Of a stretch of 64,000 nt of DNA, positions 1 through 64,000 are shown in pieces. Source of the stretch: Psychroflexus torquis ATCC 700755 (lineage in GTDB: Bacteria > Bacteroidota > Bacteroidia > Flavobacteriales > Flavobacteriaceae); contig NC_018721.1 in the NCBI RefSeq assembly GCF_000153485.2, positions 1,984,001 through 2,048,000 of the forward strand. The letters are read 5' to 3'. The notes under the pieces are model-generated. The model ran no database searches. It was not told the DNA's origin and saw only the letters and a list, made by a program, of their open reading frames with translations. The translations under genes were made by a program, and so were the position numbers. Every line of letters starts with the position of its first letter. Within the stretch, counting starts at the first letter, position 1.

Positions 1-2
1 CC

Positions 3-368
3 CCATACTTGGGGATGATAGAACAGAATAGAAACACAACAATTAACTTATTTTGGGGAGGTAGGACCGTAGCTTCATCAGCTATTTATGATGACATTCT
101 TAAAGGGATTATTTCGAAAAATGAAAATAACACAATCCATAAATCCCATTCAAGAGAGGGAAGTAAAGAATACGTCCAAAATCTGGTAATCCAACAAAAG
201 GATAGTGTTCTCAAAACAGTTCAAGAAGGTGGTGTGGTTATGATTTGTGGTTCGCTAGCGATGCAACACGATGTTTTAGATGTGCTGGAAAGTTTACTCG
301 CAGAACATTCTGCAACTAGCCTCGACGAGCTTCAGCATAATGGGCAGTTAAAGATGGATTGTTACTAA
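3..368 (+). CDS. NADPH-dependent flavin/sulfite reductase, C-terminal fragment (5' end outside window)
   Basis: The reading frame is open to the window edge, so only the C-terminal ~121 residues are present. They look like the NADPH-binding half of a ferredoxin-NADP reductase module, as in sulfite reductase flavoprotein or cytochrome P450 reductase. Visible blocks in order are the end of a GIAPYLGM-like NADP phosphate loop, FWGGRT, a SREG/YVQNLV block, the VVMICGS nicotinamide-side block, and an acidic-aromatic C-terminus ending DCY, all in the family's usual order. The substrate of the full protein cannot be told from this part. The stop codon is followed immediately by a MITE-like repeat, so the native terminator may be displaced. 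Confidence 0.7.
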   Translation, partial: PYLGMIEQNRNTTINLFWGGRTVASSAIYDDILKGIISKNENNTIHKSHSREGSKEYVQNLVIQQKDSVLKTVQEGGVVMICGSLAMQHDVLDVLESLLAEHSATSLDELQHNGQLKMDCY

Positions 369-528
369 TACCAAATTAAACCTATAATGTCGTAATAAAT
401 CGTTTCTTTTCCGCCTGCTTTTTATCAAAAATAATTACCGTAGCTAAGGCTATGCTAATTATTTTTAATTTCAATCAACCAAAAAGTAATTCGATTTATT
501 CATACGGCATTATAGATATATTTTGGTA
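369..528. repeat. MITE-like element, copy A
   Basis: A ~160-bp element begins with TACCAAATTAAACCTATAAT and ends with the inverted counterpart ...GCATTATAGATATATTTTGGTA, so it has imperfect terminal inverted repeats of ~30 bp. Inside lies a strong hairpin with arms AAAAATAATTACCGTAGC and GCTATGCTAATTATTTTT. It carries no coding frame. Related copies are near 4.2, 31.5, 36.2, 55.9 and 63.5-63.9 kb, with a fragment at 20.1 kb. TA dinucleotides flank several copies, which suggests a TA target, but no transposase in this window has matching ends. Confidence 0.8.
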
Positions 529-1502
529 TAAGAAGACCTGAGTGCCGAAATACAAAGTCACTATCGAAAAACTTGAACGGACAGTTCGCCTAAAGTAAAA
601 GTAACAATGCCTATTTTCTTTACCTCATCAACATCTGCCTTGAGTTTACTCCAAGAGAAATGAAGGCTTTTAAACAGTTCGTATCCAAAATTGAAGTGCA
701 CTATTGGGAATAGTGTTGCCAAAGAGCCCTCCTTAAACCAAAATTCACGTATGAAGAATGAAACAGAACCTTGCTATGGTCTTTAACCAGCAAGAGCTGA
801 AATCGCTCAAAGATTTGATTATTTAACACACTAAAAACCAGACGCAACTTTGAAAGTAACTGAAATTAAGAGATAAAAACTTAGCATACATAATACCCTT
901 TGCCATTCAAGAGAAATCTCTCCATCGCTGTTGTCCAAGTTGTAAAAGGAAACCTTGATCACACTTTTTACTTTTGACAGTCGAGGGCCGCCAAAGGATT
1001 ACAAAAAAATTATAAAGGATAAACTGGAATACAAAAATTAAAAAACAGTTCTAAAAAGAAGATTAGCAGAGTACTGCCTAAACTGAAGAAAAAAGGGTAA
1101 TATCGAGTGAAACTCACATAAAAGGAAACAAACAAACCCAAAAAAAAGTTGCTTCAAGTGACCATCAAAGAAAAACAATGCCTAATTTGATGTAAAACCA
1201 ATCTTCTCCTTTTTTAAGGTCTATGGCCTAATCGTCAATTTACACCTTACCAGCAATCACGGATCAGTCAACAAATCATATAGCGGACTCCACTGAGCCT
1301 GTTGAAGTGTTGGCCTATCGGCAAGCGATATACTTAGTTATTGTCAATAGTTTTTGGTTCAATTTTATCCTGTAATTAGTATAGCTAGTCCTGTAGCTAA
1401 TTATTGTGAACCATTCTCTAATATTATTTTTCATCGTGACTATGAACTTTGTCTTTAAGAATTGGAATCTACACCATTAAATGACTCCGTATTATTATAA
1501 GT
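529..1502. other. Decayed intergenic stretch without intact gene
   Basis: No frame longer than about 60 codons stays open. Short stretches look like broken coding sequence (for example a plus-strand piece reading LEFTPREMKAFKQFVSK near 640-700, and CCPSCKRKP near 930), but stops interrupt every frame and no family could be named. Around 1300-1350 a segment 'ggcaagcgatatacttagtt' resembles one near 46370-46410, hinting at another dispersed repeat. Confidence 0.4.
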
Positions 1503-1889
1503 TTAATATTCATATTCTACCAGGGTTGCTAATCTTTTTTGATTATTATTTGTTAAATGGTTTATTAAATTTTGTATCTCGATTATTATTTGAGCAGGAG
1601 TAATTAAACATTCCATTTTCCAAATCGGGTCCCTCTCAAACAAATACAATCCATTTATTAAGTATTTTTTTAGAGTATTCAAACTTGCTATTATTTCACT
1701 TTTTGGACAAAAGACGAGTGGTGCAAGTTGATCAGAATAGTCATCCCTTTTATTAATGTCTTCAAATGGAGCTAGACAATAATCCTTTTCGGAGCTACAA
1801 TAATGTAAATAAGGGTAGTCTAGAAACTTATAATTTATATTTATTAGGCAATCAAGATCAACTGTTAATATTTTAAATCGAGACTTCAT
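1503..1889 (-). CDS. Hypothetical protein, 128 aa
   Basis: An open frame of 128 codons starts at ATG in an A-rich leader (ATAAAATGAAG). The protein has no signal peptide or membrane segment. It contains several cysteines and a C-terminal Leu/Ile/Asn-rich helix (IIIEIQNLINHL). I recognise no family. It stands alone between decayed DNA on both sides. Codon use looks like that of its neighbours, so it may be a real but accessory gene. Confidence 0.45.
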   Translation of the reverse strand: MKSRFKILTVDLDCLININYKFLDYPYLHYCSSEKDYCLAPFEDINKRDDYSDQLAPLVFCPKSEIIASLNTLKKYLINGLYLFERDPIWKMECLITPAQIIIEIQNLINHLTNNNQKRLATLVEYEY

Positions 1890-2258
1890 TTTATGTATAT
1901 AATTTTTACAATTAGTAGTTTATGATCTTGCTAATTTGAAGGTAACGATAACAATAAATTAAATATGATTATTAGACTTAAGTAATTCATGTCCCACTAT
2001 TACCAAGGTTAGTGAAAATAGTAGCCGGCTTTGTAAGAAGAATATTTCAGTTTTTTACTAAGTTTAATGTTGGCAACACTATTAATATTAGCTATGATCT
2101 CTGTTAATATTTTTATACATTATTGGTAAACTCCCTTTTTTTAATGTTGGCCATTCCACAAAATTGCCAAATATTTCATATCTTTTTTTAAATGTTCAAT
2201 ATTCAAGTCATTAATAGTCTTATTTTTTGACATTATTTAAACTATGAAAGTAATTTTT
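1890..2258. other. Intergenic region with cassette-like motifs
   Basis: This ~370-bp gap has no open frame. It contains two GTTGGC(C/A)A motifs (around 2068-2078 and 2143-2152), similar to the boxes in the palindromic repeats near 3.3, 49.4 and 55.1 kb. This may be a decayed cassette-type repeat at the 3' side of the WG-repeat gene. Confidence 0.3.
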
Positions 2259-3254
2259 TTACTCATCAAACCAATAATTTTGTTTGAAATGCGGATAGGG
2301 TAAATCATCAGTACTAATGTATATAAACTCACTTTTTTCTTCTCCCGTTAGCCAATCGACCCAACCCCATTTGCCGTTTTTCTTAACAGCAAGTTTTGAG
2401 ACACCATCGGCATCATACCTTTTGTAATCTTCATATTTGCAAGCCACAGTTTGTTTGGCCTGCTCATCATAACTCCAATAAGAGAGGTAAAATCCTGCTT
2501 TTCCGTTATTATATACTGCAGTGTACTTTACGTTGAAGGAATAAAAGTTTAAGCTATCATATTGCATTGGTATTAATTCTTTTTCCTCCATATTCATGTC
2601 CAGAAATTGATACATTCCCCACTTTTTAGTTTCTTTATTTCGTGCTTTTAAAGCACCATCTCCATTGAGTGGATCAAAAATTACAAGGTCAGCATTCAAT
2701 TTTGTTTTTGCTAGTTTGAAGGTTTCTACCATCCAACTTTCCATTCTTACTAATGGAACTTCCTTTGGTGTGTTAAATATTGGGTCTACAATATAAAAAC
2801 CATCAAACCAATCTATTAAACCCCATTTATCATCTTCCTTAACGAGTATATAATCTTCTCCATTGATATTTTTATGGATGATTTTATCAAATTTGCAATT
2901 CACTCTATCCCCAGCATCTTCAATTTCAAAAGGGAGTAAAAGAATACCGTATTTATCCTTCTGCTTTACGATTTGAAATCGTGCTTCTGGTTCAAAAAAG
3001 CTTAGTGAATCAAATTTTGGGGCAATAACTTCTTCAAATGAGAAATCTTCAATGTCCATACCTACATAAATAGAGTATAGGCCCCATTTTTTTGTGCTTT
3101 TCATTTTGGCTAATACCATTTCCTCTCCATAATATTCAGTCCGGATCACCTCTTTAGCTATCATTTTTTTGCGGATCTCTTTATTTGAAATTTCTTGAGA
3201 GAAGCAGCCAATCGTAAAAAGGGTTATAAGGTGTAGTAAAAATATTCTTTTCAT
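2259..3254 (-). CDS. Secreted WG-repeat (KWG) protein
   Basis: This 331-residue protein has an N-terminal signal peptide (MKRIFLLHLITLFTIGCFSQ). It then has irregular repeats, each with a K-W/Y-G core: KKWGLYS, DKYGILL, DKWGLIDW, KKWGMYQ, GKAGFYL and GKWGWVDW. This is the pattern of WG/KWG beta-hairpin repeats (WG_beta_rep), common in Bacteroidota secreted proteins of unknown binding role. The start is the ATG after an A/T-rich leader. Directly upstream (to 3411) is a palindromic repeat that fills the whole space to the next gene, so this gene looks like one member of a cassette-like array. The ligand is unknown. Confidence 0.75.
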   Translation of the reverse strand: MKRIFLLHLITLFTIGCFSQEISNKEIRKKMIAKEVIRTEYYGEEMVLAKMKSTKKWGLYSIYVGMDIEDFSFEEVIAPKFDSLSFFEPEARFQIVKQKDKYGILLLPFEIEDAGDRVNCKFDKIIHKNINGEDYILVKEDDKWGLIDWFDGFYIVDPIFNTPKEVPLVRMESWMVETFKLAKTKLNADLVIFDPLNGDGALKARNKETKKWGMYQFLDMNMEEKELIPMQYDSLNFYSFNVKYTAVYNNGKAGFYLSYWSYDEQAKQTVACKYEDYKRYDADGVSKLAVKKNGKWGWVDWLTGEEKSEFIYISTDDLPYPHFKQNYWFDE

Positions 3255-3261
3255 AGTTTAT

Positions 3262-3403
3262 TTTAATGTTTGCCAAAGTGAGTATAAGTGTAGTGCGGCA
3301 TCTCGAAGTACATCCTTTTAATTTACCGTAAAGTTTGCTCCTTGAGAGGTATTGACTTTTAGACGTAAAGCAGGCACTATCGCATATACAATGTTGTAGC
3401 ACG
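3262..3403. repeat. Palindromic cassette-like repeat between two small genes
   Basis: The spacer is an imperfect palindrome. The left half has GTTTGCCAAAGTGAGTATAA and TAGTGCGGC. The right half has GCAGGCACTATCGCATATAC followed by AATGTTGTAGCAC, which reads as the left half in reverse complement. An inner pair (ATCTCGAAG / CTTGAGAGG) extends the fold. The repeat spans from the stop of the 219-residue gene to the start of the WG-repeat gene. Related boxes lie upstream of 4056, 49360 and 59659. Confidence 0.6.
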
Positions 3404-3411
3404 TCTTCATT

Positions 3412-4056
3412 TTAGTCTTGATTCCACCAATCAAACCGTTTATGATTGTTAGTTTCCATATATTCTATATCACAAGCTTTTACTATGTCAAGACAAGTTC
3501 TTTTGGATCCTATCATGAGGGCATAAGGGCAATCGTAATCGGGTAAAAGAATTTCAATTCCATCTTTGCTTTTGAGAGATTTTGCTTCTTCGATTTCAAG
3601 ATAGATATCAAATTCGTCTTTATTCTTGAAGGGCACAATTTTATTTTTTGAATCTGGAAACCTTTCTAATTTTTTAGTTAGTAAATCTGTCAACCCTTTG
3701 TATTTAAAATATCGAATTAATGGGATGAGTAGACCTACAGGAATTTTGTCAGACACATAATCAGGAAAGTCTATTTTTTTCCATTCACAATAGTCCTTCA
3801 ATTCAGATTGAAAAGTATCTTGAAGTTCTAAAATTCCTTTTGCTAATCTATTCAATGAGTTAAAGCCGATATCATCACTAATTTCTTTCCAACTTTTTGG
3901 CGCTAAAAGCGGATAGGTATTCTTTAAATCGGCTTCCCAATTGAAATGGTCAGCAAACACCTGATGGTTGAACGGAAACAAACAAATTAGTACTTCTTGG
4001 TCAGCAGGAAAGTGACTTTTAATTGTCTTGTCGTATGAGATTGTTACTGCTTCCAT
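3412..4056 (-). CDS. Hypothetical protein, 214 aa, cassette-associated
   Basis: The frame can start five codons earlier, but the ATG at 4056 has the typical TTAAA-ATG context, while the earlier one lies inside a repeat; I therefore start it here (MEAVTISYD...). The predicted protein is soluble, rich in charged residues, and has no recognised motif. Its C-terminus ends in an aromatic-rich HKRFDWWNQD. It lies between two copies of the palindromic cassette-like repeat, both flanking within a few bases. I do not recognise a family. Confidence 0.5.
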   Translation of the reverse strand: MEAVTISYDKTIKSHFPADQEVLICLFPFNHQVFADHFNWEADLKNTYPLLAPKSWKEISDDIGFNSLNRLAKGILELQDTFQSELKDYCEWKKIDFPDYVSDKIPVGLLIPLIRYFKYKGLTDLLTKKLERFPDSKNKIVPFKNKDEFDIYLEIEEAKSLKSKDGIEILLPDYDCPYALMIGSKRTCLDIVKACDIEYMETNNHKRFDWWNQD

Positions 4057-4061
4057 TTTAA

Positions 4062-4165
4062 TGTGCTGCAAAATCCGTATAAACCCAATTCAAATCTTCA
4101 GTATAGGGTATATATCTATTTAGGGCGTTGTTTTATTTTCATCTAAACTAACACTTTCATACATA
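4062..4165. repeat. Cassette-like repeat (pairs with 59672-59776)
   Basis: This ~104-bp stretch begins AATGTGCTGCAAAATCCGTA and contains GGGTATATATCTATT; the segment at 59672-59776 is clearly homologous along its whole length. Both lie only 5-13 bases upstream of the start codon of a minus-strand gene. It probably provides the leader or promoter of the gene as well as being a mobile-gene boundary. Confidence 0.6.
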
Positions 4166-4166
4166 C

Positions 4167-4377
4167 TACCAAATTAAGTTTATAATGTCGTATCAATAAA
4201 TTAAATTATACTACAACGCAGCTCAGCACAGGTTTTTTTGATGGATTGAAATTAAAAATAATAAAAATAGCCTTAGTTACGATAACTATTTTTGATAAAA
4301 GCAAGCAAAAAAAGCATATGCCAAATTCGTTTCGGTAAAACGATTTATTCCGAAATTATAAGTTTGAATTGATATAA
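4167..4377. repeat. MITE-like element, copy B
   Basis: This copy begins TACCAAATTAAGTTTATAAT and ends in the inverted form ...AAATTATAAGTTTGAATTGA. It is in the opposite orientation to copy A. The inner hairpin (AGCCTTAGTTACGATAACTA region) is kept but degraded. Its end touches the stop codon of the PLP-enzyme gene at 4379. Confidence 0.7.
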
Positions 4378-4378
4378 A

Positions 4379-6226
4379 TTAAAGTTGCTCTACAAAGTCA
4401 GAAAAAACCTGCTTATGATGTTCCAAATCCAGATTTGGTGACACAGAAACGCGGGCAATATAATCCTTATCTTCTTCTTTAGTGGTTCCTTGAGTGGAGG
4501 TTGCTGGGATGGTCCAGTAACATCCTTTTAACTGCCCATAGCTCACACAGTGCTTGCTTTCATTAGGAATTTCGCTAATCATCATATCGATGAGTTTTTG
4601 ATTTAAAGCTCTTTTATAAGCTTCTCTTTCTTCATCCGTGTTCCCTTTCGTAGGGAGATCTAATGAAAATACGGATGGTGTAAACCCTTGCTCAACCACC
4701 TCATCTGGAACAAAATTGATTTTTGCTTCTGGTAGCTCTTTTTTGATAAAATTGACAAACTCACGGGTGTTTATATACGCGTCTGCAATCCTCTTGTTCA
4801 TAGATGGCAACTGCTCTGCTAAGATTTCCACTTGAAGATCTGTAGCCTCGTTATCGCAAAGTTTAAAATGCTTTTCTATGGCTGGCATTAGATCTTCTGC
4901 TTTTTCGTTGGCAACACAGTAACCCGTGGTACATTTTCCACCACTAGGAAATTTCGATCCACTCACGTAGGAAATTGATCGTATAGAAGAGAAAATACCC
5001 TCTTTGCTTAAAAATTGAACATTAGGACAAAAAGTTTGGTCCAAGATAAAAACAGGATCAATAGCCGTTTTTCCAGTAGGGGTTTGGCGGGTCTTACTTA
5101 AAACTGCTTTTAATTTTTCCAAGTCTGGAACTTCAACTCTTGGGTTAGTTGGAATTTCAGCAATAATGTAAGGAATGGCGTCTAGCTTCGCCACTTGGTC
5201 TAGAACTTGATCGGTGCTTTGTACCATATCATTATCCCGATCTACAGGTAGGTCTAAAATATCTACGTTTTCTACCGCCGCTACCACTCGTCTAGCTTGA
5301 TCATTGGTTCCTCCATAACAGTTGGGTGGAACAATGATTTTGATGTTTTTTCCTGGATGCTTTTCTTTGGCATCGTCTATAAGCCCCATCATGATCGCAT
5401 ATTGAACGGATAGTCCACAAGACCCCAATAACACTTTAGACTTGGTTGCGGTAATCTCTTGTACCGATTTGACTACACTTGCTTTGTTCTTTGCTGTATC
5501 CCTTTCGACTGGAGTAGAGGGGGATTTCCCGACGAGTTGCTGTAAGGCAGAAAAAGAATCGGCTGGTGTCATGGCGATGGTTTCCCGTCTTCGCACATGT
5601 TGAATCTCTGAGATATAACTTTCGCTTTCTTCACTATTAACGAGTATAATACTTCCAAATGGAGGTTGTACACTAACGTAGAAATCGATTGCAGTCGACA
5701 GGTCGGCTCCTCCCATTTCATCATCTTGAGAAATGAAAATGTTACTGCCCCTAAAGTCAGGAATATCGTCTGCATTTTTAACCTGCTTTAATTCAAAGTT
5801 ATACCCATAAACATCCTCTAGGGCTTTAAAATCGAAAGCCGGAGGCAAGTCTCCTGTATACAGGATTTGAGTGTTTTTATGATCGAATACATTCTTTCTG
5901 AGGACGGCTAAAACCGGCATCGTCTGAGATGAAAAAGCAATGACCTGTTCTGGTTTTAAATCATGCATATGAGCAATGCCCCATTCCAATATAGAAGATA
6001 AGGGATGACCCAAGCGAATATAGTCAAAAGCAGTAGGCAATTCACTAAGAGCTGATGTGTCTGAATTCTGGGCTTTATACAAGGCTTCAAACTGATCTAT
6101 GAATTGGGTTTTAGCCAAACTTTCATTAAAAATATCCAATCGATGAGTGGTGAGTTTCAACCAGTCTGTTGGCATATTTTTGAGGACTTCTACTATATAA
6201 TTAAGCATTTTAGGATCTTGCATCAT
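4379..6226 (-). CDS. PLP-dependent Cys/Met-metabolism family enzyme, 615 aa
   Basis: The C-terminal ~390 residues follow the cystathionine gamma-synthase/lyase fold-type I plan. NCYGGTNDQ (~302-310) stands for the usual YGGT block, EIPTNP (~357-362) for the substrate/PLP loop, ILDQTFC with Asp396 for the PLP-nitrogen aspartate, and SGSKFPSGGK with Lys425 as the likely Schiff-base lysine. Family members are usually ~380-400 residues. This one has an extra ~220-residue N-terminal region that looks like a second, degenerate PLP-fold segment. Likely reactions are C-S bond transfer or lysis on cysteine/homocysteine-type substrates; the substrate is not visible. It is monocistronic, with no close neighbour on its strand. 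Either of two tandem ATGs could be the start. Confidence 0.7.
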   Translation of the reverse strand: MMQDPKMLNYIVEVLKNMPTDWLKLTTHRLDIFNESLAKTQFIDQFEALYKAQNSDTSALSELPTAFDYIRLGHPLSSILEWGIAHMHDLKPEQVIAFSSQTMPVLAVLRKNVFDHKNTQILYTGDLPPAFDFKALEDVYGYNFELKQVKNADDIPDFRGSNIFISQDDEMGGADLSTAIDFYVSVQPPFGSIILVNSEESESYISEIQHVRRRETIAMTPADSFSALQQLVGKSPSTPVERDTAKNKASVVKSVQEITATKSKVLLGSCGLSVQYAIMMGLIDDAKEKHPGKNIKIIVPPNCYGGTNDQARRVVAAVENVDILDLPVDRDNDMVQSTDQVLDQVAKLDAIPYIIAEIPTNPRVEVPDLEKLKAVLSKTRQTPTGKTAIDPVFILDQTFCPNVQFLSKEGIFSSIRSISYVSGSKFPSGGKCTTGYCVANEKAEDLMPAIEKHFKLCDNEATDLQVEILAEQLPSMNKRIADAYINTREFVNFIKKELPEAKINFVPDEVVEQGFTPSVFSLDLPTKGNTDEEREAYKRALNQKLIDMMISEIPNESKHCVSYGQLKGCYWTIPATSTQGTTKEEDKDYIARVSVSPNLDLEHHKQVFSDFVEQL

Positions 6227-6653
6227 CTTTTCTTTTAGGAAGGCAAAAATACAGATTTATTAGGCTTCCGCTAAAGGCCTTAACAAGATGTTTTGTCTTC
6301 ACAATACAATGCCTTTGAGTTTGTCTTTTAAAAAGTAGCGACGAATTATTTTAAAAAACTCATCAATTAGTTTATCAGGTCCCATCTTTCCTAGATTTAT
6401 GACTAAGGGAAGCCGCTATTATAAAAGCTGGAGTTGTAAACACACCTACTAATGTTTTAATTTCCACAAGCTCGTAAAACCCTAAAATAATGGATATAAA
6501 TAAAAGTATATTTATTGTAGGGCTTTACGAGCTTTATTGATGTTCATGTGTTAGTTTTTAGTAACGGTTTATGGGGTTTTGATTAACAGAAGTAGATTAA
6601 AGTTGGGATCAAGGCTTATTGTTAGTTCTTCTATAAAATTGCTTTTAACAATA
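6227..6653. other. Intergenic region with hairpin/direct repeat
   Basis: This ~430-bp stretch has no gene. Its main content is the hairpin/direct repeat annotated at 6468-6534. The rest is AT-rich and unstructured. Confidence 0.5.
6468..6534. repeat. Hairpin whose left part is a 47-bp direct repeat flanking the defence island
   Basis: Bases 6468-6484 (AAGCTCGTAAAACCCTA) pair with 6518-6534 (TAGGGCTTTACGAGCTT) with one mismatch, giving a 17-bp stem and a 33-base loop. Bases 6468-6514 match 11239-11285 at 40 of 47 positions in the same orientation. These are the outermost common sequences around the restriction/NUDIX/S24 gene group. Confidence 0.7.
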
Positions 6654-6902
6654 TTATTTTGTGAATCTAATTTGCAAATTCAATTGATTACTTTCTTTAT
6701 AAATCTCTCCAAATCCATGTCTTGAAGAACTCGCAGTATCGAGTTTTGTATTATTTAGCAAATAGTCCTCAAATTCATTTCTATTATAAATGTGATAACA
6801 CAGAACATCTCCGTTTCCTTTAACAATTAAATATCCCCCCGTTGCCTCTTATTGACCTGTCCAAACTTTTGATGGCATCATTCCAGTGCGACATCGGTTA
6901 AA
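6654..6902 (-). pseudogene. Remnant of HpaII-like type II restriction endonuclease (C-terminus)
   Basis: The minus strand reads RCRTGMMPSKVWTGQ, then a TAA stop, then EATGGYLIVKGNGDVL, CYHIYNRNEFEDYL, SSSRHGFGEIYKE and a final LNLQIRFTK before the natural stop. The continuous sense on both sides of the in-frame stop shows one gene damaged by a nonsense change. From memory of the family, the GGYxxVKxxGDxxxYHxYNRxxFxxYL and C-terminal NLQIRF pattern fits HpaII-type nucleases; this is not checked. No N-terminal part or partner methyltransferase for it is seen. It directly follows the 79-residue ORF. Confidence 0.55.
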
Positions 6903-6920
6903 TGGGAGGATGTAATCCAA

Positions 6921-7160
6921 CTAAATCTCTGCGTTAGCTTCTATAAAACTTTCTAATTCACCTTCAGTTAAAAATGAATATTTTGGTTCTAAGCCAAATT
7001 CGAAGAATTTTACTAATCCTAATACGTCTGTGAAAAGCCTGAAGTGATTTCCTTCATAATTATAAACGTAAAAAAGTTTATCAGTATTTTTTAAATTGAT
7101 TGTTTCAATGGTGCGACATGCAGTGATGTAATCTACTAAGCAATTATTAATTGTCTTCAT
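6921..7160 (-). CDS. Small hypothetical protein, 79 aa
   Basis: This 79-codon ORF starts at ATG after an A-rich leader (TATAGAAAAAATG). The protein is mixed alpha/beta in character, with FYVYNYEGNHFRLFTD in the middle and an acidic C-terminus (TEGELESFIEANAEI). No family is recognised. It lies between the HpaII-like remnant and the S24 peptidase gene on the same strand, so it may belong to the defence island. Confidence 0.5.
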   Translation of the reverse strand: MKTINNCLVDYITACRTIETINLKNTDKLFYVYNYEGNHFRLFTDVLGLVKFFEFGLEPKYSFLTEGELESFIEANAEI

Positions 7161-7305
7161 TTTTTCTATAGTTTAAAAGTTTTTTTTCAAATAGCTATTG
7201 TCATCAAAAAAGTAAGAGCATTTGTAACCAAGTCTTTATTGCTTAATTTTTGATTCTATTCTCTACTACCGATTTTAGTAGGTTAGAAAGTTGACATTCA
7301 TTTTT

Positions 7306-7938
7306 TTAACTTTTTAAAATCTCAATAAACTCCCCGACAACTCTCATTCCTGATGCACTTTCTTCATTGAGAATAATATCTTCATAAGAATCATCAAGCG
7401 AATTTGGCCTTAAAACAATAGACTTATGTCTAAAACTTTCCCCCGAAAACACTTTTTCACTTGAATATGTTTTGATAGTAAAAGCGGAATTGAAATCTTG
7501 ATCTTGAATATCCATATTTTCTACCAAAACGATTTTCCCGTTTCTACTGCCCACTGGATTTGCTTTAAATAAGCAGATTGAACCATTCGGGATTACTCTA
7601 TTCATTGATTCACCAACTATTTTACAAGCAAAATAATCGTTATTTGAATTACTTTTTTCTGAGCCTTCTATTAAGGAAAAATCTTTTTCTAATTGCATTT
7701 CACTAAACGTTCCTGCTGCGGCATAAAAATTATAAAATGGGATAGGGTTTAGTAACTCTTTTTCAACAGGTGTCGTTCTTACTAGTGGAACAGTTTTTCC
7801 ATTATTTTCTGAAGAGGAATCTCTTATCTTTCTATTCTCTTGTAAATAGGTATAGATGGGAGCTATAACAGGATTTTCTAAATTGAACCGAATTTTTACA
7901 ACTGGAATTTGTCTACCTTTGTTATTCTGGATTGCCAT
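7306..7938 (-). CDS. S24 (LexA/UmuD-like) peptidase-domain protein, likely C-terminal piece of a PLD-helicase
   Basis: Residues ~65-210 form an S24 self-cleaving peptidase domain. FYAAAG at ~71-76 gives the Ala-Gly cleavage-site type. GESMNRVIPNG carries nucleophile Ser111, GSRNGKIVLVEN follows, and FTIKTY carries the general-base Lys156. The N-terminal ~45 residues (GRQIPVVKIRFNLENPV) resemble the end of the DUF3427 region found ahead of an S24 domain in large PLD/DEAD-box helicases. There is no helix-turn-helix, so it is not a plain LexA repressor. An in-frame stop lies directly before the ATG. The gene has the same orientation as the helicase N-terminus at 10476-10685, 2.5 kb upstream, and both may derive from one gene broken by the R-M insertion. 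Confidence 0.7.
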   Translation of the reverse strand: MAIQNNKGRQIPVVKIRFNLENPVIAPIYTYLQENRKIRDSSSENNGKTVPLVRTTPVEKELLNPIPFYNFYAAAGTFSEMQLEKDFSLIEGSEKSNSNNDYFACKIVGESMNRVIPNGSICLFKANPVGSRNGKIVLVENMDIQDQDFNSAFTIKTYSSEKVFSGESFRHKSIVLRPNSLDDSYEDIILNEESASGMRVVGEFIEILKS

Positions 7939-7949
7939 TTACTCAGCAA

Positions 7950-8110
7950 CACGAGGGAAAAACATGGATCAACACTAGTGTAATCGGAATGCGTACAAAT
8001 GATTATAAACAAAGCGTTTGGCATGGTGTTTTTGATGTGGAAACAAACCCCTTTTAGTTAAAGTCGATCCAATATGATGCTTAAGCAGTAAATACAGCAA
8101 TGTAACAAAA
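7950..8110 (+). pseudogene. Decayed plus-strand coding fragment, unknown family
   Basis: One plus-strand frame reads coherently as HEGKTWINTSVIGMRTNDYK and QSVWHGVFDVETNPF, then continues across several stops (LKSIQYDA, AVNTAM). This looks like the remnant of a gene unrelated to the flanking S24 and methyltransferase genes. I cannot name it. From 8110 to 8300 nothing coding is visible. Confidence 0.35.
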
Positions 8111-8302
8111 CAACTTCCGGAAGAATATTCCAAGACATTAGATACTTGACTTTGGAATAATTGTGCAATTTTGCCTGAGGTGGAGACTAAGGAGGAGGAT
8201 TAGGAGATTGGTGAATCGTTGATTTTAATACGCTGATTAACCCGTCTAAAAAAAAATTGCAGATTTAACTTTTAAACAAAGTGACCACTTTATTGGTGTA
8301 AA

Positions 8303-8332
8303 AAAAGTTGTATTACAAGATTTACAACTTTT
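8303..8332. promoter_or_regulatory. Perfect inverted repeat, candidate operator upstream of the methyltransferase
   Basis: AAAAGTTGTA (8303-8312) and TACAACTTTT (8323-8332) form perfect 10-bp arms with a 10-base spacer. The site ends 22 bases upstream of the -33 element of the methyltransferase promoter. The methyltransferase has its own MerR-like DNA-binding domain, so autoregulation through this dyad is a reasonable inference. Confidence 0.55.
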
Positions 8333-8354
8333 GCGACAAAAAATTACTATTCAG

Positions 8355-8384
8355 TTTGTCGGAAACAAAATTTAACTATATTTG
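8355..8384 (+). promoter_or_regulatory. Bacteroidota-type promoter for the methyltransferase
   Basis: TTTG at 8355-8358 and TATATTTG at 8377-8384 are separated by 18 bases, close to the known Bacteroidota primary-sigma pattern (TTTG, ~19-21 bases, TAnnTTTG). Transcription would begin near 8391, giving a very short leader before the ATG at 8397 or the more likely ATG at 8409. Confidence 0.6.
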
Positions 8385-8396
8385 TAACCATGTATA

Positions 8397-9647
8397 ATGT
8401 TGTGTAATATGGTTATTAAAGATTATTATTCTATTTCTGAAGTTGCTGATATTCTAGGAAAAAGCACTGAAACCCTAAGAAGATGGGATCGAGATGGTAA
8501 GTTGTCAGCGGTTCGAGAACCTATGAGTAACTATCGTGTTTATTGCAAGGAACAGTTACAATTATTTCCTGAATTCCAAAATGCCGAAAATATAAATCAT
8601 GTAGTGGGGAATTTTGTGAAACCAAATAACGATTATTCTGTTCTTGAACTATTTGCTGGAGCTGGGGGTCTTGCAATCGGATTAGAACAGTCGGGAATAA
8701 AGTGTACAGCACTAAATGAAATTGATAAATGGGCTTGTCAAACTCTTCGAACTAATAGACCTAGTTGGAATATCCTTGAAGGAGATATTAAGAATTTTGA
8801 TTTTAGACAATATGAGAATAAAGTTGATATTGTAACGGGGGGATTTCCATGTCAAGCATTTAGTTACGCGGGTAAAAAACTAGGTTTAAAAGATGCTCGT
8901 GGAACATTGTTTTATGAGTTTGCTAGAGTAATTCAAGAAGTAAAACCAGCAATTTGTATTGGAGAGAATGTACGTGGATTATTGAACCATGAGAACGGTG
9001 AAACTTTGAAGGGTATGATTTCTATTTTAGATGAAATCGGATATAACGTAGTTGCTCCAGTTCAAATTCTAAAGGCAATAAACTATAATGTTCCCCAAAA
9101 AAGAGAAAGGTTGATTTTAGTGGGGGTACGAAAAGACATTGATTTAGAATATGTTTATCCTTCACCATATGAAAAAGTATACAACCTTAGTGATGCCTTG
9201 AAAAAAGGAGAGCTTTACGATTCAAAAGTTCCAATTTCTAAAGGAACACAATACCCAGAAAACAAAAAGAAAGTGTTGGACTTAATTCCACCAAAAGGCT
9301 ATTGGAGAGATTTACCTATAGATCTTCAGAAAGAATACATGCAAAAGAGTTTCTATCTTGGAGGTGGAAAAACAGGCATGGCAAGAAGAATTGGTTGGGA
9401 TGAGCCGTGTTTAACATTAACGTGTAGCCCAGCTCAGAAGCAAACAGAGAGATGCCATCCTGAAGAAACGCGGCCATTTACAGTAAGGGAATATGCTAGA
9501 ATTCAAACTTTTCCAGATAAATGGAGCTTTGAAGGATCCGTTTCACAACAATACAAACAAATAGGTAATGCTGTCCCTATTAACCTTGCAAAAGAGATAG
9601 GTTATTCTTTAGTCAAATTTTTAAATGAATTTTATACAGAAAAATAA
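8397..9647 (+). CDS. MerR-domain DNA (cytosine-5-)-methyltransferase, type II R-M
   Basis: Residues ~10-50 form a MerR-type helix-turn-helix (YYSISEVADILGKSTETLRR, then a wing ending NYRVY). A complete C5-cytosine methyltransferase follows: motif I LELFAGAGGL, motif IV GGFPCQAFS with catalytic Cys152, motif VI GENVRGLL, motif VIII QKRERLILVG, motif IX REYARIQTFPDKW and motif X QIGNAVP. The enzyme should protect host DNA from the partner nuclease, and the fused HTH probably also sets expression. The start may be ATG 8397 or ATG 8409; the latter leaves a more usual leader. The 3' end lies 6 bp from the 3' end of the convergent nuclease gene. Confidence 0.93.
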   Translation: MLCNMVIKDYYSISEVADILGKSTETLRRWDRDGKLSAVREPMSNYRVYCKEQLQLFPEFQNAENINHVVGNFVKPNNDYSVLELFAGAGGLAIGLEQSGIKCTALNEIDKWACQTLRTNRPSWNILEGDIKNFDFRQYENKVDIVTGGFPCQAFSYAGKKLGLKDARGTLFYEFARVIQEVKPAICIGENVRGLLNHENGETLKGMISILDEIGYNVVAPVQILKAINYNVPQKRERLILVGVRKDIDLEYVYPSPYEKVYNLSDALKKGELYDSKVPISKGTQYPENKKKVLDLIPPKGYWRDLPIDLQKEYMQKSFYLGGGKTGMARRIGWDEPCLTLTCSPAQKQTERCHPEETRPFTVREYARIQTFPDKWSFEGSVSQQYKQIGNAVPINLAKEIGYSLVKFLNEFYTEK

Positions 9648-9653
9648 AACAGT

Positions 9654-10361
9654 CTATTTGTATTTTTCTTCAATTTCTTTGGTTAATTTATTTATTGTAG
9701 TTTCAACCACCTTGCTGGCATCAACTTCTAGAGCTACTTCTCCTATAGCATCTATTAGTTCAAAGTAGAAATCTTCTTTTCCTGTTAATCGGTACCAAAA
9801 ATCTTGACCTATGTATACTGGATAATTTTGCCCTATCTTTCGATAATGGGAGCTTAATTCAGATACTTCACCATAAACCACACCAACAATCATATCATTT
9901 ATTCCAACATTTAAATTATTGGTTCTAGCTAGATTTCTTACACCATCGAAATGATTAACGATGGTTGTTACATCATCGCGATTTATCGTGTTTGGTCCAG
10001 CTTTTAATTGACAGTATTTTTTTCTTTCATCCACCGCATCAATGAACTCTATATCGATTCCTTGAGTTGTGGAGCCAAGACCTTGAAATAAAGATGTTAT
10101 TAAGCTCTGGACTTTCATTCCAAAAGAAGTTGTAATAGAAGAGCCCAATACCCTTGGAAGAACCAAAGCTTTAGCAATACTTTTAGGGTCATCATTTCCT
10201 GTCAAAAAATTAGCCAAATATTTAAATAAAAAGGGATTTACATTATAGTTTGAAAGGCTACTAGCTCTTTTACAAGCTCCGTCGATATGGCTTTGTGCAA
10301 TTTCAGCTCTGAAAAATTGTTTAGCATTTTCAATAATCTGTTCCCTATGTTCATTATCCAT
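9654..10361 (-). CDS. Type II restriction endonuclease (PmeII-like family)
   Basis: I start it at the ATG preceded by a run of A (ATAAAAAAAATGGAT), which gives 235 residues. It is convergent with the methyltransferase and ends 6 bp from it, the classical R-M layout. The likely PD-(D/E)xK core is GIDIEF (Asp103, Glu105) followed by YCQLKAGPNTINRDD, with Gln118-x-Lys120 in the catalytic strand. The LKAGPxTIN block and the C-terminal GQDFWYRLTGKEDFYFELID block recall PmeII-family nucleases from memory. The recognition sequence is not deducible. There is no room for a terminator between the two genes. Confidence 0.75.
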   Translation of the reverse strand: MDNEHREQIIENAKQFFRAEIAQSHIDGACKRASSLSNYNVNPFLFKYLANFLTGNDDPKSIAKALVLPRVLGSSITTSFGMKVQSLITSLFQGLGSTTQGIDIEFIDAVDERKKYCQLKAGPNTINRDDVTTIVNHFDGVRNLARTNNLNVGINDMIVGVVYGEVSELSSHYRKIGQNYPVYIGQDFWYRLTGKEDFYFELIDAIGEVALEVDASKVVETTINKLTKEIEEKYK

Positions 10362-10475
10362 TTTTTTTATCAGTTTTATCAAAGTTAGTAAAAGTTATTG
10401 TATTGGATTTATTTTTTACAATGATCGCCAACATATTAGTGTATGGTTATTTATTATTAGTATTAAACTAGTCAC

Positions 10476-10685
10476 CTATTGTCTAAACTTTGTTGTTACA
10501 AATGCAACAGAGATATAAAATTGATTGCAGTTTTCTAGTTCATGAAGTATTGATGAAAGAACTTTTTTTGGTGGATTTTTTTGATTGACGAGTAGTTCAG
10601 GTTGGTAGTCTAGATCCGATGAAATGGTTTTATCTACATAACCCGTTTGTAAACTTCTATTGAAAATTTCAGTAAGCTTATCCAT
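10476..10685 (-). pseudogene. PLD-type DEAD-box helicase (DUF3427 family), N-terminal 69 codons only
   Basis: The fragment begins MDKLTEIFNRSLQTGYVDK and runs to KKVLSSILHELENCNQFYIS followed by VAFVTTK. This is the start of a phospholipase D-like nuclease domain as found at the head of large DUF3427 helicases. After VTTK the sequence departs from the family and hits a stop within three codons. Full-length proteins are ~1000 residues. The ATG overlaps the stop of the NUDIX gene upstream by 8 bases, so the two were co-translated. The restriction nuclease begins ~115 bases downstream of the break. Confidence 0.7.
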
Positions 10686-11073
10686 TCACTAGTAATTTGT
10701 CTACTATGGGAATATCCGCTGCTGCCCAATCAAGTTTTTTAAGTTCTTTTAGCGTTAGCCACTCTTTAGCTATATGTTCATGAAGTGTAAGTTCTTTTGT
10801 TTCAACTTCGCAAATAAAACTATGCATAGTCAATTCAAAATCTGGATATTCATGAACAACTGTAAGAAACAATGCTTTGATATGTGTTGAAATACTTAAT
10901 TCTTCTAGCAATTCACGTTCCAAAGCTTCCTTTTTTGTTTCACCATGTTCCACTTTCCCACCGGGAAATTCAAATTTCTCAGATATATAGGCCAGTTTGT
11001 TTTTTGGCCTTTGAACGCACAAAATTTCATTCTGAAAAAAGATTACTCCAGCAACTACTTCAATCTTTTGCAT
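10678..11073 (-). CDS. NUDIX hydrolase, (deoxy)nucleoside triphosphate pyrophosphohydrolase (MutT-like)
   Basis: I start it at MQKIEVVAGV because AAGGTAGTA precedes that ATG; the longer frame would use TTG. The protein is 131 residues. The Nudix box is GGKVEHGETKKEALERELLE EL at ~38-59, with the RE..EEL metal-binding helix intact, and the FEFPGGK entry is of the MutT/CTP-pyrophosphohydrolase type. It hydrolyses nucleoside triphosphates with a modified base or a damage/alarmone-like substrate; the exact one is not visible. It overlaps the helicase start by 8 bases, and the NUDIX-PLD-helicase pairing suggests a defence role rather than simple housekeeping. Confidence 0.85.
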   Translation of the reverse strand: MQKIEVVAGVIFFQNEILCVQRPKNKLAYISEKFEFPGGKVEHGETKKEALERELLEELSISTHIKALFLTVVHEYPDFELTMHSFICEVETKELTLHEHIAKEWLTLKELKKLDWAAADIPIVDKLLVNG

Positions 11074-11106
11074 TACTACCTTTTGTTTTATTCTATTTGC
11101 TGACAA

Positions 11107-11404
11107 TTAGTTTTATAAACACAATAATACAAGTTAATCACAAACTCTTTTAAAATAAGTGAGTTTAATTTTTTATCTATCGAGAACACTCTCTAAAAGC
11201 TGAAGATATAAAAGAGTGCTGACTATTTAAGTTTACAAAAGCTCCTAAAACCATAGAATAATGGGTGTAAATAAAAGAATGTTTAAAATACAGAACCCTG
11301 TTGTGTTTTCTTTTAGTGATAGCTTAAAAGACTAGTCTCATAATTTGATAAGACAGAGGCTGTTTTTCTTTAGCCGTTTATTCTAGGTTCCTACTATTCA
11401 ATAA
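11107..11404. other. Intergenic region holding the right copy of the island-flanking repeat
   Basis: There is no gene here. Bases 11239-11285 match the hairpin arm/loop at 6468-6514 at 40 of 47 positions, but the pairing right arm is absent. A possible weak hairpin near 11285-11320 is not convincing. Confidence 0.5.
11239..11285. repeat. 47-bp direct repeat, right copy (see 6468-6514)
   Basis: It starts AAGCTCCTAAAACCATAGAA and continues TAATGGGTGTAAATAAAAGA; seven mismatches separate it from the left copy, same orientation. Together the two bracket the HpaII-like remnant, S24, R-M and NUDIX genes (about 4.8 kb). Confidence 0.7.
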
Positions 11405-13813
11405 TCAGTTATTCAAGCATTGAAAGCTCCCAATTGGACTACCATCTGGGATTTTGGGTGATGGAATTACCTTGAACTTTTCCGGTTCGTCCATAAACTG
11501 ATCGATACGGTACGTCATTTCCATTTCAACTACTGAGTTGGATTCCCTAAATTCGTTTTTCAATCCCTTCAAGGTTTTGTTTGCAAAAGCCTTTACTTGT
11601 GGAATACTCCCTGAATTCGCTGAAAGATTCATCAGGTGCTTTAATACATTAAAATTGATGGTGTTTTGGACTTCACTCAAATAAGCAGAGTCGTGTTGCT
11701 TTCCAAACGTGTTTTTTACCAATTCCTCCAAGACCTGTTCTAGTCCTAAATTTGACTTCTCTAAAGATTTCTGCTGGATGAGTCGGTTGGCACGCTCTGG
11801 ATGCAGTAATAAGCCTAAGCTCATATCGCTTGCTGTAGCGGAGGCGCCCAAAGCATCAAAACCAACCCCTGTTTTACTTTTAAAGGATTCGCGGCTTCTG
11901 GCATAACCAAATGCACGAGGTGGAAACAGGTCCAAAATTCGCTCTGGAATAGCCAAAGCTTCTGCATCAAGAGTATTTAAAGCCGCTTCAAGAGCCTTGA
12001 TCTGATCGGATTTTGGAATCCTCTCAACTGGTGTTAAGCTACTGCCTTTAACTGCATAGTTGTAATCCAAACCACCAATAAGTTTAATGGTGGCCTCTGT
12101 TTGATAGCGATGGAAAAAATATAAAGAGGCGAACACATCCTCTAAAACTGAATATGGTTCACCCGTCTTGATATTGTCTATAGAAAAGTTTGAAATGGCT
12201 GTTTTGCGTAGCTCTAAAAGACGACTTAACTCCTTATAGACATCTTTTCCATTATCCCACAAATGAGCATAGGCATGCGCTCCACCTTGAGCTCGCGCAT
12301 CAGCATCGCTTATAAACCGCAAACCATCGGCTTCGGCTTGTTTTAAAATAGCGTTTAAGTATTGTTTTTCAGTTTTATTGGTACCGCTATCCCCATAACT
12401 ATAGGCAACGGTGACTTTATCCCATTCGCCAATATTGGTATCGTAAGCTTCAGAGAAGTCGATTTGGTTATCTTTTAATTTCAGTTTTGGATGTGGATAA
12501 TCCATAACGCTCGTCCTACCCTGTGCACTGGCAGAAAAGTTGTGTGCAAACCCCAAGGTATGGCCAACTTCGTGTGCCGCCAACTGACGGATACGCGCCA
12601 AAGCCATCTTTAACATAGGTTGGTAATTATCATCAGAAATCTCAAAAGGTCGATTCATCAAGGCCTGTGCGATCATATAATCCTGACGAATCCTAAGGCT
12701 ACCTAAACTTACATGACCTTTTAGAATTTCACCTGTGCGCGGATCAACGACACTAGCACCATAGCTCCAACCCCTTGTGGAACGGTGTACCCATTGAATT
12801 ACGTTATAGCGAAGGTCCATAGGATCTGCATCGGCTGGAAGCATCTTGACCTGAAAAGCATTTTTATAACCAATCTCTTCGAAGGCCTGATCCCACCATC
12901 TGGCACCATCTAACAAAGCAGATCTTACAGGCTCTGGTGTTCCAGGATCCAAATAATAAATAATGGGTTCTTTAGCTTCGCTTATGTCTGCATTGGGATT
13001 CTTTTTTTCCAAGCGATGGCGAATGCTGTATCGCTTAACCAACGGCTCAAAAATCGGCGTTGCATAGTCCTGATAGGACATAAAAATAGAACCGCTTCTG
13101 GGGTCAAATTCACGTTTTTTATAGCCGTCTTTAGGTAACTGGACAAAACTGTGGTGTTGGGTTACCGTTAAGTTAGAGGCATCCGGAGCAACTGAGCGAA
13201 TATTTCTCCCCTCAGGATCGCCTGAAAAGGTAAGCAAAGCTTCAAATTCTGTATTTTTAGGAAAAGCTTTGGTGCGAAGCATGGCTAGTGCACTTTTATT
13301 TTTATCCAATTTGTAAGTCCCCTGCTTTTGTTGTTTCAATCGTCTAGAGACACCGTGAGCATCTTCCATTAGAAAAGGAGTGAGGTCGATAAGGAAACTC
13401 TTATCACTTTCGTCTTCAATTTTGAAACCATACAAAACAGATTTGGCAAAAGCTTGTTCAACACTTCGGCGCTCTAAACTATTATCCGTTATAGCTTTAT
13501 AATCCTGATTGGGCTGAACCAATAGCAGCTTGTTTCCAGCACGTTGAAACTTTACAATGGCTGTTCCTCCAAGCTGTCCACGATCCAAACCGATGTCGTT
13601 GGAGCCCAAACCAGTCGTAAGTGAATGCACGTAGAGGAAGTCTTGGTCAAGCTGTTCAACCTTCATATAAATTTTATCTTCCTTTTCTGAATACCAAAAA
13701 TCGAAAAACCCTTCATATTTTGTTAGTTGCTCCTTTTTTTCTAAAATTTTAAAGGTTTGCGCAGAAGAAACTGAAGCCATTAACAAAATAGTAACGTAAA
13801 TAAGAGTTTTCAT
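11405..13813 (-). CDS. Secreted zinc-dependent metalloprotease (DUF5117/DUF4953 type)
   Basis: This 802-residue protein has a signal peptide (MKTLIYVTILLMASVSSAQ) and a metzincin-type zinc site HEVGHTLGFAH at 414-424 (His414, Glu415, His418, His424), followed by a Met-turn candidate SVMDYPHPKL. The long N-terminal region carries the family's SLTTGLGSNDIGLDRG block (~64-79) and YYLDPGTPEPVRSALLDGAR before the catalytic domain. Family length is ~800 residues, so it is complete. It likely degrades protein in the periplasm or outside the cell. It stands alone in a minus-strand transcription unit, and the divergent gene at 14047 shares a ~230-bp upstream region. Confidence 0.88.
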   Translation of the reverse strand: MKTLIYVTILLMASVSSAQTFKILEKKEQLTKYEGFFDFWYSEKEDKIYMKVEQLDQDFLYVHSLTTGLGSNDIGLDRGQLGGTAIVKFQRAGNKLLLVQPNQDYKAITDNSLERRSVEQAFAKSVLYGFKIEDESDKSFLIDLTPFLMEDAHGVSRRLKQQKQGTYKLDKNKSALAMLRTKAFPKNTEFEALLTFSGDPEGRNIRSVAPDASNLTVTQHHSFVQLPKDGYKKREFDPRSGSIFMSYQDYATPIFEPLVKRYSIRHRLEKKNPNADISEAKEPIIYYLDPGTPEPVRSALLDGARWWDQAFEEIGYKNAFQVKMLPADADPMDLRYNVIQWVHRSTRGWSYGASVVDPRTGEILKGHVSLGSLRIRQDYMIAQALMNRPFEISDDNYQPMLKMALARIRQLAAHEVGHTLGFAHNFSASAQGRTSVMDYPHPKLKLKDNQIDFSEAYDTNIGEWDKVTVAYSYGDSGTNKTEKQYLNAILKQAEADGLRFISDADARAQGGAHAYAHLWDNGKDVYKELSRLLELRKTAISNFSIDNIKTGEPYSVLEDVFASLYFFHRYQTEATIKLIGGLDYNYAVKGSSLTPVERIPKSDQIKALEAALNTLDAEALAIPERILDLFPPRAFGYARSRESFKSKTGVGFDALGASATASDMSLGLLLHPERANRLIQQKSLEKSNLGLEQVLEELVKNTFGKQHDSAYLSEVQNTINFNVLKHLMNLSANSGSIPQVKAFANKTLKGLKNEFRESNSVVEMEMTYRIDQFMDEPEKFKVIPSPKIPDGSPIGSFQCLNN

Positions 13814-14046
13814 AGATAGATATTTATAAAATCAAAGCTTTAAAGATAGTAAAACTTGTTAATCCCTTTCAAAAAGCTTGATGTTTGCAAATTAAAAGTT
13901 CCAAAACCAACAAAAAGTAATCCTTTTAAGAATTTTTAATATTGAATTCCTATTTCCGTATAAAATATACTTTCCTAATTTAATTAATGAATTTTTAATA
14001 AAAGTAAAGACTTATTTGAAAATCTTTAAACATAGTTTTGCAGGTC

Positions 14047-14592
14047 ATGATTACTTTCAAAAAAGCGCGTAAAGAAATATATTTAGAATTAAGTCAATCG
14101 CTTAAGAATCTATACTTAGGGACATTTACAAAAGGTCTTTCTGCTCAACATATCAGTAATGAAGAAGCAGAACTTTACCTCGATAACTTGTTTACAAAAG
14201 GATATGGAATTTTTGGGTTTTCTGATGATCAACTTGTTGCAGCGCTAATTGTAACACCCCCAAGTTTTGATAAAGAACGACCTGAATCAATTCAAAACAA
14301 ATACAGTGATAAAGACTCTTTATATATCGCTGAAGTACTTGTAGACGATAAGTTTCGGGGTATGGGTCTCGGCAAAGGATTGTTTAAAGAATTTGAAATA
14401 AACCTGAGCAGTGATATAAAATACGTTTTACTGAGAGTGTGGAGTAAAAATGAAATCGCAGTCAACCTATATAAAAAATTCGGATTTGAATACTGCGGAA
14501 GTATCCTCCAAGAAAAATTAAAACCCGTTTCAAAAGAGCCTTTTAAAATGCTTAAACTCTATATGGTTAAGCCCTATTCAAAAATATTATGA
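14047..14592 (+). CDS. GNAT-family N-acetyltransferase, coupled to ovoA
   Basis: I start it at the ATG of MITFKKARKE, since the frame upstream offers only TTG. The protein has 181 residues with a GNAT fold: SLYIAEVLVDDKFRGMGLGK at ~98-117 holds the acetyl-CoA loop R/Q-x-x-G-x-G/A (FRGMGLGKGL), and LLRVWSKNEIAVNLYKKFGF is motif B. The stop overlaps the start of ovoA by 4 bases (ATGA), so translation is coupled. The acyl acceptor is unknown; the coupling suggests a substrate linked to ovothiol or its histidine precursors, which is inference. Confidence 0.85.
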   Translation: MITFKKARKEIYLELSQSLKNLYLGTFTKGLSAQHISNEEAELYLDNLFTKGYGIFGFSDDQLVAALIVTPPSFDKERPESIQNKYSDKDSLYIAEVLVDDKFRGMGLGKGLFKEFEINLSSDIKYVLLRVWSKNEIAVNLYKKFGFEYCGSILQEKLKPVSKEPFKMLKLYMVKPYSKIL

Positions 14593-16697
14593 AAGAATTC
14601 AATATAAAAACTCCTCATTTAATTGATGGAACTCCAGAAGAAAAACGACAAGAAATCCTTGATTATTTCCATAGAACTTTTGACTTAGACACAGAACTCT
14701 ATGAAACAGTTAAAGACGACGCTACTTTCTATATGCGTGCAGACCACCTTCGCCATCCTATTATTTTTTATTATGGCCACACCTCTTGTTTTTTTATAAA
14801 TAAGTTGGTTTTAGCGGGGCTGCTACCCTCTCATATCAATCCTTCTTTTGAATCAATTTTCGCCATTGGTGTGGATGAAATGTCATGGGACGATCTCAAC
14901 AAAGAAAATTACGCTTGGCCTTCGGTATCTGAAGTTCGAGAGTATCGTGAGGTTGTAAGAACAACCATTGCCAAACTCATAGAAGAATTACCGCTAGAAC
15001 TTCCTATCAACTGGGAAAGTCCGTTTTGGACTATTATTATGGGAATTGAACACCAAAATATTCATATTGAAACCTCATCGGTCTTAATAAGACAGCTCCC
15101 TGTAGAGAAGCTTCAAAGTGGACTATTTTCCAATATTTGCAAAGAAGATGAACCGGTTATTGCAAACGAATTAGTCGCTGTAGAAGGCTCAGAGGTAAAT
15201 ATGGGAAAACCACATAATCATCCTCTTTATGGTTGGGATCTGGAATACGGGAGTTTCCTAGAAACTGTCGACGACTTTAAAGCTTCAAAATATCTGGTTT
15301 CTAATGCTGAATTTTTTGAATTCATAGAAAATGATGGTTACAAAGATAAGCAGTGGTGGACTGAGGAAGGCTGGTCTTGGTGTACTTATAAAAAAGCTGA
15401 ACATCCTCAATTTTGGATAAAAGAAAATGAGACGTATAAATTGCGTTTGATGACCGAATTTGTCCCTATGAAATGGAGCTTTCCAGCAGAAATTAATTAT
15501 TTGGAAGCCAAAGCATTTTGCAATTGGAAGTCTGCTAAAACCGGCAAAAAACTGCGTATGCCTACAGAATCTGAATGGTATCGACTCGTAGAAGTTTCCC
15601 AAGTCAAGGAGGCTACAGATTGGGACGTAGCGCCAGGGAATATAAACCTAGAACATTACAGTTCATCTTGTCCAGTGAATACGTTTTCTTTTGGTGACTT
15701 TTACGATGTGATAGGGAATGTTTGGCAATGGACAGAAACGCCTATCACAGGTTACCCTGGTTTTAAAGTTCACCCATTATATGATGATTTTTCAACCCCA
15801 ACTTTTGATGGTAAGCATAATATCATTAAAGGGGGATCTTGGATCTCTACAGGAAACGAAGCCACTTTACATGCTCGCTATTCGTTTCGCAGGCATTTCT
15901 ATCAGCATGTTGGGTTTAGATATGTTGAGTCTAACCACGAGCCCGACATACGTGTAGATAGTTACGTAACTGATGAAGAAGTAGCCATTTCATGCGAGCA
16001 AAATTATGGGGAGTCCTATTTAGGAATGTCAAAATTGCCACTTCAAGTTTTAGATATTTTAAAAAAATACGTTGAAAATTCATCTGGAAAAAGACTCCTA
16101 GATCTAAATTGTGATACCGGTCGCTTAGCGTTTGAAGCTGCTTCACATTTCAAAGAGGTTACAGCAATAGATACTTCTGCAAGATTTATTCAACCAGCTA
16201 TCGAATTGCAAAAAAATGGATTGTTGCGTTACGTTATTAAAGATGAAGGTGAATTATCCATTTTTAAAGATGTTCTCCTGAAGGATTTAAAATTAAACGA
16301 CAATCATAGTCGCATCCAATTTATGCAGGATGATGCGACGAAATTAAAAGACCGCTACACAAATTATGATGTCATTGTAGCTATGAATCTGCTTGAAGAA
16401 ATACGTAAACCTAAAGAATTCCTTAGTAAAATTCATCAAAGATTAAATGCTGATGGACTGCTTATACTAGGTTCAACTTACGAGTATAAAGAATCTGTAA
16501 GTCAAATAGATAACTGGATTGGTGGCTTCAAAAAAGATGGAGAACCTATTAGATCTATCGATGGGATTAGCCAGGTATTATCAGAGCATTTTACGCAAGA
16601 GTCTAATCCTTTCAACCTCACCTATCCTGTAAGAAAGTCGAGTAGACATTTTGAAGTGATGAGCTCAGAAGTTAGTATTTGGCGTAGAAAAATGTAG
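14589..16697 (+). CDS. ovoA: 5-histidylcysteine sulfoxide synthase / mercaptohistidine N-methyltransferase (OvoA)
   Basis: This 702-residue three-domain protein has an N-terminal DinB-like domain with the non-haem iron motif H155-x3-H159-x-E161 (GIEHQNIHIETSS). A formylglycine-generating-enzyme-like domain follows (GWDLEYG, YLEAKAFCNWKS, GNVWQWTETPI, IIKGGSW, RYSFRRHFYQHVGFR). The C-terminal SAM methyltransferase has LLDLNCDTGRLAFEAA (~500) and DVIVAMNLLEEI. This order and length match OvoA, which joins cysteine to histidine with oxygen and later N-methylates the product to make ovothiol. A PLP lyase (OvoB) is needed in between; none is adjacent. The upstream GNAT gene overlaps the start. Confidence 0.93.
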   Translation: MKEFNIKTPHLIDGTPEEKRQEILDYFHRTFDLDTELYETVKDDATFYMRADHLRHPIIFYYGHTSCFFINKLVLAGLLPSHINPSFESIFAIGVDEMSWDDLNKENYAWPSVSEVREYREVVRTTIAKLIEELPLELPINWESPFWTIIMGIEHQNIHIETSSVLIRQLPVEKLQSGLFSNICKEDEPVIANELVAVEGSEVNMGKPHNHPLYGWDLEYGSFLETVDDFKASKYLVSNAEFFEFIENDGYKDKQWWTEEGWSWCTYKKAEHPQFWIKENETYKLRLMTEFVPMKWSFPAEINYLEAKAFCNWKSAKTGKKLRMPTESEWYRLVEVSQVKEATDWDVAPGNINLEHYSSSCPVNTFSFGDFYDVIGNVWQWTETPITGYPGFKVHPLYDDFSTPTFDGKHNIIKGGSWISTGNEATLHARYSFRRHFYQHVGFRYVESNHEPDIRVDSYVTDEEVAISCEQNYGESYLGMSKLPLQVLDILKKYVENSSGKRLLDLNCDTGRLAFEAASHFKEVTAIDTSARFIQPAIELQKNGLLRYVIKDEGELSIFKDVLLKDLKLNDNHSRIQFMQDDATKLKDRYTNYDVIVAMNLLEEIRKPKEFLSKIHQRLNADGLLILGSTYEYKESVSQIDNWIGGFKKDGEPIRSIDGISQVLSEHFTQESNPFNLTYPVRKSSRHFEVMSSEVSIWRRKM

Positions 16698-16810
16698 GGG
16701 TGATTAAGATTTTGTGACCTGAATTGTAGTTTTAGATCAGCTTGTATGAACAGTGTTGCCAACTCGTAGATCCACATTTTGTGAGCCTTTAAAGTTATAT
16801 AGCATATATC

Positions 16811-16853
16811 CAGAACAGCTCTGCTTTTATATATCGAAAGTAGAGCTGTTTTG
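16811..16853 (+). terminator. Hairpin downstream of ovoA
   Basis: CAGAACAGCTCTGCTTT (16811-16827) pairs with AAAGTAGAGCTGTTTTG (16837-16853) apart from two wobble or mismatch positions, loop nine bases. There is no long T-run after it, so termination strength is uncertain. It lies 114 bases after the ovoA stop. Confidence 0.5.
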
Positions 16854-16936
16854 AATATATGAAGCTAGGGGGCCATAACTCCATCCCCATATGGAAGATA
16901 AAGTATGTGACCTAGGTGAATATAAGCGAAAAGACA

Positions 16937-18524
16937 TTAATTAACTCAAGTTTCGCACCTAATCAATTTCACTTAACACCTTGATGATTAAAGCTATGGG
17001 TATTTGTTAGAAACCCATAACTCTCAATATCCTCTATTATTTTGGATGTAATAAGTTCAATATCAATTGATTCTACTAGTTTTTCCAAATTGGTTAAAAT
17101 TAAGTTGACAACTGCCAATATTCTGATATTCAGCTTATTTTCAATATAATCCTGTTTTAAATCTTTAAATAATCCGCCTATGGTTTCATAAGCCTCCATT
17201 CTGTACCGAATACTTGTGAGCAGATATTGGGTCATTGCAATTGTTATTTGTGCAATCTGGACATCAAAATTGGTAGACTGACACTTTCCAAGACCAAAGA
17301 GCTGCTTGGCTTCTTTAAAAAAGACTTCAATTGACCATCGAATACTATATACTTCAATTGCTTTTACAAATTTGAGTGATGTATCAGTGGTTATTAAGGT
17401 GTGCCATTTGCCGTTCTTCCCACGCTTCGAAATAAAGAGAGCAACCTTGAGCCCATCAATTTCAGCTATGTAATGATGGTAGTAGTAATTGAATTTACGA
17501 CAGCGCTTGGGCTTTGCTTTCTGTTTTTTAAGTTGTGCTAAAGTTTTGACCTTTGATCTGACTTCAATTTTACTATTGTATTTATACATCCCAATAATAT
17601 GGGTCGAACTGCAAATACTTCGTAACTTTTTAAGTAATCCCACACTTGTAAACCAGGTATCTATTAAAATATAGTCTACAGGAATTTTACGCTTTACAAC
17701 CCTGGAAAACATTTGCACTACTAGGTCTGTTTTCTTTTTATTGAGTTCCCTATACCTCTTTGCCGCAACTGTTTTACTACATCTTGGTGTCTTCTTTTGG
17801 GCCTTACGCTGCTTTGCGGTTAGACCATATTTTAATCTTGATGTTTTGCTCTCACGGTGCAGACTAAAATCAATGGGGATAAAAACACTTCCATTCCAAT
17901 ACCCAGCCACAAGTAGCTTGAAACCTAAATAGTAGGTCTTTGACACATGGTTGTAGATCTTTGAGACTCCTTCAATAGTCTTTCCTGTTTTTGAAAGATC
18001 AGTATCATCAAAGATCAAGCATCTTGTAGGGTCTGCTGAGGGGGTGAAGAGTTCATCTTTCAATAGATATTGCTTTACAAACTGGGCCAAAAAAGCTCTC
18101 CAATTAATTTTTTGATTTGCCAAGATTCGATAGTATGAATCTTTTCCACATTTATTAAGTTCTGGATCTTTGTCAGTTGTAAGTCCATAAATAGAATTAA
18201 TTCCAATAAGGGGCAAAATCAAGAGCGTAGCGATCAAATCCTCAAATGAAAAACCCGCCTTTTTGCACCAACTGAATTGTTTTTTTATTCTATTGAAGCC
18301 TAAAATATTCAGATGTGCCCGTAAATAGTCTGAATTAAACCAAACCTTATTAAACTTCCCTTTTATTTCTTGAACTTTTGCAATATATTCGTGTTGTAGC
18401 ATGTTTTGTACTTTGTGTTTAGTTACTTAAAGATACAGTAAAACCAAGGGTTTCCCTTGGTTTTCATGCTATTTTTTTCCAATTAAACCCTGTGAATAAT
18501 GGGTGCGAAACTTGAGTTAATTAA
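16937..18524. mobile_element. IS4-family insertion sequence, complete (~1.59 kb)
   Basis: Both ends carry the same sequence in inverted orientation: the left end reads TTAATTAACTCAAGTTTCGC-ACC and the right end GGTGCGAAACTTGAGTTAAT-TAA. The outer TTAATTAA is itself a palindrome, so target duplication and inverted repeat cannot be told apart; an 8-bp TTAATTAA target is possible. One intact transposase gene fills the element on the minus strand. The match of the ends suggests a recent insertion. Confidence 0.85.
16969..18402 (-). CDS. IS4-family transposase
   Basis: This 477-residue DDE transposase is intact. The first catalytic Asp lies in CLIFDDTDLSKTG, the second in YILIDTWFTS, and the YREK signature of IS4 enzymes is visible as Y-SI-R-WSI-E-VFFKEA-K. 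The C-terminal region is helical, as usual. The start is ATG (MLQHEYIAKVQEIKGKFNKV). The element lies between the ovoA unit and the palindromic array and does not interrupt a visible gene. Confidence 0.93.
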   Translation of the reverse strand: MLQHEYIAKVQEIKGKFNKVWFNSDYLRAHLNILGFNRIKKQFSWCKKAGFSFEDLIATLLILPLIGINSIYGLTTDKDPELNKCGKDSYYRILANQKINWRAFLAQFVKQYLLKDELFTPSADPTRCLIFDDTDLSKTGKTIEGVSKIYNHVSKTYYLGFKLLVAGYWNGSVFIPIDFSLHRESKTSRLKYGLTAKQRKAQKKTPRCSKTVAAKRYRELNKKKTDLVVQMFSRVVKRKIPVDYILIDTWFTSVGLLKKLRSICSSTHIIGMYKYNSKIEVRSKVKTLAQLKKQKAKPKRCRKFNYYYHHYIAEIDGLKVALFISKRGKNGKWHTLITTDTSLKFVKAIEVYSIRWSIEVFFKEAKQLFGLGKCQSTNFDVQIAQITIAMTQYLLTSIRYRMEAYETIGGLFKDLKQDYIENKLNIRILAVVNLILTNLEKLVESIDIELITSKIIEDIESYGFLTNTHSFNHQGVK

Positions 18525-18567
18525 TAATATTAACCCACAGTGGGATCTTTTGAACGATAAGATTTAA

Positions 18568-20064
18568 TTGCCTTTGGAAAAGAAAGATTCTTCAGTCGCA
18601 AAAAGCTCCTTCAAAATGACAGAGGCGTGTTGTCATTCCGACAGAGAAGCTGTTTTTTCTTTGACGAGGAATCTGTATGTTTTCGATAGAGAAAGATTCT
18701 TCAGTTGCGAAAAGCTCCTTCAGAATGACAGCAGCGTGTTGTCATTCCGACAGAAAAGCTGTTTTGCTTTGACGAGGAATCTTTTTGTCATTCCGACAGA
18801 AAAGCTGTTTTTGCTTTGACGAGGAATCTTTTTCTTTAAGCAAGGAATCTGTATGTTTCAGCAAGGAACCTTTATGTTTTCGAAAAGGATTAATTCTTCA
18901 GTCGCAAAAAGCTCCTTCAGAATGACAGCAGCGTGTTGTCATTCCGACAGAGAAGTTGTTTTTCTTCGATGAGGAATCTTTTTGTCGTTCCGACAGAAAA
19001 GCTTTTTTTGCTTTGACGAGGAATCTTTTTGTTTCAGCAAGGAACCTTTATGTTTTCGATAGGAAAAATTCTTCAGTCGCGAAAAGCTCCTTCAGAATAA
19101 CAGAGGTGTGTTGTCGTTCCGACAGAAAAGCTGTTTTTGCTTTGACGAGGAATCTTTTTGTTTCAGCAAGGAATCTGTATGTTTTCGAAAAGGAACGATT
19201 CTTCAGTCGCGAAAAGCTCCTTCAGAATAACAGCAGTGTGTTGTCATTCCGACAGAGAAGTTGTTTTTCTTCGATTAGGAATCTTTTTGTCATTCCGACA
19301 GAAAAGCTGTTTTTGCTTTGACGAGGAATCTGTGTGTTTTCGAAAAGGAAAGATTCTTCAGTCGCAAAAAGCTCCTTCAGAATGACAGAGGCGTGTTGTC
19401 ATTCCGACAGAAAAGCTGTTTTTGCTTTGACGAGGAATCTGTATGTTTTCGATAGGAAAGATTCTTCAGTCGCGAAAGGCTCCTTCAGAATGACAGAGGC
19501 GTGTTGTCATTCCGACAGAAAAGCTGTTTTTGCTTTGACGAGGAATCCTTTATATTTTCAAAAGGAAACGATTCTTCAATCGCAAAAAGCTCCTTCAGAA
19601 TGACAGAGGCGTGTTGTCATTCCGACAGAAAAGCTGTTTTTGCTTTGACGAGGAATCTTTTTGTCATTCCGACAGAGAAGCTGTTTTTGCTTTGACGAGG
19701 AATCTGTATGTTTTCGTTAAGGAAAGATTCTTCAGTCGCAAAAAGCTCCTTCAGAATGACAGAGGCGTGTTGTCATTCCGACAGAAAAGCTGTTTTTGCT
19801 TTGACGAGGAATCTGTATGTTTCAGCAAGGAACCTTTATGTTTTCGATAGGAAAAATTCTTCAGTCGCTAAAAGCTCCTTCAGAATAACAGAGGTGTGTT
19901 GTCGTTCCGACAGAAAAGCTGTTTTTGCTTTGACGAGGAATCTGCATGTTTTCGATAGGAAAGATTCTTCAGTAGCGAAAGGCTCCTTCAGAATGACAGA
20001 GGCGTGTTGTCATTCCGACAAAGAAGCTGTTTTTGCTTCGATGAGGAATCTGTATGTTTTCGAT
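18568..20064. repeat. Array of ~11 palindromic REP-like units
   Basis: Eleven units begin near 18586, 18695, 18896, 19070, 19199, 19352, 19464, 19570, 19727, 19857 and 19967. Each has the form GATTCTTCAGTCGCAAAAAG, CTCCTTCAGAATGACAGAGG, CGTGTTGTCATTCCGACAGA, AAAGCTGTTTTTGCTTTGAC, GAGGAATCT. The two halves are imperfect inverted repeats of each other, so each unit can fold into a long hairpin. Units repeat every ~107-200 bp; longer ones hold an extra right half (TTTTTGTCATTCCGACAG...GAGGAATCT). Spacers are short variants of GTATGTTTTCGATAGGAAA. Half-unit duplications imply growth by recombination or slippage. Single copies of this kind of TGTCATTCCGA repeat are common in Bacteroidota; an array this long is unusual. 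Confidence 0.85.
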
Positions 20065-20142
20065 CAAAAAGGCGAAAAAAGCCTTTGCCGAATTCGTTTC
20101 GGTAAAGGCTTTTTTCGTGGAAGTATAGGTCTAAATTGGTAT
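20065..20142. repeat. MITE-like element fragment, copy C (one end)
   Basis: This has only the right part of the element (AAAAAAGCCTTTGCCGAATT, TCGTTTCGGTAAA, then TATAGGTCTAAATTGGTAT). It abuts the last unit of the palindromic array. Confidence 0.6.
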
Positions 20143-20308
20143 TATCTCATCTTTACTTTTAATTAGGCGAAGGATACAGCTATATTAGACCTCAGGTAAA
20201 GGCCTTAGCAGGATGTTTTGTCTTAGGTAGGCTAACTCTTAAGAACAAAAATTAAACGCGCTAAGAACTTTGCTGAGATAGTGAGTTTGTTAATTAATTC
20301 TGTAAGTA

Positions 20309-20938
20309 TTACCCTTCACAATCGTCTAGGATTTTTTGAGCTTTTTTCTCTCCCCAATCTGGATAAAACTTTACCTCTGATTTTTCTTCATTTTGAAAAA
20401 ACCCTAAGGCCCTTTTAATGTCTTTGCAATAAGGTTCGATAGAACTGCCAAAAAATTGGGCTGACCCCATATCCCATTCGGCTTTGGAAAGAATAACCCT
20501 CGGGTTATTTGGGGCTATTTTAAGCGCCGCTTGATAAATATATTCGTTTTTTCCAGATAAAGTCATACCATATTTTTGACTATCAAAATTTATGTAAGCA
20601 GTGTTTGCCAGAGCTTTCACAATCATAATTTCAGGATTGTTAGGTGAACTGCTTGACGCTTGACTCAAAAGTTCAGTGGCTTTTTCAATCTTCAATTTAA
20701 AAGTTGCCTCATCTTTCGCTTCAAAAGAAGAAATCACTAGTGTATAGCCTGCATAAAAAGGTGGGATCCAATTGTCTTTTTCTGCTTTTGCAATGCGTTC
20801 AAAGAGATTGGAAGCTTCCATGATCTTTTCTTCTTCCCAAAGATTAAAGGCTTCTTCCATGCCTTTTTCATAAGAAGTTTGAGCGTTTATATTCAAACCT
20901 AAGATCATAGTAATGATAAAAATAGATAGTATTTTCAT
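20309..20938 (-). CDS. Secreted TPR-like protein
   Basis: This 209-residue protein has a signal peptide (MKILSIFIITMILGLNINAQ). Helical repeats follow: EKGMEEAFNLWEEEKIMEAS, NWIPPFYAGYTLV, KATELLSQASSSSPNNPEI and YQAALKIAPNNPRV, the last two with the Pro-Asn-Asn-Pro turns of tetratricopeptide repeats. It lies 5 bp after the DUF2141 gene and is the last gene of the TonB receptor operon. It is probably a periplasmic partner of that uptake system; its direct role is unknown. Confidence 0.7.
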   Translation of the reverse strand: MKILSIFIITMILGLNINAQTSYEKGMEEAFNLWEEEKIMEASNLFERIAKAEKDNWIPPFYAGYTLVISSFEAKDEATFKLKIEKATELLSQASSSSPNNPEIMIVKALANTAYINFDSQKYGMTLSGKNEYIYQAALKIAPNNPRVILSKAEWDMGSAQFFGSSIEPYCKDIKRALGFFQNEEKSEVKFYPDWGEKKAQKILDDCEG

Positions 20939-20943
20939 AATGC

Positions 20944-21366
20944 TTATTTTATTTTGAGTTGAATGACTGTATCGGTTTTAATCTCAATTTTAGATTCTTG
21001 AAAATTTGGTGGTCCAAAATTGCCTTTTTGACCATTGGAAAATCCATAAGGTTCTTTGGGAATCCCTACCATGTTTTTATCTAATTCACCATTACTGTTC
21101 ACATCGTGATAGTAGGAGAAACTGTAAAACCCCTCTGGCAAATTTTCTATAACAATTTTAGCCTTGCCGTCTTTAAAACTAGATGAAGCTGCTTTATAGT
21201 TATTTTCCATGTGACTGTCCTCTGAATTAAAAAGGGCAAATAAAATACTGCCACCGTCGAATTCTGTGGCTTCAAACTCGAGTGTCAAGTCGATTTTGTT
21301 TTCTGATTGCGCATAAGACTGCATAGCAAACAAGATTAAAATTGATAAATAGCTGATTGTTTTCAT
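20944..21366 (-). CDS. DUF2141 secreted protein
   Basis: This 140-residue protein has a signal peptide (MKTISYLSILILFAMQSYAQ). The DUF2141 pattern is visible: GGSILFALFNSEDS, IENLPEGFYSFSYYHDVNSN GELDKNMVGIPKEPYGFSNG and the final TVIQLKIK. The Asp/Asn-rich DVNSNGELD segment looks like a calcium-type loop. Such proteins often accompany TonB receptors in Flavobacteria; the function is not established. It is the middle gene of the three-gene minus-strand operon. Confidence 0.85.
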   Translation of the reverse strand: MKTISYLSILILFAMQSYAQSENKIDLTLEFEATEFDGGSILFALFNSEDSHMENNYKAASSSFKDGKAKIVIENLPEGFYSFSYYHDVNSNGELDKNMVGIPKEPYGFSNGQKGNFGPPNFQESKIEIKTDTVIQLKIK

Positions 21367-21459
21367 AGTTTTTATTTTGAGTTAAAGATCGATTATAATT
21401 TAGCTTTTTACAACTCCTAAATGACGAGTTGATGTATTTTGATACTGAATCGTAAACAC

Positions 21460-23616
21460 TTATAGATTATTCAATTGATTTGATTTTTTATCATCGCTAA
21501 GGGTCCAGAAAAAACCAACAAAGAAAAACTGATCGGTATTTGGCAAAATAGCTTCTCTCTGGAAAACACCACTCATATCCATTTCATTGGCGTAGTTGTA
21601 GCCAAATATATTTCGTGTGCCTAACACATTGCTCACAGCAAAATATAGAATTTTCTGTTTATCAATGAGGTAAGCCCAATTGAAACTCAGTGAATTAAAA
21701 TTTTTGGTTTCTCGATTTAAAAACCCATTAGAATTGGGATCGGTATAATTTCTGCCTGAAGCAAAAACATGGCTAAAACCCAATTGACTCTTCCAGTCTT
21801 CAATCCAATACTTTGCTACCAAAGAGAGATTATGTTCAGATGCAAAAGCAGGGCGTGCCTTTTCAAGAAAATTTCTATAGTCCCGTTCTGTATCTAAGTA
21901 AGAATAAGAGGCCCAGTATTCTAAATTTTTAAAGGATTCATTATCTCTCCAAAACAAATCAACTCCTGAAGCATAACCAGAGCCTGTCGAATTATAAGAA
22001 CTCGTAAAAGTGGGAAATTCTGTATCAAACTTTACCAAATCAGCATAGGTCTTATGATAGGCCTCTACTCTAAAAATTTTCTTGGATTTTACATATTGAA
22101 AATTAGCGATAAAATGAGAAGCGTTCTCTGCAGTGATAGTATCATTAAACTTTAAAAAATCGGCACTTGGGTTTTGAAAAAACTTACCATAAGCAAATGA
22201 AAATTGTGAAAATTCTCCAGACTTGTAAGCAATTGAGCCTCTTGGCGAAAATAAAGTTTGATTCCATAATTCATAGTGATCAATTCTACCGCCAAGGTTC
22301 ATTGCTAATTTTTTAGAGAAAAAAATATCAACTTCACCAAACCCTGCAGAAATGTTACTTTGAAATCCATAATCGAAGTTTCCAAGTAGATTACTTTCAA
22401 AATTCTCATCAAAATCTGTTATAAAGTATTCAGAACCAAAATTGAATTCAAAGTTGTTATTGATACGTTTTCTGAGCTTTATTTTTAGGTGTGCAGAGTT
22501 GTCGTTGTTATCGATTAAATCCTCACCAACTTGCAATTTGTTGTTGTCATTAGACAATGAAAATCCGGTATTGAGTATCCAGCTTTTACCAAGAAAGCTT
22601 TTATAAGAGCCGTTGATGTATAGATTTCTGTTTTCGTTAGCAAAACGAAAGCCCTCTTCAAAATTGATGTTTTGTTGGATTAAATCTAAATCGGTGTAAC
22701 TGTAACCTCCATACAATTTCAATATATCACTATTATTGGTTTTATACCGGTAAATAATTTCTCCATTCATAGATTGAATAGGGCTTAACCATTCATTTCT
22801 ATTAGGTAAGGCTTCGGTATAAGGGGCTAAGTTTGTGTAATTCGTATTGATACTAAGTGAACTTTTGTCCCACTTTTGAGTATTCCCAACGCCAAGACCA
22901 ACAGTCATTAATGATACCTCTGTTTTTTCTTGATCCGGTTCATCAATGGTATTTAATTTCAAAACTCCAGATAAAGCTTGACCATATTCTGCAGAATACC
23001 CGCCTGTTGAAAACGAAATTCCCTTAAAAAGAAAAGGAGAAAACCGTCCCCGAGTTGGGATATTATTGGCTGTAGGTGTATAAGGGGCAAATACTCTCAT
23101 GCCATCAATAAATATCTGAGTTTCATCTGCGCCACCACCCCTTATAAATAATCTGCCATCTTCGCCCACTGTAGATGTTCCTGGTAAGGTTTGTAAAGCA
23201 CCCAAGAAGTCTCCAAGAGCACTTGCTGTAGTCACTACATCTAAAGGTTTTAAAGCGGTAACTCTAGAATTCTCACCAGCCTCGAACGTCCCTGTAGATA
23301 ACATTACAGCATCCAACATATTCACATCTTCTTTCAACTTGATTTCTAAGTTTTTAAACTCTGAAAGATTTGCAGTCAAAGAGTAATCCTCAAAAGACAA
23401 AAAAGAAACATACAGGGTTTTAATTCCAGTTTCTGAAGTCGAAAAAGAAAATTTCCCTTCTAAATTTGTAGTGGCCCCATCGTAAGAACCCACTATATAA
23501 ACATTCGCTCCAGTAATAGGGAGACCACGTTGTCCTTTAATCGCACCTGAAATTTGGTGTTGCGCTATAATTTGAGTACCAAATAATAAAAGAGATAGTA
23601 CCAATAAGACTCTCAT
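21460..23616 (-). CDS. TonB-dependent outer-membrane receptor
   Basis: This 718-residue protein has a signal peptide ending TQIIAQ, then a carboxypeptidase-regulatory-like (CarboxypepD_reg) domain: GAIKGQRGLPITGANVYIVG, TTNLEGKFSF. The plug domain has TASALGDFLGALQTLPGTST, FIRGGGADETQIFIDGMRVF. A beta-barrel follows and ends in aromatic-rich strands (TDQFFFVGFFWTLSDD). It is somewhat short for the family but complete. It imports an unknown ligand powered by TonB. It leads an operon with the DUF2141 and TPR genes, 93 bp and then 5 bp apart. Confidence 0.9.
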   Translation of the reverse strand: MRVLLVLSLLLFGTQIIAQHQISGAIKGQRGLPITGANVYIVGSYDGATTNLEGKFSFSTSETGIKTLYVSFLSFEDYSLTANLSEFKNLEIKLKEDVNMLDAVMLSTGTFEAGENSRVTALKPLDVVTTASALGDFLGALQTLPGTSTVGEDGRLFIRGGGADETQIFIDGMRVFAPYTPTANNIPTRGRFSPFLFKGISFSTGGYSAEYGQALSGVLKLNTIDEPDQEKTEVSLMTVGLGVGNTQKWDKSSLSINTNYTNLAPYTEALPNRNEWLSPIQSMNGEIIYRYKTNNSDILKLYGGYSYTDLDLIQQNINFEEGFRFANENRNLYINGSYKSFLGKSWILNTGFSLSNDNNKLQVGEDLIDNNDNSAHLKIKLRKRINNNFEFNFGSEYFITDFDENFESNLLGNFDYGFQSNISAGFGEVDIFFSKKLAMNLGGRIDHYELWNQTLFSPRGSIAYKSGEFSQFSFAYGKFFQNPSADFLKFNDTITAENASHFIANFQYVKSKKIFRVEAYHKTYADLVKFDTEFPTFTSSYNSTGSGYASGVDLFWRDNESFKNLEYWASYSYLDTERDYRNFLEKARPAFASEHNLSLVAKYWIEDWKSQLGFSHVFASGRNYTDPNSNGFLNRETKNFNSLSFNWAYLIDKQKILYFAVSNVLGTRNIFGYNYANEMDMSGVFQREAILPNTDQFFFVGFFWTLSDDKKSNQLNNL

Positions 23617-23907
23617 AAGCTTTGTTTTTTAGTTTATGAGAGCAAATATGTCTAAACAACTTTGGCTAAGTAAATAGTATTCTATGAATGGTTGGATCAC
23701 TAGGATGAACCGTAATTTCCCTCTCTTTTATGCGTGATGTGTAACTTTATTAGCAATTTGATGTAATTCTGGTTTTTCGTTCTTATTTTATTATATCTCA
23801 AAAAATAGAACTCTAATTTATCCCATAGACTATATTATATTTATCAATCTTTACTTACTAGTTACATCTGAAACAAAAGCGACTAAATTCTAAAATTACA
23901 ATCCTAT

Positions 23908-24357
23908 ATGAGCACCAAACAGGACTTATATAACCAGTGTGTCCAACTTGTGGATACGCGGTTTAAAAGCATTCAAGGTCATATCTCAGATATCCAAAAC
24001 AGCCTGCTTTCAGAAACTAAAAGTAGCGCTGGTGATAAGCATGAGACTGGACGGGCTATGCTTCAACTGGAGCGTGAAAAAGCAGGGCGGCAACTCGCTG
24101 AGATCAACAAGCTGAGAACAGCCCTCTCTAAAATAAATATCGAAAAAAAAACAACACATGTGGGGTTAGGTAGTCTGGTATACACCTCAAAAGCTCATTA
24201 TTTTATAGCCGTTAGCCTGGGGGCACTGAAAAGTAGTGAAAAAAGCTTTTAAGCCATTTCACCTAGCACACCCATTGGAGAATTGCTTATGGGCAAAACA
24301 ATAGGGGAGGAGGTGTCATTTAATGGCAATTCATTTGTTATTGAGCAATTGATTTAA
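23908..24357 (+). pseudogene. GreA/B-C-like '3-oxoacyl-ACP synthase'-annotated small protein, nonsense-interrupted
   Basis: The frame opens MSTKQDLYNQCVQLVDTRFK and runs 114 codons to a TAA at 24250. Beyond it the same frame continues with good sense (AISPSTPIGELLMGKTIGEE, then VSFNGNSFVIEQLI) to a second stop at 24355. This matches the expected end of the ~150-residue flavobacterial family, which has a coiled-coil N-terminus and a GreA/B C-terminal-like domain with SP.SPIG.LL.GK. A single nonsense change, KSFY>KSF-stop or similar, therefore truncates it. The truncated protein lacks the conserved tail and is probably inactive. Confidence 0.75.
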
Positions 24358-24386
24358 AATTACTAAAGATTTATTGTTGGCAAGTT

Positions 24387-24890
24387 TTAGATTAGTTTTT
24401 TTTGATAAAGAGTGTAAACAGATAAAGGTAATTTCTTTATTCCAACTTTTTTGAATCCCTGCTTTTCGTAATACTTGCATAGCTTTGAGTTTTTGGAATC
24501 CACATCTAATCTTAAATATTTACAGTGTTTCACTTTAGCATCATTTGCTACGTTATGAAGTATTAAAGATCCAATTCCATTTCCATTGTACTTCTCTTTT
24601 ACCACTAATGAATGGATGTATTTAGCTTTCTCACTTTGTTCTCCCCAATACACTAAGTCTTGCTCTAAAATTCTGACCATCCCTAGAGTTTCATAATGGG
24701 TATTTTGAACAAAAAAATATTCATTATTTTCAATACCTTCTTCCACCCATTTTATTTTTTCTGAAGGTGGGTTTTTCCAATATTGCCAATGATCAATATT
24801 CAGTCTATTAATTTTCTCGGCTGATTTTTTAAACAACTTCAAAACTTCATTTTGATCTCCTTTATTTATGGATTTAAAGATGAGCTTCAT
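24387..24890 (-). CDS. GNAT-family N-acetyltransferase
   Basis: This 167-residue protein has the GNAT order: substrate-side helices, strand IHSLVVKEKYNGNGIGSLIL (~92-111) with the acetyl-CoA loop Y-N-G-N-G-I-G, then YLRLDVDSKNSKLCKYYEKQ GFKKVG. The length is typical. No neighbour is co-transcribed. The acceptor is unknown. Confidence 0.85.
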   Translation of the reverse strand: MKLIFKSINKGDQNEVLKLFKKSAEKINRLNIDHWQYWKNPPSEKIKWVEEGIENNEYFFVQNTHYETLGMVRILEQDLVYWGEQSEKAKYIHSLVVKEKYNGNGIGSLILHNVANDAKVKHCKYLRLDVDSKNSKLCKYYEKQGFKKVGIKKLPLSVYTLYQKKLI

Positions 24891-25120
24891 TTAATTATGA
24901 ATTTAAAATGCATACAAATGTAAATCGCATTTTTATGAGATCAATGTTTATTTTGAGTTTCGAAGCCTTTAAAGTTTATTATTTCCTACTGTAAACTTTT
25001 CTATTGATGGTAATATTTTTGGTTTTTGATATCAGAGTGAGATACTGAAACAAGTTCAGCATGACAAAATCACCTTGAGGGATGAGTGGTGACATTCAAC
25101 AGTCTTTTATTTGTAAGTCT

Positions 25121-25309
25121 TTATAAAAAAGAGTCCTCATCTTCCTTATGGGTAACTTGCTGCTTTATCAATAGCTTGACATAATGCCGGTTGCGGCGTT
25201 CTTTTTTATCACTAGTGCGTTTATGCTTGCGTTTGTCTTTTACGATTTCCCCAAGATTATCTAGATCTTCAATGTCTTTAATGTCATTTACAGAAGTTCT
25301 TTTAGCCAT
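25121..25309 (-). CDS. Small basic protein, 62 aa
   Basis: This 62-codon ORF encodes a highly charged protein: an acidic first half (DIKDIEDLDNLGEIV) and a Lys/Arg-rich centre (KDKRKHKRTSDKKERRNRHY). It looks like a short nucleic-acid- or ribosome-associated protein. The start is ATG after a TATTCTATT-ATGGC context. I recognise no named family. It lies alone between a GNAT gene and rnr. Confidence 0.5.
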   Translation of the reverse strand: MAKRTSVNDIKDIEDLDNLGEIVKDKRKHKRTSDKKERRNRHYVKLLIKQQVTHKEDEDSFL

Positions 25310-25645
25310 AATAGAATAGGTATAAGGTGGTTATTTTTATACATATTCAATATAGCATATTTCATTTGGTAGCTAAATTCTATTGTGTTTTCTTAAGAAT
25401 TTATTAGATATTATAGAATAAATCATTATCATCATTACCTTTAAGCTGCTCATCTACTTTTAAAATCTTACTTTAATTATTCATCTTTATCGCTTTGGAT
25501 TATATTGCCATAACAAAGCATTAAGAAATGTATGTTTAAGCTTTTAGGTTAACGAAGGCGAAATCAGAATAAATTAAAAAAAAATTGATTTTCAATACTT
25601 ATGAAAGTGTGAATTACTTATTTGATTTTATACTTTAAATCAAAC
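25310..25645. other. Intergenic region without visible gene
   Basis: This is an AT-rich gap. No open frame or strong fold was seen before the rnr terminator. Confidence 0.4.
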
Positions 25646-25703
25646 AAAAAATCCTGAATCAATCTCCTGAACCCGACTGCAGGAGATTGATTCAGGATTT
25701 TTT
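25646..25703 (-). terminator. Strong intrinsic terminator of rnr
   Basis: Perfect 24-base arms (AAAAAATCCTGAATCAATCT-CCTG at 25646-25669 and its complement at 25680-25703) enclose a 10-base loop. A-run and T-run at the outer ends let it work on either strand. It lies 16 bp past the rnr stop. Confidence 0.9.
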
Positions 25704-25719
25704 ATAAATTTTACTACTT

Positions 25720-27945
25720 CTATAATTCGTTTTCTATGTCCACTTCTTCAACAGAACCTAGCAGTTCAAAATCTATAGTTCTTTTCACTAAGTCTGCCTT
25801 TTTAACGCGAACATAGACTTCTTCTCCAAGTTGATACATCTTCTTTGTACGACGTCCTATGATGGCATAGTGTTCTTCGTTAAAATCGTAATGATCATCA
25901 GAAATATCTTTTAGTCGAACCATCCCTTCGCATTTGTTCTCTGAAATTTCAATAAAGATTCCAAAATCTGTCACACCAGAAATAACACCTTTATATTCTG
26001 TTTCTTCTTGGTCTTGGATATACTTAACCTGCATGTACTTTATAGAATCTCGCTCTGCATTAGTCGCTAGTTTTTCCATCTCACTAGAGTGCTTACACTT
26101 CTCTTCATACTCCGTTTCACTAGCACTTTGTTCCTTATCTATATAGCGTTGTAAAAGTCGGTGAGCCATGACGTCTGGATAACGTCTTATGGGCGATGTA
26201 AAATGAGAATAATAGTCGAAAGCTAAACCGTAATGCCCAATATTTTGAGTAGAGTAGTAGGCTTTACTCATCGTTCTTATGGTAAGTGTATCTACAAGAT
26301 TTTGTTCTTTTTTGCCTTTTACATCTTCTAATAAACCATTTAATGTGTTGGCAATATTTTTTTTATTTTTAAAATCAAGAGAATATCCAAATTTGGAAAC
26401 TACTGTATTTAAGGCTTCCAACCTGTCTGGTTGAGGTTCATCGTGGCAACGGAACACAAAAGTTTTTGGTGGTTTGCGTTTCCCTATGAATTCAGATACT
26501 TTTCTATTGGCCAAAAGCATAAATTCTTCTATCAACTTATTAGCATCTTGACTTGTTTTCACATATACTCCTTTAGGATTATTGTCTTCGTCCAAATGGA
26601 ATTTAACTTCCACCTTATCAAAAGAAATAGCACCTTGGTTCATACGCTCTTTACGCATGATTTTAGATAGGTCATTCATCGTCGTTATAGCGTCAACTAA
26701 TTCTGGCTGGATATCGTATGCTTTCTTAGACAACGAAATATCTGATGGAATGTGTTTATCTTTAGAATCGATAACAAATTGAGCTTCTTCGTAAGCAAAT
26801 CTGGCATCAGAATAGGTTACTGTTCTTCCAAACCATTCACTTTTCACATCTCCTCTTGGCGTTAATTCAAATAAAGCTGAAAAGGTATATTTTTCTTCAT
26901 TGGGTCTAAGAGAACAAGCTCCATTAGATAATATTTCTGGGAGCATAGGTACCACACGATCTACCAAATAAATAGAAGTTGCTCTGTTGTAGGCTTCATC
27001 ATCCAAAATAGTTCCTGGCTGGACGTAATGTGCAACATCGGCAATGTGAATTCCTATTTCATAGTTACCATTGTCCATTTTTTTGAAGCTTAAGGCATCA
27101 TCAAAATCTTTGGCATCTGCAGGATCAATAGTGAAAGTGAGGGTGTCTCGAAGGTCTCTTCTTTTCTTTATTTCTGAAGAATGGATTTTGGTATCTATAC
27201 CATTAGCAAATTCTTCTACTTCGGGTGGAAATTGTTCTGGTAAACCATAGCCTGCTAAAATCGCATGCATTTCTGTATTGTGCTCTCCAGGAACCCCAAG
27301 CACTTCTGTGATCTCACCTTTTGGTGAATCATCTTTATCCTTCCATTGTACTATTCTTACTTTTACAAGGAGACCATCTTCGGCACCGTGCATTTTGTCG
27401 TTGGGTACAAAAATATCTGTATACATTTTTGAATTACCAACAACAACAAAACCAAATTTTTCTTGTTTATGTAAAACTCCTACAAAATCAGTTTTATAAC
27501 GCGTAAGTATAGAAATAACTTCACCTTCAGACTTTGATTTTTCTCTTTTTTTGAAAACGTAGATTTTAACTTCATCTCCATCCAAAGCGTGATTCAAATT
27601 CTTGTTTGTAATATAGACGTCTTGTTCCATATCTTCTATAACGACATACGCATCTCCACGAGACGTCATATCGATAGTTCCGGTATGGAAATCATCTACA
27701 GCTGCAAACTGAAATTGTTTATCTTCAATCTGTTTTAATTGACCTTTTGCAGTAAGTTGACCTAGTAGACGAATAACAGAATTTCTAGTTTTGGTATCGT
27801 CAATTTTTAACTTTTCTAGAATATATTTAAAGTCAAATCCTTTTTCTGGTTGCTTCTTAAAGAGGTCTAATATCTTCTTTGATAAGCCTCCATCCCTCTC
27901 CGGTGTTGACTGGAAAGGCTGTTTTTTTTTTTTCTTTTTACTCAT
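25720..27945 (-). CDS. rnr: Ribonuclease R
   Basis: This 741-residue 3'-5' exoribonuclease has a Lys-rich start (MSKKKKKKQPF) and a winged-helix N-terminus, then cold-shock domains (GTIDMTSRGDAYVVIEDM). The RNB catalytic domain has TFTIDPADAKDFDDALSF (~275), whose Asp residues bind metal, and YSHFTSPIRRYPDVMAHRLL. The C-terminal S1 domain begins GVISGVTDFGIFIEISENKC. Length is typical for Bacteroidota. It degrades structured RNA and takes part in RNA quality control and cold response. It is monocistronic with its own terminator. Confidence 0.96.
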   Translation of the reverse strand: MSKKKKKKQPFQSTPERDGGLSKKILDLFKKQPEKGFDFKYILEKLKIDDTKTRNSVIRLLGQLTAKGQLKQIEDKQFQFAAVDDFHTGTIDMTSRGDAYVVIEDMEQDVYITNKNLNHALDGDEVKIYVFKKREKSKSEGEVISILTRYKTDFVGVLHKQEKFGFVVVGNSKMYTDIFVPNDKMHGAEDGLLVKVRIVQWKDKDDSPKGEITEVLGVPGEHNTEMHAILAGYGLPEQFPPEVEEFANGIDTKIHSSEIKKRRDLRDTLTFTIDPADAKDFDDALSFKKMDNGNYEIGIHIADVAHYVQPGTILDDEAYNRATSIYLVDRVVPMLPEILSNGACSLRPNEEKYTFSALFELTPRGDVKSEWFGRTVTYSDARFAYEEAQFVIDSKDKHIPSDISLSKKAYDIQPELVDAITTMNDLSKIMRKERMNQGAISFDKVEVKFHLDEDNNPKGVYVKTSQDANKLIEEFMLLANRKVSEFIGKRKPPKTFVFRCHDEPQPDRLEALNTVVSKFGYSLDFKNKKNIANTLNGLLEDVKGKKEQNLVDTLTIRTMSKAYYSTQNIGHYGLAFDYYSHFTSPIRRYPDVMAHRLLQRYIDKEQSASETEYEEKCKHSSEMEKLATNAERDSIKYMQVKYIQDQEETEYKGVISGVTDFGIFIEISENKCEGMVRLKDISDDHYDFNEEHYAIIGRRTKKMYQLGEEVYVRVKKADLVKRTIDFELLGSVEEVDIENEL

Positions 27946-28836
27946 AAATATTTAAAATAATCTTTGCTAAAATAAGATAATATAATTTGAAACTTGAATC
28001 GCTGTACTAAATCTTTGTTAAGTCCACAATACTAATCATTTAACAATTAAATATCTGTAGGGTATTTCCTTTACTGTTATGATAGCTATCATTAGACTTT
28101 CTAAAAGTCTTTTCTAAACACCTCCTTTAGAATTTTTGAATAGATTCATCGAAATATAACTGAAGGTATTTTTAATTTATTTTATAAAACTTCTTTAGGT
28201 CTATCTTTTTTTGTGTTTGCAATTGCAATGTATACCTATTGGAATATTTTCGTCATCTCTTTGCCTCATCACTATTTTATTTAAAAGTATCATTCCCAAT
28301 ACAAGCTACTAAAGCTAGTGTTCTTATTGTTGTCGAATCAATTTGCTTAAAAATTCTTCGTATTGCAGCCGAAAGATACCGTCTTAAACCATATTGTAGA
28401 TAATGACTATAAACTTTAAATTAGCATTCCATTTCGCTACGTCTCCCTCGATTAAGATTTTTGTACTGATAATCTCATTTGTTTCTTAGCCATCAGTGCC
28501 AGGAACACTGAACATAAATAACTTTCTATTTGTTGCGCTTTTCTTTGTAATGTAATTGATAACACTATTCGGTTGTTAAACACACAGTTAATAAAAAAAA
28601 TACGAAACTAATATCGTGATTAATGCAGGAATAATTTTGTTAAATCAAAATCATAACAAATATGTAATTACACGATTAGTGTAATTTTTAAAAACAATTT
28701 AAATAAATAATTATCTATTGTAGATGTTTAATTACTATAATTTATGAATATAGCTTTAGAATTCCTTCAATAAAGCATAAAACTCAACTAAAATTTTACC
28801 AAGTTTAACTATATTTCTTACTTTACACATAAAAAT
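27946..28836. other. 890-bp region between rnr and DUF2007 gene, no readable gene
   Basis: The stretch is AT-rich and every frame is closed by frequent stops. Parts at 28220-28580 have a less AT-biased texture on the minus strand (for example YKEFLSKLIRQQ-like pieces) and may be old coding sequence, but I could not identify it. From ~28600 to 28830 the DNA is strongly AT-rich, possibly part of the replication-origin region. Confidence 0.4.
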
Positions 28837-29076
28837 ATGAATAACTTTATTCAGCTAGCTGTTTTTACTTATCCTCACGAATATACCGTTTTAAAATTAC
28901 TGCTTGAAAAAGAAGACATCAGATTTTTTTTTCAAAATGAAACTGTTATTGGTGTTATTCCATTTTATTCCAACGCACTTGGTGGCATATTTTTAAAAGT
29001 ACATCCAGAAGATCTGAAAGAAGCTAAAAAGATTTTTTCAGATTATAATTTTGAAAACCATCTTCATATCGTTTAA
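28837..29076 (+). CDS. DUF2007 small protein
   Basis: This 79-residue protein has the DUF2007 (putative signal-transducing protein) pattern: FIQLAVFTYPHEYTVLKLLL, EKEDIRFFFQNE, GGIFLKVHPEDLKEAKKIF. The fold is ferredoxin-like, with the strand-helix pattern starting at an F/Y-x-x-P-x-E core. The start ATG follows CACATAAAAATATG. It borders the putative replication origin on its 3' side. The function is unknown. Confidence 0.8.
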   Translation: MNNFIQLAVFTYPHEYTVLKLLLEKEDIRFFFQNETVIGVIPFYSNALGGIFLKVHPEDLKEAKKIFSDYNFENHLHIV

Positions 29077-29150
29077 TTTATCTACTTCAATTTAAATTTA
29101 CCATTCACTATTCCCTTTTTAAAATCCATTTTCAAATTTTCTTTTTAAAG

Positions 29151-29612
29151 TTTTCCACACTATATATTAACCACCACTTTTTTTAAAAAATTTTATTTCA
29201 AATTTGATGTATGTTATTGCCCGTGTACAACTGGAAAACTTTTTCTTATCATATTCTGTTTCCAATTAAATCTAGTTTATTCACAATTTCTCCACACTAT
29301 TTATAGTCTTTAAAGCATTGATTTTTATTGGTCTATTATAAAGTTATCCACAGTTTAATATTTACTTTCCACAAGTTACTACTTACAAGTTTTTTGTTAA
29401 TAGGTGTGGATAACTTTATATATCGAACGCAAAACTTTTTCGAAAATAGGGGATTGAATATTTTAGTAAATCACATTTTTATCTACCTGATTTTTTCCTT
29501 TGAAATACCAAATTATGCTCATGCTTTTTTTACATAAGTTATCCACATTTTCCTTAAAATTGAAGTCTATCAAACTGATATGATTCAAAAGTTTTCCACA
29601 ATTTATGGATAA
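29151..29612. other. oriC: Putative chromosomal replication origin (oriC), DnaA-box cluster
   Basis: A 460-bp, very AT-rich, gene-free region holds three perfect DnaA boxes TTATCCACA (29344-29352, 29405-29413 on the minus strand, 29539-29547). Near-perfect boxes are TTTTCCACA (29151-29159 and 29592-29600), TTATTCACA (29277-29285), TTCTCCACA (29288-29296), CTTTCCACA (29365-29373) and TTATCCATA on the minus strand (29604-29612). AT-rich tracts between boxes could serve as unwinding elements. Two parS sites lie 11-13 kb away. The caveat is that rnpA, pgk and mnmG to the right face towards this site. Confidence 0.8.
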
Positions 29613-29731
29613 CCTTTTTTCAATTTTACAATCTGTTTATAAACAGGAGATTAACTTTTATCTTGTTTTTTTCAAAGTCTTTTTATTTAATAAACCTTAA
29701 CTTTGTTATCCAACTTTATAATTACATACTT

Positions 29732-30163
29732 ATGATAATTTCAATTGGTAATGATCATGCTGGGACGTTTTACAAAAATAAAATTGTAGATTATCTTAAG
29801 TCCCAAAATATTGAGGTACATAATCATGGTACCAATTCTGAGGATAGCGTTGATTATCCTGATTTCGTTCATCCTGTAGCTATAGATGTTGAAGATGGAA
29901 CCTCAAGTTTAGGAATCATTATTTGTGGAAGCGGTAATGGGGCTAATATGACCGCTAATAAACACCAAGGAATACGCTCTGCACTGTGTTGGACTAGTGA
30001 ATTGGTAGCTTTAGCAAAACAGCATAATAATGCAAATGTACTGAGTATTCCTTCAAGATTTGTTTCTTTAGAAGAAGCGCTAGATTTTGTAACAGTTTTT
30101 TTAAAAACTCCTTTCGATGGTGGCCGTCATCATCATAGAGTAGATAAAATTGCATGTCATTAG
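29732..30163 (+). CDS. rpiB: Ribose-5-phosphate isomerase B
   Basis: I start it at the ATG of MIISIGNDHAG; the longer frame adds 23 residues encoded by the AT-rich origin region. This gives 143 residues, the usual RpiB length. Motifs are GNDHAGTFYK (substrate phosphate), CGSGNGANMTANK (active-site region with the catalytic Cys-Gly-Ser-Gly loop) and a C-terminal HHHRVDKI. It interconverts ribose 5-phosphate and ribulose 5-phosphate in the pentose phosphate pathway. It is the first gene of a unit with the CDF exporter and ElaA-like gene. Confidence 0.95.
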   Translation: MIISIGNDHAGTFYKNKIVDYLKSQNIEVHNHGTNSEDSVDYPDFVHPVAIDVEDGTSSLGIIICGSGNGANMTANKHQGIRSALCWTSELVALAKQHNNANVLSIPSRFVSLEEALDFVTVFLKTPFDGGRHHHRVDKIACH

Positions 30164-30169
30164 TTTATT

Positions 30170-31066
30170 TTGAGTCATAATCATTCACATCAAAGGTCAC
30201 AAACCAATCTTCTTGTTTCTATATTTTTAAATATAGGAATTACTCTTGCCCAAGTTATAGGTGGAATCATCAGTGGGAGTTTAGCTTTACTATCTGATGC
30301 GCTCCATAATTTTACAGACGTCGTTTCTCTTATCATCAGTTATGTAGCTTCTAAGTATTCTAAGAAAAGTGCTACATCCAATAAAACCTTTGGTTATAAA
30401 CGCGCTGAAATAATTGCTGCATTTGTCAATTCTGCGAGTCTTATTATTATAGCCATTATCCTTATTAAAGAATCTATTTTGCGATTTTTAAATCCTCAAG
30501 CCATAGATTCTACTCTTGTTATTTGGCTTTCGGTCGTAGCTATTATAGGAAATGGTTTTAGCGTTTTGCTTCTTTTAAAAGATAGAAAGTCCAATATGAA
30601 TATTGCTTCTGCTTACCTTCATTTACTTACAGATATGTTGGCATCTGTAGCCGTACTTGTGGGTGGTCTTTTAATGAAGTATTACGAAGTATACTGGCTA
30701 GACAGTCTACTTACTGCAGCCATTGCTGTCTATCTTATTTTCGTAGGTTTTGAACTTTTTAAAAATTCATTTAAAGTTTTAATGCTCTTTACACCAAGCA
30801 CTATTGAAATTGACGACATTGTGGCTAGAATCAATAAATTATCAACCGTCAAAAACATGCACCATGTTCATATATGGCAATTGAACGAAGACGAAGTTCA
30901 TCTAGAGGCAGAAATCGACTTTGACAAGGATATCACCTTATCAGAATTTGATAAGATTTTAGTTCAAATAGAAGATATCCTTTTTTCTGAATTTGGAATC
31001 AATCACATCAACATACAACCTGAATTTAATAAAACAGATAATAAAAACATTATAGTCCAAGATTAA
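30170..31066 (+). CDS. Cation diffusion facilitator (zinc/cobalt/cadmium efflux) transporter
   Basis: This 298-residue protein has a His-rich start (HNHSHQRS), six membrane segments and the CDF signature SGSLALLSDALHNFTDVVSL with the Asp/His metal residues of site A. The second half-site is HLLTDMLASVAVLVGG. The cytosolic domain has HHVHIWQLNEDEVHLEAEI. It exports divalent cations, most likely zinc, in exchange for protons. Translation must begin at TTG (30170), 6 bases after the rpiB stop, because no ATG occurs before the first membrane segments. Its stop overlaps the next ATG (TAATG). Confidence 0.92.
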   Translation: MSHNHSHQRSQTNLLVSIFLNIGITLAQVIGGIISGSLALLSDALHNFTDVVSLIISYVASKYSKKSATSNKTFGYKRAEIIAAFVNSASLIIIAIILIKESILRFLNPQAIDSTLVIWLSVVAIIGNGFSVLLLLKDRKSNMNIASAYLHLLTDMLASVAVLVGGLLMKYYEVYWLDSLLTAAIAVYLIFVGFELFKNSFKVLMLFTPSTIEIDDIVARINKLSTVKNMHHVHIWQLNEDEVHLEAEIDFDKDITLSEFDKILVQIEDILFSEFGINHINIQPEFNKTDNKNIIVQD

Positions 31067-31512
31067 TGACAACAGAAATTCTCCCTTATTCAAAACTCAC
31101 TTCAACACAGGTTTATGATTTCCTTCAGCTGAGATCTGAAGTTTTTGTGGTTGAACAAGATTGCGTATATCAAGATATAGATGGGTATGATGATAAAGCT
31201 TTTCATGTTTTATTCTATGATGATAAAACTTTAGTGGCTTATTCTAGAATCCTTCCACCAGGGGCTTATTTTGAAGAATTAAGTATAGGTAGAGTCATTG
31301 TAAAGGATACTCATAGAAAATTAAATTTAGGACACGATGTAATGGATAGAAGTATAGTTTTTTCCCATGCTAACTATAAAAAAGCTATTATTAAAATCTC
31401 TGCTCAGCGGTATTTAATTAAGTTCTATGAATTGCATGGATTTCAAATTGATGGAGAAGGTTATCTAGAAGATGGTATACCTCATATTGGAATGAAACTT
31501 ATGAAAATTTAA
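31066..31512 (+). CDS. ElaA-like GNAT acyltransferase
   Basis: This 148-residue protein matches the ElaA type of GNAT: LRSEVFVVEQDCVYQDIDGY DDKAFH near the N-terminus, YSRILPPGAYFEELSIGRVI, then a degenerate acetyl-CoA loop (HRKLNLGHDVMDR) and ISAQRYLIKFYELHGFQ. It is the last gene of the rpiB unit and overlaps the CDF stop by one base. The acceptor is unknown. Confidence 0.85.
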   Translation: MTTEILPYSKLTSTQVYDFLQLRSEVFVVEQDCVYQDIDGYDDKAFHVLFYDDKTLVAYSRILPPGAYFEELSIGRVIVKDTHRKLNLGHDVMDRSIVFSHANYKKAIIKISAQRYLIKFYELHGFQIDGEGYLEDGIPHIGMKLMKI

Positions 31513-31523
31513 ATTTTAACTCA

Positions 31524-31676
31524 TACCAAATTAAACCTATAATATCGTAATAAATCCTTTTACCGATAGGAATTTACCACAGGTATTTTTTGTTTGCTTT
31601 TAACAAAAAACCTATGTTGAACTACGTCGTAGTATAATTAAATATACTCACACGACATTAAAAATTATTTTGGTGT
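31524..31676. repeat. MITE-like element, copy D
   Basis: It starts TACCAAATTAAACCTATAAT and ends ...CGACATTAAAAATTATTTTGGTG. At ~153 bp it has lost most of the internal hairpin. It sits between the convergent elaA-like and ctp genes and may supply termination for both. Confidence 0.7.
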
Positions 31677-31690
31677 AAGACTTTTTATTC

Positions 31691-33313
31691 CTAAAATCCT
31701 AAAATTTCTTTATACTGTGCTTTATTATTTAAGGCTTTTAAAGCTTTATTGATGACTTCACCTTCTTGTGTATAGTAATTGTAAACAGCTTCATCATAGC
31801 CTAACTTTCTTATGATAGCTTCAGTTATTAACTTTCGAAGGGTTTCTGATTCTTCCTCCAAAAGATTTTCTTTTTCATTTTGAAGGTTTTTCTTTAGCTC
31901 CATAATTGAGCTTTCTATAGATTTCAGGAAATTTTCGTTTTTTGCTATCTGTTCAAGTTCTTTTATTTTTTGATCAGTTTTTGTTTCAAATTTAAAGTCT
32001 TTTTTATCAATAAACTTTTGAAAATTATTTATTACACTTGTATTCATTACAAAGGTCTCAAGAGTTAATCCTTCTTTTTCATTTAGGTATGTGTTGGCAA
32101 AATCAAAAATCAAGTTTTCTTTAATAATTTCTTTTACAAGTTCATTTTCTTTTTCTTCATCCACTTCTATATCTGGTCTTACACCACCGCCATCGTAGAC
32201 ACTTCTTCCATTTTTTGTTTTAAACTCTGTATATTTATCTTTATTCTTTCTTATACTTTTCCCATCCAGATAATCTAAGGCTTGTATACATCTTCCACTA
32301 GGTGTATAATATCTTGAAATCGTAATTTTAGCTTGAGTTCCGTAGTTTAATTTCTTGGGTCTTTGCACAAGACCTTTCCCAAAACTTCTACTGCCTATGA
32401 TGATACCTCGATCCAAATCTTGTAAGCTACCAGAAACAATTTCACTAGCTGAGGCACTATTTTCATTAATCAAAACGGCTACGGGAATATTTGTGTCAAG
32501 GGCTTTATTTTGAGTAGTGTAGGTTTGATTATATTTTTCTATAGCTGATTTCGTAAAGGTGATGGTCGTTCCTTTCTCAATAAAAATATTACTTACGTTT
32601 ACTGCCTCCGATAATAAACCACCTGGATTATTTCTTAGGTCTAGTATAATTTGAGTAGCTCCCTGTTTTTTCAAATCCTGAAAGGCTTCACTAACTTCAG
32701 AAGATGCAGATCGTGTAAATTTTGAGAGGACTATATATCCAGTATTATTTTTTAAAAGTTTATAAAAAGGCACTGCTTTTATATTAACAACTCCTCTTTC
32801 TAAGGTGATCTTTTTATTTGTAGTATGACGTTTTAATTCTAAAATAACTTCGGACTTTGGAGCACCTTTAAGTAACTCGCCCGCATCTTCATTATAGTCT
32901 TTGACTTGTATATCTCCAATTTTGAATATTTCATCCCCAATTTTTAAACCTGCTTTATCTGCAGGGGATGACTTGATTATATTTCTGATAACAATAGCAT
33001 TAGATTTACTTATGATATCTGCTCCAATTCCAGTATAATTCCCAGAGTTTCGAATTCTTGCATTTTGGATTTCCTGCTCATTCCAATAGACTGTGTAAGG
33101 ATCCAAATCCTCGAGCATAGCTTCTATAGCTGTATTCATCAATTCTGCCGGATTTACCTCATCCACATAATTCATATTGACTTCTTTGTACAGATTCGTA
33201 AAGATTTCTATCTGCTTAGCAATTTCAAAGAAATCGTTTTTATAGGTTGTAAACCCGTATGAAGTTACTGCCACTATAGCAGTAAGGATAATAAGTTGTA
33301 TGCGTTTTATCAT
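31691..33313 (-). CDS. S41-family C-terminal-processing peptidase
   Basis: I start it at the ATG that overlaps the rnpA stop (TGATG), although a GTG one codon earlier is possible. It has an N-terminal membrane anchor or signal (IQLIILTAIVAVTSYGF), a PDZ domain (~85-165; IRNIIKSSPADKAGLKIGDE) and an S41 domain with GYIVLSKFTRSASSEVSEAF, ILDLRNNPGGLL, the catalytic serine in NENSASASEIVSG and the lysine in GSRSFGKGLVQ. It processes or degrades periplasmic proteins from their C-termini. The tail is a long coiled helix. It is translationally coupled to rnpA. Confidence 0.93.
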   Translation of the reverse strand: MIKRIQLIILTAIVAVTSYGFTTYKNDFFEIAKQIEIFTNLYKEVNMNYVDEVNPAELMNTAIEAMLEDLDPYTVYWNEQEIQNARIRNSGNYTGIGADIISKSNAIVIRNIIKSSPADKAGLKIGDEIFKIGDIQVKDYNEDAGELLKGAPKSEVILELKRHTTNKKITLERGVVNIKAVPFYKLLKNNTGYIVLSKFTRSASSEVSEAFQDLKKQGATQIILDLRNNPGGLLSEAVNVSNIFIEKGTTITFTKSAIEKYNQTYTTQNKALDTNIPVAVLINENSASASEIVSGSLQDLDRGIIIGSRSFGKGLVQRPKKLNYGTQAKITISRYYTPSGRCIQALDYLDGKSIRKNKDKYTEFKTKNGRSVYDGGGVRPDIEVDEEKENELVKEIIKENLIFDFANTYLNEKEGLTLETFVMNTSVINNFQKFIDKKDFKFETKTDQKIKELEQIAKNENFLKSIESSIMELKKNLQNEKENLLEEESETLRKLITEAIIRKLGYDEAVYNYYTQEGEVINKALKALNNKAQYKEILGF

Positions 33314-33669
33314 CACTTTATATCGTTTAGCAAAGTATGCATTACTTTGTGAATTTTTTCAGACTCTAAATGTGTTTTCCCTATATAGAGTATCATCACC
33401 GAATAGCTTTTATTTTTATCTAATATCTGACTTTTATGCAATCGGTATGCTTCTCTGAGTTGCCTTTTGATCCTATTGCGATCTACTGCTTTTTTAAAAT
33501 TTCGTTTGGACACACTTACACCCACTTGTTGATACTCTAGTTCGCTCTCCACATATCGAATTAAAAGGGGATATGTTTTTATAGATTTTCCTTCCTCAAA
33601 TATGTATTTGATTATTTTTCTGGATTTTAGTTTCTCCTTATTTTGATACGTAAACAAAGGTTTAAGCAT
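33313..33669 (-). CDS. rnpA: Ribonuclease P protein component
   Basis: This 118-residue basic protein has the RNase P protein signature: GVSVSKRNFKKAVDRNRIKR QLREAYRLHK (~52-80) and an N-terminal LKSRKIIKYIFEEGKSIKTY. It assists the RNase P RNA in cleaving tRNA 5' leaders. Here it is followed by the S41 peptidase gene rather than preceded by rpmH. Its stop shares one base with the next start. Confidence 0.94.
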   Translation of the reverse strand: MLKPLFTYQNKEKLKSRKIIKYIFEEGKSIKTYPLLIRYVESELEYQQVGVSVSKRNFKKAVDRNRIKRQLREAYRLHKSQILDKNKSYSVMILYIGKTHLESEKIHKVMHTLLNDIK

Positions 33670-33680
33670 AATTATAAACT

Positions 33681-33719
33681 AAAAAAGCAATATCTATCAG
33701 TCTTAAAGATATTGCTTTA
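33681..33719 (-). terminator. Intrinsic terminator of pgk
   Basis: Read on the minus strand, AAAGCAATATCT and AGATATTGCTTTTTT form a 12-bp stem around TTAAGACTGAT, followed by six T. It lies 18 bp past the pgk stop and 12 bp upstream of rnpA. Confidence 0.88.
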
Positions 33720-33736
33720 TAAATGAATATATTTTT

Positions 33737-34918
33737 TTATTTTAAAGCTTCAATGCCTGGTAAGCTTTTTCCTTCTAGCATTTCCAACATTGCTCCCCCT
33801 CCTGTAGACACATAACTAACCTTAGTATCAAACCCGAATTTTTTTGCTGCCGAGACACTATCACCTCCACCTACTAGAGAGAATGCCCCTTTTTCCGTTG
33901 CGTTTGCTATGGCTTCGCCTAGAGCTATAGTTCCTTTAGAAAAGGTATCCATTTCAAAAACACCAAGTGGACCATTCCACAAAATTATTTTTGACTTCGC
34001 AATTATTTTTGCAAAATTATCTCTCGATTGTGGTCCAGCGTCTAATCCCATCCAACCTTCAGAAATAGTATTGATATCTTCAATTTTGATTTCAGAATCA
34101 TTGTCAAATTCCTGAGTTACTATACTATCTACAGGCAAATGTACTTCCACATTCTGTTCCTCAGCCTTTTTTAGAATCTCTAGTGCTAACTCTTGTTTAT
34201 CATTTTCAACCAAAGATTCTCCAATATGACCTCCTTTTGCTTTAACAAACGTAAAAGCCATACCGCCTCCAATGATGAGGTGATCAATCTTAGCTAGAAT
34301 ATTTTCGATTACTGTAATTTTTGAGGATACCTTTGCACCACCAAGAACTGCAGTTACTGGCTTTTCATTAGAATTTAGAACTTTATCCAGACTCTCAACT
34401 TCTTTTTGAAGTAAGTATCCCATGGCTTTATCCTTAAAGAATTTAGCAACGACTGTTGTAGAGGCATGTGCTCTGTGAGCTGTTCCAAAGGCATCATTCA
34501 CGTAAATATCTCCAAGTTTAGATAGTTTTTCGGCAAATTCTTCATTTCCCTCCTTTTCTTCTGGGTAAAATCTTAGGTTCTCTAGAAGCAAGATTTCTCC
34601 AGGTTTTAAAGCTCCAGCGGCCTCTTCGACCTTTTTCCCAACACAATCTTCAATAAATTTGACTTTCACTCCCAAAACATCAGAAACTTCAGATTTTATA
34701 TGTTTTAAAGAATATTTTTCTTCTTTACCTTCTGGTCGTCCTAGATGAGACATTAGAATTGCACTTCCACCGTCCTCAAGTATTTTTATTAGTGTTGGTT
34801 TTGCTCCTTCAATTCTGCTTTTATCTGCGACCTCAAGTCCTTTACTCAAAGGCACGTTGAAGTCTACTCTTACTAAAGCTTTTTTATTCTTAAAATTATA
34901 ATCGTCAATTGTCTTCAT
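33737..34918 (-). CDS. pgk: Phosphoglycerate kinase
   Basis: This 393-residue protein is full length. Signatures are KKALVRVDFNVPLSK, MSHLGRPEGKEEKYSL, LLLENLRFYPEE, YVNDAFGTAHRAHASTTVVA, GGAKVSSKITV, WNGPLGVFEMDTFSKGT and the C-terminal GGGDSVSAAKKFG...STGGGAMLEMLEGKSLPG. It transfers phosphate from 1,3-bisphosphoglycerate to ADP in glycolysis. It is transcribed divergently from holB with a ~79-bp shared upstream region. Confidence 0.97.
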   Translation of the reverse strand: MKTIDDYNFKNKKALVRVDFNVPLSKGLEVADKSRIEGAKPTLIKILEDGGSAILMSHLGRPEGKEEKYSLKHIKSEVSDVLGVKVKFIEDCVGKKVEEAAGALKPGEILLLENLRFYPEEKEGNEEFAEKLSKLGDIYVNDAFGTAHRAHASTTVVAKFFKDKAMGYLLQKEVESLDKVLNSNEKPVTAVLGGAKVSSKITVIENILAKIDHLIIGGGMAFTFVKAKGGHIGESLVENDKQELALEILKKAEEQNVEVHLPVDSIVTQEFDNDSEIKIEDINTISEGWMGLDAGPQSRDNFAKIIAKSKIILWNGPLGVFEMDTFSKGTIALGEAIANATEKGAFSLVGGGDSVSAAKKFGFDTKVSYVSTGGGAMLEMLEGKSLPGIEALK

Positions 34919-34997
34919 GTATTTTCATTTATTAAATGAAATTCAAATTTAATTAAATATTTTTTTAAATGCACCTAGGCTTTGTTATTTTAGCGAT

Positions 34998-36137
34998 ATG
35001 AGATTTGAAGACATCCTAGGTTTACAACACCTTAAAAACCATTTGGTTTCTAGTGTACAAAATAACCGTGTTGCACATGCACAACTTTTTACAGGCTCCA
35101 TAGGATCTGGCACTTTACCAATGGCTATTGCTTTTGCTAGGACTTTGATGATACAGTACTCTAGCCCTTCCAAGGGAGATCGTATTTCTAGAAGTTTTGA
35201 TCAACTTACTCATCCCGACTTACATTTCGTTTATCCTATCAATACAACGAGTTCTTCTTCAAAAAAGCCTAATTCGCTAGATTTCATATATGAATGGAGA
35301 TCTTTTGTAAGTCAAAACCCTTATCAAAGTCTTTATGATTGGTATCAAAAAGTTGGTATTGAGAAAAAGCAAGGTAACATCAATGTCGATGAAGCCGCTC
35401 ATATTGTGAAATTACTTTCACTCAAATCTTTTGAAGGAGGCCCCAAAGTAATGATTATTTGGTGTGCAGATAAAATGAATTCAGCCGCTTCCAATAAATT
35501 ATTGAAGTTGATTGAGGAACCCCCCAATAACACCTATTTTATTTTAATTACCGATTCCCCTGAAGATATCCTGCAAACTATCCGTTCTCGATGTCAACGT
35601 TTAGATTTCCCTCCTATAGGAGAAGCGGATATTATTAAAGGTTTAGTGTCCAAATTTGATATTACTGAATCAGAAGCTCTAAAAATAGCTTATCAGGCTG
35701 ATGGTAGTTTTTCTAAAGCTCTCCATTTGGTTGAACATAATTCAGATGATGAACTTTTTGAAGAGTGGTTTATTACTTGGGTGCGAAGTGCCTTTAGAGC
35801 TAAAGGAAATAAGCATGTGCTTACTGATTTATTAGACTGGTCAGACCAATTGTCTAAAGAGACCCGTGAGACTCAAAAGCGATTTTTAAATTATTGCATA
35901 CAGTTTTTTCGTCAAGCTTTGCTTAGCAATTATAAGGTGGATTCTTTGGTTTACTTATCACCCTATAACGCAAATTTTAAATTCAATAAGTTTTCGGAAT
36001 TTATCTCTGGGAGCAATATTACCGATATATTTAAAGTATTGGAAGATGCTATTTTCCATGTGGAAAGAAATGGGAATGGAAAGGTGATCTTCTCTGATCT
36101 TTCCTTTCAACTGACTCGTTTGTTGCACAAAAAATAA
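34998..36137 (+). CDS. holB: DNA polymerase III delta' subunit
   Basis: This 379-residue clamp-loader subunit has MRFEDILGLQHLKNHLVSSV at the N-terminus, the degenerate P-loop GSIGSGTLPMA (no Walker-A lysine, typical of delta'), MIIWCADKMNSAASNKLLKL IEEPPNNTYFILITDSPEDI and the sensor-1 block LQTIRSRCQRLDF. It helps load the sliding clamp during replication. It is divergent from pgk, with its own terminator at 36136-36159. Confidence 0.93.
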   Translation: MRFEDILGLQHLKNHLVSSVQNNRVAHAQLFTGSIGSGTLPMAIAFARTLMIQYSSPSKGDRISRSFDQLTHPDLHFVYPINTTSSSSKKPNSLDFIYEWRSFVSQNPYQSLYDWYQKVGIEKKQGNINVDEAAHIVKLLSLKSFEGGPKVMIIWCADKMNSAASNKLLKLIEEPPNNTYFILITDSPEDILQTIRSRCQRLDFPPIGEADIIKGLVSKFDITESEALKIAYQADGSFSKALHLVEHNSDDELFEEWFITWVRSAFRAKGNKHVLTDLLDWSDQLSKETRETQKRFLNYCIQFFRQALLSNYKVDSLVYLSPYNANFKFNKFSEFISGSNITDIFKVLEDAIFHVERNGNGKVIFSDLSFQLTRLLHKK

Positions 36138-36159
36138 AGCCAACTGACTAGTTGGCTTT
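36136..36159 (+). terminator. Terminator of holB
   Basis: AAAGCCAACT (36136-36145) and AGTTGGCTTT (36150-36159) form a perfect 10-bp stem with loop GACT. It overlaps the holB stop codon by two bases. Confidence 0.85.
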
Positions 36160-36192
36160 ATAATTACTTAAATAAGGTCTAGGTTCTATTCC

Positions 36193-36381
36193 ATTTTAAA
36201 TCTATACTATTGTAATAAATCGGTTCCTCTTCGCCTGCTTTTAATCAAAAATAATTTTCGTAACTAAAGTTATGCTAATTATTTTAACTTCAATCAATCA
36301 ATCAATCAAAAAATCTGTGCTGAGTTACGTCGAAGTACATTTCAATTTATTTGTTCAACATTATAAAATTAATTTGGTGTT
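36193..36381. repeat. MITE-like element, copy E
   Basis: This copy is degraded at the left end (ATTTTAAATCTATACTATTG in place of TACCAAATT...), keeps the CGCCTGCTTTTAATCAAAAA and inner hairpin, and ends ...ATTATAAAATTAATTTGGTG. Its right end supplies part of the stop codon of the Skp-like gene (36380-36382), so insertion may have altered that protein's C-terminus. Confidence 0.65.
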
Positions 36382-36937
36382 ATTTCTCTGTATTTTCTTT
36401 CTCCACAGACTCTTTTTCTTTAGACTCACTTTCTTTTTCTTGACCATTAATTACTTCTAAAACATCCTCTGTAATATCCAAGCCTTCTTTTGCATACATA
36501 ATGTTTGCGGATTCATTAGAACCGAAGATATAAGCATACCCTTTTTCTTTTCCATAATTACCAACGTGCTCTTTGACTTCAGCAATTAAAGAGTCAATGG
36601 CTTGATCGCTTTCTTGTCTCAGCATCTGACCTTTTTGCTGTTGTCTTTGTTGAAGCATTTGTTGCTTTTGAACTAACTCACCTTGACGTCTTTCTCTTCC
36701 TTGAGCAGACATGCTTTTCATATTACTTTGGAACTCTTGAACTTCCTGTTGAAATATTGCTGCAATAGAATCTAGTTCATTTGATAAGGCTTGACTTCTT
36801 TTCTCAAATTTTGCTTCAGTAGTTTTCATTTTACTGTATTCCTGAATCAAGACTGTGTTATCGACATAAGCCGTTTTTTCTCCTTGACAAGACATTAGGG
36901 AAGCAACTAGTGTTAAGCTAAATAGTATTTTTTTCAT
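36380..36937 (-). CDS. OmpH/Skp-like lipoprotein chaperone
   Basis: This 185-residue lipoprotein has a lipobox ending SLMSC (Cys17), then AYVDNTVLIQEYSKMKTTEA like other OmpH proteins and a long helical hairpin with a Gln-rich stretch (VQKQQMLQQRQQQKGQMLRQ). It ends with AYIFGSNESANIMYAKEGLD ITEDVLEVING. Skp-type proteins hold unfolded outer-membrane proteins in the periplasm. The very acidic/Lys-rich end (GQEKESESKEKESVEKENTE) runs into the MITE and may be altered by it. Confidence 0.85.
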   Translation of the reverse strand: MKKILFSLTLVASLMSCQGEKTAYVDNTVLIQEYSKMKTTEAKFEKRSQALSNELDSIAAIFQQEVQEFQSNMKSMSAQGRERRQGELVQKQQMLQQRQQQKGQMLRQESDQAIDSLIAEVKEHVGNYGKEKGYAYIFGSNESANIMYAKEGLDITEDVLEVINGQEKESESKEKESVEKENTEK

Positions 36938-37142
36938 AAGGTTTTAAATTTTGACAAATGTAAAAAAGTAAATGAGCCTTTTGCCAAAATTTACAATAAG
37001 AAATTATTATCCAAATTAAATATTTATAAGAAAGACTTATTTGAAATTAAGGCCTACCGTGACTTCTAAGAGGTTTTATTTTTTATTTTATACAACTACT
37101 CCATTCTTTACAATATCACATTATTAAGCCTTTAAAAAAGCA

Positions 37143-37174
37143 AAAACGACTATCCATTCAAGGATAGCCGTTTT
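37143..37174 (-). terminator. Terminator of T9SS cargo gene
   Basis: On the minus strand AAAACGGCTATCC and GGATAGTCGTTTT form a 13-bp stem with loop TTGAAT, followed by TGCTTTTTT. It lies 25 bp past the stop at 37199. Confidence 0.85.
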
Positions 37175-37198
37175 ATAAAATCTAATACTTAAGAAACT

Positions 37199-38173
37199 TT
37201 ATTTTTTCAAGAACTTTCTTGAAATAGTTCCTTGGTTAGTTTCTAGCTTCAAGATGTGAACACCTTGAGATAAATTTGATACATTAATTTGGTTATTTAT
37301 GACAGACACATTAATTTCTTGGCCTATCATATTGTAGATAACAGCAGAATTAACAGTTAAAACAGAAGGCATTTGAAGATTAATTATATCCACTGCTGGA
37401 TTAGGATATACAGAAACAGCTTCTTTTACATTGCTATATAGTGAAAGATTCTCTTCTCCTTCAATAGTGAATGCAGTACTGAAGAATTCAAGGCCTAAAG
37501 CAACATAAGAAGTCCAAGATGTAAATCCACCTCCAAACTGATCTGCAGGGTCAATCAAATGAGCATCGTTAGCACCAAAACCTTCTCCAACTCCTGCACC
37601 ATATTGATTAAATCTGCTATCCGCTGGATAACCTGAAAGATTGTTCATGCTCGGAGTTACTACTATCCAATAAAAACCAGCATCTAGAGTAACAACCTCT
37701 CCAGTTAATACCGGTATATCAACAACTAAATTTAGAGCACCTCCTTCACCAGTCACAACCTCAAAACCATCACCACCAAGTTCAAAATCAACTACTTCAA
37801 CTATTCCAGATCCAGGTTGAGTAGGATCTCCACTTGGAATATTGATACCTTCAATATTTGAATAAATGTATACATTTATTCCTGTAATATCAATTACAGC
37901 ATTGCCTCCATTATTAAATCCGTAAACAGTGATTTTTCCTATATCTGATGCTGTTGTTAGTTCAAAATCATCCGTTGCAAACACTCCAGATTCGTCATCG
38001 TTCGAATATAAGTTTACAATTCCTGATGTGCCTCCTGGTTGTTGATCATAAAGAACTGCGTCCGATACAACTTGGGGTCCTGTTTGACCTGTAGCAACTG
38101 TAACTAACTCCTGCTGAGCATTAGATACTCCAAAGGCCAATAATCCCATTAAACTTAAAGTAATTTTTTTCAT
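37199..38173 (-). CDS. Secreted protein with type IX secretion sorting domain
   Basis: I start it at MKKITLSLMGLLAFGVSNAQ, a normal signal peptide preceded by AAATAAA; the frame itself opens eight codons earlier. The protein has 324 residues. The middle is a beta-rich domain with many Gly/Asn (ITVYGFNNGGNAVIDITGIN, VTLDAGFYWIVVTPSMN), like fibronectin/jelly-roll adhesion domains. The end is a por/T9SS type A domain: VSVYPNPAVDIINLQMPS, VYNMIGQEI-like, LSQGVHILKLETNQGTISRK FLKK. It is probably a surface or secreted protein of unknown ligand. A decayed homologue lies directly upstream (38478-39350). Confidence 0.85.
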   Translation of the reverse strand: MKKITLSLMGLLAFGVSNAQQELVTVATGQTGPQVVSDAVLYDQQPGGTSGIVNLYSNDDESGVFATDDFELTTASDIGKITVYGFNNGGNAVIDITGINVYIYSNIEGINIPSGDPTQPGSGIVEVVDFELGGDGFEVVTGEGGALNLVVDIPVLTGEVVTLDAGFYWIVVTPSMNNLSGYPADSRFNQYGAGVGEGFGANDAHLIDPADQFGGGFTSWTSYVALGLEFFSTAFTIEGEENLSLYSNVKEAVSVYPNPAVDIINLQMPSVLTVNSAVIYNMIGQEINVSVINNQINVSNLSQGVHILKLETNQGTISRKFLKK

Positions 38174-38477
38174 TTTATTTGGTTTTAAATTATACACAAT
38201 TATAGCATAAATTATCTTATTTTCAAAGTTTTATTTTGTTTAAATAAATAAAAATTGATTGCAAATCCATATACTAATTATTTAAAACTCTTTTTTTAAT
38301 TTTTATACAAAGAATTTTTATTAAAATTAATGTTTGTACTGCTTTTAGAACCTACAATTCTTCATTTCCTGAGGGCTCCCTAACCTCTGCTAATATTATA
38401 TCACAAAGTCGTTAAAAAAGAAAAAACTGTTAATTATTTATGAATAGTCCTCTACAAAATTTAGTACTTAAGAAACT

Positions 38478-39350
38478 TTATTTTAAGAATTTTTAGAAAT
38501 AGTTTATGCGTTACTTATGACTTGAATGTAGGTTTTAAGATGTGAATGCGTTGAGATAAATTTGATACATTAATTTTGGTTATTTGTTACAGTGACATTA
38601 ATTCTTTGATCTATTATATTTTAGTTAAAATTCGAAACCACAGTTAAAATAGATAGTATCTGAAGATTAAGCACATCTTCTACTGGATTAGGATATACAG
38701 AAACAGATTCTTCTACATTGCTATATAGTGACAGATTCTCTTCACATCCAATAGTGAATGCAGTACTGAAAATACCAAAGCCTAATGCAACATAAAAATT
38801 CTATGAGTTACAACTACTTCCAAAAGTATCTGCTGGGTTAATCAAATGATCAATGTTAATAACAAATACGAACCAACTTCTGCATCATATTGATTAAATC
38901 TACTCTACGCTCGACATCCTGAAAGATTGTTTATGCTAGGAGTTAATATTAACTAGTATGTAGAGGTTGATAAATTTACAGCACCTTTTCCGGCATCTAT
39001 AATCTCGAATCCTCCACCATCAATTTCAAAATCAATTTCTTTACTTATATCTGTTCTTGGTTGTTTAGGATCTCCACTTGGAACATTGACGCCTTCAATA
39101 TTTGAATAAATGTATACACCTACACCTTTTATATCAATGGCACCAATTTCTCCATTATTAAATATTTAAACAATTATTCTTTCTATGTTTAATGCTGTAG
39201 TTGATTCAAAATTACCCGTTGCATACATTCCAGATTTGTCATTGTTTGAATACAAGTTTATAATTCCTTTTCCTCTTTATTGTTTGTTCATACTAAACTT
39301 CCTGCGCTGTATTCCTATTTTTATTTGAGCCGAATTAATACTAACTAACT
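38478..39350 (-). pseudogene. Decayed tandem copy of the T9SS cargo gene
   Basis: The minus strand is alignable along its length with 37199-38173, including the LSQGIHILK-like region near 38550, the YSNVEESVSVYPNPVEDVLN-type stretch near 38680-38730, and EGVNVPSGDPKQPRTDISKE near 39030-39100. Many small insertions, deletions and stops break every frame. It is an old tandem duplication left to decay. Confidence 0.8.
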
Positions 39351-39462
39351 TATCTTGAAAATTTGAATCATCAATCATCAATTAACCAATTACACTCCAG
39401 ATAATTTGCTCACATATTATTTCTCTGAATTAAAATAAGTTAGTTTTATTTTACTTGTTAAA

Positions 39463-40290
39463 TTATTTAGAGGTCTTCATCACGAAAATATTGGAAGAAT
39501 ATTCTCCAGACTTTTTTGCCTGTTGATTTGATTCCCACCCCCTATACAAGCCTTTTAGTTTATGGTTTCCCTTATAAGATTCGGAAATCATTGAGATATA
39601 ATAGGCATCAAAAAACATCGGCTTTATTTGTACTATTTCTAAATTTAGCAGGTGTGCAATAGTTGAGAGATCTTGTTTTTTAAAATGCCATAAATGTCTT
39701 GGTACATCCCAAGCGGCCCATTTTTCTTTATAATAAGAAGCGTCGTAAGATTTATAATTTGGTACTGCAATAACCAATAGCCCTCCTGGATTTAATTTGG
39801 CTTTTAAGTCTTCAAGTACTTTAAGGTAATCTTCAACATGTTCCAAAACATGAAATAATGTAATAGCGTCAAAAGTTCCCTCAACCTTTTTTAAGTTTTT
39901 ATAGATTTTAACTTCAGCTTTTTCTGCTTGGTCAAAGGCTTTTTTTGTGGGTTCGACACCACTACTTATAATCCCTTTTTTTGATAAATAAGACACAAAT
40001 TCACCTGTACCACATCCATAATCTAGCACCGATTTTATATCTGGTTGGTTACGCTTTAAGATCTTTAGTTTTGTGTTGAACATCAAAGACTTTACCAGAT
40101 CATAACCTATATCCACTAAAGAATTACTACTTTCTTTATGAGAAATATAGTCTTCAAACTCGTAGTACTTAGTTAAGTCCTTAGGCTTAGGCTTAGTTGC
40201 TAAAACTCCTAATTTATCTCTTTCGAGTTTAAAACTCTCCTTTGTAAAAGCTTCATCTTTTATGATCATCCCCGTTACATCCATACGCAT
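39463..40290 (-). CDS. Class I SAM-dependent methyltransferase
   Basis: This 275-residue protein has motif I VLDYGCGTGEFVSYLSKKG (~88-106), motif II GVEPTKKAFDQA, and post-I FDAITLFHVLEHVEDYLKVL, then LNPGGLLVIAVPNY. The PRHLWHFKKQDL block is typical of the Methyltransf_23 family in Bacteroidota. The substrate is unknown. Its ATG at 40288-40290 directly abuts a parS palindrome that fills the whole gap to mnmG, so no normal leader exists between them. A later ATG (MIIKDEAF) is possible. Confidence 0.85.
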   Translation of the reverse strand: MRMDVTGMIIKDEAFTKESFKLERDKLGVLATKPKPKDLTKYYEFEDYISHKESSNSLVDIGYDLVKSLMFNTKLKILKRNQPDIKSVLDYGCGTGEFVSYLSKKGIISSGVEPTKKAFDQAEKAEVKIYKNLKKVEGTFDAITLFHVLEHVEDYLKVLEDLKAKLNPGGLLVIAVPNYKSYDASYYKEKWAAWDVPRHLWHFKKQDLSTIAHLLNLEIVQIKPMFFDAYYISMISESYKGNHKLKGLYRGWESNQQAKKSGEYSSNIFVMKTSK

Positions 40291-40306
40291 TGTTCCACGT
40301 GGAACA
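40291..40306. promoter_or_regulatory. parS: parS site (ParB-binding), between mnmG and methyltransferase
   Basis: TGTTCCACGTGGAACA is a perfect 16-bp palindrome of the ParB/Spo0J parS type (TGTTNCACGTGNAACA). It occupies exactly the 16 bases between the mnmG stop (40307) and the start codon at 40290. A second identical site is at 42191-42206. Confidence 0.92.
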
Positions 40307-42178
40307 TTATCTTCCCATATGTACTAAAAGGACAGAAACATCACTTGGGTTTACACCGCTAACTCGTGAAGCCTGAGAGATTGTTCTAGGTTTAATTTTA
40401 GTCAGTTTTTCTCTAGCTTCAAGAGACATAGATTTCAATCCATTATAATTGAAATGCTCAGGGATTCTTACATTTTCAAGTCTGTTTAATTTATCAGCAT
40501 TCAGTTTTTCTTTTTCGATATAACCAGCATATTTTACTTGCACTTCTACTTGTTCAAGTACTTCATTACCTAGATTGTTTTCCTCAATATGTTTTTTGAC
40601 GCTTTCTAATTTCCGCATATCTTCCATAACGATATTAGGTCTGGCTAATATTTTATAAAGTTTTCCTTGTTGATCCACCTTAGAGGATTTTTTACTTCCT
40701 AAGATTGGATTAATTTCATCTGTAGTGACACTCTGATTTTTGAAAAACTCCACAAAAGTCTCAGATTTTTTCTTCTTCTCCTCCATCACTTTCATACGTT
40801 CCGAAGACGCTAAACCTACTCCAAAAGATTTCCCAGTCAATCTAAAGTCAGCATTATCTTGACGCAATAACGTTCTGTATTCTGCTCTCGACGTAAACAT
40901 CCTATAGGGTTCTTCTGTTCCCTTAGTAATGAGGTCATCAATTAATACACCGATGTAAGCTTCACTTCTGCTGAGTATGAAATCTTCCTTTTCCTGTACT
41001 TTAAGAGCTGCATTCATACCGGCCATTAAGCCCTGAGATGCTGCTTCTTCGTAACCGGTTGTTCCATTGATTTGTCCTGCAAAATATAAACCTTCCACAA
41101 GCTTAGTTTCTAAGGTATGTCTTAATTGTGTTGGTGGGAAATAATCATACTCTATCGCATAGCCTGGTCTAAAGAATTTTACATTTTCAAATCCTGCCAC
41201 TAGTTTTAAGGCTTTATACTGTATGTCTTCTGGTAAAGAGGTAGAAAATCCATTAACATAATACTCAATGGTATTCCATCCTTCTGGTTCCACAAACATT
41301 TGATGTCTTTCTTTATCTGCAAACTTGTGTATTTTATCTTCAATACTTGGGCAGTAGCGTGGCCCCGTACTTTGTATGGCTCCGTTAAACATAGGAGATC
41401 TATCAAAACCTTCTTTTAATATGTTATGTACCTCTGGAGAGGTATAAGTCATCCAGCAGCTTCTTTGTTTCTCTAAAGGCTTTGTTTCGCTCGAATAAGA
41501 AAATTTCCATGGGTTTTCATCCCCTGGCTGTTCTTCCATTTTAGAAAAGTCCAGTGATCTTCCATCTACTCTTGGAGGAGTTCCTGTTTTCATTCGGCCA
41601 GCTTCAAAACCCAATTCAATAAGTTCAGCGGTCATCCCTGTGGAAGCTCTTTCTCCTGCTCTACCACCCCCGAAGTTTTTATTACCGATATGAATTAAAC
41701 CATTTAAGAAGGTACCATTGGTTAATATGACCGTTTTAGCTTTGATTTCTAATCCTAGTGATGTTCTTACACCCACTACCTTGTGCTTTTCCACCATAAG
41801 TCCAGAAACCATTTCTTGATAAAAATCCAAGTTTTGAGTCTGCTCCAGTTTCTCTCTCCAGTGTTGTGAAAACATCATGCGGTCACTTTGAACTCTTGGA
41901 CTCCACATCGCAGGTCCTTTAGATTTATTCAACATTTTAAATTGAATAGCACTTGTGTCCGAAACAATTCCGCTGTACCCGCCTATGGCATCAATTTCCC
42001 TTAGGATTTGCCCCTTAGCAATTCCTCCCATAGCTGGATTACAAGACATCTGGGCTATGTTCTGCAAATTCATGGTCACTAGCAAGGTGCTACTTCCCAT
42101 ATTTGCTGCTGCTGCTGCTGCTTCACTTCCTGCGTGACCAGCGCCAACTACTATAACATCATACGTATCTTTAAACAT
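40307..42178 (-). CDS. mnmG: tRNA uridine-5-carboxymethylaminomethyl synthesis enzyme MnmG
   Basis: This 623-residue protein is full length. The FAD-binding start is DVIVVGAGHAGSEAAAAAAN, followed by CNPAMGGIAKGQILREIDAI GG, the two GidA signatures GPRYCPSIEDKI and GQINGTTGYEEAASQGLMAG and the helical C-terminal domain ending HFNYNGLKSMSLEAREKLTK. With MnmE it modifies the wobble uridine of several tRNAs. It is flanked on both sides by parS sites, one in the gap after its stop and one inside the 3' end of ybeY just upstream. mnmG is often near oriC in bacteria. Confidence 0.97.
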   Translation of the reverse strand: MFKDTYDVIVVGAGHAGSEAAAAAANMGSSTLLVTMNLQNIAQMSCNPAMGGIAKGQILREIDAIGGYSGIVSDTSAIQFKMLNKSKGPAMWSPRVQSDRMMFSQHWREKLEQTQNLDFYQEMVSGLMVEKHKVVGVRTSLGLEIKAKTVILTNGTFLNGLIHIGNKNFGGGRAGERASTGMTAELIELGFEAGRMKTGTPPRVDGRSLDFSKMEEQPGDENPWKFSYSSETKPLEKQRSCWMTYTSPEVHNILKEGFDRSPMFNGAIQSTGPRYCPSIEDKIHKFADKERHQMFVEPEGWNTIEYYVNGFSTSLPEDIQYKALKLVAGFENVKFFRPGYAIEYDYFPPTQLRHTLETKLVEGLYFAGQINGTTGYEEAASQGLMAGMNAALKVQEKEDFILSRSEAYIGVLIDDLITKGTEEPYRMFTSRAEYRTLLRQDNADFRLTGKSFGVGLASSERMKVMEEKKKKSETFVEFFKNQSVTTDEINPILGSKKSSKVDQQGKLYKILARPNIVMEDMRKLESVKKHIEENNLGNEVLEQVEVQVKYAGYIEKEKLNADKLNRLENVRIPEHFNYNGLKSMSLEAREKLTKIKPRTISQASRVSGVNPSDVSVLLVHMGR

Positions 42179-42183
42179 AACTT

Positions 42184-42615
42184 CTATTTTTGTTCCACGT
42201 GGAACAATTCTATTTTTAAATTCTCTTTAGCTCTCATTAGATCCTTTTCCTCCTGGGTTAAATCTTTATAACCGCAACAGTGTAAAACACCATGAGCCAT
42301 GACTCTCTTAAGTTCCTTTTCAAAGTCCACACCAAATTCCTCAGCATTTTCTTTAACTCTATCGATACTGATATAAATTTCAGTTGAGATAGAATCCCCC
42401 TCTGTATAATCGAACGTGATAATATCCGTCAATGTATCGTGTTGCAGATAAGATTGATTGATATCCAACAGATACTCGTCAGAACAAAAAACATAGGTTA
42501 ATTCTCCTAGGGTTTTTTGCTCACTTTTGATAACCGATAACAACCATAACCGATACTCTTCTTGATTAGAAATATCGAAATCTGTAGTGCTATAAAAATT
42601 AATTAGATCTGCCAT
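42184..42615 (-). CDS. ybeY: Endoribonuclease/rRNA maturation factor YbeY
   Basis: I start it at MADLINFYS (the frame also offers a TTG just before). It has 143 residues. The UPF0054 metal site is H108-x3-H112-x5-D118 in MAHGVLHCCGYKDLTQEE. LTDIITFDY and EIYISIDRV are the other conserved blocks. It acts in 16S rRNA 3'-end processing and ribosome quality control. Its start overlaps the end of the DUF4175 gene by 17 bases. The last codons (ELFHVEQK) encode a parS palindrome. Confidence 0.92.
   Translation of the reverse strand: MADLINFYSTTDFDISNQEEYRLWLLSVIKSEQKTLGELTYVFCSDEYLLDINQSYLQHDTLTDIITFDYTEGDSISTEIYISIDRVKENAEEFGVDFEKELKRVMAHGVLHCCGYKDLTQEEKDLMRAKENLKIELFHVEQK
42191..42206. promoter_or_regulatory. 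parS: parS site inside the 3' end of ybeY
   Basis: TGTTCCACGTGGAACA is identical to the site at 40291-40306. It is read as codons for L-F-H-V-E-Q at the C-terminus of YbeY. Two perfect copies 1.9 kb apart, about 11-13 kb from the DnaA-box cluster, are what is expected of ParB loading sites near an origin. No parA or parB gene lies in the window. Confidence 0.92.
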
Positions 42616-45600
42616 CAAAATAAATATTAATCAGTTTTTTATATTGAGGTTGCAAAGGTAATTGTTGTCTATTTAAAATCTCGGTTGTGTTAAAATATTC
42701 TTTAGCTTTCTCAACCCAAGGTTCAGAGTTCGAATTAAATTCTTTTTTGTTGGTTTTAGCTTGGCGATCTTCATCTTGACCTTGTTGGTTTGCCGCTTTC
42801 TTCAATTTTAGGAGTTGGTGTTTTACAGCATCCATTTGCTGTAATAAATCATTGCTAAATCCCTTCATCAAAAGCTCTTGTTCCAAACGATCTAGACTTT
42901 TTGTAAGCTCATTGGTATTTCCGTCCAGACCTAAACGTTTAATTTCATTCTCCAGCTGATTTCTTAAGTCTTGCTGTTGTTTATAAATCTGATATACTTC
43001 TCCGCTCATCTGTTCATTTCCTTGTTGAGATCCTTTCTTTTTACCGCTTCCCTCTCCATCTTCATTATTTCCTTCCTCTCCTTTCTCGCCGTCTCCTTTT
43101 TCGCCACCTTCAGAATCTTCTCCGCTCTTCCCTTTTTCACCTTTTTTCTCTCCTCCCTTTTCAGGTTTTGAAGATTCTCCCTGACCTTTAGATTTGCCTT
43201 TCTGCATTTGTTTTTGAAGCTCCTCATGAGACTTGATAATATCAGACAATTGTTCTCCCGGCTGGCTACCACTTGGTTTTGGTTTACCAGACCCTTTCAT
43301 CTGGTTTTTCATTTGATCCAAAGCGACGTCTAGCATGCTCGACAATTCATTTGCAAACATCATGGTATATTGCTGACTACTCGTTCCCATTCTCACTTCA
43401 TTCTCCGCCAAGCGTTCTAAAGACTTTTCAATATTGAAATTGATATCGGATATTTTGTTATTCACCTCTTCTGTAATCATTGGTGTTCGCATCGCTAAGG
43501 CATATAAGCTATCATCTGCATGCTTGAAGTTTTCTCTGAGCTCTGCTTGTCGTTTAAGCTCGGAGGCGTAGGCAGGATTGGAATTAGACATGCTTTTAAA
43601 GCTTTCCATAAGTCCTTCTTGTTCTTGAGAAAAAAGGATCAAATTGTTTAAAATCTGTCTCAACATATCTGCATCCTCAGCAGCTTGCTCCATACTCGAG
43701 GACATCATAGATTGTTGCATTTTTTCAGATAGAGATTTCATTTTTTCAGAGGCTTTTTTCTGCTTTTCTTGGGCCTTCTCTTTCTGTGAAGCGCTTTCTT
43801 CGGGGTCCTCACTATTTTCTTCGCTACTTTCTAGCTCTTCTTTAGCCTCCTCTTGGTCTTGGTCAATTTCTTCCTCTAGAGCTTTATCACTTCCTATGTC
43901 CATAGGGGCTTTTAGGTCTTCGTTTTTCTCTTCCAATTCCTTTAAGTCCTCTTTCAGTTTATCAAATTTTTCATTGAGTTTTTCCTGTTCCTCAGAGGTG
44001 TTTTCTTCTGCTTCAGAGAGGTCTTCTTGTTCTCTAGCCAAATTCTTAAGTTCTTCTGCTAGCTTTTCAGTTTTCTTTTCAACATAAAATCGCTTGGTTA
44101 GTTCCAGAAGTTGCTCCAAATTTTTCTCTTGCTTTTTAGATTCCTTGTCGAAATTTTCCAGCTTTTGATTGAGTTCTTCTCTATCGATTTTATCTCGTAA
44201 CTCATCCAATTCCTTTAAGAGCTCTTGGTTTTTTTCAATTTGTTTTTGGTTTTTCTCTAGTCGGTCTTCTAGGTTTTCTTTTGCTTTATCTTGTTCTTCA
44301 GGATTCAATTTTTTAAAATCTTCCTTTAAGCGTTCGCTATAATTCTTCATCATTTCCATCCGCTGCTTTTGGCGCTTTATGAAATTATCTAGCTTTTGCT
44401 TTTCTGTATAATCCAGATTCTTTTCTTTTCTCTGTTTATTTTGGAGCTCACGGAGAGTTGCGTTGCTTTCTTTTTGCTGTTTTAATTCCTCAGATAACTT
44501 TTCAACAGCCGTGTTTTGTCGCTTTAGATTTTCAGTAGATTCTTCAAGCTCTGTTTTTTGGCGGTAAGAAAATACTTTAGACTTGGACGATTTTCTACCA
44601 TTCACTTCATCATTATCGTACACCTCAAAATAGTATGAATAGTCGGTCCCCGCCATCAGATCTATATCTTCATTTGGAAACGCATAAGAAAATTCAGCAT
44701 AATTACTTTTAGAAATTTCTATCTCTTTTTTAGTCGTAACATCTTTATTACTAGTAGAGTAATAGATCAATTGTAGTTCAGTTAACCTATAATCGTCGGT
44801 AATCTTACCGAAAAAATAAGACTGCTCTAGAAGTAAGCTGTCCTTTTTTTCCTGTAAAACTATCTTGGGGAACTCATCCTTGATGACTTCTATGCTGTAA
44901 TTGAGAACATCGTAGTTTTTAAAATTAGAATTGGAGGTAGATATAGAATAGTCTACCGATGTCTTCTGAATTTGTGTCAAACTGAATTCAGTATTGGAAG
45001 ACTCAAATTCGATCTGTTTTTCATTTAAATTAAACACCACTTGATCGGTGGTCTCGGTTGAAATAATCCATTCAATGTCGGTCCCTTCTGGTACAGAAGC
45101 ATTTCCAGTTCCAGAGATTGTCTTGGAAGCCTGATTGGTGTAAGCAGGGAAATTTAGCCTCATTTCCATATCCTTTAGAATAGGGATATCCAAAGCTGAT
45201 AATTCATAAACCTTAGAAACGACGGTATTGGCTTTGAGTTGAAAGCGCTTAGAGTCGTTTACAGAGTTGAAGGTATAATAAAAAACACCTTTTTCTTCTA
45301 TAAGGCTATAGGCTTCTCCTTCTATCTCTATCTGAACGTCTTCAGGTTTTATATCCCCTAATGTTTTTACGTTGAGTCGAAACGATTTTCCCTTGGCGAC
45401 CTGAAGCGACGGATTGAGTATAGTAAACTGAAACGGAGCTGGTGGCTCATAAGCGGTATCGTAATTGACGAGGCGCTTGTAGCTAGACGAAAAAGAATCG
45501 CCTAAACCAGAGATCCATATCGCTAAGAGGATAAGAACAGGAATGGCTAAAAGTCGTAAATATTTTAGGTTTTGTGTAAAATCAATAGCCACCTGAAAAG

Positions 45601-46015
45601 GCACAGATTTTAAGTCTTTGGATTTCTGTTCAATACTGGCGAGTAAAAGCTCGCCTTGGGCGCCCTGAGCTTTAAGTTGTAAGATATTCTTTAGCTTATC
45701 GCTGACTTCTGGAAAATGAGTACCGATGTAATCTGAAGCTTCTGAATAGTTGATCCCCTTGGAGATTTTGAAAAGCTGACCTGCGGGAACTAAAATCAAT
45801 TTGAAAAGCAACAGCAGTTCTATGGCGAGGACGGTCCAAAACAAAAAAGTTCTAAGGCCAGAGCTAAACCATAAGAAGTACTCCAAGGCAGAGATAAAAA
45901 TAAACAACAAGAGACTGATCCCTACAAAAAGCAAGGCACCTTTTATTAAAAGATTACTGTAGAACTTTTTTATAAACCGTTCTAACTTTTTTTCTATGAT
46001 GTCATAATTCTGCAT
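42599..46015 (-). CDS. DUF4175 membrane-anchored coiled-coil protein
   Basis: This is a 1138-residue protein. It begins with a short cytosolic helix and two membrane segments (LLIKGALLFVGISLLLFIFI and FLFWTVLAIELLLLFKLIL), then a third near residue 155 (LRLLAIPVLILLAIWISGL). Beta-sandwich repeats follow (FQFTILNPSLQVAKGKSFRL, EMRLNFPAYTNQASKTISG). From ~500 to 760 there is a long Lys/Glu-rich coiled coil, later a Gly/Lys/Glu low-complexity segment (GEKGKSGEDSEGGEKGDGEK). This is the DUF4175 architecture of Bacteroidota. The function is unknown. The end overlaps ybeY. Confidence 0.85.
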   Translation of the reverse strand: MQNYDIIEKKLERFIKKFYSNLLIKGALLFVGISLLLFIFISALEYFLWFSSGLRTFLFWTVLAIELLLLFKLILVPAGQLFKISKGINYSEASDYIGTHFPEVSDKLKNILQLKAQGAQGELLLASIEQKSKDLKSVPFQVAIDFTQNLKYLRLLAIPVLILLAIWISGLGDSFSSSYKRLVNYDTAYEPPAPFQFTILNPSLQVAKGKSFRLNVKTLGDIKPEDVQIEIEGEAYSLIEEKGVFYYTFNSVNDSKRFQLKANTVVSKVYELSALDIPILKDMEMRLNFPAYTNQASKTISGTGNASVPEGTDIEWIISTETTDQVVFNLNEKQIEFESSNTEFSLTQIQKTSVDYSISTSNSNFKNYDVLNYSIEVIKDEFPKIVLQEKKDSLLLEQSYFFGKITDDYRLTELQLIYYSTSNKDVTTKKEIEISKSNYAEFSYAFPNEDIDLMAGTDYSYYFEVYDNDEVNGRKSSKSKVFSYRQKTELEESTENLKRQNTAVEKLSEELKQQKESNATLRELQNKQRKEKNLDYTEKQKLDNFIKRQKQRMEMMKNYSERLKEDFKKLNPEEQDKAKENLEDRLEKNQKQIEKNQELLKELDELRDKIDREELNQKLENFDKESKKQEKNLEQLLELTKRFYVEKKTEKLAEELKNLAREQEDLSEAEENTSEEQEKLNEKFDKLKEDLKELEEKNEDLKAPMDIGSDKALEEEIDQDQEEAKEELESSEENSEDPEESASQKEKAQEKQKKASEKMKSLSEKMQQSMMSSSMEQAAEDADMLRQILNNLILFSQEQEGLMESFKSMSNSNPAYASELKRQAELRENFKHADDSLYALAMRTPMITEEVNNKISDINFNIEKSLERLAENEVRMGTSSQQYTMMFANELSSMLDVALDQMKNQMKGSGKPKPSGSQPGEQLSDIIKSHEELQKQMQKGKSKGQGESSKPEKGGEKKGEKGKSGEDSEGGEKGDGEKGEEGNNEDGEGSGKKKGSQQGNEQMSGEVYQIYKQQQDLRNQLENEIKRLGLDGNTNELTKSLDRLEQELLMKGFSNDLLQQMDAVKHQLLKLKKAANQQGQDEDRQAKTNKKEFNSNSEPWVEKAKEYFNTTEILNRQQLPLQPQYKKLINIYFDGRSN

Positions 46016-46419
46016 ATCCTGCTTCTAATCCAATATTTGCTGTAAAGGTATTAATTAACCGACTTATTACTAAAGAGTTGTCATTATTTAACTGAATATC
46101 AAGACACGTGCTAGGGAGGAACGTTTAATTTATAAAACGGAAGTCTTGATTTTTGAAGTATAGATCTTCATAGTTGATAGGTTTTGTGGGCTGGAAGCTA
46201 CTAGTGTCTTACTTTTAAGGGCATTAGGGATGACTGCATGTTGAAGTTAATCGTAATAGGAATTTATCCTTTTTTTGACATAAAAAAATGGAGGAGACCA
46301 ACCATCCTTCCCTCCCTCGACTCAATGTTTTACACACAGAAGCCGAATTAACTGGTTTTGTCAGCACAGTATTAAGCTTTAGCTAATTGGCGAGCCAAAT
46401 ACTTAGTTATTGGAAACTG
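46016..46419. other. Intergenic, accessory-region boundary
   Basis: This ~400-bp stretch has no gene. A segment near 46370-46415 (GGCGAGCCAAATACTTAGTT) resembles one at 1317-1345, consistent with another dispersed palindromic repeat of Bacteroidota. Core genes lie to the left and mobile or decayed genes to the right. Confidence 0.35.
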
Positions 46420-47787
46420 TCAGTCTATTGAAAAGTAAATATTTTTTATATAGATGTCTTTACCATCAAAATCCTTTTCCCCTCTAAAAAATAAAGGGGC
46501 TGTTACGTCACTTAAATTTGCGCTTTGATAGAGTTCAGTTATCGGAATGGAATAGGATATCCATTCCTTTGTAATTGAGTAGCCGCTCTTTTGATTAAAA
46601 GTAATCTGATTATTTGTTTGAGTTCCTTCCGCAAAGGATCCTGTTTGAAAACCTATTTGAAAAGAGGATAGGGTGTTTCCCTTTACTTCAAAATTCAATT
46701 TCCCCGATTTAAAATTAGAAAGATTTTCTCCTTTTCCTCCGGCTATCTCTAATGCACATCCCCACCATGCTCCAGTTCCAGTTCCAGTTTTAACTTCTAT
46801 GATTCCATCTTGTGACATTTCAATGCCACATGTTCCCTCCCAAGCATTCAGTTTCAGCTTTTCACTGGGATATGAAATGTCATTTTTACTTTCTGGAACC
46901 CAGGTTTCATGAACCACCAAATAACTACGTTCAGTTACACGTTGACCAATTTTTCTATCTTCATTTACAGTAGCGATTTCAAGCAATCCCATTTCACTTT
47001 TTAATGGAGGTGAAAGAACATCCTCCATTAATTTGTTTTTATTACCACCATAGGTTTTCGTAATAGGTAAACCGTTTCGGGTCAATCCCTCAAATACGCC
47101 TTCGTTTACCATCTCCCACAATGCAAATTTTGCCTCTCCTTTTAGGTTGATTAGTCCAAAATGATTTTCTGACCCTAAAGCACTTCCCTGATCTTTCCAT
47201 TGCTCATCAAAAGCCTCAAAATAGAAACAAGAGATATCCTCAGTGTTTGTCCAATCTCTCATGTGCTTATAATATAATTTTTCCTTGTATTCGTCTGCAG
47301 CTTTAGAACCCGTTGCTCCATAAGAGGAACTAGCACGAGTTGACCAACCTGTTTCACCAATGTGAATAGGTTTATGAATTCCCAGACTTTCCATATAATT
47401 GACTGCTGCTTGATATTGAGAAATAGCATAATTCTTTGCTCTACCCATTGCAGCCTCAATCTGTCTCCGTTTAGTTAGATCCTCTTCTTTTTCTGGCACA
47501 CCCCAAAATATAGGATTGTAATGTGAATCATGAAAAGGATAGGTGTGGAGTGATATAAAATCAACAGCCTCTATCAATGCTTCTAACTCATCCGTCTGAT
47601 AGCTTTTTGCTCCTCCTCCCCACGATTCGTAGTTATCAGAACTCGTTATCCATATGCCTGTTGAAATTTTTCCACTATCTCGCAATTCTTTGAGGTAATC
47701 CACCCATTTGAGAATGATATTTGGGTAGACAAAATAGTTGATGGCCCATTGCACCATCGCCTCATTCCCCACTGCAATGATTTTTAC
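46420..47787 (-). pseudogene. GH17-type beta-1,3-glucanase, C-terminal part (split by IS630)
   Basis: This frame continues the gene at 48910-49360. It holds both GH17 catalytic glutamates: the acid/base in IAVGNEAM at the start (codons before the ATG at 47772 already read KIIAVGNE) and the nucleophile in HIGETGWSTRA. WITSSDNYESWGG, DFISLHTYPFHDSHYNP and FYFEAFDEQWKDQG follow the GH17 barrel. The C-terminal ~190 residues form a carbohydrate-binding-like beta-sandwich (KLKLNAWEGTCGIEMSQDG, LNFEVKGNTLSSFQIGF). The intact enzyme would act on laminarin-type beta-1,3-glucan. Alone this part lacks signal peptide and first strands. Confidence 0.85.
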
Positions 47788-47789
47788 TA

Positions 47790-48907
47790 TTAACCTCGCA
47801 CTTAAAGATCTTTAATTTTATGCAGCATATTTGATGCTCTCATGTTTAAAATATTTTGCTACCCTTTCGCTATCATTTTGAAGCATTTTCATATGATTCT
47901 CTAAATTTTCTTTCATTTTTTCTTGTGTTTTTGGTGCCGGTTTATCCGAGAGTCCATACTTTAAATCGCAATTCAGATATTCATCTGGGTTTCGCTCAGG
48001 TGAGTATGATGGCAGGTAAAATAGTTCTATGGTTTCGCCATTTTCTTCCGCCCATTTCTTTACAACTTTACTATGATGGACTCGTAAATTATCAAGGATT
48101 AAGAATACTTTGGTTTCTTGCGATTTGATGAGCTGTTCTAAAAATTGAATAAATACATCTGAGTTCATATTTTCTTTATATATCATAAACTGAATTAAAC
48201 CCTGATTTGTAACTGTAGAAATCATGTTGATTGAAAACCGCTTCGACATATGTTTTTTAACAGGAGTTTTTCCTTTTGGAGCATAGGAACGTCCATGATG
48301 ATTATTGTTTTTTACACCCGTTTCATCCCCCCAATGAATAGTTGCCTTCTCTTGTTTTGCCTTCTCTTTTATTGCTGGATATTCTTCGTCTAACCATTTT
48401 TGAACTTTTTTGGAACATTGTTCATAAGCTCTCTTTTTTGGCTTTTGAGGCGTGAATCCCCAAGCGTTGAGATAATTACCGACAGCTCTTCTTCCGATTG
48501 TAATACTAAACTCTCTTGCTATCAAATCCCTTACTGCCCTTGTAGTCCACAAAGCATAATCTAACTTTAGTTGATCGGGCATTACATCAATAATCATTTT
48601 TTGGATTGCAGCTTCTTGATCTTTATTGAGTAGTTTTCGATCTTCTGATTTGACTCCTCGTTTTTGATAAGACAAAGATTTATGACCTTCTTTATTGTAA
48701 AGCTTCCACCAATCTCTAACAGTATTTACATGAACACCGTAAAACAGAGCTATGTCTTTTTTTTTATCTCCACGTTTTATCATTTTTACAGCATCCCTTC
48801 GAATTATACCTCTTTCCTGATCAGAAACACTCCTTAAGTCTATTTTTTCCATCTATAAATATACGAAATATTTAACTATAAATAAAGAACTATTGATTCG
48901 AAGTTAA
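47790..48907. mobile_element. IS630-family insertion sequence, complete, TA target duplication
   Basis: The element ends are TTAACCTCGCACTTAAAGATC-like on the left and, read inward on the other strand, TTAACTTCGAATCAATAGTT-C: imperfect ~21-bp inverted repeats. TA dinucleotides flank both sides (47788-47789 and 48908-48909), the IS630/Tc1 hallmark. Removing the element plus one TA rejoins codons T-Y-P-D-I-V-K-I-I-A-V-G-N-E in one frame of the GH17 gene. Confidence 0.92.
47818..48852 (-). CDS. IS630-family transposase
   Basis: This 344-residue protein is intact. The N-terminal helix-turn-helix pair includes KKDIALFYGVHVNTVRDWWK. The DDE triad is visible as IHWGDETGV, FLILDNLRVHHSK and YLPSYSPERNPDEYLN, where the D-D-E spacing matches IS630/Tc1-mariner. 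It begins with MEKIDLRSVS after a TATAGATGG context. It is the sole gene of the element. Confidence 0.95.
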   Translation of the reverse strand: MEKIDLRSVSDQERGIIRRDAVKMIKRGDKKKDIALFYGVHVNTVRDWWKLYNKEGHKSLSYQKRGVKSEDRKLLNKDQEAAIQKMIIDVMPDQLKLDYALWTTRAVRDLIAREFSITIGRRAVGNYLNAWGFTPQKPKKRAYEQCSKKVQKWLDEEYPAIKEKAKQEKATIHWGDETGVKNNNHHGRSYAPKGKTPVKKHMSKRFSINMISTVTNQGLIQFMIYKENMNSDVFIQFLEQLIKSQETKVFLILDNLRVHHSKVVKKWAEENGETIELFYLPSYSPERNPDEYLNCDLKYGLSDKPAPKTQEKMKENLENHMKMLQNDSERVAKYFKHESIKYAA

Positions 48908-49360
48908 TATATCCGGGTATGTCTGGGCCATTTTTACTGCAGCCTCTATCTCTGCCGTATTATTTTCTACATTTCCGGCATTATGATTGGCAGATGCAGA
49001 CCATGCACCTTCACATTCTATCCAAGTCCCCAACATCACATACATTTCAAAATTTGAATCTTCGTCTTTCAATTGTTTAATAGCCTGCAAGAGATTAGCC
49101 GTATGTCCAAATTGTTGAGTGTTGTAAGTCCTTATTAATTTGATTCCCATTGCAGATAATATTTTCATATCCTCTTTTAATTCCTTAATCATTGGAACGG
49201 CCTCCCTCGTGTTTTTTCTATATCCTCCGTACGAAAATGCCAAATAATCAGGATTTCCAAGTATATCGGCTGCGGTTATACTAGTTTTATTTTCTTGAGA
49301 ACATCCAATTAATAAGGAGGCAAACGAGACAAACAGCAGTAGTTTTATGCTAAATTTCAT
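48890..49360 (-). pseudogene. GH17-type glucanase lipoprotein, N-terminal part (split by IS630)
   Basis: It begins with a lipoprotein signal (MKFSIKLLLFVSFASLLIGC, Cys20). The GH17 start follows: LAFSYGGYRKNTREAVPMIK, EDMKILSAMGIKLIRTYNTQ, MYVMLGTWIECEGAWS and EIEAAVKMAQTYPDI. After PDI the frame enters the IS630 end (LTSNQ) and stops. Together with 46420-47787 it makes a lipoprotein of ~607 residues. A GCCAAC...GTATAA cassette-like box lies upstream at ~49396-49445. Confidence 0.85.
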
Positions 49361-49395
49361 TTCTCAAATTTCTATTTGTAATAATTCCGTTTGAT

Positions 49396-49445
49396 TGTTG
49401 CCAACCTAAGTATAACAAAACAAGTTGTGTTATGCCCATTTCCTA
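49396..49445. repeat. Cassette-like box upstream of the GH17 gene
   Basis: GTTGCCAACCTAAGTATAAC, then AAGTTGTGTTATGCCC, resembles the left half of the palindromic repeats at 3262 and 59672. It lies ~36 bases upstream of the start codon, as at those loci. Confidence 0.45.
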
Positions 49446-49726
49446 ACAGAATAAACTTAGTGATTTTTTTATTATCATAAAAGTTTTAAGATTAAAGCAT
49501 GCTTTAATAAACGGTGAAATCTTGGAGATACTTAATGGCCTCCAATGGCTTTACAATCCCCTTGGATCGGAAGACCAACGGGTTTGCAAAAACCCATTGG
49601 TTATCGAGTTGAAAATTCCCATTTTATCTAGATAGGTTAGAAGAAAAACACTACAAAAAAACTCAAAGAATCAGTTTTATGAATCCATGAGCCTAGAGTA
49701 CTAGTGTTTCAAATTAAAGTAGAAAA
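49446..49726. other. Intergenic region with a small hairpin
   Basis: There is no gene here. CCAACGGGTTTGCAAAAACC-CATTGG (~49572-49598) forms a hairpin with 8-10-bp arms. The function is unknown. Confidence 0.35.
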
Positions 49727-50790
49727 GAGTTGTTTTTTACCTTAGTTCTTTGTTAGCCCCCCGTTTTTTTTATTCAGAATTTGAATTAGGTATTTTTCCT
49801 AATTGCCACATTAAAATTCCTGCAGTAAGAAACATCCATATCGCATAAGCTCCTATCGGAATACCCATTTCTACATTATTTAAGATAGACGTTGCAATCA
49901 CAAGGGCTAAGGTCCCGTTTTGTATGCCGCTCTCAATTGTGATTGAAATGGTATTTTTTAAATTTAATTTAAAAAATCTAGCGGTGAGATACCCTAATCC
50001 CATAGTCGAGATATTAAGTACTAATGTGACTAGTCCAGCTTCTTTCATTCCATCTATTAATTTATCTGCATTGGCAGCTAATACTGCGATAAAAACTAGG
50101 ATGAAAATAACGGTTGAGGCCGTGCGAATTGGTTTTTCCATTCGTTTCGCAAAACTGGTTTTGTGTTTGCGAAAGAGCATTCATAATGAAATGGGAATAA
50201 CCGTTATTCCCATTATTTGTAATAGAGTATCAATTATGGGTAATTTAATTGTAGTCTCTGTATTACTGCCAAAATACTCTAAAGCATAAGATAGAATAAA
50301 GGGTATTGTCAAAATACTTACAAGGCTAGCAACAGCGGTTAAAGTGATCGATAATGCAATATTTCCTTTACAAACTTAAGTTATCAAATTACTAGTTGGA
50401 CCACCAGGGCAACTTGCTAAAATAATTAATCCAATGGCCATTACGGGATTTAGATTAAAAGCTATAGCTAGTGAAAAACCTATAATAGGCAAAAAAATAA
50501 GCTGATTGGTAAGACCAATTAAAATGGCTTTGGGATATTTTATTACTCTAGTAAAATCAGTAATAATTAAAGTCATTCCCATTCCTAGCATAATTATAGC
50601 CAGAGCTAATGGTAAGAACACTTTACTTATAAGTTCGACTGCAGTCATAATATAATTGATTATTTAAAGTTCCGTGTTATCGTATAAAACCCAATAGCCC
50701 GGCTTTAAAATGTGGCAGAACTTCTGTCTTCTATTTGACCTCGGATAAAAAATGTAGAGCGAAAAGCTTATATTCTCACCGAGTATCGAG
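49727..50790. repeat. Tandem duplication unit 1 (symporter copy 1 and flanks)
   Basis: This ~1.06-kb segment is repeated at 51483-52545 in the same orientation. It extends from AGTTGTTTTTTACCTTAGTT before the gene through the gene to GATAAAAAATGTAGAGCGAA after it. Between the units is one small lipoprotein gene. The two units differ by scattered substitutions. Confidence 0.85.
49770..50648 (-). pseudogene. Bile acid:sodium symporter-like gene, dead duplicate
   Basis: It aligns without gaps over its whole length with the intact gene at 51526-52404. Two nonsense changes interrupt it: CAA to TAA at 50376-50378 (ITQVC becomes IT-stop) and GGA to TGA at 50181-50183 (ISLGM becomes ISL-stop). The remaining frames keep the same membrane segments (AIIMLGMGMTLIITDF; TISITIESGIQNGTLALVIA). 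The high similarity shows that inactivation is more recent than the duplication. Confidence 0.92.
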
Positions 50791-50926
50791 TGTTTAAGCA
50801 CCCAATTTAGTAAACAAAAACCGAACCTACCTGCAGGTAGAAAATCTGCGAGTCCTGACGCTTTGGGATTCTTAAGTAGGCTAGGACGAGCAATAAATTA
50901 TAAGCTTCTTTGTCGTGGTCTCTTTT
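50649..50926. other. Spacer between duplication unit 1 and lipoprotein gene
   Basis: The first ~140 bases belong to the duplicated segment. The rest holds CCTACCTGCAGGTAG (a short palindrome near 50827-50841) and no open frame. Confidence 0.4.
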
Positions 50927-51316
50927 TTATTCTTTTGTGTATTTGCTCGTAAAACAGTCGGTACAATCTCCAATTAATATCAAGGTATTCCCACTTATAT
51001 TAAGAATCTGTCTGAATCCATTCTCCTGAATTATCATCTCCCGAGGTTCATTAAATATTAAGGATTTATGGACTTCAATCGAATATTTAGTTTGGAAATT
51101 CAAAGTTCCATTTTGATAACTTTTAATTGAGTTAGTCGAAATTTCAAGCTTTCTGTTTTCTCCTCTTGTTTGAGGAGTCTCTGTAGTTCCTGCTATTCCT
51201 CCAGAGGAACCTTTCCAATTCCATTGTCCAATTAAGCTTGTATTAGAATCGTCATCATTTTGTGAGCAACTCAAAATTGTCATACCAATTATTGTAAGAA
51301 GGATACTATTTTTCAT
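50927..51316 (-). CDS. Small lipocalin-like lipoprotein
   Basis: This 129-residue protein has a lipobox (MKNSILLTIIGMTILSC, Cys17) followed by an acidic spacer (SQNDDDSNTS). SLIGQWNWKGSSGGIAGTTE, KLEISTNSIKSYQNGTLNF and GNTLILIGDCTDCFTSKYTK give a small beta-barrel of the kind found in Bacteroidota lipocalin-like lipoproteins. The role is unknown. It lies between the two copies of the symporter gene and was not itself duplicated. Confidence 0.7.
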   Translation of the reverse strand: MKNSILLTIIGMTILSCSQNDDDSNTSLIGQWNWKGSSGGIAGTTETPQTRGENRKLEISTNSIKSYQNGTLNFQTKYSIEVHKSLIFNEPREMIIQENGFRQILNISGNTLILIGDCTDCFTSKYTKE

Positions 51317-51482
51317 TTTTGCTTTTCTTGATAGAGGTTATTTTTTGATTAAGTTTCATAAATGCACAACAACTTGATGTTTACGATTAGATACAAGGTT
51401 ATTCTACTAAATTAGTAAACAAATACGAACCAGATAAGCACTTGCTAAAGCGATTAATTATTCACTGTGTTCAATATTTATA

Positions 51483-52545
51483 GAGTTGTTTTTTACCTTA
51501 GTTCTTTATTAGCCCCCCGTTTTTTTTATTCAGAATTTGAATTAGGTATCTTTCCTAATTGCCACATTAAAACTCCTGCTGTAAGAAACATCCATATCGC
51601 ATAAGCTCCTATCGGAATACCCATTTCTACATTATTTAAGATAGACGTTGCAATGACAAGGGCTAAGGTCCCGTTTTGTATGCCGCTCTCAATTGTAATT
51701 GAAATGGTGTTTTTTAAATTTAATTTAAAAAACCTAGCGGTGAGATACCCTAATCCCATAGTCGAGATATTAAGGACTAATGTGACTAGTCCAGCTTCTT
51801 TCATTCCATCTATTAATTTATCTGCATTGGCAGCTAATACTGCGATAAAAACTAGTATAAAAATTACTGTTGAGGCTGTACGCATTGGCTTTTCCATTCG
51901 TTTCGCAAAACTGGTTTTGTGTTTACGAATGAGCATTCCTAATGAAATGGGAATAACCGTTATTCCCATTATTTGTAATAGAGTATCAATTATGGGTAAT
52001 TTAATTGTAGCCTCTGTGTTACTGCCAAAATACTCTAAAGCATAAGATAGAATAAAGGGTATTGTCAAAATACTTACAAGGCTAGCAACAGCAGTTAAAG
52101 TGACCGATAATGCAATATTTCCTTTACAAACTTGAGTTATCAAATTACTAGTTGGACCACCAGGGCAACTTGCTAAAATCATTAATCCAACTGCCATTAC
52201 GGGATTTAGATTAAAAGCTATAGCTAGTGAACATCCAATAAGAGGCAAAAAGATAAGTTGATTGGTAAGACCAATTAAAATGGCTTTGGGATATTTTATT
52301 ACTCTAGTAAAATCAGTAATAATTAAAGTCATTCCCATTCCTAGCATAATTATAGCAAGAGCTAATGGTAAGAACACTTTACTTATAAGTTCGACTGCTG
52401 TCATCAATATAATTGATTATTTAAAGTTCCGTCTTATTATTATGAACCCAAGGGGCTGGCTTTAAAATTTGGCAGAATTTCTGTCTGCTTTTTGTCATTG
52501 GATAAAAAATGTAGAGCGAAAAGCCCACATTTCTACCGAATATGG
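51483..52545. repeat. Tandem duplication unit 2 (symporter copy 2 and flanks)
   Basis: This is the second copy of the segment at 49727-50790, offset by ~1756 bases, with the intact symporter gene. Similarity fades beyond GTAGAGCGAAAAGC near 52525. Confidence 0.85.
51526..52404 (-). CDS. Bile acid:sodium symporter family (BASS) transporter
   Basis: This 292-residue protein begins at the ATG of MTAVELISKVFLPLALAIIM. It has eight to ten hydrophobic segments. Family blocks are AIIMLGMGMTLIITDFTRVI, MILASCPGGPTSNLITQVCK GNIALSVTLTAVASLVSIL (the crossover region with the conserved CPGG and N residues) and ISITIESGIQNGTLALVIA with the E-x-G-x-QN motif of sodium site 2. It imports an organic anion with sodium; the substrate need not be bile acid. 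It is intact, in contrast to its upstream duplicate. Confidence 0.9.
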   Translation of the reverse strand: MTAVELISKVFLPLALAIIMLGMGMTLIITDFTRVIKYPKAILIGLTNQLIFLPLIGCSLAIAFNLNPVMAVGLMILASCPGGPTSNLITQVCKGNIALSVTLTAVASLVSILTIPFILSYALEYFGSNTEATIKLPIIDTLLQIMGITVIPISLGMLIRKHKTSFAKRMEKPMRTASTVIFILVFIAVLAANADKLIDGMKEAGLVTLVLNISTMGLGYLTARFFKLNLKNTISITIESGIQNGTLALVIATSILNNVEMGIPIGAYAIWMFLTAGVLMWQLGKIPNSNSE

Positions 52546-52818
52546 ACTGCCCTATTTTAGTAGCCGTTGCTTATTTTCTTAGAACGTTACTAATCAATTC
52601 AATTGTTTTTGTTTTCAATAAAATAAGCTGTTTTCTTAAAAACTTACCTCTTAAAATTCATCTCTTTTATCTCTCGCAATTAAACCTGTTGTCAGACAAG
52701 GCCGAAAATATTTCTTGGTTTTTAATAAAATAAACAGTTGTACACTAACGAAATATAATTTTTTACATTCTACTCTCTATTCTCTTTTTTTGCACTTCTA
52801 ATATTCTACCACGTAATT
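52546..52818. other. Intergenic, possible IS1595-end remnant
   Basis: There is no gene here. The stretch TTTTTAATAAAATAAACAGT followed by TGTACACTAACGAAATATAA (~52717-52760) resembles the 3' end of the decayed IS1595 gene at 54250-54300, so it may be a further terminal remnant. Confidence 0.3.
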
Positions 52819-54081
52819 CTACTTTTTGCCGTATTTTCTATATTTAAGATACCTTTGGGGATAAACAACAAACTGAATAAAATTAAATTCTAAGTGTCGA
52901 AGGCTTAAATTTTTATTTAGATGACTTATGTCTAGGTTGGGTGTGTATCTTAAGGTTGTTCTTAACAACCACCAATCTCCTTTTCTGCTTGGTCTTATAT
53001 CCCAACCAAAAGTTAGTATAGGGGTTACTTTGTGTTGGGTAATGTTCGTTATTTCCAGTCCATTATCTACCTCTTTTAAGCTTAGGTTTTCATAACTCAA
53101 TCCGCCACCAATAAAAGGAACGAAACCATGATAATCTCCAATAAATTTAAAACCCTCTAACACTAAGCTTTTCCGATTTACTTCTTGTGAAAAGTTAAAA
53201 GCTTCTCTAGTTTGAGAGATAGGTCTAAAGGCAAATGAGGTTATAAAATCAAGTTTTGTAAAATGATACCCTACAGCTAAGTCAGGGAAAATTCTTGACT
53301 GTGCTTTCGCATCTAAAAAAGGGCGTAATTCGTCGTTAAATTCGGAGGACCCTATTTGAAATGCCGAAGAAGGACCAATTCCAACAAAGAAACCATTTTT
53401 ATTAGATTTTGAAAAGACCTCATTAAAATGACGATTAACATCATTATTAGCAGAGTTGGTGGATTCAATCACCCAATTCATGCCTACATTGAAAAAATGA
53501 GTTGGAAGGTTTGTTCTTGATACATCTGTTCTTGACAAATAAACATCTATATCTGGATTTATAAGTTTGTTGTATCCTGCGTAAAAATAAAAATTGGGTA
53601 AGCGATAGCCAACTCCAATATCTAGTGTTGATTTTACATTTGTTGTTTTAAATTGAGATCCATCTAAATTTTCTTGATTGTATCTAAAAGGGGAAAACTT
53701 ATATCCTATATAAGGACTTATGCCATTTTCCTTTAGCCGTAAAGGATAAACTCTAAATCCTGTAAATGCTCCCGAAACTGTATTAGTCTTTACGGTGTCA
53801 TCTTCCAAAAAAAGGTTTGAAGTTGGTATAGAAATGTAAATATCTGCATATCCCCAAAAGTGTGTTGCCCCAATATTTATAGAAGGACTGATGTAAGCAC
53901 TCCGCTCAAAACTCTCTTCCTGTCCCAAACCATTAAGAAACTGACTTTCTCCATAATTGGGGACATAATTAAAGTCGATACCAAAATAAGTTTTAGCAAA
54001 GGCAAAGCGCTTAGGAATATCCTGAGCATTTACTTGAATAAATAAAGACATTATAAAAAATAAACACAAAAACTTTTTCAT
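52819..54081 (-). CDS. Outer-membrane beta-barrel protein, unknown function
   Basis: This 420-residue protein has a signal peptide (MKKFLCLFFIMSLFIQVNAQ). Many amphipathic strands follow with aromatic edges: YISPSINIGATHFWGYADIY, GISPYIGYKFSPFRYN, LDIGVGYRLPNFYFYAGYNK and HFFNVGMNWVIE; after a linker there is a second set ending LEFNFIQFVVYPQRYLKYRK. This layout suggests two linked barrels or one of ~18 strands. I recognise no named family. It is monocistronic. Confidence 0.65.
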   Translation of the reverse strand: MKKFLCLFFIMSLFIQVNAQDIPKRFAFAKTYFGIDFNYVPNYGESQFLNGLGQEESFERSAYISPSINIGATHFWGYADIYISIPTSNLFLEDDTVKTNTVSGAFTGFRVYPLRLKENGISPYIGYKFSPFRYNQENLDGSQFKTTNVKSTLDIGVGYRLPNFYFYAGYNKLINPDIDVYLSRTDVSRTNLPTHFFNVGMNWVIESTNSANNDVNRHFNEVFSKSNKNGFFVGIGPSSAFQIGSSEFNDELRPFLDAKAQSRIFPDLAVGYHFTKLDFITSFAFRPISQTREAFNFSQEVNRKSLVLEGFKFIGDYHGFVPFIGGGLSYENLSLKEVDNGLEITNITQHKVTPILTFGWDIRPSRKGDWWLLRTTLRYTPNLDISHLNKNLSLRHLEFNFIQFVVYPQRYLKYRKYGKK

Positions 54082-54244
54082 CTTTCTAGTTTAAGGACAT
54101 TAAAATGTAAAAACGGTAGAGAGATTTTAGCTCTTTTTTTTCATATTTAACTTTGTAATTTGTATTATTATCTACTATTTACCTTTACACTAAACAAAGC
54201 GCTCAAAACTCATGACCCCTATCTTATGCATAGACGATAAGTTG

Positions 54245-54892
54245 CTAAGGTTCTTGATTATCAATAAAATAAATAGATATACAACAACTAAATATAACTT
54301 TTTTGAGTAACACTCTTAGCCTCTGTTTTATAAGTTTATGATAAATCGGTTTAGCTATTCCCATTCCTTCAATAGTCTTATGAAAAATACTTTGTTTGAA
54401 TTGAGATTGATTAATTCTAAAACAGAATTCGTCGAAATAGCTTTGCACAGGCCATTTGCTAACATGAGTCGGTATAGCCCTTAACAAAGGTTTCATCTGG
54501 ATAATTACCACATGTGGTTTTTTAAAGTTTCTCTGGTTATTACTTAGTTTTTGGTTTATATCATAGCTCTTTTTAAGCGGAGCATAACCTCTTCATTTAT
54601 CGGTAACTATTTTTGCTGAAGGACTTATATGTTCTTTAAATATTGGAGTTAATGATGTCGCTGAATAATCATCTATAGACTTAACCTACACTCTTTTTAT
54701 TTGATGTTTTACGTTTAATTCTAATGCTATTACTGTCTTTTTCTTTTTAGAATCATCGCTTCTGCCTTGCTTTCCTTCTTCTTTCCTTCCTACAGTAAAT
54801 TCATCTACATGAACTATTTCAGTTAGAGGGTATTTTTGACTACTCTTCATTGATTTTCTAACCTTCTGCATAAAATACCAAGCTGTACCTTG
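54245..54892 (-). pseudogene. IS1595-family transposase, decayed and 5'-truncated
   Basis: The minus strand reads TAWYFMQKVRKSMKSSQKYP, then EIVHVDEFTVGRKEEGKQGR and KKKKTVIALELNVKHQIKRV, stops, then IVTDK...RGYAPLKKSYDINQK, VVIIQMKPLLRAIPTHVSKW and SYFDEFCFRINQSQFKQSIF. The HVDEF and VTDK blocks are the DDE residues of IS1595 (ISPna2-like). Several stops are present. The N-terminal zinc-ribbon part is absent and is replaced in the same frame by hisA-like sequence. Confidence 0.85.
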
Positions 54893-55051
54893 CTTTATAT
54901 ACTTTTTGATAAACGGAATGAATTCACGTTTGCTTTCTTATTACCATCCGTTAATCGCAATTTTTTCATCATTACAATCGGTACCAAGGATAATCTTATC
55001 ACTTCCAAATTTGGCTAGCTAAGGTTCAAAACCACTATGTTTTTTTGCCAT
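54893..55051 (-). pseudogene. hisA fragment joined to the IS1595 remnant
   Basis: The frame directly upstream of TAWYFM reads LAKFGSDKIILGTDCNDEKI, then AINGW, two stops, ESKREFIPFIKKYIKQG. This matches the middle of HisA (phosphoribosylformimino-5-aminoimidazole carboxamide ribotide isomerase: FGSDKIILG(A)D..., ...GW.E...EFI..Y...G). An additional stop precedes LAKFG. The piece of ~50 codons is continuous in frame with the transposase remnant, so a recombination or transposition event joined them. No other his gene is in the window. Confidence 0.6.
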
Positions 55052-55080
55052 TGTTGGGCTTTCGTTATTTTATTTCATTC

Positions 55081-55180
55081 TGCAAGGCGTTGTCAAAGGC
55101 ATACTTATTGACAAGTTTTGGCTCGTGCGGTTGACTTTTGAGGGACTTGACAATGTGTATGGTTTTTAGCGTTGGCTTCC
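55081..55180. repeat. Cassette-like palindromic repeat
   Basis: GCAAGGCGTTGTCAAAGGCA, TACTTATTGACAAG, then GGGACTTGACAATGTGTATG and TTTTTAGCGTTGGC: an imperfect palindrome with GTTGTCAAAGGCATA / TATGG..GCGTTGGC outer arms, like the repeat at 3262-3403. It lies directly at the 3' side of the GreA/B-like relic. Confidence 0.5.
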
Positions 55181-55430
55181 TTAATTTATTATTTCTAAAA
55201 TCTCAATATAATTATCCAAATTTCGAACTTTAGCAGTTTCACCAATCCCTTATCCAATTAATGCTACAGCCAACGGATATTTAATATTCACTTTTTGAAT
55301 TCCGTTTGACTTTTCATTTTTATTAATTTCCTTTTCAACTATTTGAACTTTAAGGTCTTTACCATTATTCAAGTATTTTACTTTACTACCAATCTTTACA
55401 GCATCTTTACATAATTCAGTTCTTTGTTAT
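55181..55430 (-). pseudogene. GreA/GreB C-terminal-domain protein remnant
   Basis: The minus strand reads DAVKIGSKVKYLNNGKDLKV, QIVEKEINKNEKSNGIQKVN IKYPLAVALIG, a TAA stop, then GIGETAKVRNLDNYIEILEI and IN before the natural stop. The P-LAVALIG-x-GIGETAKV pattern fits the C-terminal FKBP-like domain of GreA/GreB-type proteins (nucleoside diphosphate kinase regulator group). No start region is preserved. Confidence 0.6.
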
Positions 55431-55447
55431 GTGCTTTCGTTATTAAT

Positions 55448-55895
55448 TTAATTTTCAATAGCTTGAGACAATTCTCTTCCCGCTTTGATTTGTTCTTCAT
55501 AAAGTGGAGTAAGAAAAGTAGTGTTAGTACCTCCTCTAAATAAAATATTCATAATAATTCCATGTCCAATATGTTCACAAAGTTGGTCATCATATACTGA
55601 AATTTTTTTGGTAAGATCTTGGTGTGTTTTGGTATCAAGTTTTAACCATTTATACATAAAACCATTTTTATTTAATTCCAATTCTAACTCGTTACACCAT
55701 TTTAGTAAATCATTTTCTTGATTTTCAATATTATCTACCAACCTATAATAATTGTAAATTAAATCTTCAATCTTGCTCAAATTACCAGAATTTTTGAGCG
55801 ATTCAAAAGCTGATCTATTAAAATTTAATGCTATTTCTATAATCAAACCAGAAATAGCACTCTGTATGGTTGCTTGGTCACTGAAATCTCTATTA
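55448..55895 (-). pseudogene. Hypothetical protein truncated at the 5' end by a MITE
   Basis: The frame is open to 55954, but its first 20 codons (MCRIRFGKTIYCVIIGLIWF) are encoded by the MITE-like copy F, and the same residues occur in other MITE copies. The genuine part starts near DFSDQATIQSAISGLI and runs to RELSQAIEN, about 148 residues. It is mostly helical (SAFESLKNSGNLSKIEDLIY NYYRLVDN) with no named family. The native start has been lost or displaced by the element. Confidence 0.6.
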
Positions 55896-56111
55896 AACCA
55901 AATTAGACCTATAATGACGCAATAAATCGTTTTACCGAAACGAATTCGGCACATGCTTTTTTCGCCTGTTTTTCATCAAAAATAATTACCGTAGCTAAGG
56001 CTATGCTAGTTATTTTTGATTTCAATCAATCAATCAAAAAACCTGTGCTGAGCTTCGTCGTAGTATAATTCAATTTATTCATACGGCATTATAAATATAA
56101 TTTGGTATTAG
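55896..56111. repeat. MITE-like element, copy F
   Basis: This is a ~215-bp copy and the most complete type: AACCAAATTAGACCTATAAT at the left, CCGAAACGAATTCGGCACAT internal palindrome, the inner AATAATTACCGTAGCTAAGG hairpin, CTGTGCTGAGCTTCGTCGTA, and ...GGCATTATAAATATAATTTGGTAT at the right. It breaks the 5' end of the gene at 55448-55895. Confidence 0.8.
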
Positions 56112-56139
56112 ATATGCTTTGAGCATTTCTTTGCTTAGC

Positions 56140-56653
56140 ACTCATTTGGTATGCTTTTCTGGGACAATTGTAAGATGGGGTGTGGATTCGTTTCCTCTCA
56201 TACACCTGTTTAAGATTTTTTTTGTAATCTGCCTTAACCAAGAAATTGTTAGCGTATTTAAGGAATGCAGGAGTTTTAATTGAGCATCTGTGAGTTTATT
56301 GCCATAGCCAATTTCTCGTATATCTGATCGCTTGTCATCAATAACGCTAATAACAGTAACAGATTTGAGTGTTTCGATCTCCTCTAATTGTTCTTTATCA
56401 AAAAAAGCATCAAAAAATAATGCGTTCGCTATGACCTCTTTTTTATAGGCCCAAACCTTGACCCTACATCATGGATAAATTCTGTAAAGACATTCTTTTT
56501 TACTTTTATTTCAACTTGATTATTGATCGCCATCTACCCACTTATTGATTTGGCTACTTGATTTGTTTCATGATCGCCTTTAGTAAAGTTTCCACAAGCC
56601 GCAAGACCCAATAGGGTTAGTGATATAGAGTAAAATAAAAGGTTCTTTTTCAT
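56140..56653 (-). pseudogene. Lipoprotein gene, broken by stop and frameshift
   Basis: It starts MKKNLLFYSISLTLLGLAAC (lipobox, Cys20) and GNFTKGDHETNQVAKSISG, then a TAG. The sense continues as MAINNQVEIKVKKNVFTEFI HD, and after a frameshift as KKEVIANALFFDAFFDKEQL, EEIETLKSVTVISVIDDKRS and DIREIGYGNKLTDAQLKLLH SLNTLTI. No family is named. The intact product would be a lipoprotein of roughly 165 residues. Confidence 0.65.
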
Positions 56654-56884
56654 AACGATCGATTTATTGATTAATTTTCATCAAATGCATGGCAGTTGTG
56701 CAGTTTACGGCGTACATTAAATATGAAAAAACTGTCAATTTTGTGTGAAACATATTAAAACGGTAGCGTTAAGGATCATTTTGTCGGGCGGGATCTTTTT
56801 CGCAATGATATTTAGCCTTATTTGTAACTTGATAAACCATATCGTTTAATTTTATTTTAGTAAATTTAACCTAAATTAATAGTT

Positions 56885-58954
56885 ATGAAGAATCTATTTA
56901 AATTACTCCTAGTTTTATTTTTTGTGCAATTTACTTTTGCTAATGGCGGAGTAGTTATTGCTGATATTGAAAATGGAACATATCTAAGATTAGTTAATTC
57001 ACAAATTGACGTCACTGTTCAGAATCAAATTTCTACTGTTATTACTAGTCAAATTTTTATTAACGATTTGGGAGGTTCTCAGGAAATACAATATGCATTC
57101 CCTGTACCTGGTAATGCTTCCGTAACTCAATTAAGATGGAGAGTAGATGGAGGAGAATGGCAAGTAGCTGTTTTTATAGAGGAGGATCCTTCCGGAGGAG
57201 GTGGAGATGGAGATGGGGTAACGCCCAATGCTAATTTAGTCTCATACTTGGGTGCAACTCCTGTATATTTTGCTTTTATTGAAGAAATAGCTGAGAATAG
57301 TGAAATTGAAGTTGAATTATCATACGTAGAATTATTGCCTTATAGTTTTGATGAAGTAACGTTTGAATACCCTAGCGATTACTCAGCAATACAATCTGAT
57401 GTTATTGTTTTTGCCCAAAATCTAAATTTCAACTTATTTTCTGAAAGAACAATCGATGATGTTGAGTTGTTTAATAATGTAGGAACCATGACCAATGATG
57501 GTAACGTTGCTACTGTTCTTATTAGTGAAAATGAAGCTATTTCTATCAATGATATTCTAATTAAATACCAACTTGCATCAGATGAATTAGGAGTGATTCC
57601 TTTTAGTACTCTTTTAGAGGAAGGTGTTAATGAATGTGACGATTTTGGGAATGGGTTTTTTGGTTTAGTGGTTGAACCAGAATCAAATGCAAATACTGAA
57701 GTCATAGAAAAGAATTTTGTGCTTATTATAGATTCATCAGGTAGTATGAGGGGGGGAAACAAGATGGCTCAAGCAAAAGAAGCCTCAGAGTTTATCGTGA
57801 ATAATTTGAATATAGGGGATAACTTTAATGTTATAGATTTTGATAATAATATTGTATTGTTCCAGCCTGAATTAGTGGAATATAATATTCAAAATTCAAA
57901 TGCAGCCTTAGATTTTATAGAGAACATTGTTGCACTAGGGGCAACTAATATTTCTGAATCCTTAGTAACTGCAATAAATCAGTTTGAGGCAGGAGCAGAA
58001 GATAAAGCTAATATTATTGTGTTCTTCACTGATGGAGGAGCAACTGAAGGAGAAACAAATACTCAAAATATATTACAATTAGCTGAGGACACAGTCAATC
58101 AAATAGAAACAGAGATATTCTTATTTACTTTTGGTATTGGTGAAGATGTTACAACTGATTTGCTAACCCTATTAGCCGTTCAGAATAATGGTTTTGTAAC
58201 ATTTTTGGGCGATAATGAAATAGTAGATATAATTTCAAATTTTTACCTCACTATACGAAACCCTGTTTTACTAAACCCGGTTATTACAGTGGATCCAGTG
58301 GGTGCTATCAATAACGTATATCCTGATCCTTTACCTAACTTATATAAGGGACAACAGTTAGTATTTACAGGCAGGTATGAGGTTCCACAGGATATTTCAT
58401 TAACATTAACAGGAACTGCATTTAACCAGCAAGTAGAATATAATTATGATTTTAATTTAAGCGATCAAAATAATGAAGGATATGCTTTTTTGCCAAAATT
58501 ATGGGCAAAAACTAAAATGGAAAGCTTACTTATTGATTATTACTCCTTCCCAGAAGGTTCTTCTGAAGCCGAAGCAATACTAGAAATTATTGAAGAAACT
58601 AGTATTTGTTATCAAGTGCTAAGCCCTTTTACTAGTTTAGGTGATGGTGGAACATTAAGTGACGGAGAGTTTATGGATGACAAGAATAATTCTCTAAAGT
58701 TTTTCCCCAATCCGTTTACTTCAAAAACTAAAGCATTTGTTTATTTAGATCAGGCAGCTAAAATATTAATCCAAATTTATTCAATAGAAGGGAAGTTAGT
58801 TAAAACAATTTCTATAAATGGTGTTTATGGAAGAAATATAATTGAATGGAATGGAGAGGATAACGGAAACAAATTAATAGAGTCAGGAATATATATTTAT
58901 ACCATAAATATTGGAGGTAAAGAAACTCATTTTGGTAAATTAATTAAGAAATAA
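56885..58954 (+). CDS. VIT/VWA-domain protein with T9SS sorting tail
   Basis: This 689-residue secreted protein has a signal peptide (residues 1-19, ending FTFAN). A VIT domain (~25-150) has VTVQNQISTVITSQIFINDL, IQYAFPVPGNASVTQLRWRV and an acidic Gly-rich insert (EEDPSGGGGDGDG). The VWA domain carries the MIDAS motif D283-S-S-G-S287 (VLIIDSSGSMRGGNKM), the conserved Thr region GATNISESLV and FFTDGGATEGETN. The C-terminal type A sorting domain has LKFFPNPFTSKTKAFVYLDQ and IYIYTINIGGKETHFGKLIK. Similar to inter-alpha-trypsin inhibitor heavy-chain-like proteins; a surface adhesion or matrix role is likely. Confidence 0.9.
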   Translation: MKNLFKLLLVLFFVQFTFANGGVVIADIENGTYLRLVNSQIDVTVQNQISTVITSQIFINDLGGSQEIQYAFPVPGNASVTQLRWRVDGGEWQVAVFIEEDPSGGGGDGDGVTPNANLVSYLGATPVYFAFIEEIAENSEIEVELSYVELLPYSFDEVTFEYPSDYSAIQSDVIVFAQNLNFNLFSERTIDDVELFNNVGTMTNDGNVATVLISENEAISINDILIKYQLASDELGVIPFSTLLEEGVNECDDFGNGFFGLVVEPESNANTEVIEKNFVLIIDSSGSMRGGNKMAQAKEASEFIVNNLNIGDNFNVIDFDNNIVLFQPELVEYNIQNSNAALDFIENIVALGATNISESLVTAINQFEAGAEDKANIIVFFTDGGATEGETNTQNILQLAEDTVNQIETEIFLFTFGIGEDVTTDLLTLLAVQNNGFVTFLGDNEIVDIISNFYLTIRNPVLLNPVITVDPVGAINNVYPDPLPNLYKGQQLVFTGRYEVPQDISLTLTGTAFNQQVEYNYDFNLSDQNNEGYAFLPKLWAKTKMESLLIDYYSFPEGSSEAEAILEIIEETSICYQVLSPFTSLGDGGTLSDGEFMDDKNNSLKFFPNPFTSKTKAFVYLDQAAKILIQIYSIEGKLVKTISINGVYGRNIIEWNGEDNGNKLIESGIYIYTINIGGKETHFGKLIKK

Positions 58955-58998
58955 ATAAATCCGCTTCTTTTCCCTAATTCAACAAAAAAGCAGGTGGT

Positions 58999-59659
58999 TA
59001 GAAAATTCTAGTGGTTACAATAGCTACAGGTCCTTTTGAAGTAGGCGAGGACTAGCAAATACGACTATTGCTGCTATCGAAGCGTCATTTTTATTTTTCT
59101 CATTATCTGGGAACTGTATTTCAGGGGAAAGTCCAATGAGTAGAGAGAGATGGCTGCTGGCACTACCTCCCCGTAATCCAATTCTATCAGAATCTACTTT
59201 AAAATCAGTAGCATTTTGTTTGATGTATTAAACTGCTCTTCTCATATGAGTTACCAATTCTGACATTACAAATTTTGGCTGACTTCCATGCCTTACTTCA
59301 AAAACAGTAAAGCCTTCCGAAACTAATTGTTTTGGACTTAGAATATGCCAGGTATCTGACTCAGTCATTTCTTGATCCGTTGCGAATCTATAATGACCAT
59401 CTTCAAGTATTTTAAAAGTGTCAAAAGGAGAAGTCCAACCTCCGCTATTAGTCAATATTATGCCTGCACCATTAGGTTTTGTTGGTACATAAACATCAAA
59501 AGTTAGTGCCATACCAAAATCATGACCGTATACAACGTCTTTGATTAATGTAAAATTTGAGGGTGAAGACTCCCCCTCTTTACTTTGCTCTGATTTGCTG
59601 TTAGAACAACTTTTAAGAATAATTAATAGTAAAAACTGGATTATTAAAGGATATCTCAT
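58999..59659 (-). pseudogene. Alpha/beta-hydrolase lipoprotein, decayed
   Basis: The gene starts at the ATG of MRYPLIIQFLLLIILKSCSN (lipobox); the 32 codons before it come from a cassette-like repeat. The sense continues through VVYGHDFGMALTFDVYVPTK, GAGIILTNSGGWTSPFD (oxyanion region) and a stop after MRRAV (59228). It resumes as YIKQNATDFKVDSDRIGLRG, GSASSHLSLLIGLS (nucleophile elbow GGSAS) and a further break near ASPRL. The upstream half is open but lacks the catalytic serine. It is probably a former esterase. Confidence 0.75.
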
Positions 59660-59671
59660 CTGTTTTTCGTA

Positions 59672-59776
59672 ATGTCCGCCAACATCCGTATAAACCCTAT
59701 TTAACTCTTTAGTATTGGGTATATATCTATTATATGTCGTTTTATTCCCTACCAAACTAGCACTTTTGCGTATACT
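59672..59776. repeat. Cassette-like repeat (pairs with 4062-4165)
   Basis: It begins AATGTCCGCCAACATCCGTA and includes GGGTATATATCTATTATATG. It is homologous along ~100 bp to 4062-4165 and sits 12 bases upstream of the hydrolase start. Confidence 0.6.
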
Positions 59777-59906
59777 TTACTAAGGTCTTTTTATAGGTTA
59801 CTGTCACTTTCTTAAAAACGCTTTCGATAGATTGTGTTGATCTAACTTGTGTTCTTATAAAATGGGCTTAAAAACACCTTAATTCTAGGCACTTGGTTTG
59901 TTTGGC

Positions 59907-60010
59907 GGTAACTTCAGTATAAATCATAATTTTGGATGTTTTATAGTCAGAAGAAGTCTAGGCACCTATTTATTATAACTGATTTCTTATACATCTAAGC
60001 GCATCTTAAA
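59907..60010. repeat. Direct repeat left of the CrtO-like gene
   Basis: AACTTCAGTATAAATCATAA, then TTTTGGATGTTTTATAGTC, is repeated with changes at 60709-60830 in the same orientation. The two bracket the 190-residue membrane protein gene. The rest of 59777-60060 has no gene. Confidence 0.5.
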
Positions 60011-60060
60011 CACGTGTTTTTGGAAACGGTCATTTCCATATCCCCAAAATATCCTATCAA

Positions 60061-60633
60061 TTACTTTCTCTTTTCTAAGAGTTTTGTAAGCCGTTCTATC
60101 TGAATTCTATGCATTCTCTGTAAAATAATGGGATATAGATTACCGATTAAATTTATTATGGTGGTGATTATAAAAATGGCTAAATGTCCATTTATTAGTA
60201 AAATAAAAGATACCATCAAAACGGCTATTAAAGAGGCTAAGTGACCAAATTCTGATTGTCTAGTTTGAAAATCAAAATTTTCAATCCCCGTTTTTGCACC
60301 ACTAAAATATTTTTTTCTATTTTTCTCTTTACCCCAAAAAGCTTTAAGAAGTAGGGTTTTAAAAAATTCTACGCCTAATCTTCTATAAATAATTGTCAAG
60401 CTTTTTGAGTTTTTAATTTGATAATACGAGCTCGGCAATAGCGCGTTCGTTTTATAGACAAAACCCAGAAAGGCAAAAACACCTGTGATAAATAGATTTA
60501 GAACTAGTGAAATACCAAAGATTGCAATCCAAGAAAATTCAGCCGCATTTGTATGGATTAATAAATTAAGTAATTCTATTGACTGATAAGCTAGAAAAAT
60601 TGAAAACAAAGAAAATAGCAATTTCTTAATCAT
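60061..60633 (-). CDS. Membrane protein, possible CrtO-like carotenoid-glycoside acyltransferase
   Basis: This 190-residue protein has four hydrophobic segments: LLFSLFSIFLAYQSIELLNL, WIAIFGISLVLNLFITGVFA, GHLASLIAVLMVSFILLING and LAIFIITTIINLIGNLYPII. The central LTIIYRRLGVEFFKTLLLKA FWGKEKNRKKYFSG and the end IGNLYPIILQRMHRIQIERL resemble the N-x-P-x-x-x-Q-R-x-x-R tail of glycosyl-4,4'-diaponeurosporenoate acyltransferase (CrtO). The assignment is tentative. It is flanked by ~100-bp direct repeats, so it may be an acquired cassette. Confidence 0.6.
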   Translation of the reverse strand: MIKKLLFSLFSIFLAYQSIELLNLLIHTNAAEFSWIAIFGISLVLNLFITGVFAFLGFVYKTNALLPSSYYQIKNSKSLTIIYRRLGVEFFKTLLLKAFWGKEKNRKKYFSGAKTGIENFDFQTRQSEFGHLASLIAVLMVSFILLINGHLAIFIITTIINLIGNLYPIILQRMHRIQIERLTKLLEKRK

Positions 60634-60708
60634 TAGAATTGAGCATTTTACGGTTTAGTTTATTTTGAATTGGGAGTTCATTTTATTTATTAGTTTTTTT
60701 TGTACTTA

Positions 60709-60830
60709 TTCTAGCATCAGTATAAACCCTAATTTTGGATGTTTTATGAGGTCTATATTCACCATAAGTCCTAGTTTACCTATCAAATATAATCGATTTT
60801 TTAATACACCAAGTACTTCTTAATCTCGTG
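60709..60830. repeat. Direct repeat right of the CrtO-like gene
   Basis: GCATCAGTATAAACCCTAAT, then TTTGGATGTTTTATGAGGTC, CCTAGTTTACCTATC and CACCAAGTACTTCTTAATCT correspond to the copy at 59907-60010. Confidence 0.5.
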
Positions 60831-60875
60831 AGCTTCATAAACCATTATTTCCTATCTGTAAACATCAATATATTT

Positions 60876-60883
60876 TATATTTG
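60876..60883 (+). promoter_or_regulatory. Candidate -7 element for gltX
   Basis: TATATTTG fits the Bacteroidota TAnnTTTG element and lies 15 bases upstream of the gltX ATG (60899). A clear TTTG -33 element is not present at the right distance, so the call is moderate. Confidence 0.4.
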
Positions 60884-60898
60884 TAAAAAAAACAGAAG

Positions 60899-62416
60899 AT
60901 GGATACGAAAGTAAGAGTGAGATTTGCCCCAAGTCCAACAGGGCCACTTCATATTGGAGGCGTAAGAACTGCTTTGTATAACTACTTGTTTGCTAAAAAA
61001 CACCAAGGTGATTTTTTACTAAGAATTGAAGACACCGACCAAAACCGATTTGTAGAGGGTGCAGAGCAGTATATTAAAGAAACTTTGGAATGGTGTGGAA
61101 TCCCATACGATGAAGGTCCAGGAAAGCCAGGGAATTGTGGGCCTTATAAGCAAAGTGATCGCAAGGAAATCTACGTGGAGCATGTAGATAAATTGATCCA
61201 AAGCAATAATGCTTACTACGCCTTTGACACTCCTGAAGACTTGGAGGTGAAGCGCAAAGAAGCAGAGCAAGACCACACGAAATTCAGTTACGGACCAAAA
61301 AATAGAAATCAACTCAATAATTCCTTAACTCTTTCTGCGGAAGAGCTGCAGACAAAATTGGATAACAAGGAGAACTATGTTATTCGTTTTAAGACAAAAT
61401 CGTCTGTAACACTCTCCATTCATGATGAAATTAGAGGGTTTATAGAAGTGGATTCTGAAGTCCTAGATGATAAGGTTCTATTTAAAAGCGACGGCTTGCC
61501 AACTTACCACTTAGCAAATATTGTCGATGATCATCTCATGAGAATTACACATGTAATTCGCGGGGAGGAATGGTTACCTTCACTACCCCTTCACATTTCT
61601 TTATACGAAGCTTTTGGTTGGGAGACTCCAAAATTTGCTCACTTGCCTCTTATTTTGAAACCAAGTGGAAAAGGAAAATTGAGTAAACGAGATGGAGACC
61701 AACTTGGGTTTCCTGTATTTCCTTTAGAATGGAAAGACCCTAAAACAGGAGCTACCTCTTCGGGATATCGCGAGGAAGGATTTTTCCCAGAAACCTTAGT
61801 TAACATGTTGGCCTTACTAGGTTGGAATGATGGAACCGAAAAAGAATTTTTTTCTATAAAAGAGCTTACAGAATCTTTTGAACTAGAAAGGGTTCATAAA
61901 TCTGGAGCTAAGTTTGATCATGAAAAAACAGAATGGTTTCAGCATCACTATATGCAAGAGATGTCCGTCTCCAAATTGGTTCAGGAGTTTTCAATAATCC
62001 TGAAGGAGAAGGGAGTAGATGTTCAACAAGCTTACGTGGAGGAAGTCGTTGAAAAAATACGGGAAAGAGCTGCGTTTGTATCAGAATTTTGGGAGTTGTC
62101 TTCTTTTTACTTTGAATCGCCTAAAGAATTTGATTCGAAATCGGCTAAAAAAGCCTGGAAAAATGATTCACAAGAATGGATGCGAGCTTTAATCGGAAAG
62201 CTGGAAAGTATTGAAGATTTTTCTCAAACCCATGTTCAGAGTGAAGTCAAAGAATGGATCAACACCCAAGGTCTAAGTTTTGGTAAAATTATGCAACCCT
62301 TAAGGCTCGCTTTGGTAGGGGCTATGAGTGGACCTGATGTTTTTCATATCGCTGCTTGCATCGGTAAAGAGGACAGTATATATAGACTGAATTATGCCAT
62401 TGAGAAATTGGCTTAA
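60899..62416 (+). CDS. gltX: Glutamate--tRNA ligase
   Basis: This 505-residue class I aminoacyl-tRNA synthetase has the HIGH-type motif PSPTGPLHIGG (His18-Ile-Gly-Gly21), LLRIEDTDQNRFVEGAE, the KMSKS-equivalent KLSKR at 260-264, and the C-terminal anticodon-binding helical domain ending DVFHIAACIGKEDSIYRLNY. It charges tRNA-Glu with glutamate. The start ATG follows AAAAAACAGAAG. It is followed by the SPFH gene 69 bp downstream. Confidence 0.97.
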   Translation: MDTKVRVRFAPSPTGPLHIGGVRTALYNYLFAKKHQGDFLLRIEDTDQNRFVEGAEQYIKETLEWCGIPYDEGPGKPGNCGPYKQSDRKEIYVEHVDKLIQSNNAYYAFDTPEDLEVKRKEAEQDHTKFSYGPKNRNQLNNSLTLSAEELQTKLDNKENYVIRFKTKSSVTLSIHDEIRGFIEVDSEVLDDKVLFKSDGLPTYHLANIVDDHLMRITHVIRGEEWLPSLPLHISLYEAFGWETPKFAHLPLILKPSGKGKLSKRDGDQLGFPVFPLEWKDPKTGATSSGYREEGFFPETLVNMLALLGWNDGTEKEFFSIKELTESFELERVHKSGAKFDHEKTEWFQHHYMQEMSVSKLVQEFSIILKEKGVDVQQAYVEEVVEKIRERAAFVSEFWELSSFYFESPKEFDSKSAKKAWKNDSQEWMRALIGKLESIEDFSQTHVQSEVKEWINTQGLSFGKIMQPLRLALVGAMSGPDVFHIAACIGKEDSIYRLNYAIEKLA

Positions 62417-62485
62417 TCTTTTAGTTTTTCGGTGCAATGCAGTCGGAAAAGGTTTATTTTTATATAAATTTTATAACTAATTATT

Positions 62486-63427
62486 ATGGGAACATTTGCA
62501 GGTATTTTTATAGTGGTAATTGTTTTTTTTATCATTATAAGTGGAATTTTCACAGTGAAGCAACAAACAGCAGCTTTGGTGGAACGCTTCGGGAAATTTT
62601 TGAGTATAAGGAATTCAGGACTGCATTTTAAAGTTCCATTAGTGGACCGTATTGCAGGGAAAATAAATCTTAAAATTCAGCAACTGGATGTCAATATAGA
62701 GACTAAAACCAAAGATGATGTGTTTGTTATTCTTAAAGTGTCGGTTCAGTATCAAGTGACTCGAGCTAGAATTTACGATGCTTTTTATAAACTAGAGAGC
62801 CCAAGTGCTCAAATTACATCTTATGTTTTTGATGTGGTTCGAGCGGAAGTGCCAAAAATGAAATTGGATGATGTTTTTGTGCGCAAAGACGATGTTGCAA
62901 ATGCTGTAAAGTCAGAACTTAATGATGCTATGCTAGACTATGGTTACGACATCATAAGAACACTTGTCACAGACATTGATCCCGATGATAAGGTAAAGGC
63001 ATCTATGAACCGAATTAATGCCTCAGAACGAGAAAAAATAGCAGCTGAGTTTGAAGGTGAAACAGAGCGAATTAAAATCGTTGCTGTAGCCAGAGCCGAA
63101 GCAGAAAGCAAACGACTCCAAGGACAAGGGATTGCAGATCAACGTAGAGAAATAGCTAGAGGTCTCGAGGAAAGTGTTGAGGTACTTAATAAAGTAGGAA
63201 TTAACTCTCAGGAAGCTTCAGCATTAATTGTGGTGACTCAACATTACGATACCCTTCAATCTATAGGAAGCCAAACCAACTCCAACCTTATCCTTATGCC
63301 AAATTCTCCTGAAGCGGGCAGCAATATGCTAAACGACATGATTGCTTCTTTTACCGCCGCTAGCCAGATTGGTGATGAGATGAAAAAGCAAAATGATCGC
63401 AAAGCGATTCAAGAAAAACCAGATTAA
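62486..63427 (+). CDS. SPFH/band 7 membrane protein
   Basis: This 313-residue protein has an N-terminal membrane segment (GIFIVVIVFFIIISGIF) followed by a band 7 domain: QQTAALVERFGKFLSIRNSG LHFKVPLVDRI, NIETKTKDDVFVILKVSVQY, VRAEVPKMKLDDVFVRKDDV. A coiled region with AEAESKRLQGQGIADQRREI comes next. This is the stomatin/HIR subtype. Such proteins form rings or scaffolds in membrane microdomains. It is downstream of gltX and ends in a strong terminator. Confidence 0.9.
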   Translation: MGTFAGIFIVVIVFFIIISGIFTVKQQTAALVERFGKFLSIRNSGLHFKVPLVDRIAGKINLKIQQLDVNIETKTKDDVFVILKVSVQYQVTRARIYDAFYKLESPSAQITSYVFDVVRAEVPKMKLDDVFVRKDDVANAVKSELNDAMLDYGYDIIRTLVTDIDPDDKVKASMNRINASEREKIAAEFEGETERIKIVAVARAEAESKRLQGQGIADQRREIARGLEESVEVLNKVGINSQEASALIVVTQHYDTLQSIGSQTNSNLILMPNSPEAGSNMLNDMIASFTAASQIGDEMKKQNDRKAIQEKPD

Positions 63428-63446
63428 ATATAAAAGTTTGGTAGAC

Positions 63447-63495
63447 AGACATTAAAAAAGGCTTGTGAAAATTTCACAAGCCTTTTTTAATGTCT
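63447..63495 (+). terminator. Strong terminator of gltX-SPFH unit
   Basis: Perfect 24-base arms (AGACATTAAAAAAGGCTTGT-GAAA and its complement) meet at a minimal loop, with a T-run in the 3' arm. It lies 20 bases after the SPFH stop. Confidence 0.9.
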
Positions 63496-63506
63496 AAAAC
63501 TATTCA

Positions 63507-63630
63507 TACCAATTTAGTTTTTAAATGAGGCATTAAAAATTATACTACGACGTAACTCAGCACAGGTTTTTTACTTAGGTGAGGAAAAATATATAAGCAT
63601 AACACTAGTTACGGTTCTATTTTATCACGA
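63507..63630. repeat. MITE-like element, degraded copy G1
   Basis: Left end TACCAATTTAGTTTTTAAAT and the block ATTATACTACGACGTAACTC AGCACAGG are recognisable; the right end is lost. It is adjacent to copy G2. Confidence 0.55.
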
Positions 63631-63637
63631 TTTGTAA

Positions 63638-63845
63638 TACCAAATTATATTTATAATGCCGTATGAATAAATTGAATTATACTTCGACGTGGCTCAGTAC
63701 AGGTTTTTTGATTGATTGAAATCAAAAATAACTAGCATAGCCTTAGCTACGGTAATTATTTTTAATAAAAAGCAGGTGAAAAAAGCCTGTGCCGAATTCA
63801 TTTCGGTAAAACGATTTATTGAGACATTATAGGTCTAATTTGGTA
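63638..63845. repeat. MITE-like element, copy G2
   Basis: This is a nearly complete copy in inverse orientation to copy F: TACCAAATTATATTTATAAT at the left, GGCTCAGTACAGG, the inner AGCATAGCCTTAGCTACGGT hairpin, GTGCCGAATTCATTTCGGTA, and ATTATAGGTCTAATTTGGTA at the right, ~208 bp. Confidence 0.8.
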
Positions 63846-63848
63846 TAA

Positions 63849-63925
63849 GTCAAAAAAGCCTGTGTCGAACTCGTTTCGGTAAAACTGATTTTATACGACA
63901 TTTGAATGCTAAATAAGTATAAGAC
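63849..63925. repeat. MITE-like element fragment G3
   Basis: AAAAAAGCCTGTGTCGAACT, CGTTTCGGTAAAAC...ATACGACATTTGAAT is an end fragment joined to copy G2, showing nested or tandem insertion of the family at this point. Confidence 0.55.
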
Positions 63926-64000
63926 TCATAGTCCAAACTTTCTCAATATCTGAGTTCCTATTTTAGCATAAACAGCTTTCTGGCCAAAATAAGAGATAAA
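63926..64000 (-). CDS. C-terminal end of an unidentified gene (continues beyond window)
   Basis: The minus strand gives 24 codons ending FISYFGQKAVYAKIGTQILR KFGL and a stop. The frame is open to the window edge. Too little is present to name the family. The MITE cluster lies directly after its stop. Confidence 0.5.
   Translation of the reverse strand, partial: FISYFGQKAVYAKIGTQILRKFGL

What the first reader, a model, noticed from the sequence alone, without database searches (positions are those of the whole stretch)
6654..11073. Restriction-modification pair sits in place of the body of a PLD-helicase-S24 gene
Seen: a PLD-type helicase N-terminus (10476-10685) breaks off abruptly after VTTK. 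The gene for an S24 peptidase domain, preceded by DUF3427-end-like sequence, lies in the same orientation at 7306-7938. Between the two are a complete methyltransferase and a convergent nuclease. Known: NUDIX hydrolases, PLD-DEAD helicases with DUF3427 and an S24 C-terminus occur together in bacteria. Inference: a NUDIX + PLD-helicase-S24 defence gene was replaced in its middle by an R-M module, so one defence system displaced another. A still-expressed S24 domain and NUDIX enzyme are left behind.
Basis: partly seen in the sequence, partly recalled or inferred. Interest (0 to 1): 0.75.

Follow-up and report, generated by a model that had tools for sequence, protein, structure and literature searches.

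The report
Restriction-modification pair replaced methyl-DNA-cutting enzyme gene
A pair of genes that marks and cuts DNA sits where the middle of another defence gene, one predicted to destroy such marked DNA, used to be; similar swaps show up in a few other bacteria, which hints that the two defences are incompatible.

Summary
Codons 1-65 (window 10491-10685) and the last ~210 codons (7306-7938) belong to one gene: a SauUSI-type Type IV (m5C-directed) restriction enzyme with a C-terminal S24 domain, downstream of a NUDIX gene. Of 77 relatives fetched, 66 align over >95% of it (61 in one open frame), collinear with both window fragments. In the window ~2.5 kb of other DNA, including a complete convergent C5-methyltransferase/endonuclease cassette (8377-~10370), replaces ~860 codons (PLD active site, ATPase, most of the SRA/DUF3427 domain). 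A remnant of a second C5 system, HpaII, lies beside it (6654-6848). New: the swap recurs. Winogradskyella has an HpaII pair where three related genera have the intact operon beside polA; two other genomes have C5-methyltransferase cassettes next to a leftover tail. Four of 7 broken loci (window included) carry a C5 methyltransferase in the cassette; none was found near the 66. Best reading: an m5C-producing system and an m5C-cutting enzyme cannot coexist, and replacement settles it. The swap is shown; the cause is inferred from small numbers. The general conflict is known; settlement by in-place replacement I did not find in print.

The parts
6559..11190 (.). acquired island (limits approximate), absent from congener G022, which has an intact 263-aa gene at this place
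   Evidence: blastn of window against L160: 4363-6558 is 92% identical to L160 4540-6733; homology then stops
6455..6514 (+). left copy of a 60-nt direct repeat flanking the island, derived from the 263-aa gene
   Evidence: 82% identical to 11226-11285; 49 of 60 matches against at most 37 in 200 Markov-resampled pairs
11226..11285 (+). right copy of the direct repeat; 11191-11302 is 75% identical to part of the same G022 gene
6654..6848 (-). remnant: C-terminus of an HpaII-type restriction endonuclease
   Evidence: RE_HpaII profile positions 294-359, E=1.7e-25; 47.5% identical to the HpaII-type enzyme of L065, residues 306-385
6921..7160 (-). 79-aa ORF downstream of the S24 tail; a relative (38%) lies right after the intact gene in Flavicella sediminum
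   Evidence: tblastn to L084 6567-6791
7306..7938 (-). leftover C-terminus: end of DUF3427/SRA plus whole S24 domain, open frame of 210 codons
   Evidence: none of the 54 covered highly conserved columns is changed
7939..8376 (.). filler DNA of unknown origin between tail and cassette
   Evidence: no match in phages (blastn), own genome (none better than E=0.14) or held loci; a 37-aa frame of it has no match in plasmids
8377..10370 (.). R-M cassette as delimited by DNA homology to relatives
   Evidence: in 14 of 15 related loci blastn homology begins between 8348 and 8377 (8 of them exactly at 8377), the 15th being cut by its contig end; it ends at 10370 at the furthest
8397..9647 (+). C5 cytosine methyltransferase with N-terminal MerR-type HTH
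   Evidence: PF00145 6.7e-85, PF00376 4e-9; the only PF00145 match in its genome
9654..10382 (-). type II restriction endonuclease (RE_EcoO109I Pfam; 'PmeII family' in some source names of close relatives), convergent to the MTase; start at 10361 likely, since most listed relatives have 235 aa
   Evidence: PF14511 1.9e-34; the 119 best other proteins listed are 79-91% identical; same convergent pair in other Flavobacteriaceae
10371..10490 (.). junction DNA between cassette and the N-terminal fragment
   Evidence: 10371-10485 matches no held locus at E<=0.01
10491..10685 (-). leftover N-terminus of the SauUSI-type gene, codons 1-65 (frame continues 4 codons to a stop at 10476)
10678..11106 (-). 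intact NUDIX hydrolase gene, neighbour of the displaced enzyme (PADLOC candidate PDC-S07, E=6.8e-46)

Best explanation
A NUDIX gene and a SauUSI-type Type IV restriction enzyme with a fused C-terminal S24 domain once formed an operon here. A type II R-M cassette with a C5 cytosine methyltransferase was substituted for codons 66 to about 930 of the enzyme, leaving a dead N-terminal stub and an open reading frame for the S24 domain. Shown by sequence: the substitution and its approximate limits. Inferred: the intact enzyme cut DNA carrying m5C in a short context, as SauUSI does, so a cell that gained a C5 methyltransferase while the enzyme was active would have cut its own chromosome. Cells in which the incoming R-M locus itself replaced the enzyme gene solve that conflict in one step, which would explain why such replacements recur. 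My confidence is about 0.95 in the replacement and about 0.5 in conflict as its cause; the figure below is for the whole statement.
Against: Ten of 41 strictly intact genomes do carry a C5 MTase, so coexistence occurs. Of these, two are HaeIII/NgoPII-type by REase family (recalled site GGCC, which would rarely fit SauUSI's site; one is Tamlana L066, an intact polA-site comparator), but two have MvaI/BcnI-type REases, whose recalled CCWGG/CCSGG sites could fit; most others were not typed to a site. The specificity of the window's own MTase is unknown; if it were RGGNCCY (recalled for EcoO109I) few sites would fit SauUSI's motif. Three of 7 broken loci (L078, L081, L085) are plain deletions and two of those genomes show no C5 MTase (L078's is a 1.7-Mb draft). 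Numbers are small, comparisons were chosen after seeing data and are not corrected for phylogeny or multiple tests; among loci titled Flavobacteriaceae/Flavobacteriales the figures are 5 of 23 against 86 of 198, p=0.07. Flanks are uneven (47 of 66 loci hold 5 kb or more downstream, the shortest 1 base). The base rate of C5 among all R-M cassettes was not measured.
Confidence: 0.6

Rival explanations
1. Ordinary turnover at a defence locus: the Type IV gene was already dead or dispensable, and R-M cassettes landed there by chance or by recombination between defence loci. The C5 type of the methyltransferase is coincidence.
For: Plain internal deletions without any R-M exist (L078, L081, L085) and 5 of the 66 near-full-length loci have broken frames. 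The window island holds two R-M systems, one of them a remnant. C5 MTases are common: 87 of 199 Flavobacteriaceae genomes.
Against: All four insert-type scars carry a C5 MTase.
Confidence: 0.32
2. The S24 domain was kept on purpose: after loss of the nuclease it works as a stand-alone LexA/UmuD-like autoprotease or decoy, and the replacement is a domain-release event.
For: Open 210-codon frame with none of 54 covered conserved columns changed. Four of 7 broken loci keep a complete S24 domain starting near the DUF3427/S24 border (window, L065, L069, L078). Invariant AAAG (73-76), S111 and K156 look like a LexA-type cleavage site and Ser-Lys dyad (assignment recalled). A 154-aa S24-only protein, 92% identical, exists (P0002).
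Against: The other three broken loci keep only partial S24 domains. Changes at conserved columns number 2, 7 and 4 in the leftover tails of L065, L069 and L078, against a mean of 1 and a maximum of 5 in the 66. The window's start codon lies at the junction. No expression evidence.
Confidence: 0.12
3. Assembly artefact or chimera.
For: None found.
Against: The genome is a single 4.32-Mb contig, 99.98% complete, and independent genomes show the same kind of replacement.
Confidence: 0.02

Closest known systems
SauUSI (Staphylococcus aureus), PLD nuclease / SF2 ATPase / SRA (DUF3427) Type IV enzyme (PMC7913695 abstract and passages; PMC3874153 passages)
   Same: A full-length relative of the displaced gene (L012) matches over residues 2-969, with four of six 5mC-pocket residues kept.
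   Different: The relatives carry an extra C-terminal S24 domain (1009-1138 in L012) and a NUDIX neighbour. In the window only codons 1-65 and the end remain.
PcaRCI R-M against PcaRCII methylation-dependent enzyme in Pectobacterium (PMC8989522; abstract and passages read)
   Same: An R-M system thought to be acquired later meets a resident enzyme that would attack its mark; the conflict must be resolved.
   Different: There the MTase silences the promoter and both genes survive; here the R-M locus physically takes the place of the Type IV gene.
McrBC killing of cells that gain a DNA methyltransferase (PMC2614495; passages read)
   Same: The principle that a Type IV enzyme blocks establishment of a methyltransferase gene.
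   Different: An experiment with a different enzyme family and an m4C methyltransferase (PvuII); no genomic scar. [quoted passage not shown]
EcoO109I/PmeII-type and HpaII-type type II R-M systems
   Same: The window cassette and the L065 cassette look like ordinary members by sequence.
   Different: Their position, inside or in place of a Type IV gene, is the unusual part.
Insertion with long target duplication (Nobusato et al. 2000; title seen in reference lists only)
   Same: The whole island is flanked by a diverged duplication of part of the interrupted gene.
   Different: The duplication flanks the entire island, not the R-M cassette inside the Type IV gene; I noticed no repeat at the cassette's own ends.

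Membership tests
SauUSI-type Type IV restriction enzyme (window gene) | PLD nuclease, SF2 ATPase and SRA/DUF3427 domains in one chain | tested here: not met
   Only codons 1-65 and the end of DUF3427 remain: a relic, not a working member
SauUSI-type Type IV restriction enzyme (intact relatives) | the same three domains in one chain | tested here: met
   PLDc_2, ResIII/Helicase_C, DUF3427 in L012 and L066, the two full-length relatives scanned; L012 to 7clg_A E=1.6e-225
SauUSI-type Type IV restriction enzyme (intact relatives) | 5mC-binding pocket residues | tested here: inconclusive
   4 of 6 identical, 1 conservative, 1 different in L012
SauUSI-type Type IV restriction enzyme (intact relatives) | cleaves S-m5C-NGS DNA with ATP | not testable with these tools
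   needs biochemistry
Type II R-M system (window cassette) | C5 methyltransferase with PCQ and ENV motifs (motifs recalled) plus an endonuclease gene | tested here: met
   PF00145 6.7e-85 and PF14511 1.9e-34; motifs visible in the translation; convergent pair conserved
EcoO109I specificity (RGGNCCY, recalled) | recognition sequence | not testable with these tools
   phmmer found no restriction enzyme in the PDB; specificity must not be transferred
S24 (LexA/UmuD-like) autoprotease (leftover ORF) | S24 domain with Ser-Lys dyad and Ala-Gly site | tested here: met
   PF00717; S111, K156, A75-G76 invariant in 17 sequences; assignment of these residues is recalled
S24 autoprotease (leftover ORF) | self-cleavage stimulated by RecA | not testable with these tools
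   bench only
HpaII R-M system (6654-6848) | complete endonuclease and methyltransferase | tested here: not met
   only profile positions 294-359 of 359 remain; the cassette's MTase is the only PF00145 match in the genome

The most novel reading that the evidence does not exclude
m5C-directed Type IV genes of the SauUSI-S24 family are repeatedly and selectively overwritten in place by C5-methyltransferase R-M systems. The incoming system survives only if it destroys the resident enzyme that would attack its mark, so the scar locus is both its landing site and its licence. Such scars would be a genomic record of epigenetic warfare.
Probability: 0.4. Interest if true: 0.72.

Novelty: new variant of a known kind. 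Interest (0 to 1): 0.6.

Why it matters
Type IV enzymes are thought to guard against incoming methyltransferases, but in the passages I read the settlements were cell death, mutual exclusion (StyLTI and Mrr, as cited in PMC8989522) or promoter silencing. Here the winner sits inside the loser's gene: one case with stub and tail (window), one with intact comparators at the same chromosomal site (Winogradskyella), and two more with leftover tails. That turns a selection argument into something countable: scars in one gene family should hold C5 and not N6 or N4 methyltransferases. It also flags an enzyme form, SauUSI with an S24 domain and a NUDIX neighbour, that I did not find described.

Tried and rejected
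Filler 7939-8376: a short frame looked protein-like, but neither Pfam (two frames), plasmids by tblastn of 37 aa, phages by blastn, the own genome nor the held loci matched it; origin left open.

Looking for more broken loci by the N-terminus: 395 genomes of the phylum gave 9 hits; 8 had open frames of 975-1160 aa and only the window was short. No extra scars came from this.

S24 hits with 722-739-aa frames were set aside as a different protein, since only the S24 part aligned; not examined further.

EcoO109I recognition sequence for the window enzyme: rejected as untransferable.

Papers: none that I saw describes an R-M system replacing the body of a Type IV gene (search listings, capped lists; one search held no paper; passages), nor an S24-fused SauUSI (listings). 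Two likely relevant papers cited there (Furuta 2010, Ishikawa 2010) are not held, so absence from print is not established.

Rows dropped: 5 of 77 loci end at a contig edge (L026, L048, L071, L074, L083). For the C5 count I gave only 50 of 77 loci: all 6 broken ones and 44 of the 66 near-full-length ones, picked by hand without a fixed rule before the result was seen; L036 and L080, both frame-broken, were among the 22 near-full-length loci left out. The Flavobacteriaceae subset (23) was picked by record title and includes two titled only Flavobacteriales. Frame breaks in draft genomes may be sequencing errors.

Full report
What is there. On the minus strand of the window a NUDIX gene (10678-11106) runs into a 69-codon frame (10476-10685), and a 210-codon S24 frame (7306-7938) lies 2.5 kb further on in the same orientation. 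Between them are a C5 cytosine methyltransferase (8397-9647, +) and a convergent endonuclease (9654-10382, -). The 69-codon frame matches positions 1-63 of PADLOC's Type IV enzyme model (E=1.7e-16) and keeps all 19 residues invariant in 22 relatives up to T65, where homology stops. The S24 frame begins at the end of DUF3427; alignments run up to about five codons further upstream across a TAA, so that junction is known only to within a few codons.

What it was. The genome collection gave 77 loci encoding relatives of the S24 tail. Sixty-six cover more than 95% of a full-length protein of about 1,120-1,156 aa; in all 66 a NUDIX gene ends within 21 bases of its start, and in 61 the tail lies in one open frame of at least 1,111 codons. 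Five more loci end at a contig edge and six are broken. A full-length example (L012) matches SauUSI, PDB 7clg, over residues 2-969 (E=1.6e-225) and has an S24 domain behind that. SauUSI is a PLD nuclease/SF2 ATPase/SRA enzyme that cuts S-m5C-NGS DNA (PMC7913695 and PMC3874153, passages). Four of its six 5mC-pocket residues are kept in L012, one is a conservative change and one differs. The displaced gene was therefore most likely an m5C-directed Type IV enzyme. In the window about 860 codons, with the PLD active site, the ATPase and most of the recognition domain, are gone; the fragments align to residues 1-65 and 930-1144 of L009.

What took its place. In 14 of 15 other Flavobacteriaceae loci with a related R-M pair, DNA homology to the window begins between 8348 and 8377, and it reaches 10370 at the furthest (the 15th is cut by its contig end), so the cassette is about 2 kb and complete. 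The 438 bp between cassette and tail and the 120 bp between cassette and stub gave no match in what I searched. The endonuclease belongs to the RE_EcoO109I/PmeII group and was found in 16 of 329 Flavobacteriaceae genomes, the window's included. Its site is not known.

The island. In the congener G022 (neighbour gene 95% identical, the best of the 60 genomes searched) an intact 263-aa gene lies where the window has the island. Window 6229-6558 matches this gene and its end (86%), and 11191-11302 is a second, 75% identical copy of part of it; together they give a 60-nt direct repeat at 82% identity (49 of 60 matches, at most 37 in 200 Markov-resampled pairs). The island therefore seems to have come in as a unit, with target duplication. 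A further piece, 6654-6848, is the C-terminus of an HpaII endonuclease (E=1.7e-25), the remnant of a second C5 R-M system, so the history has more than two steps.

Counts. A C5 methyltransferase was found (tblastn with four queries) in the fetched locus in 3 of 7 broken loci, window included, and 0 of the other 66 (p=5.6e-4); counting L082, whose methyltransferase lies outside the 12-kb locus, it is 4 of 7. Flank lengths differ (47 of 66 hold 5 kb or more downstream, the shortest 1 base), and a locus with an insertion is bound to show its insertion, so the fairer statement is that 4 of 4 insert-type scars carry a C5 methyltransferase. Three of the 44 turned out to have broken frames (L014, L043, L076), two of them with C5 methyltransferases. 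Redrawn, it is 7 of 10 non-intact against 10 of 41 strictly intact (p=0.010), and 10 of 41 against 86 of 198 control Flavobacteriaceae without the window (p=0.024). Before this redrawing the comparison with the control was 12 of 44, p=0.06. The control differs in taxonomy and includes two genomes that hold the intact gene (G028, G239). For loci titled Flavobacteriaceae or Flavobacteriales the figures are 5 of 23 and p=0.07. These tests are exploratory and uncorrected for phylogeny or multiplicity.

Fit of the marks. M.HpaII makes C-m5C-GG (PMC5487053, passage), which is an S-m5C-NGS site whenever G or C follows. HpaII-type pairs or remnants turned up in three genomes with this gene family, and the enzyme gene is dead in all three: the window, L065, and Brumimicrobium L043 (HpaII pair elsewhere in the genome, enzyme frame broken). 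NgoFVII (GCSGC, recalled) would also fit. Among intact genomes two C5 systems are HaeIII/NgoPII type (GGCC, recalled), which rarely fit; two have MvaI/BcnI-type endonucleases, which could fit and speak against a strict rule.

Mechanism. Shown: the enzyme body was replaced, the frames of the cassette are open, and the same kind of replacement is seen elsewhere. Inferred: the resident enzyme would have cut a chromosome newly marked with m5C, as McrBC does after arrival of a suitable methyltransferase (PMC2614495, passages), so only lineages that had lost the enzyme could keep the cassette, and replacement of the gene by the cassette does both at once. In Pectobacterium a comparable conflict is settled by promoter methylation instead (PMC8989522, abstract and passages). 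Chance turnover at a defence locus remains a serious rival.

The leftovers. The S24 tail has none of its 54 covered conserved columns changed, so either the event is young or the piece is still useful; near-full-length relatives average one change, and the leftover tails of L065, L069 and L078 have 2, 7 and 4. Four of 7 broken loci keep a whole S24 domain, three do not. No expression data exist here.

Verdict. The parts are all of known kinds; their arrangement, and its recurrence, is a new variant of the known conflict between R-M systems and Type IV enzymes.

Noticed in passing
window 6654-6848: C-terminal remnant of an HpaII-type restriction endonuclease downstream of the S24 tail, a second C5 R-M system in the same island.
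   Followed up: yes
window 6455-6514 and 11226-11285: Diverged 60-nt direct repeat flanking the island, both copies derived from a 263-aa gene that is intact in congener G022 (L160 6438-7229).
   Followed up: partly
window 11405-13813 and 13889-13957: The metalloprotease (DUF4953/DUF5117) lies between the island and a further piece of the interrupted 263-aa gene, while in G022 it lies elsewhere (L160 11645-14053): a local rearrangement.
   Followed up: partly
window 6921-7160; L084 6567-6791: Small ORF after the S24 gene, also present after the intact gene in Flavicella sediminum (38% identity): possible third gene of the operon.
   Followed up: no
L009-L085: A SauUSI-type Type IV enzyme fused to an S24 domain, next to a NUDIX hydrolase (PADLOC PDC-S07), occurs mainly in Bacteroidota records; I found no description of the S24 fusion in print.
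   Followed up: partly
L081 1200-1603, L085 5086-6192, L078 5667-6582: Independent internal deletions of the same gene without R-M insertion, one of them (L085) leaving a 369-aa in-frame fusion.
   Followed up: partly
L100-L103, L105, L106, L116, L118-L132: A separate set of ~720-740-aa frames with a C-terminal S24 domain in Flavobacteriales; not identified.
   Followed up: no
L109 7393-10299: A relative in G200 aligns to the helicase and DUF3427 part only (8-958 of L066), with no S24 part in the alignment: perhaps the form without S24.
   Followed up: no
P0002: 154-aa S24-only protein, 92% identical to the window tail, on a 1.5-kb metagenome contig: perhaps another scar in a near relative.
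   Followed up: no
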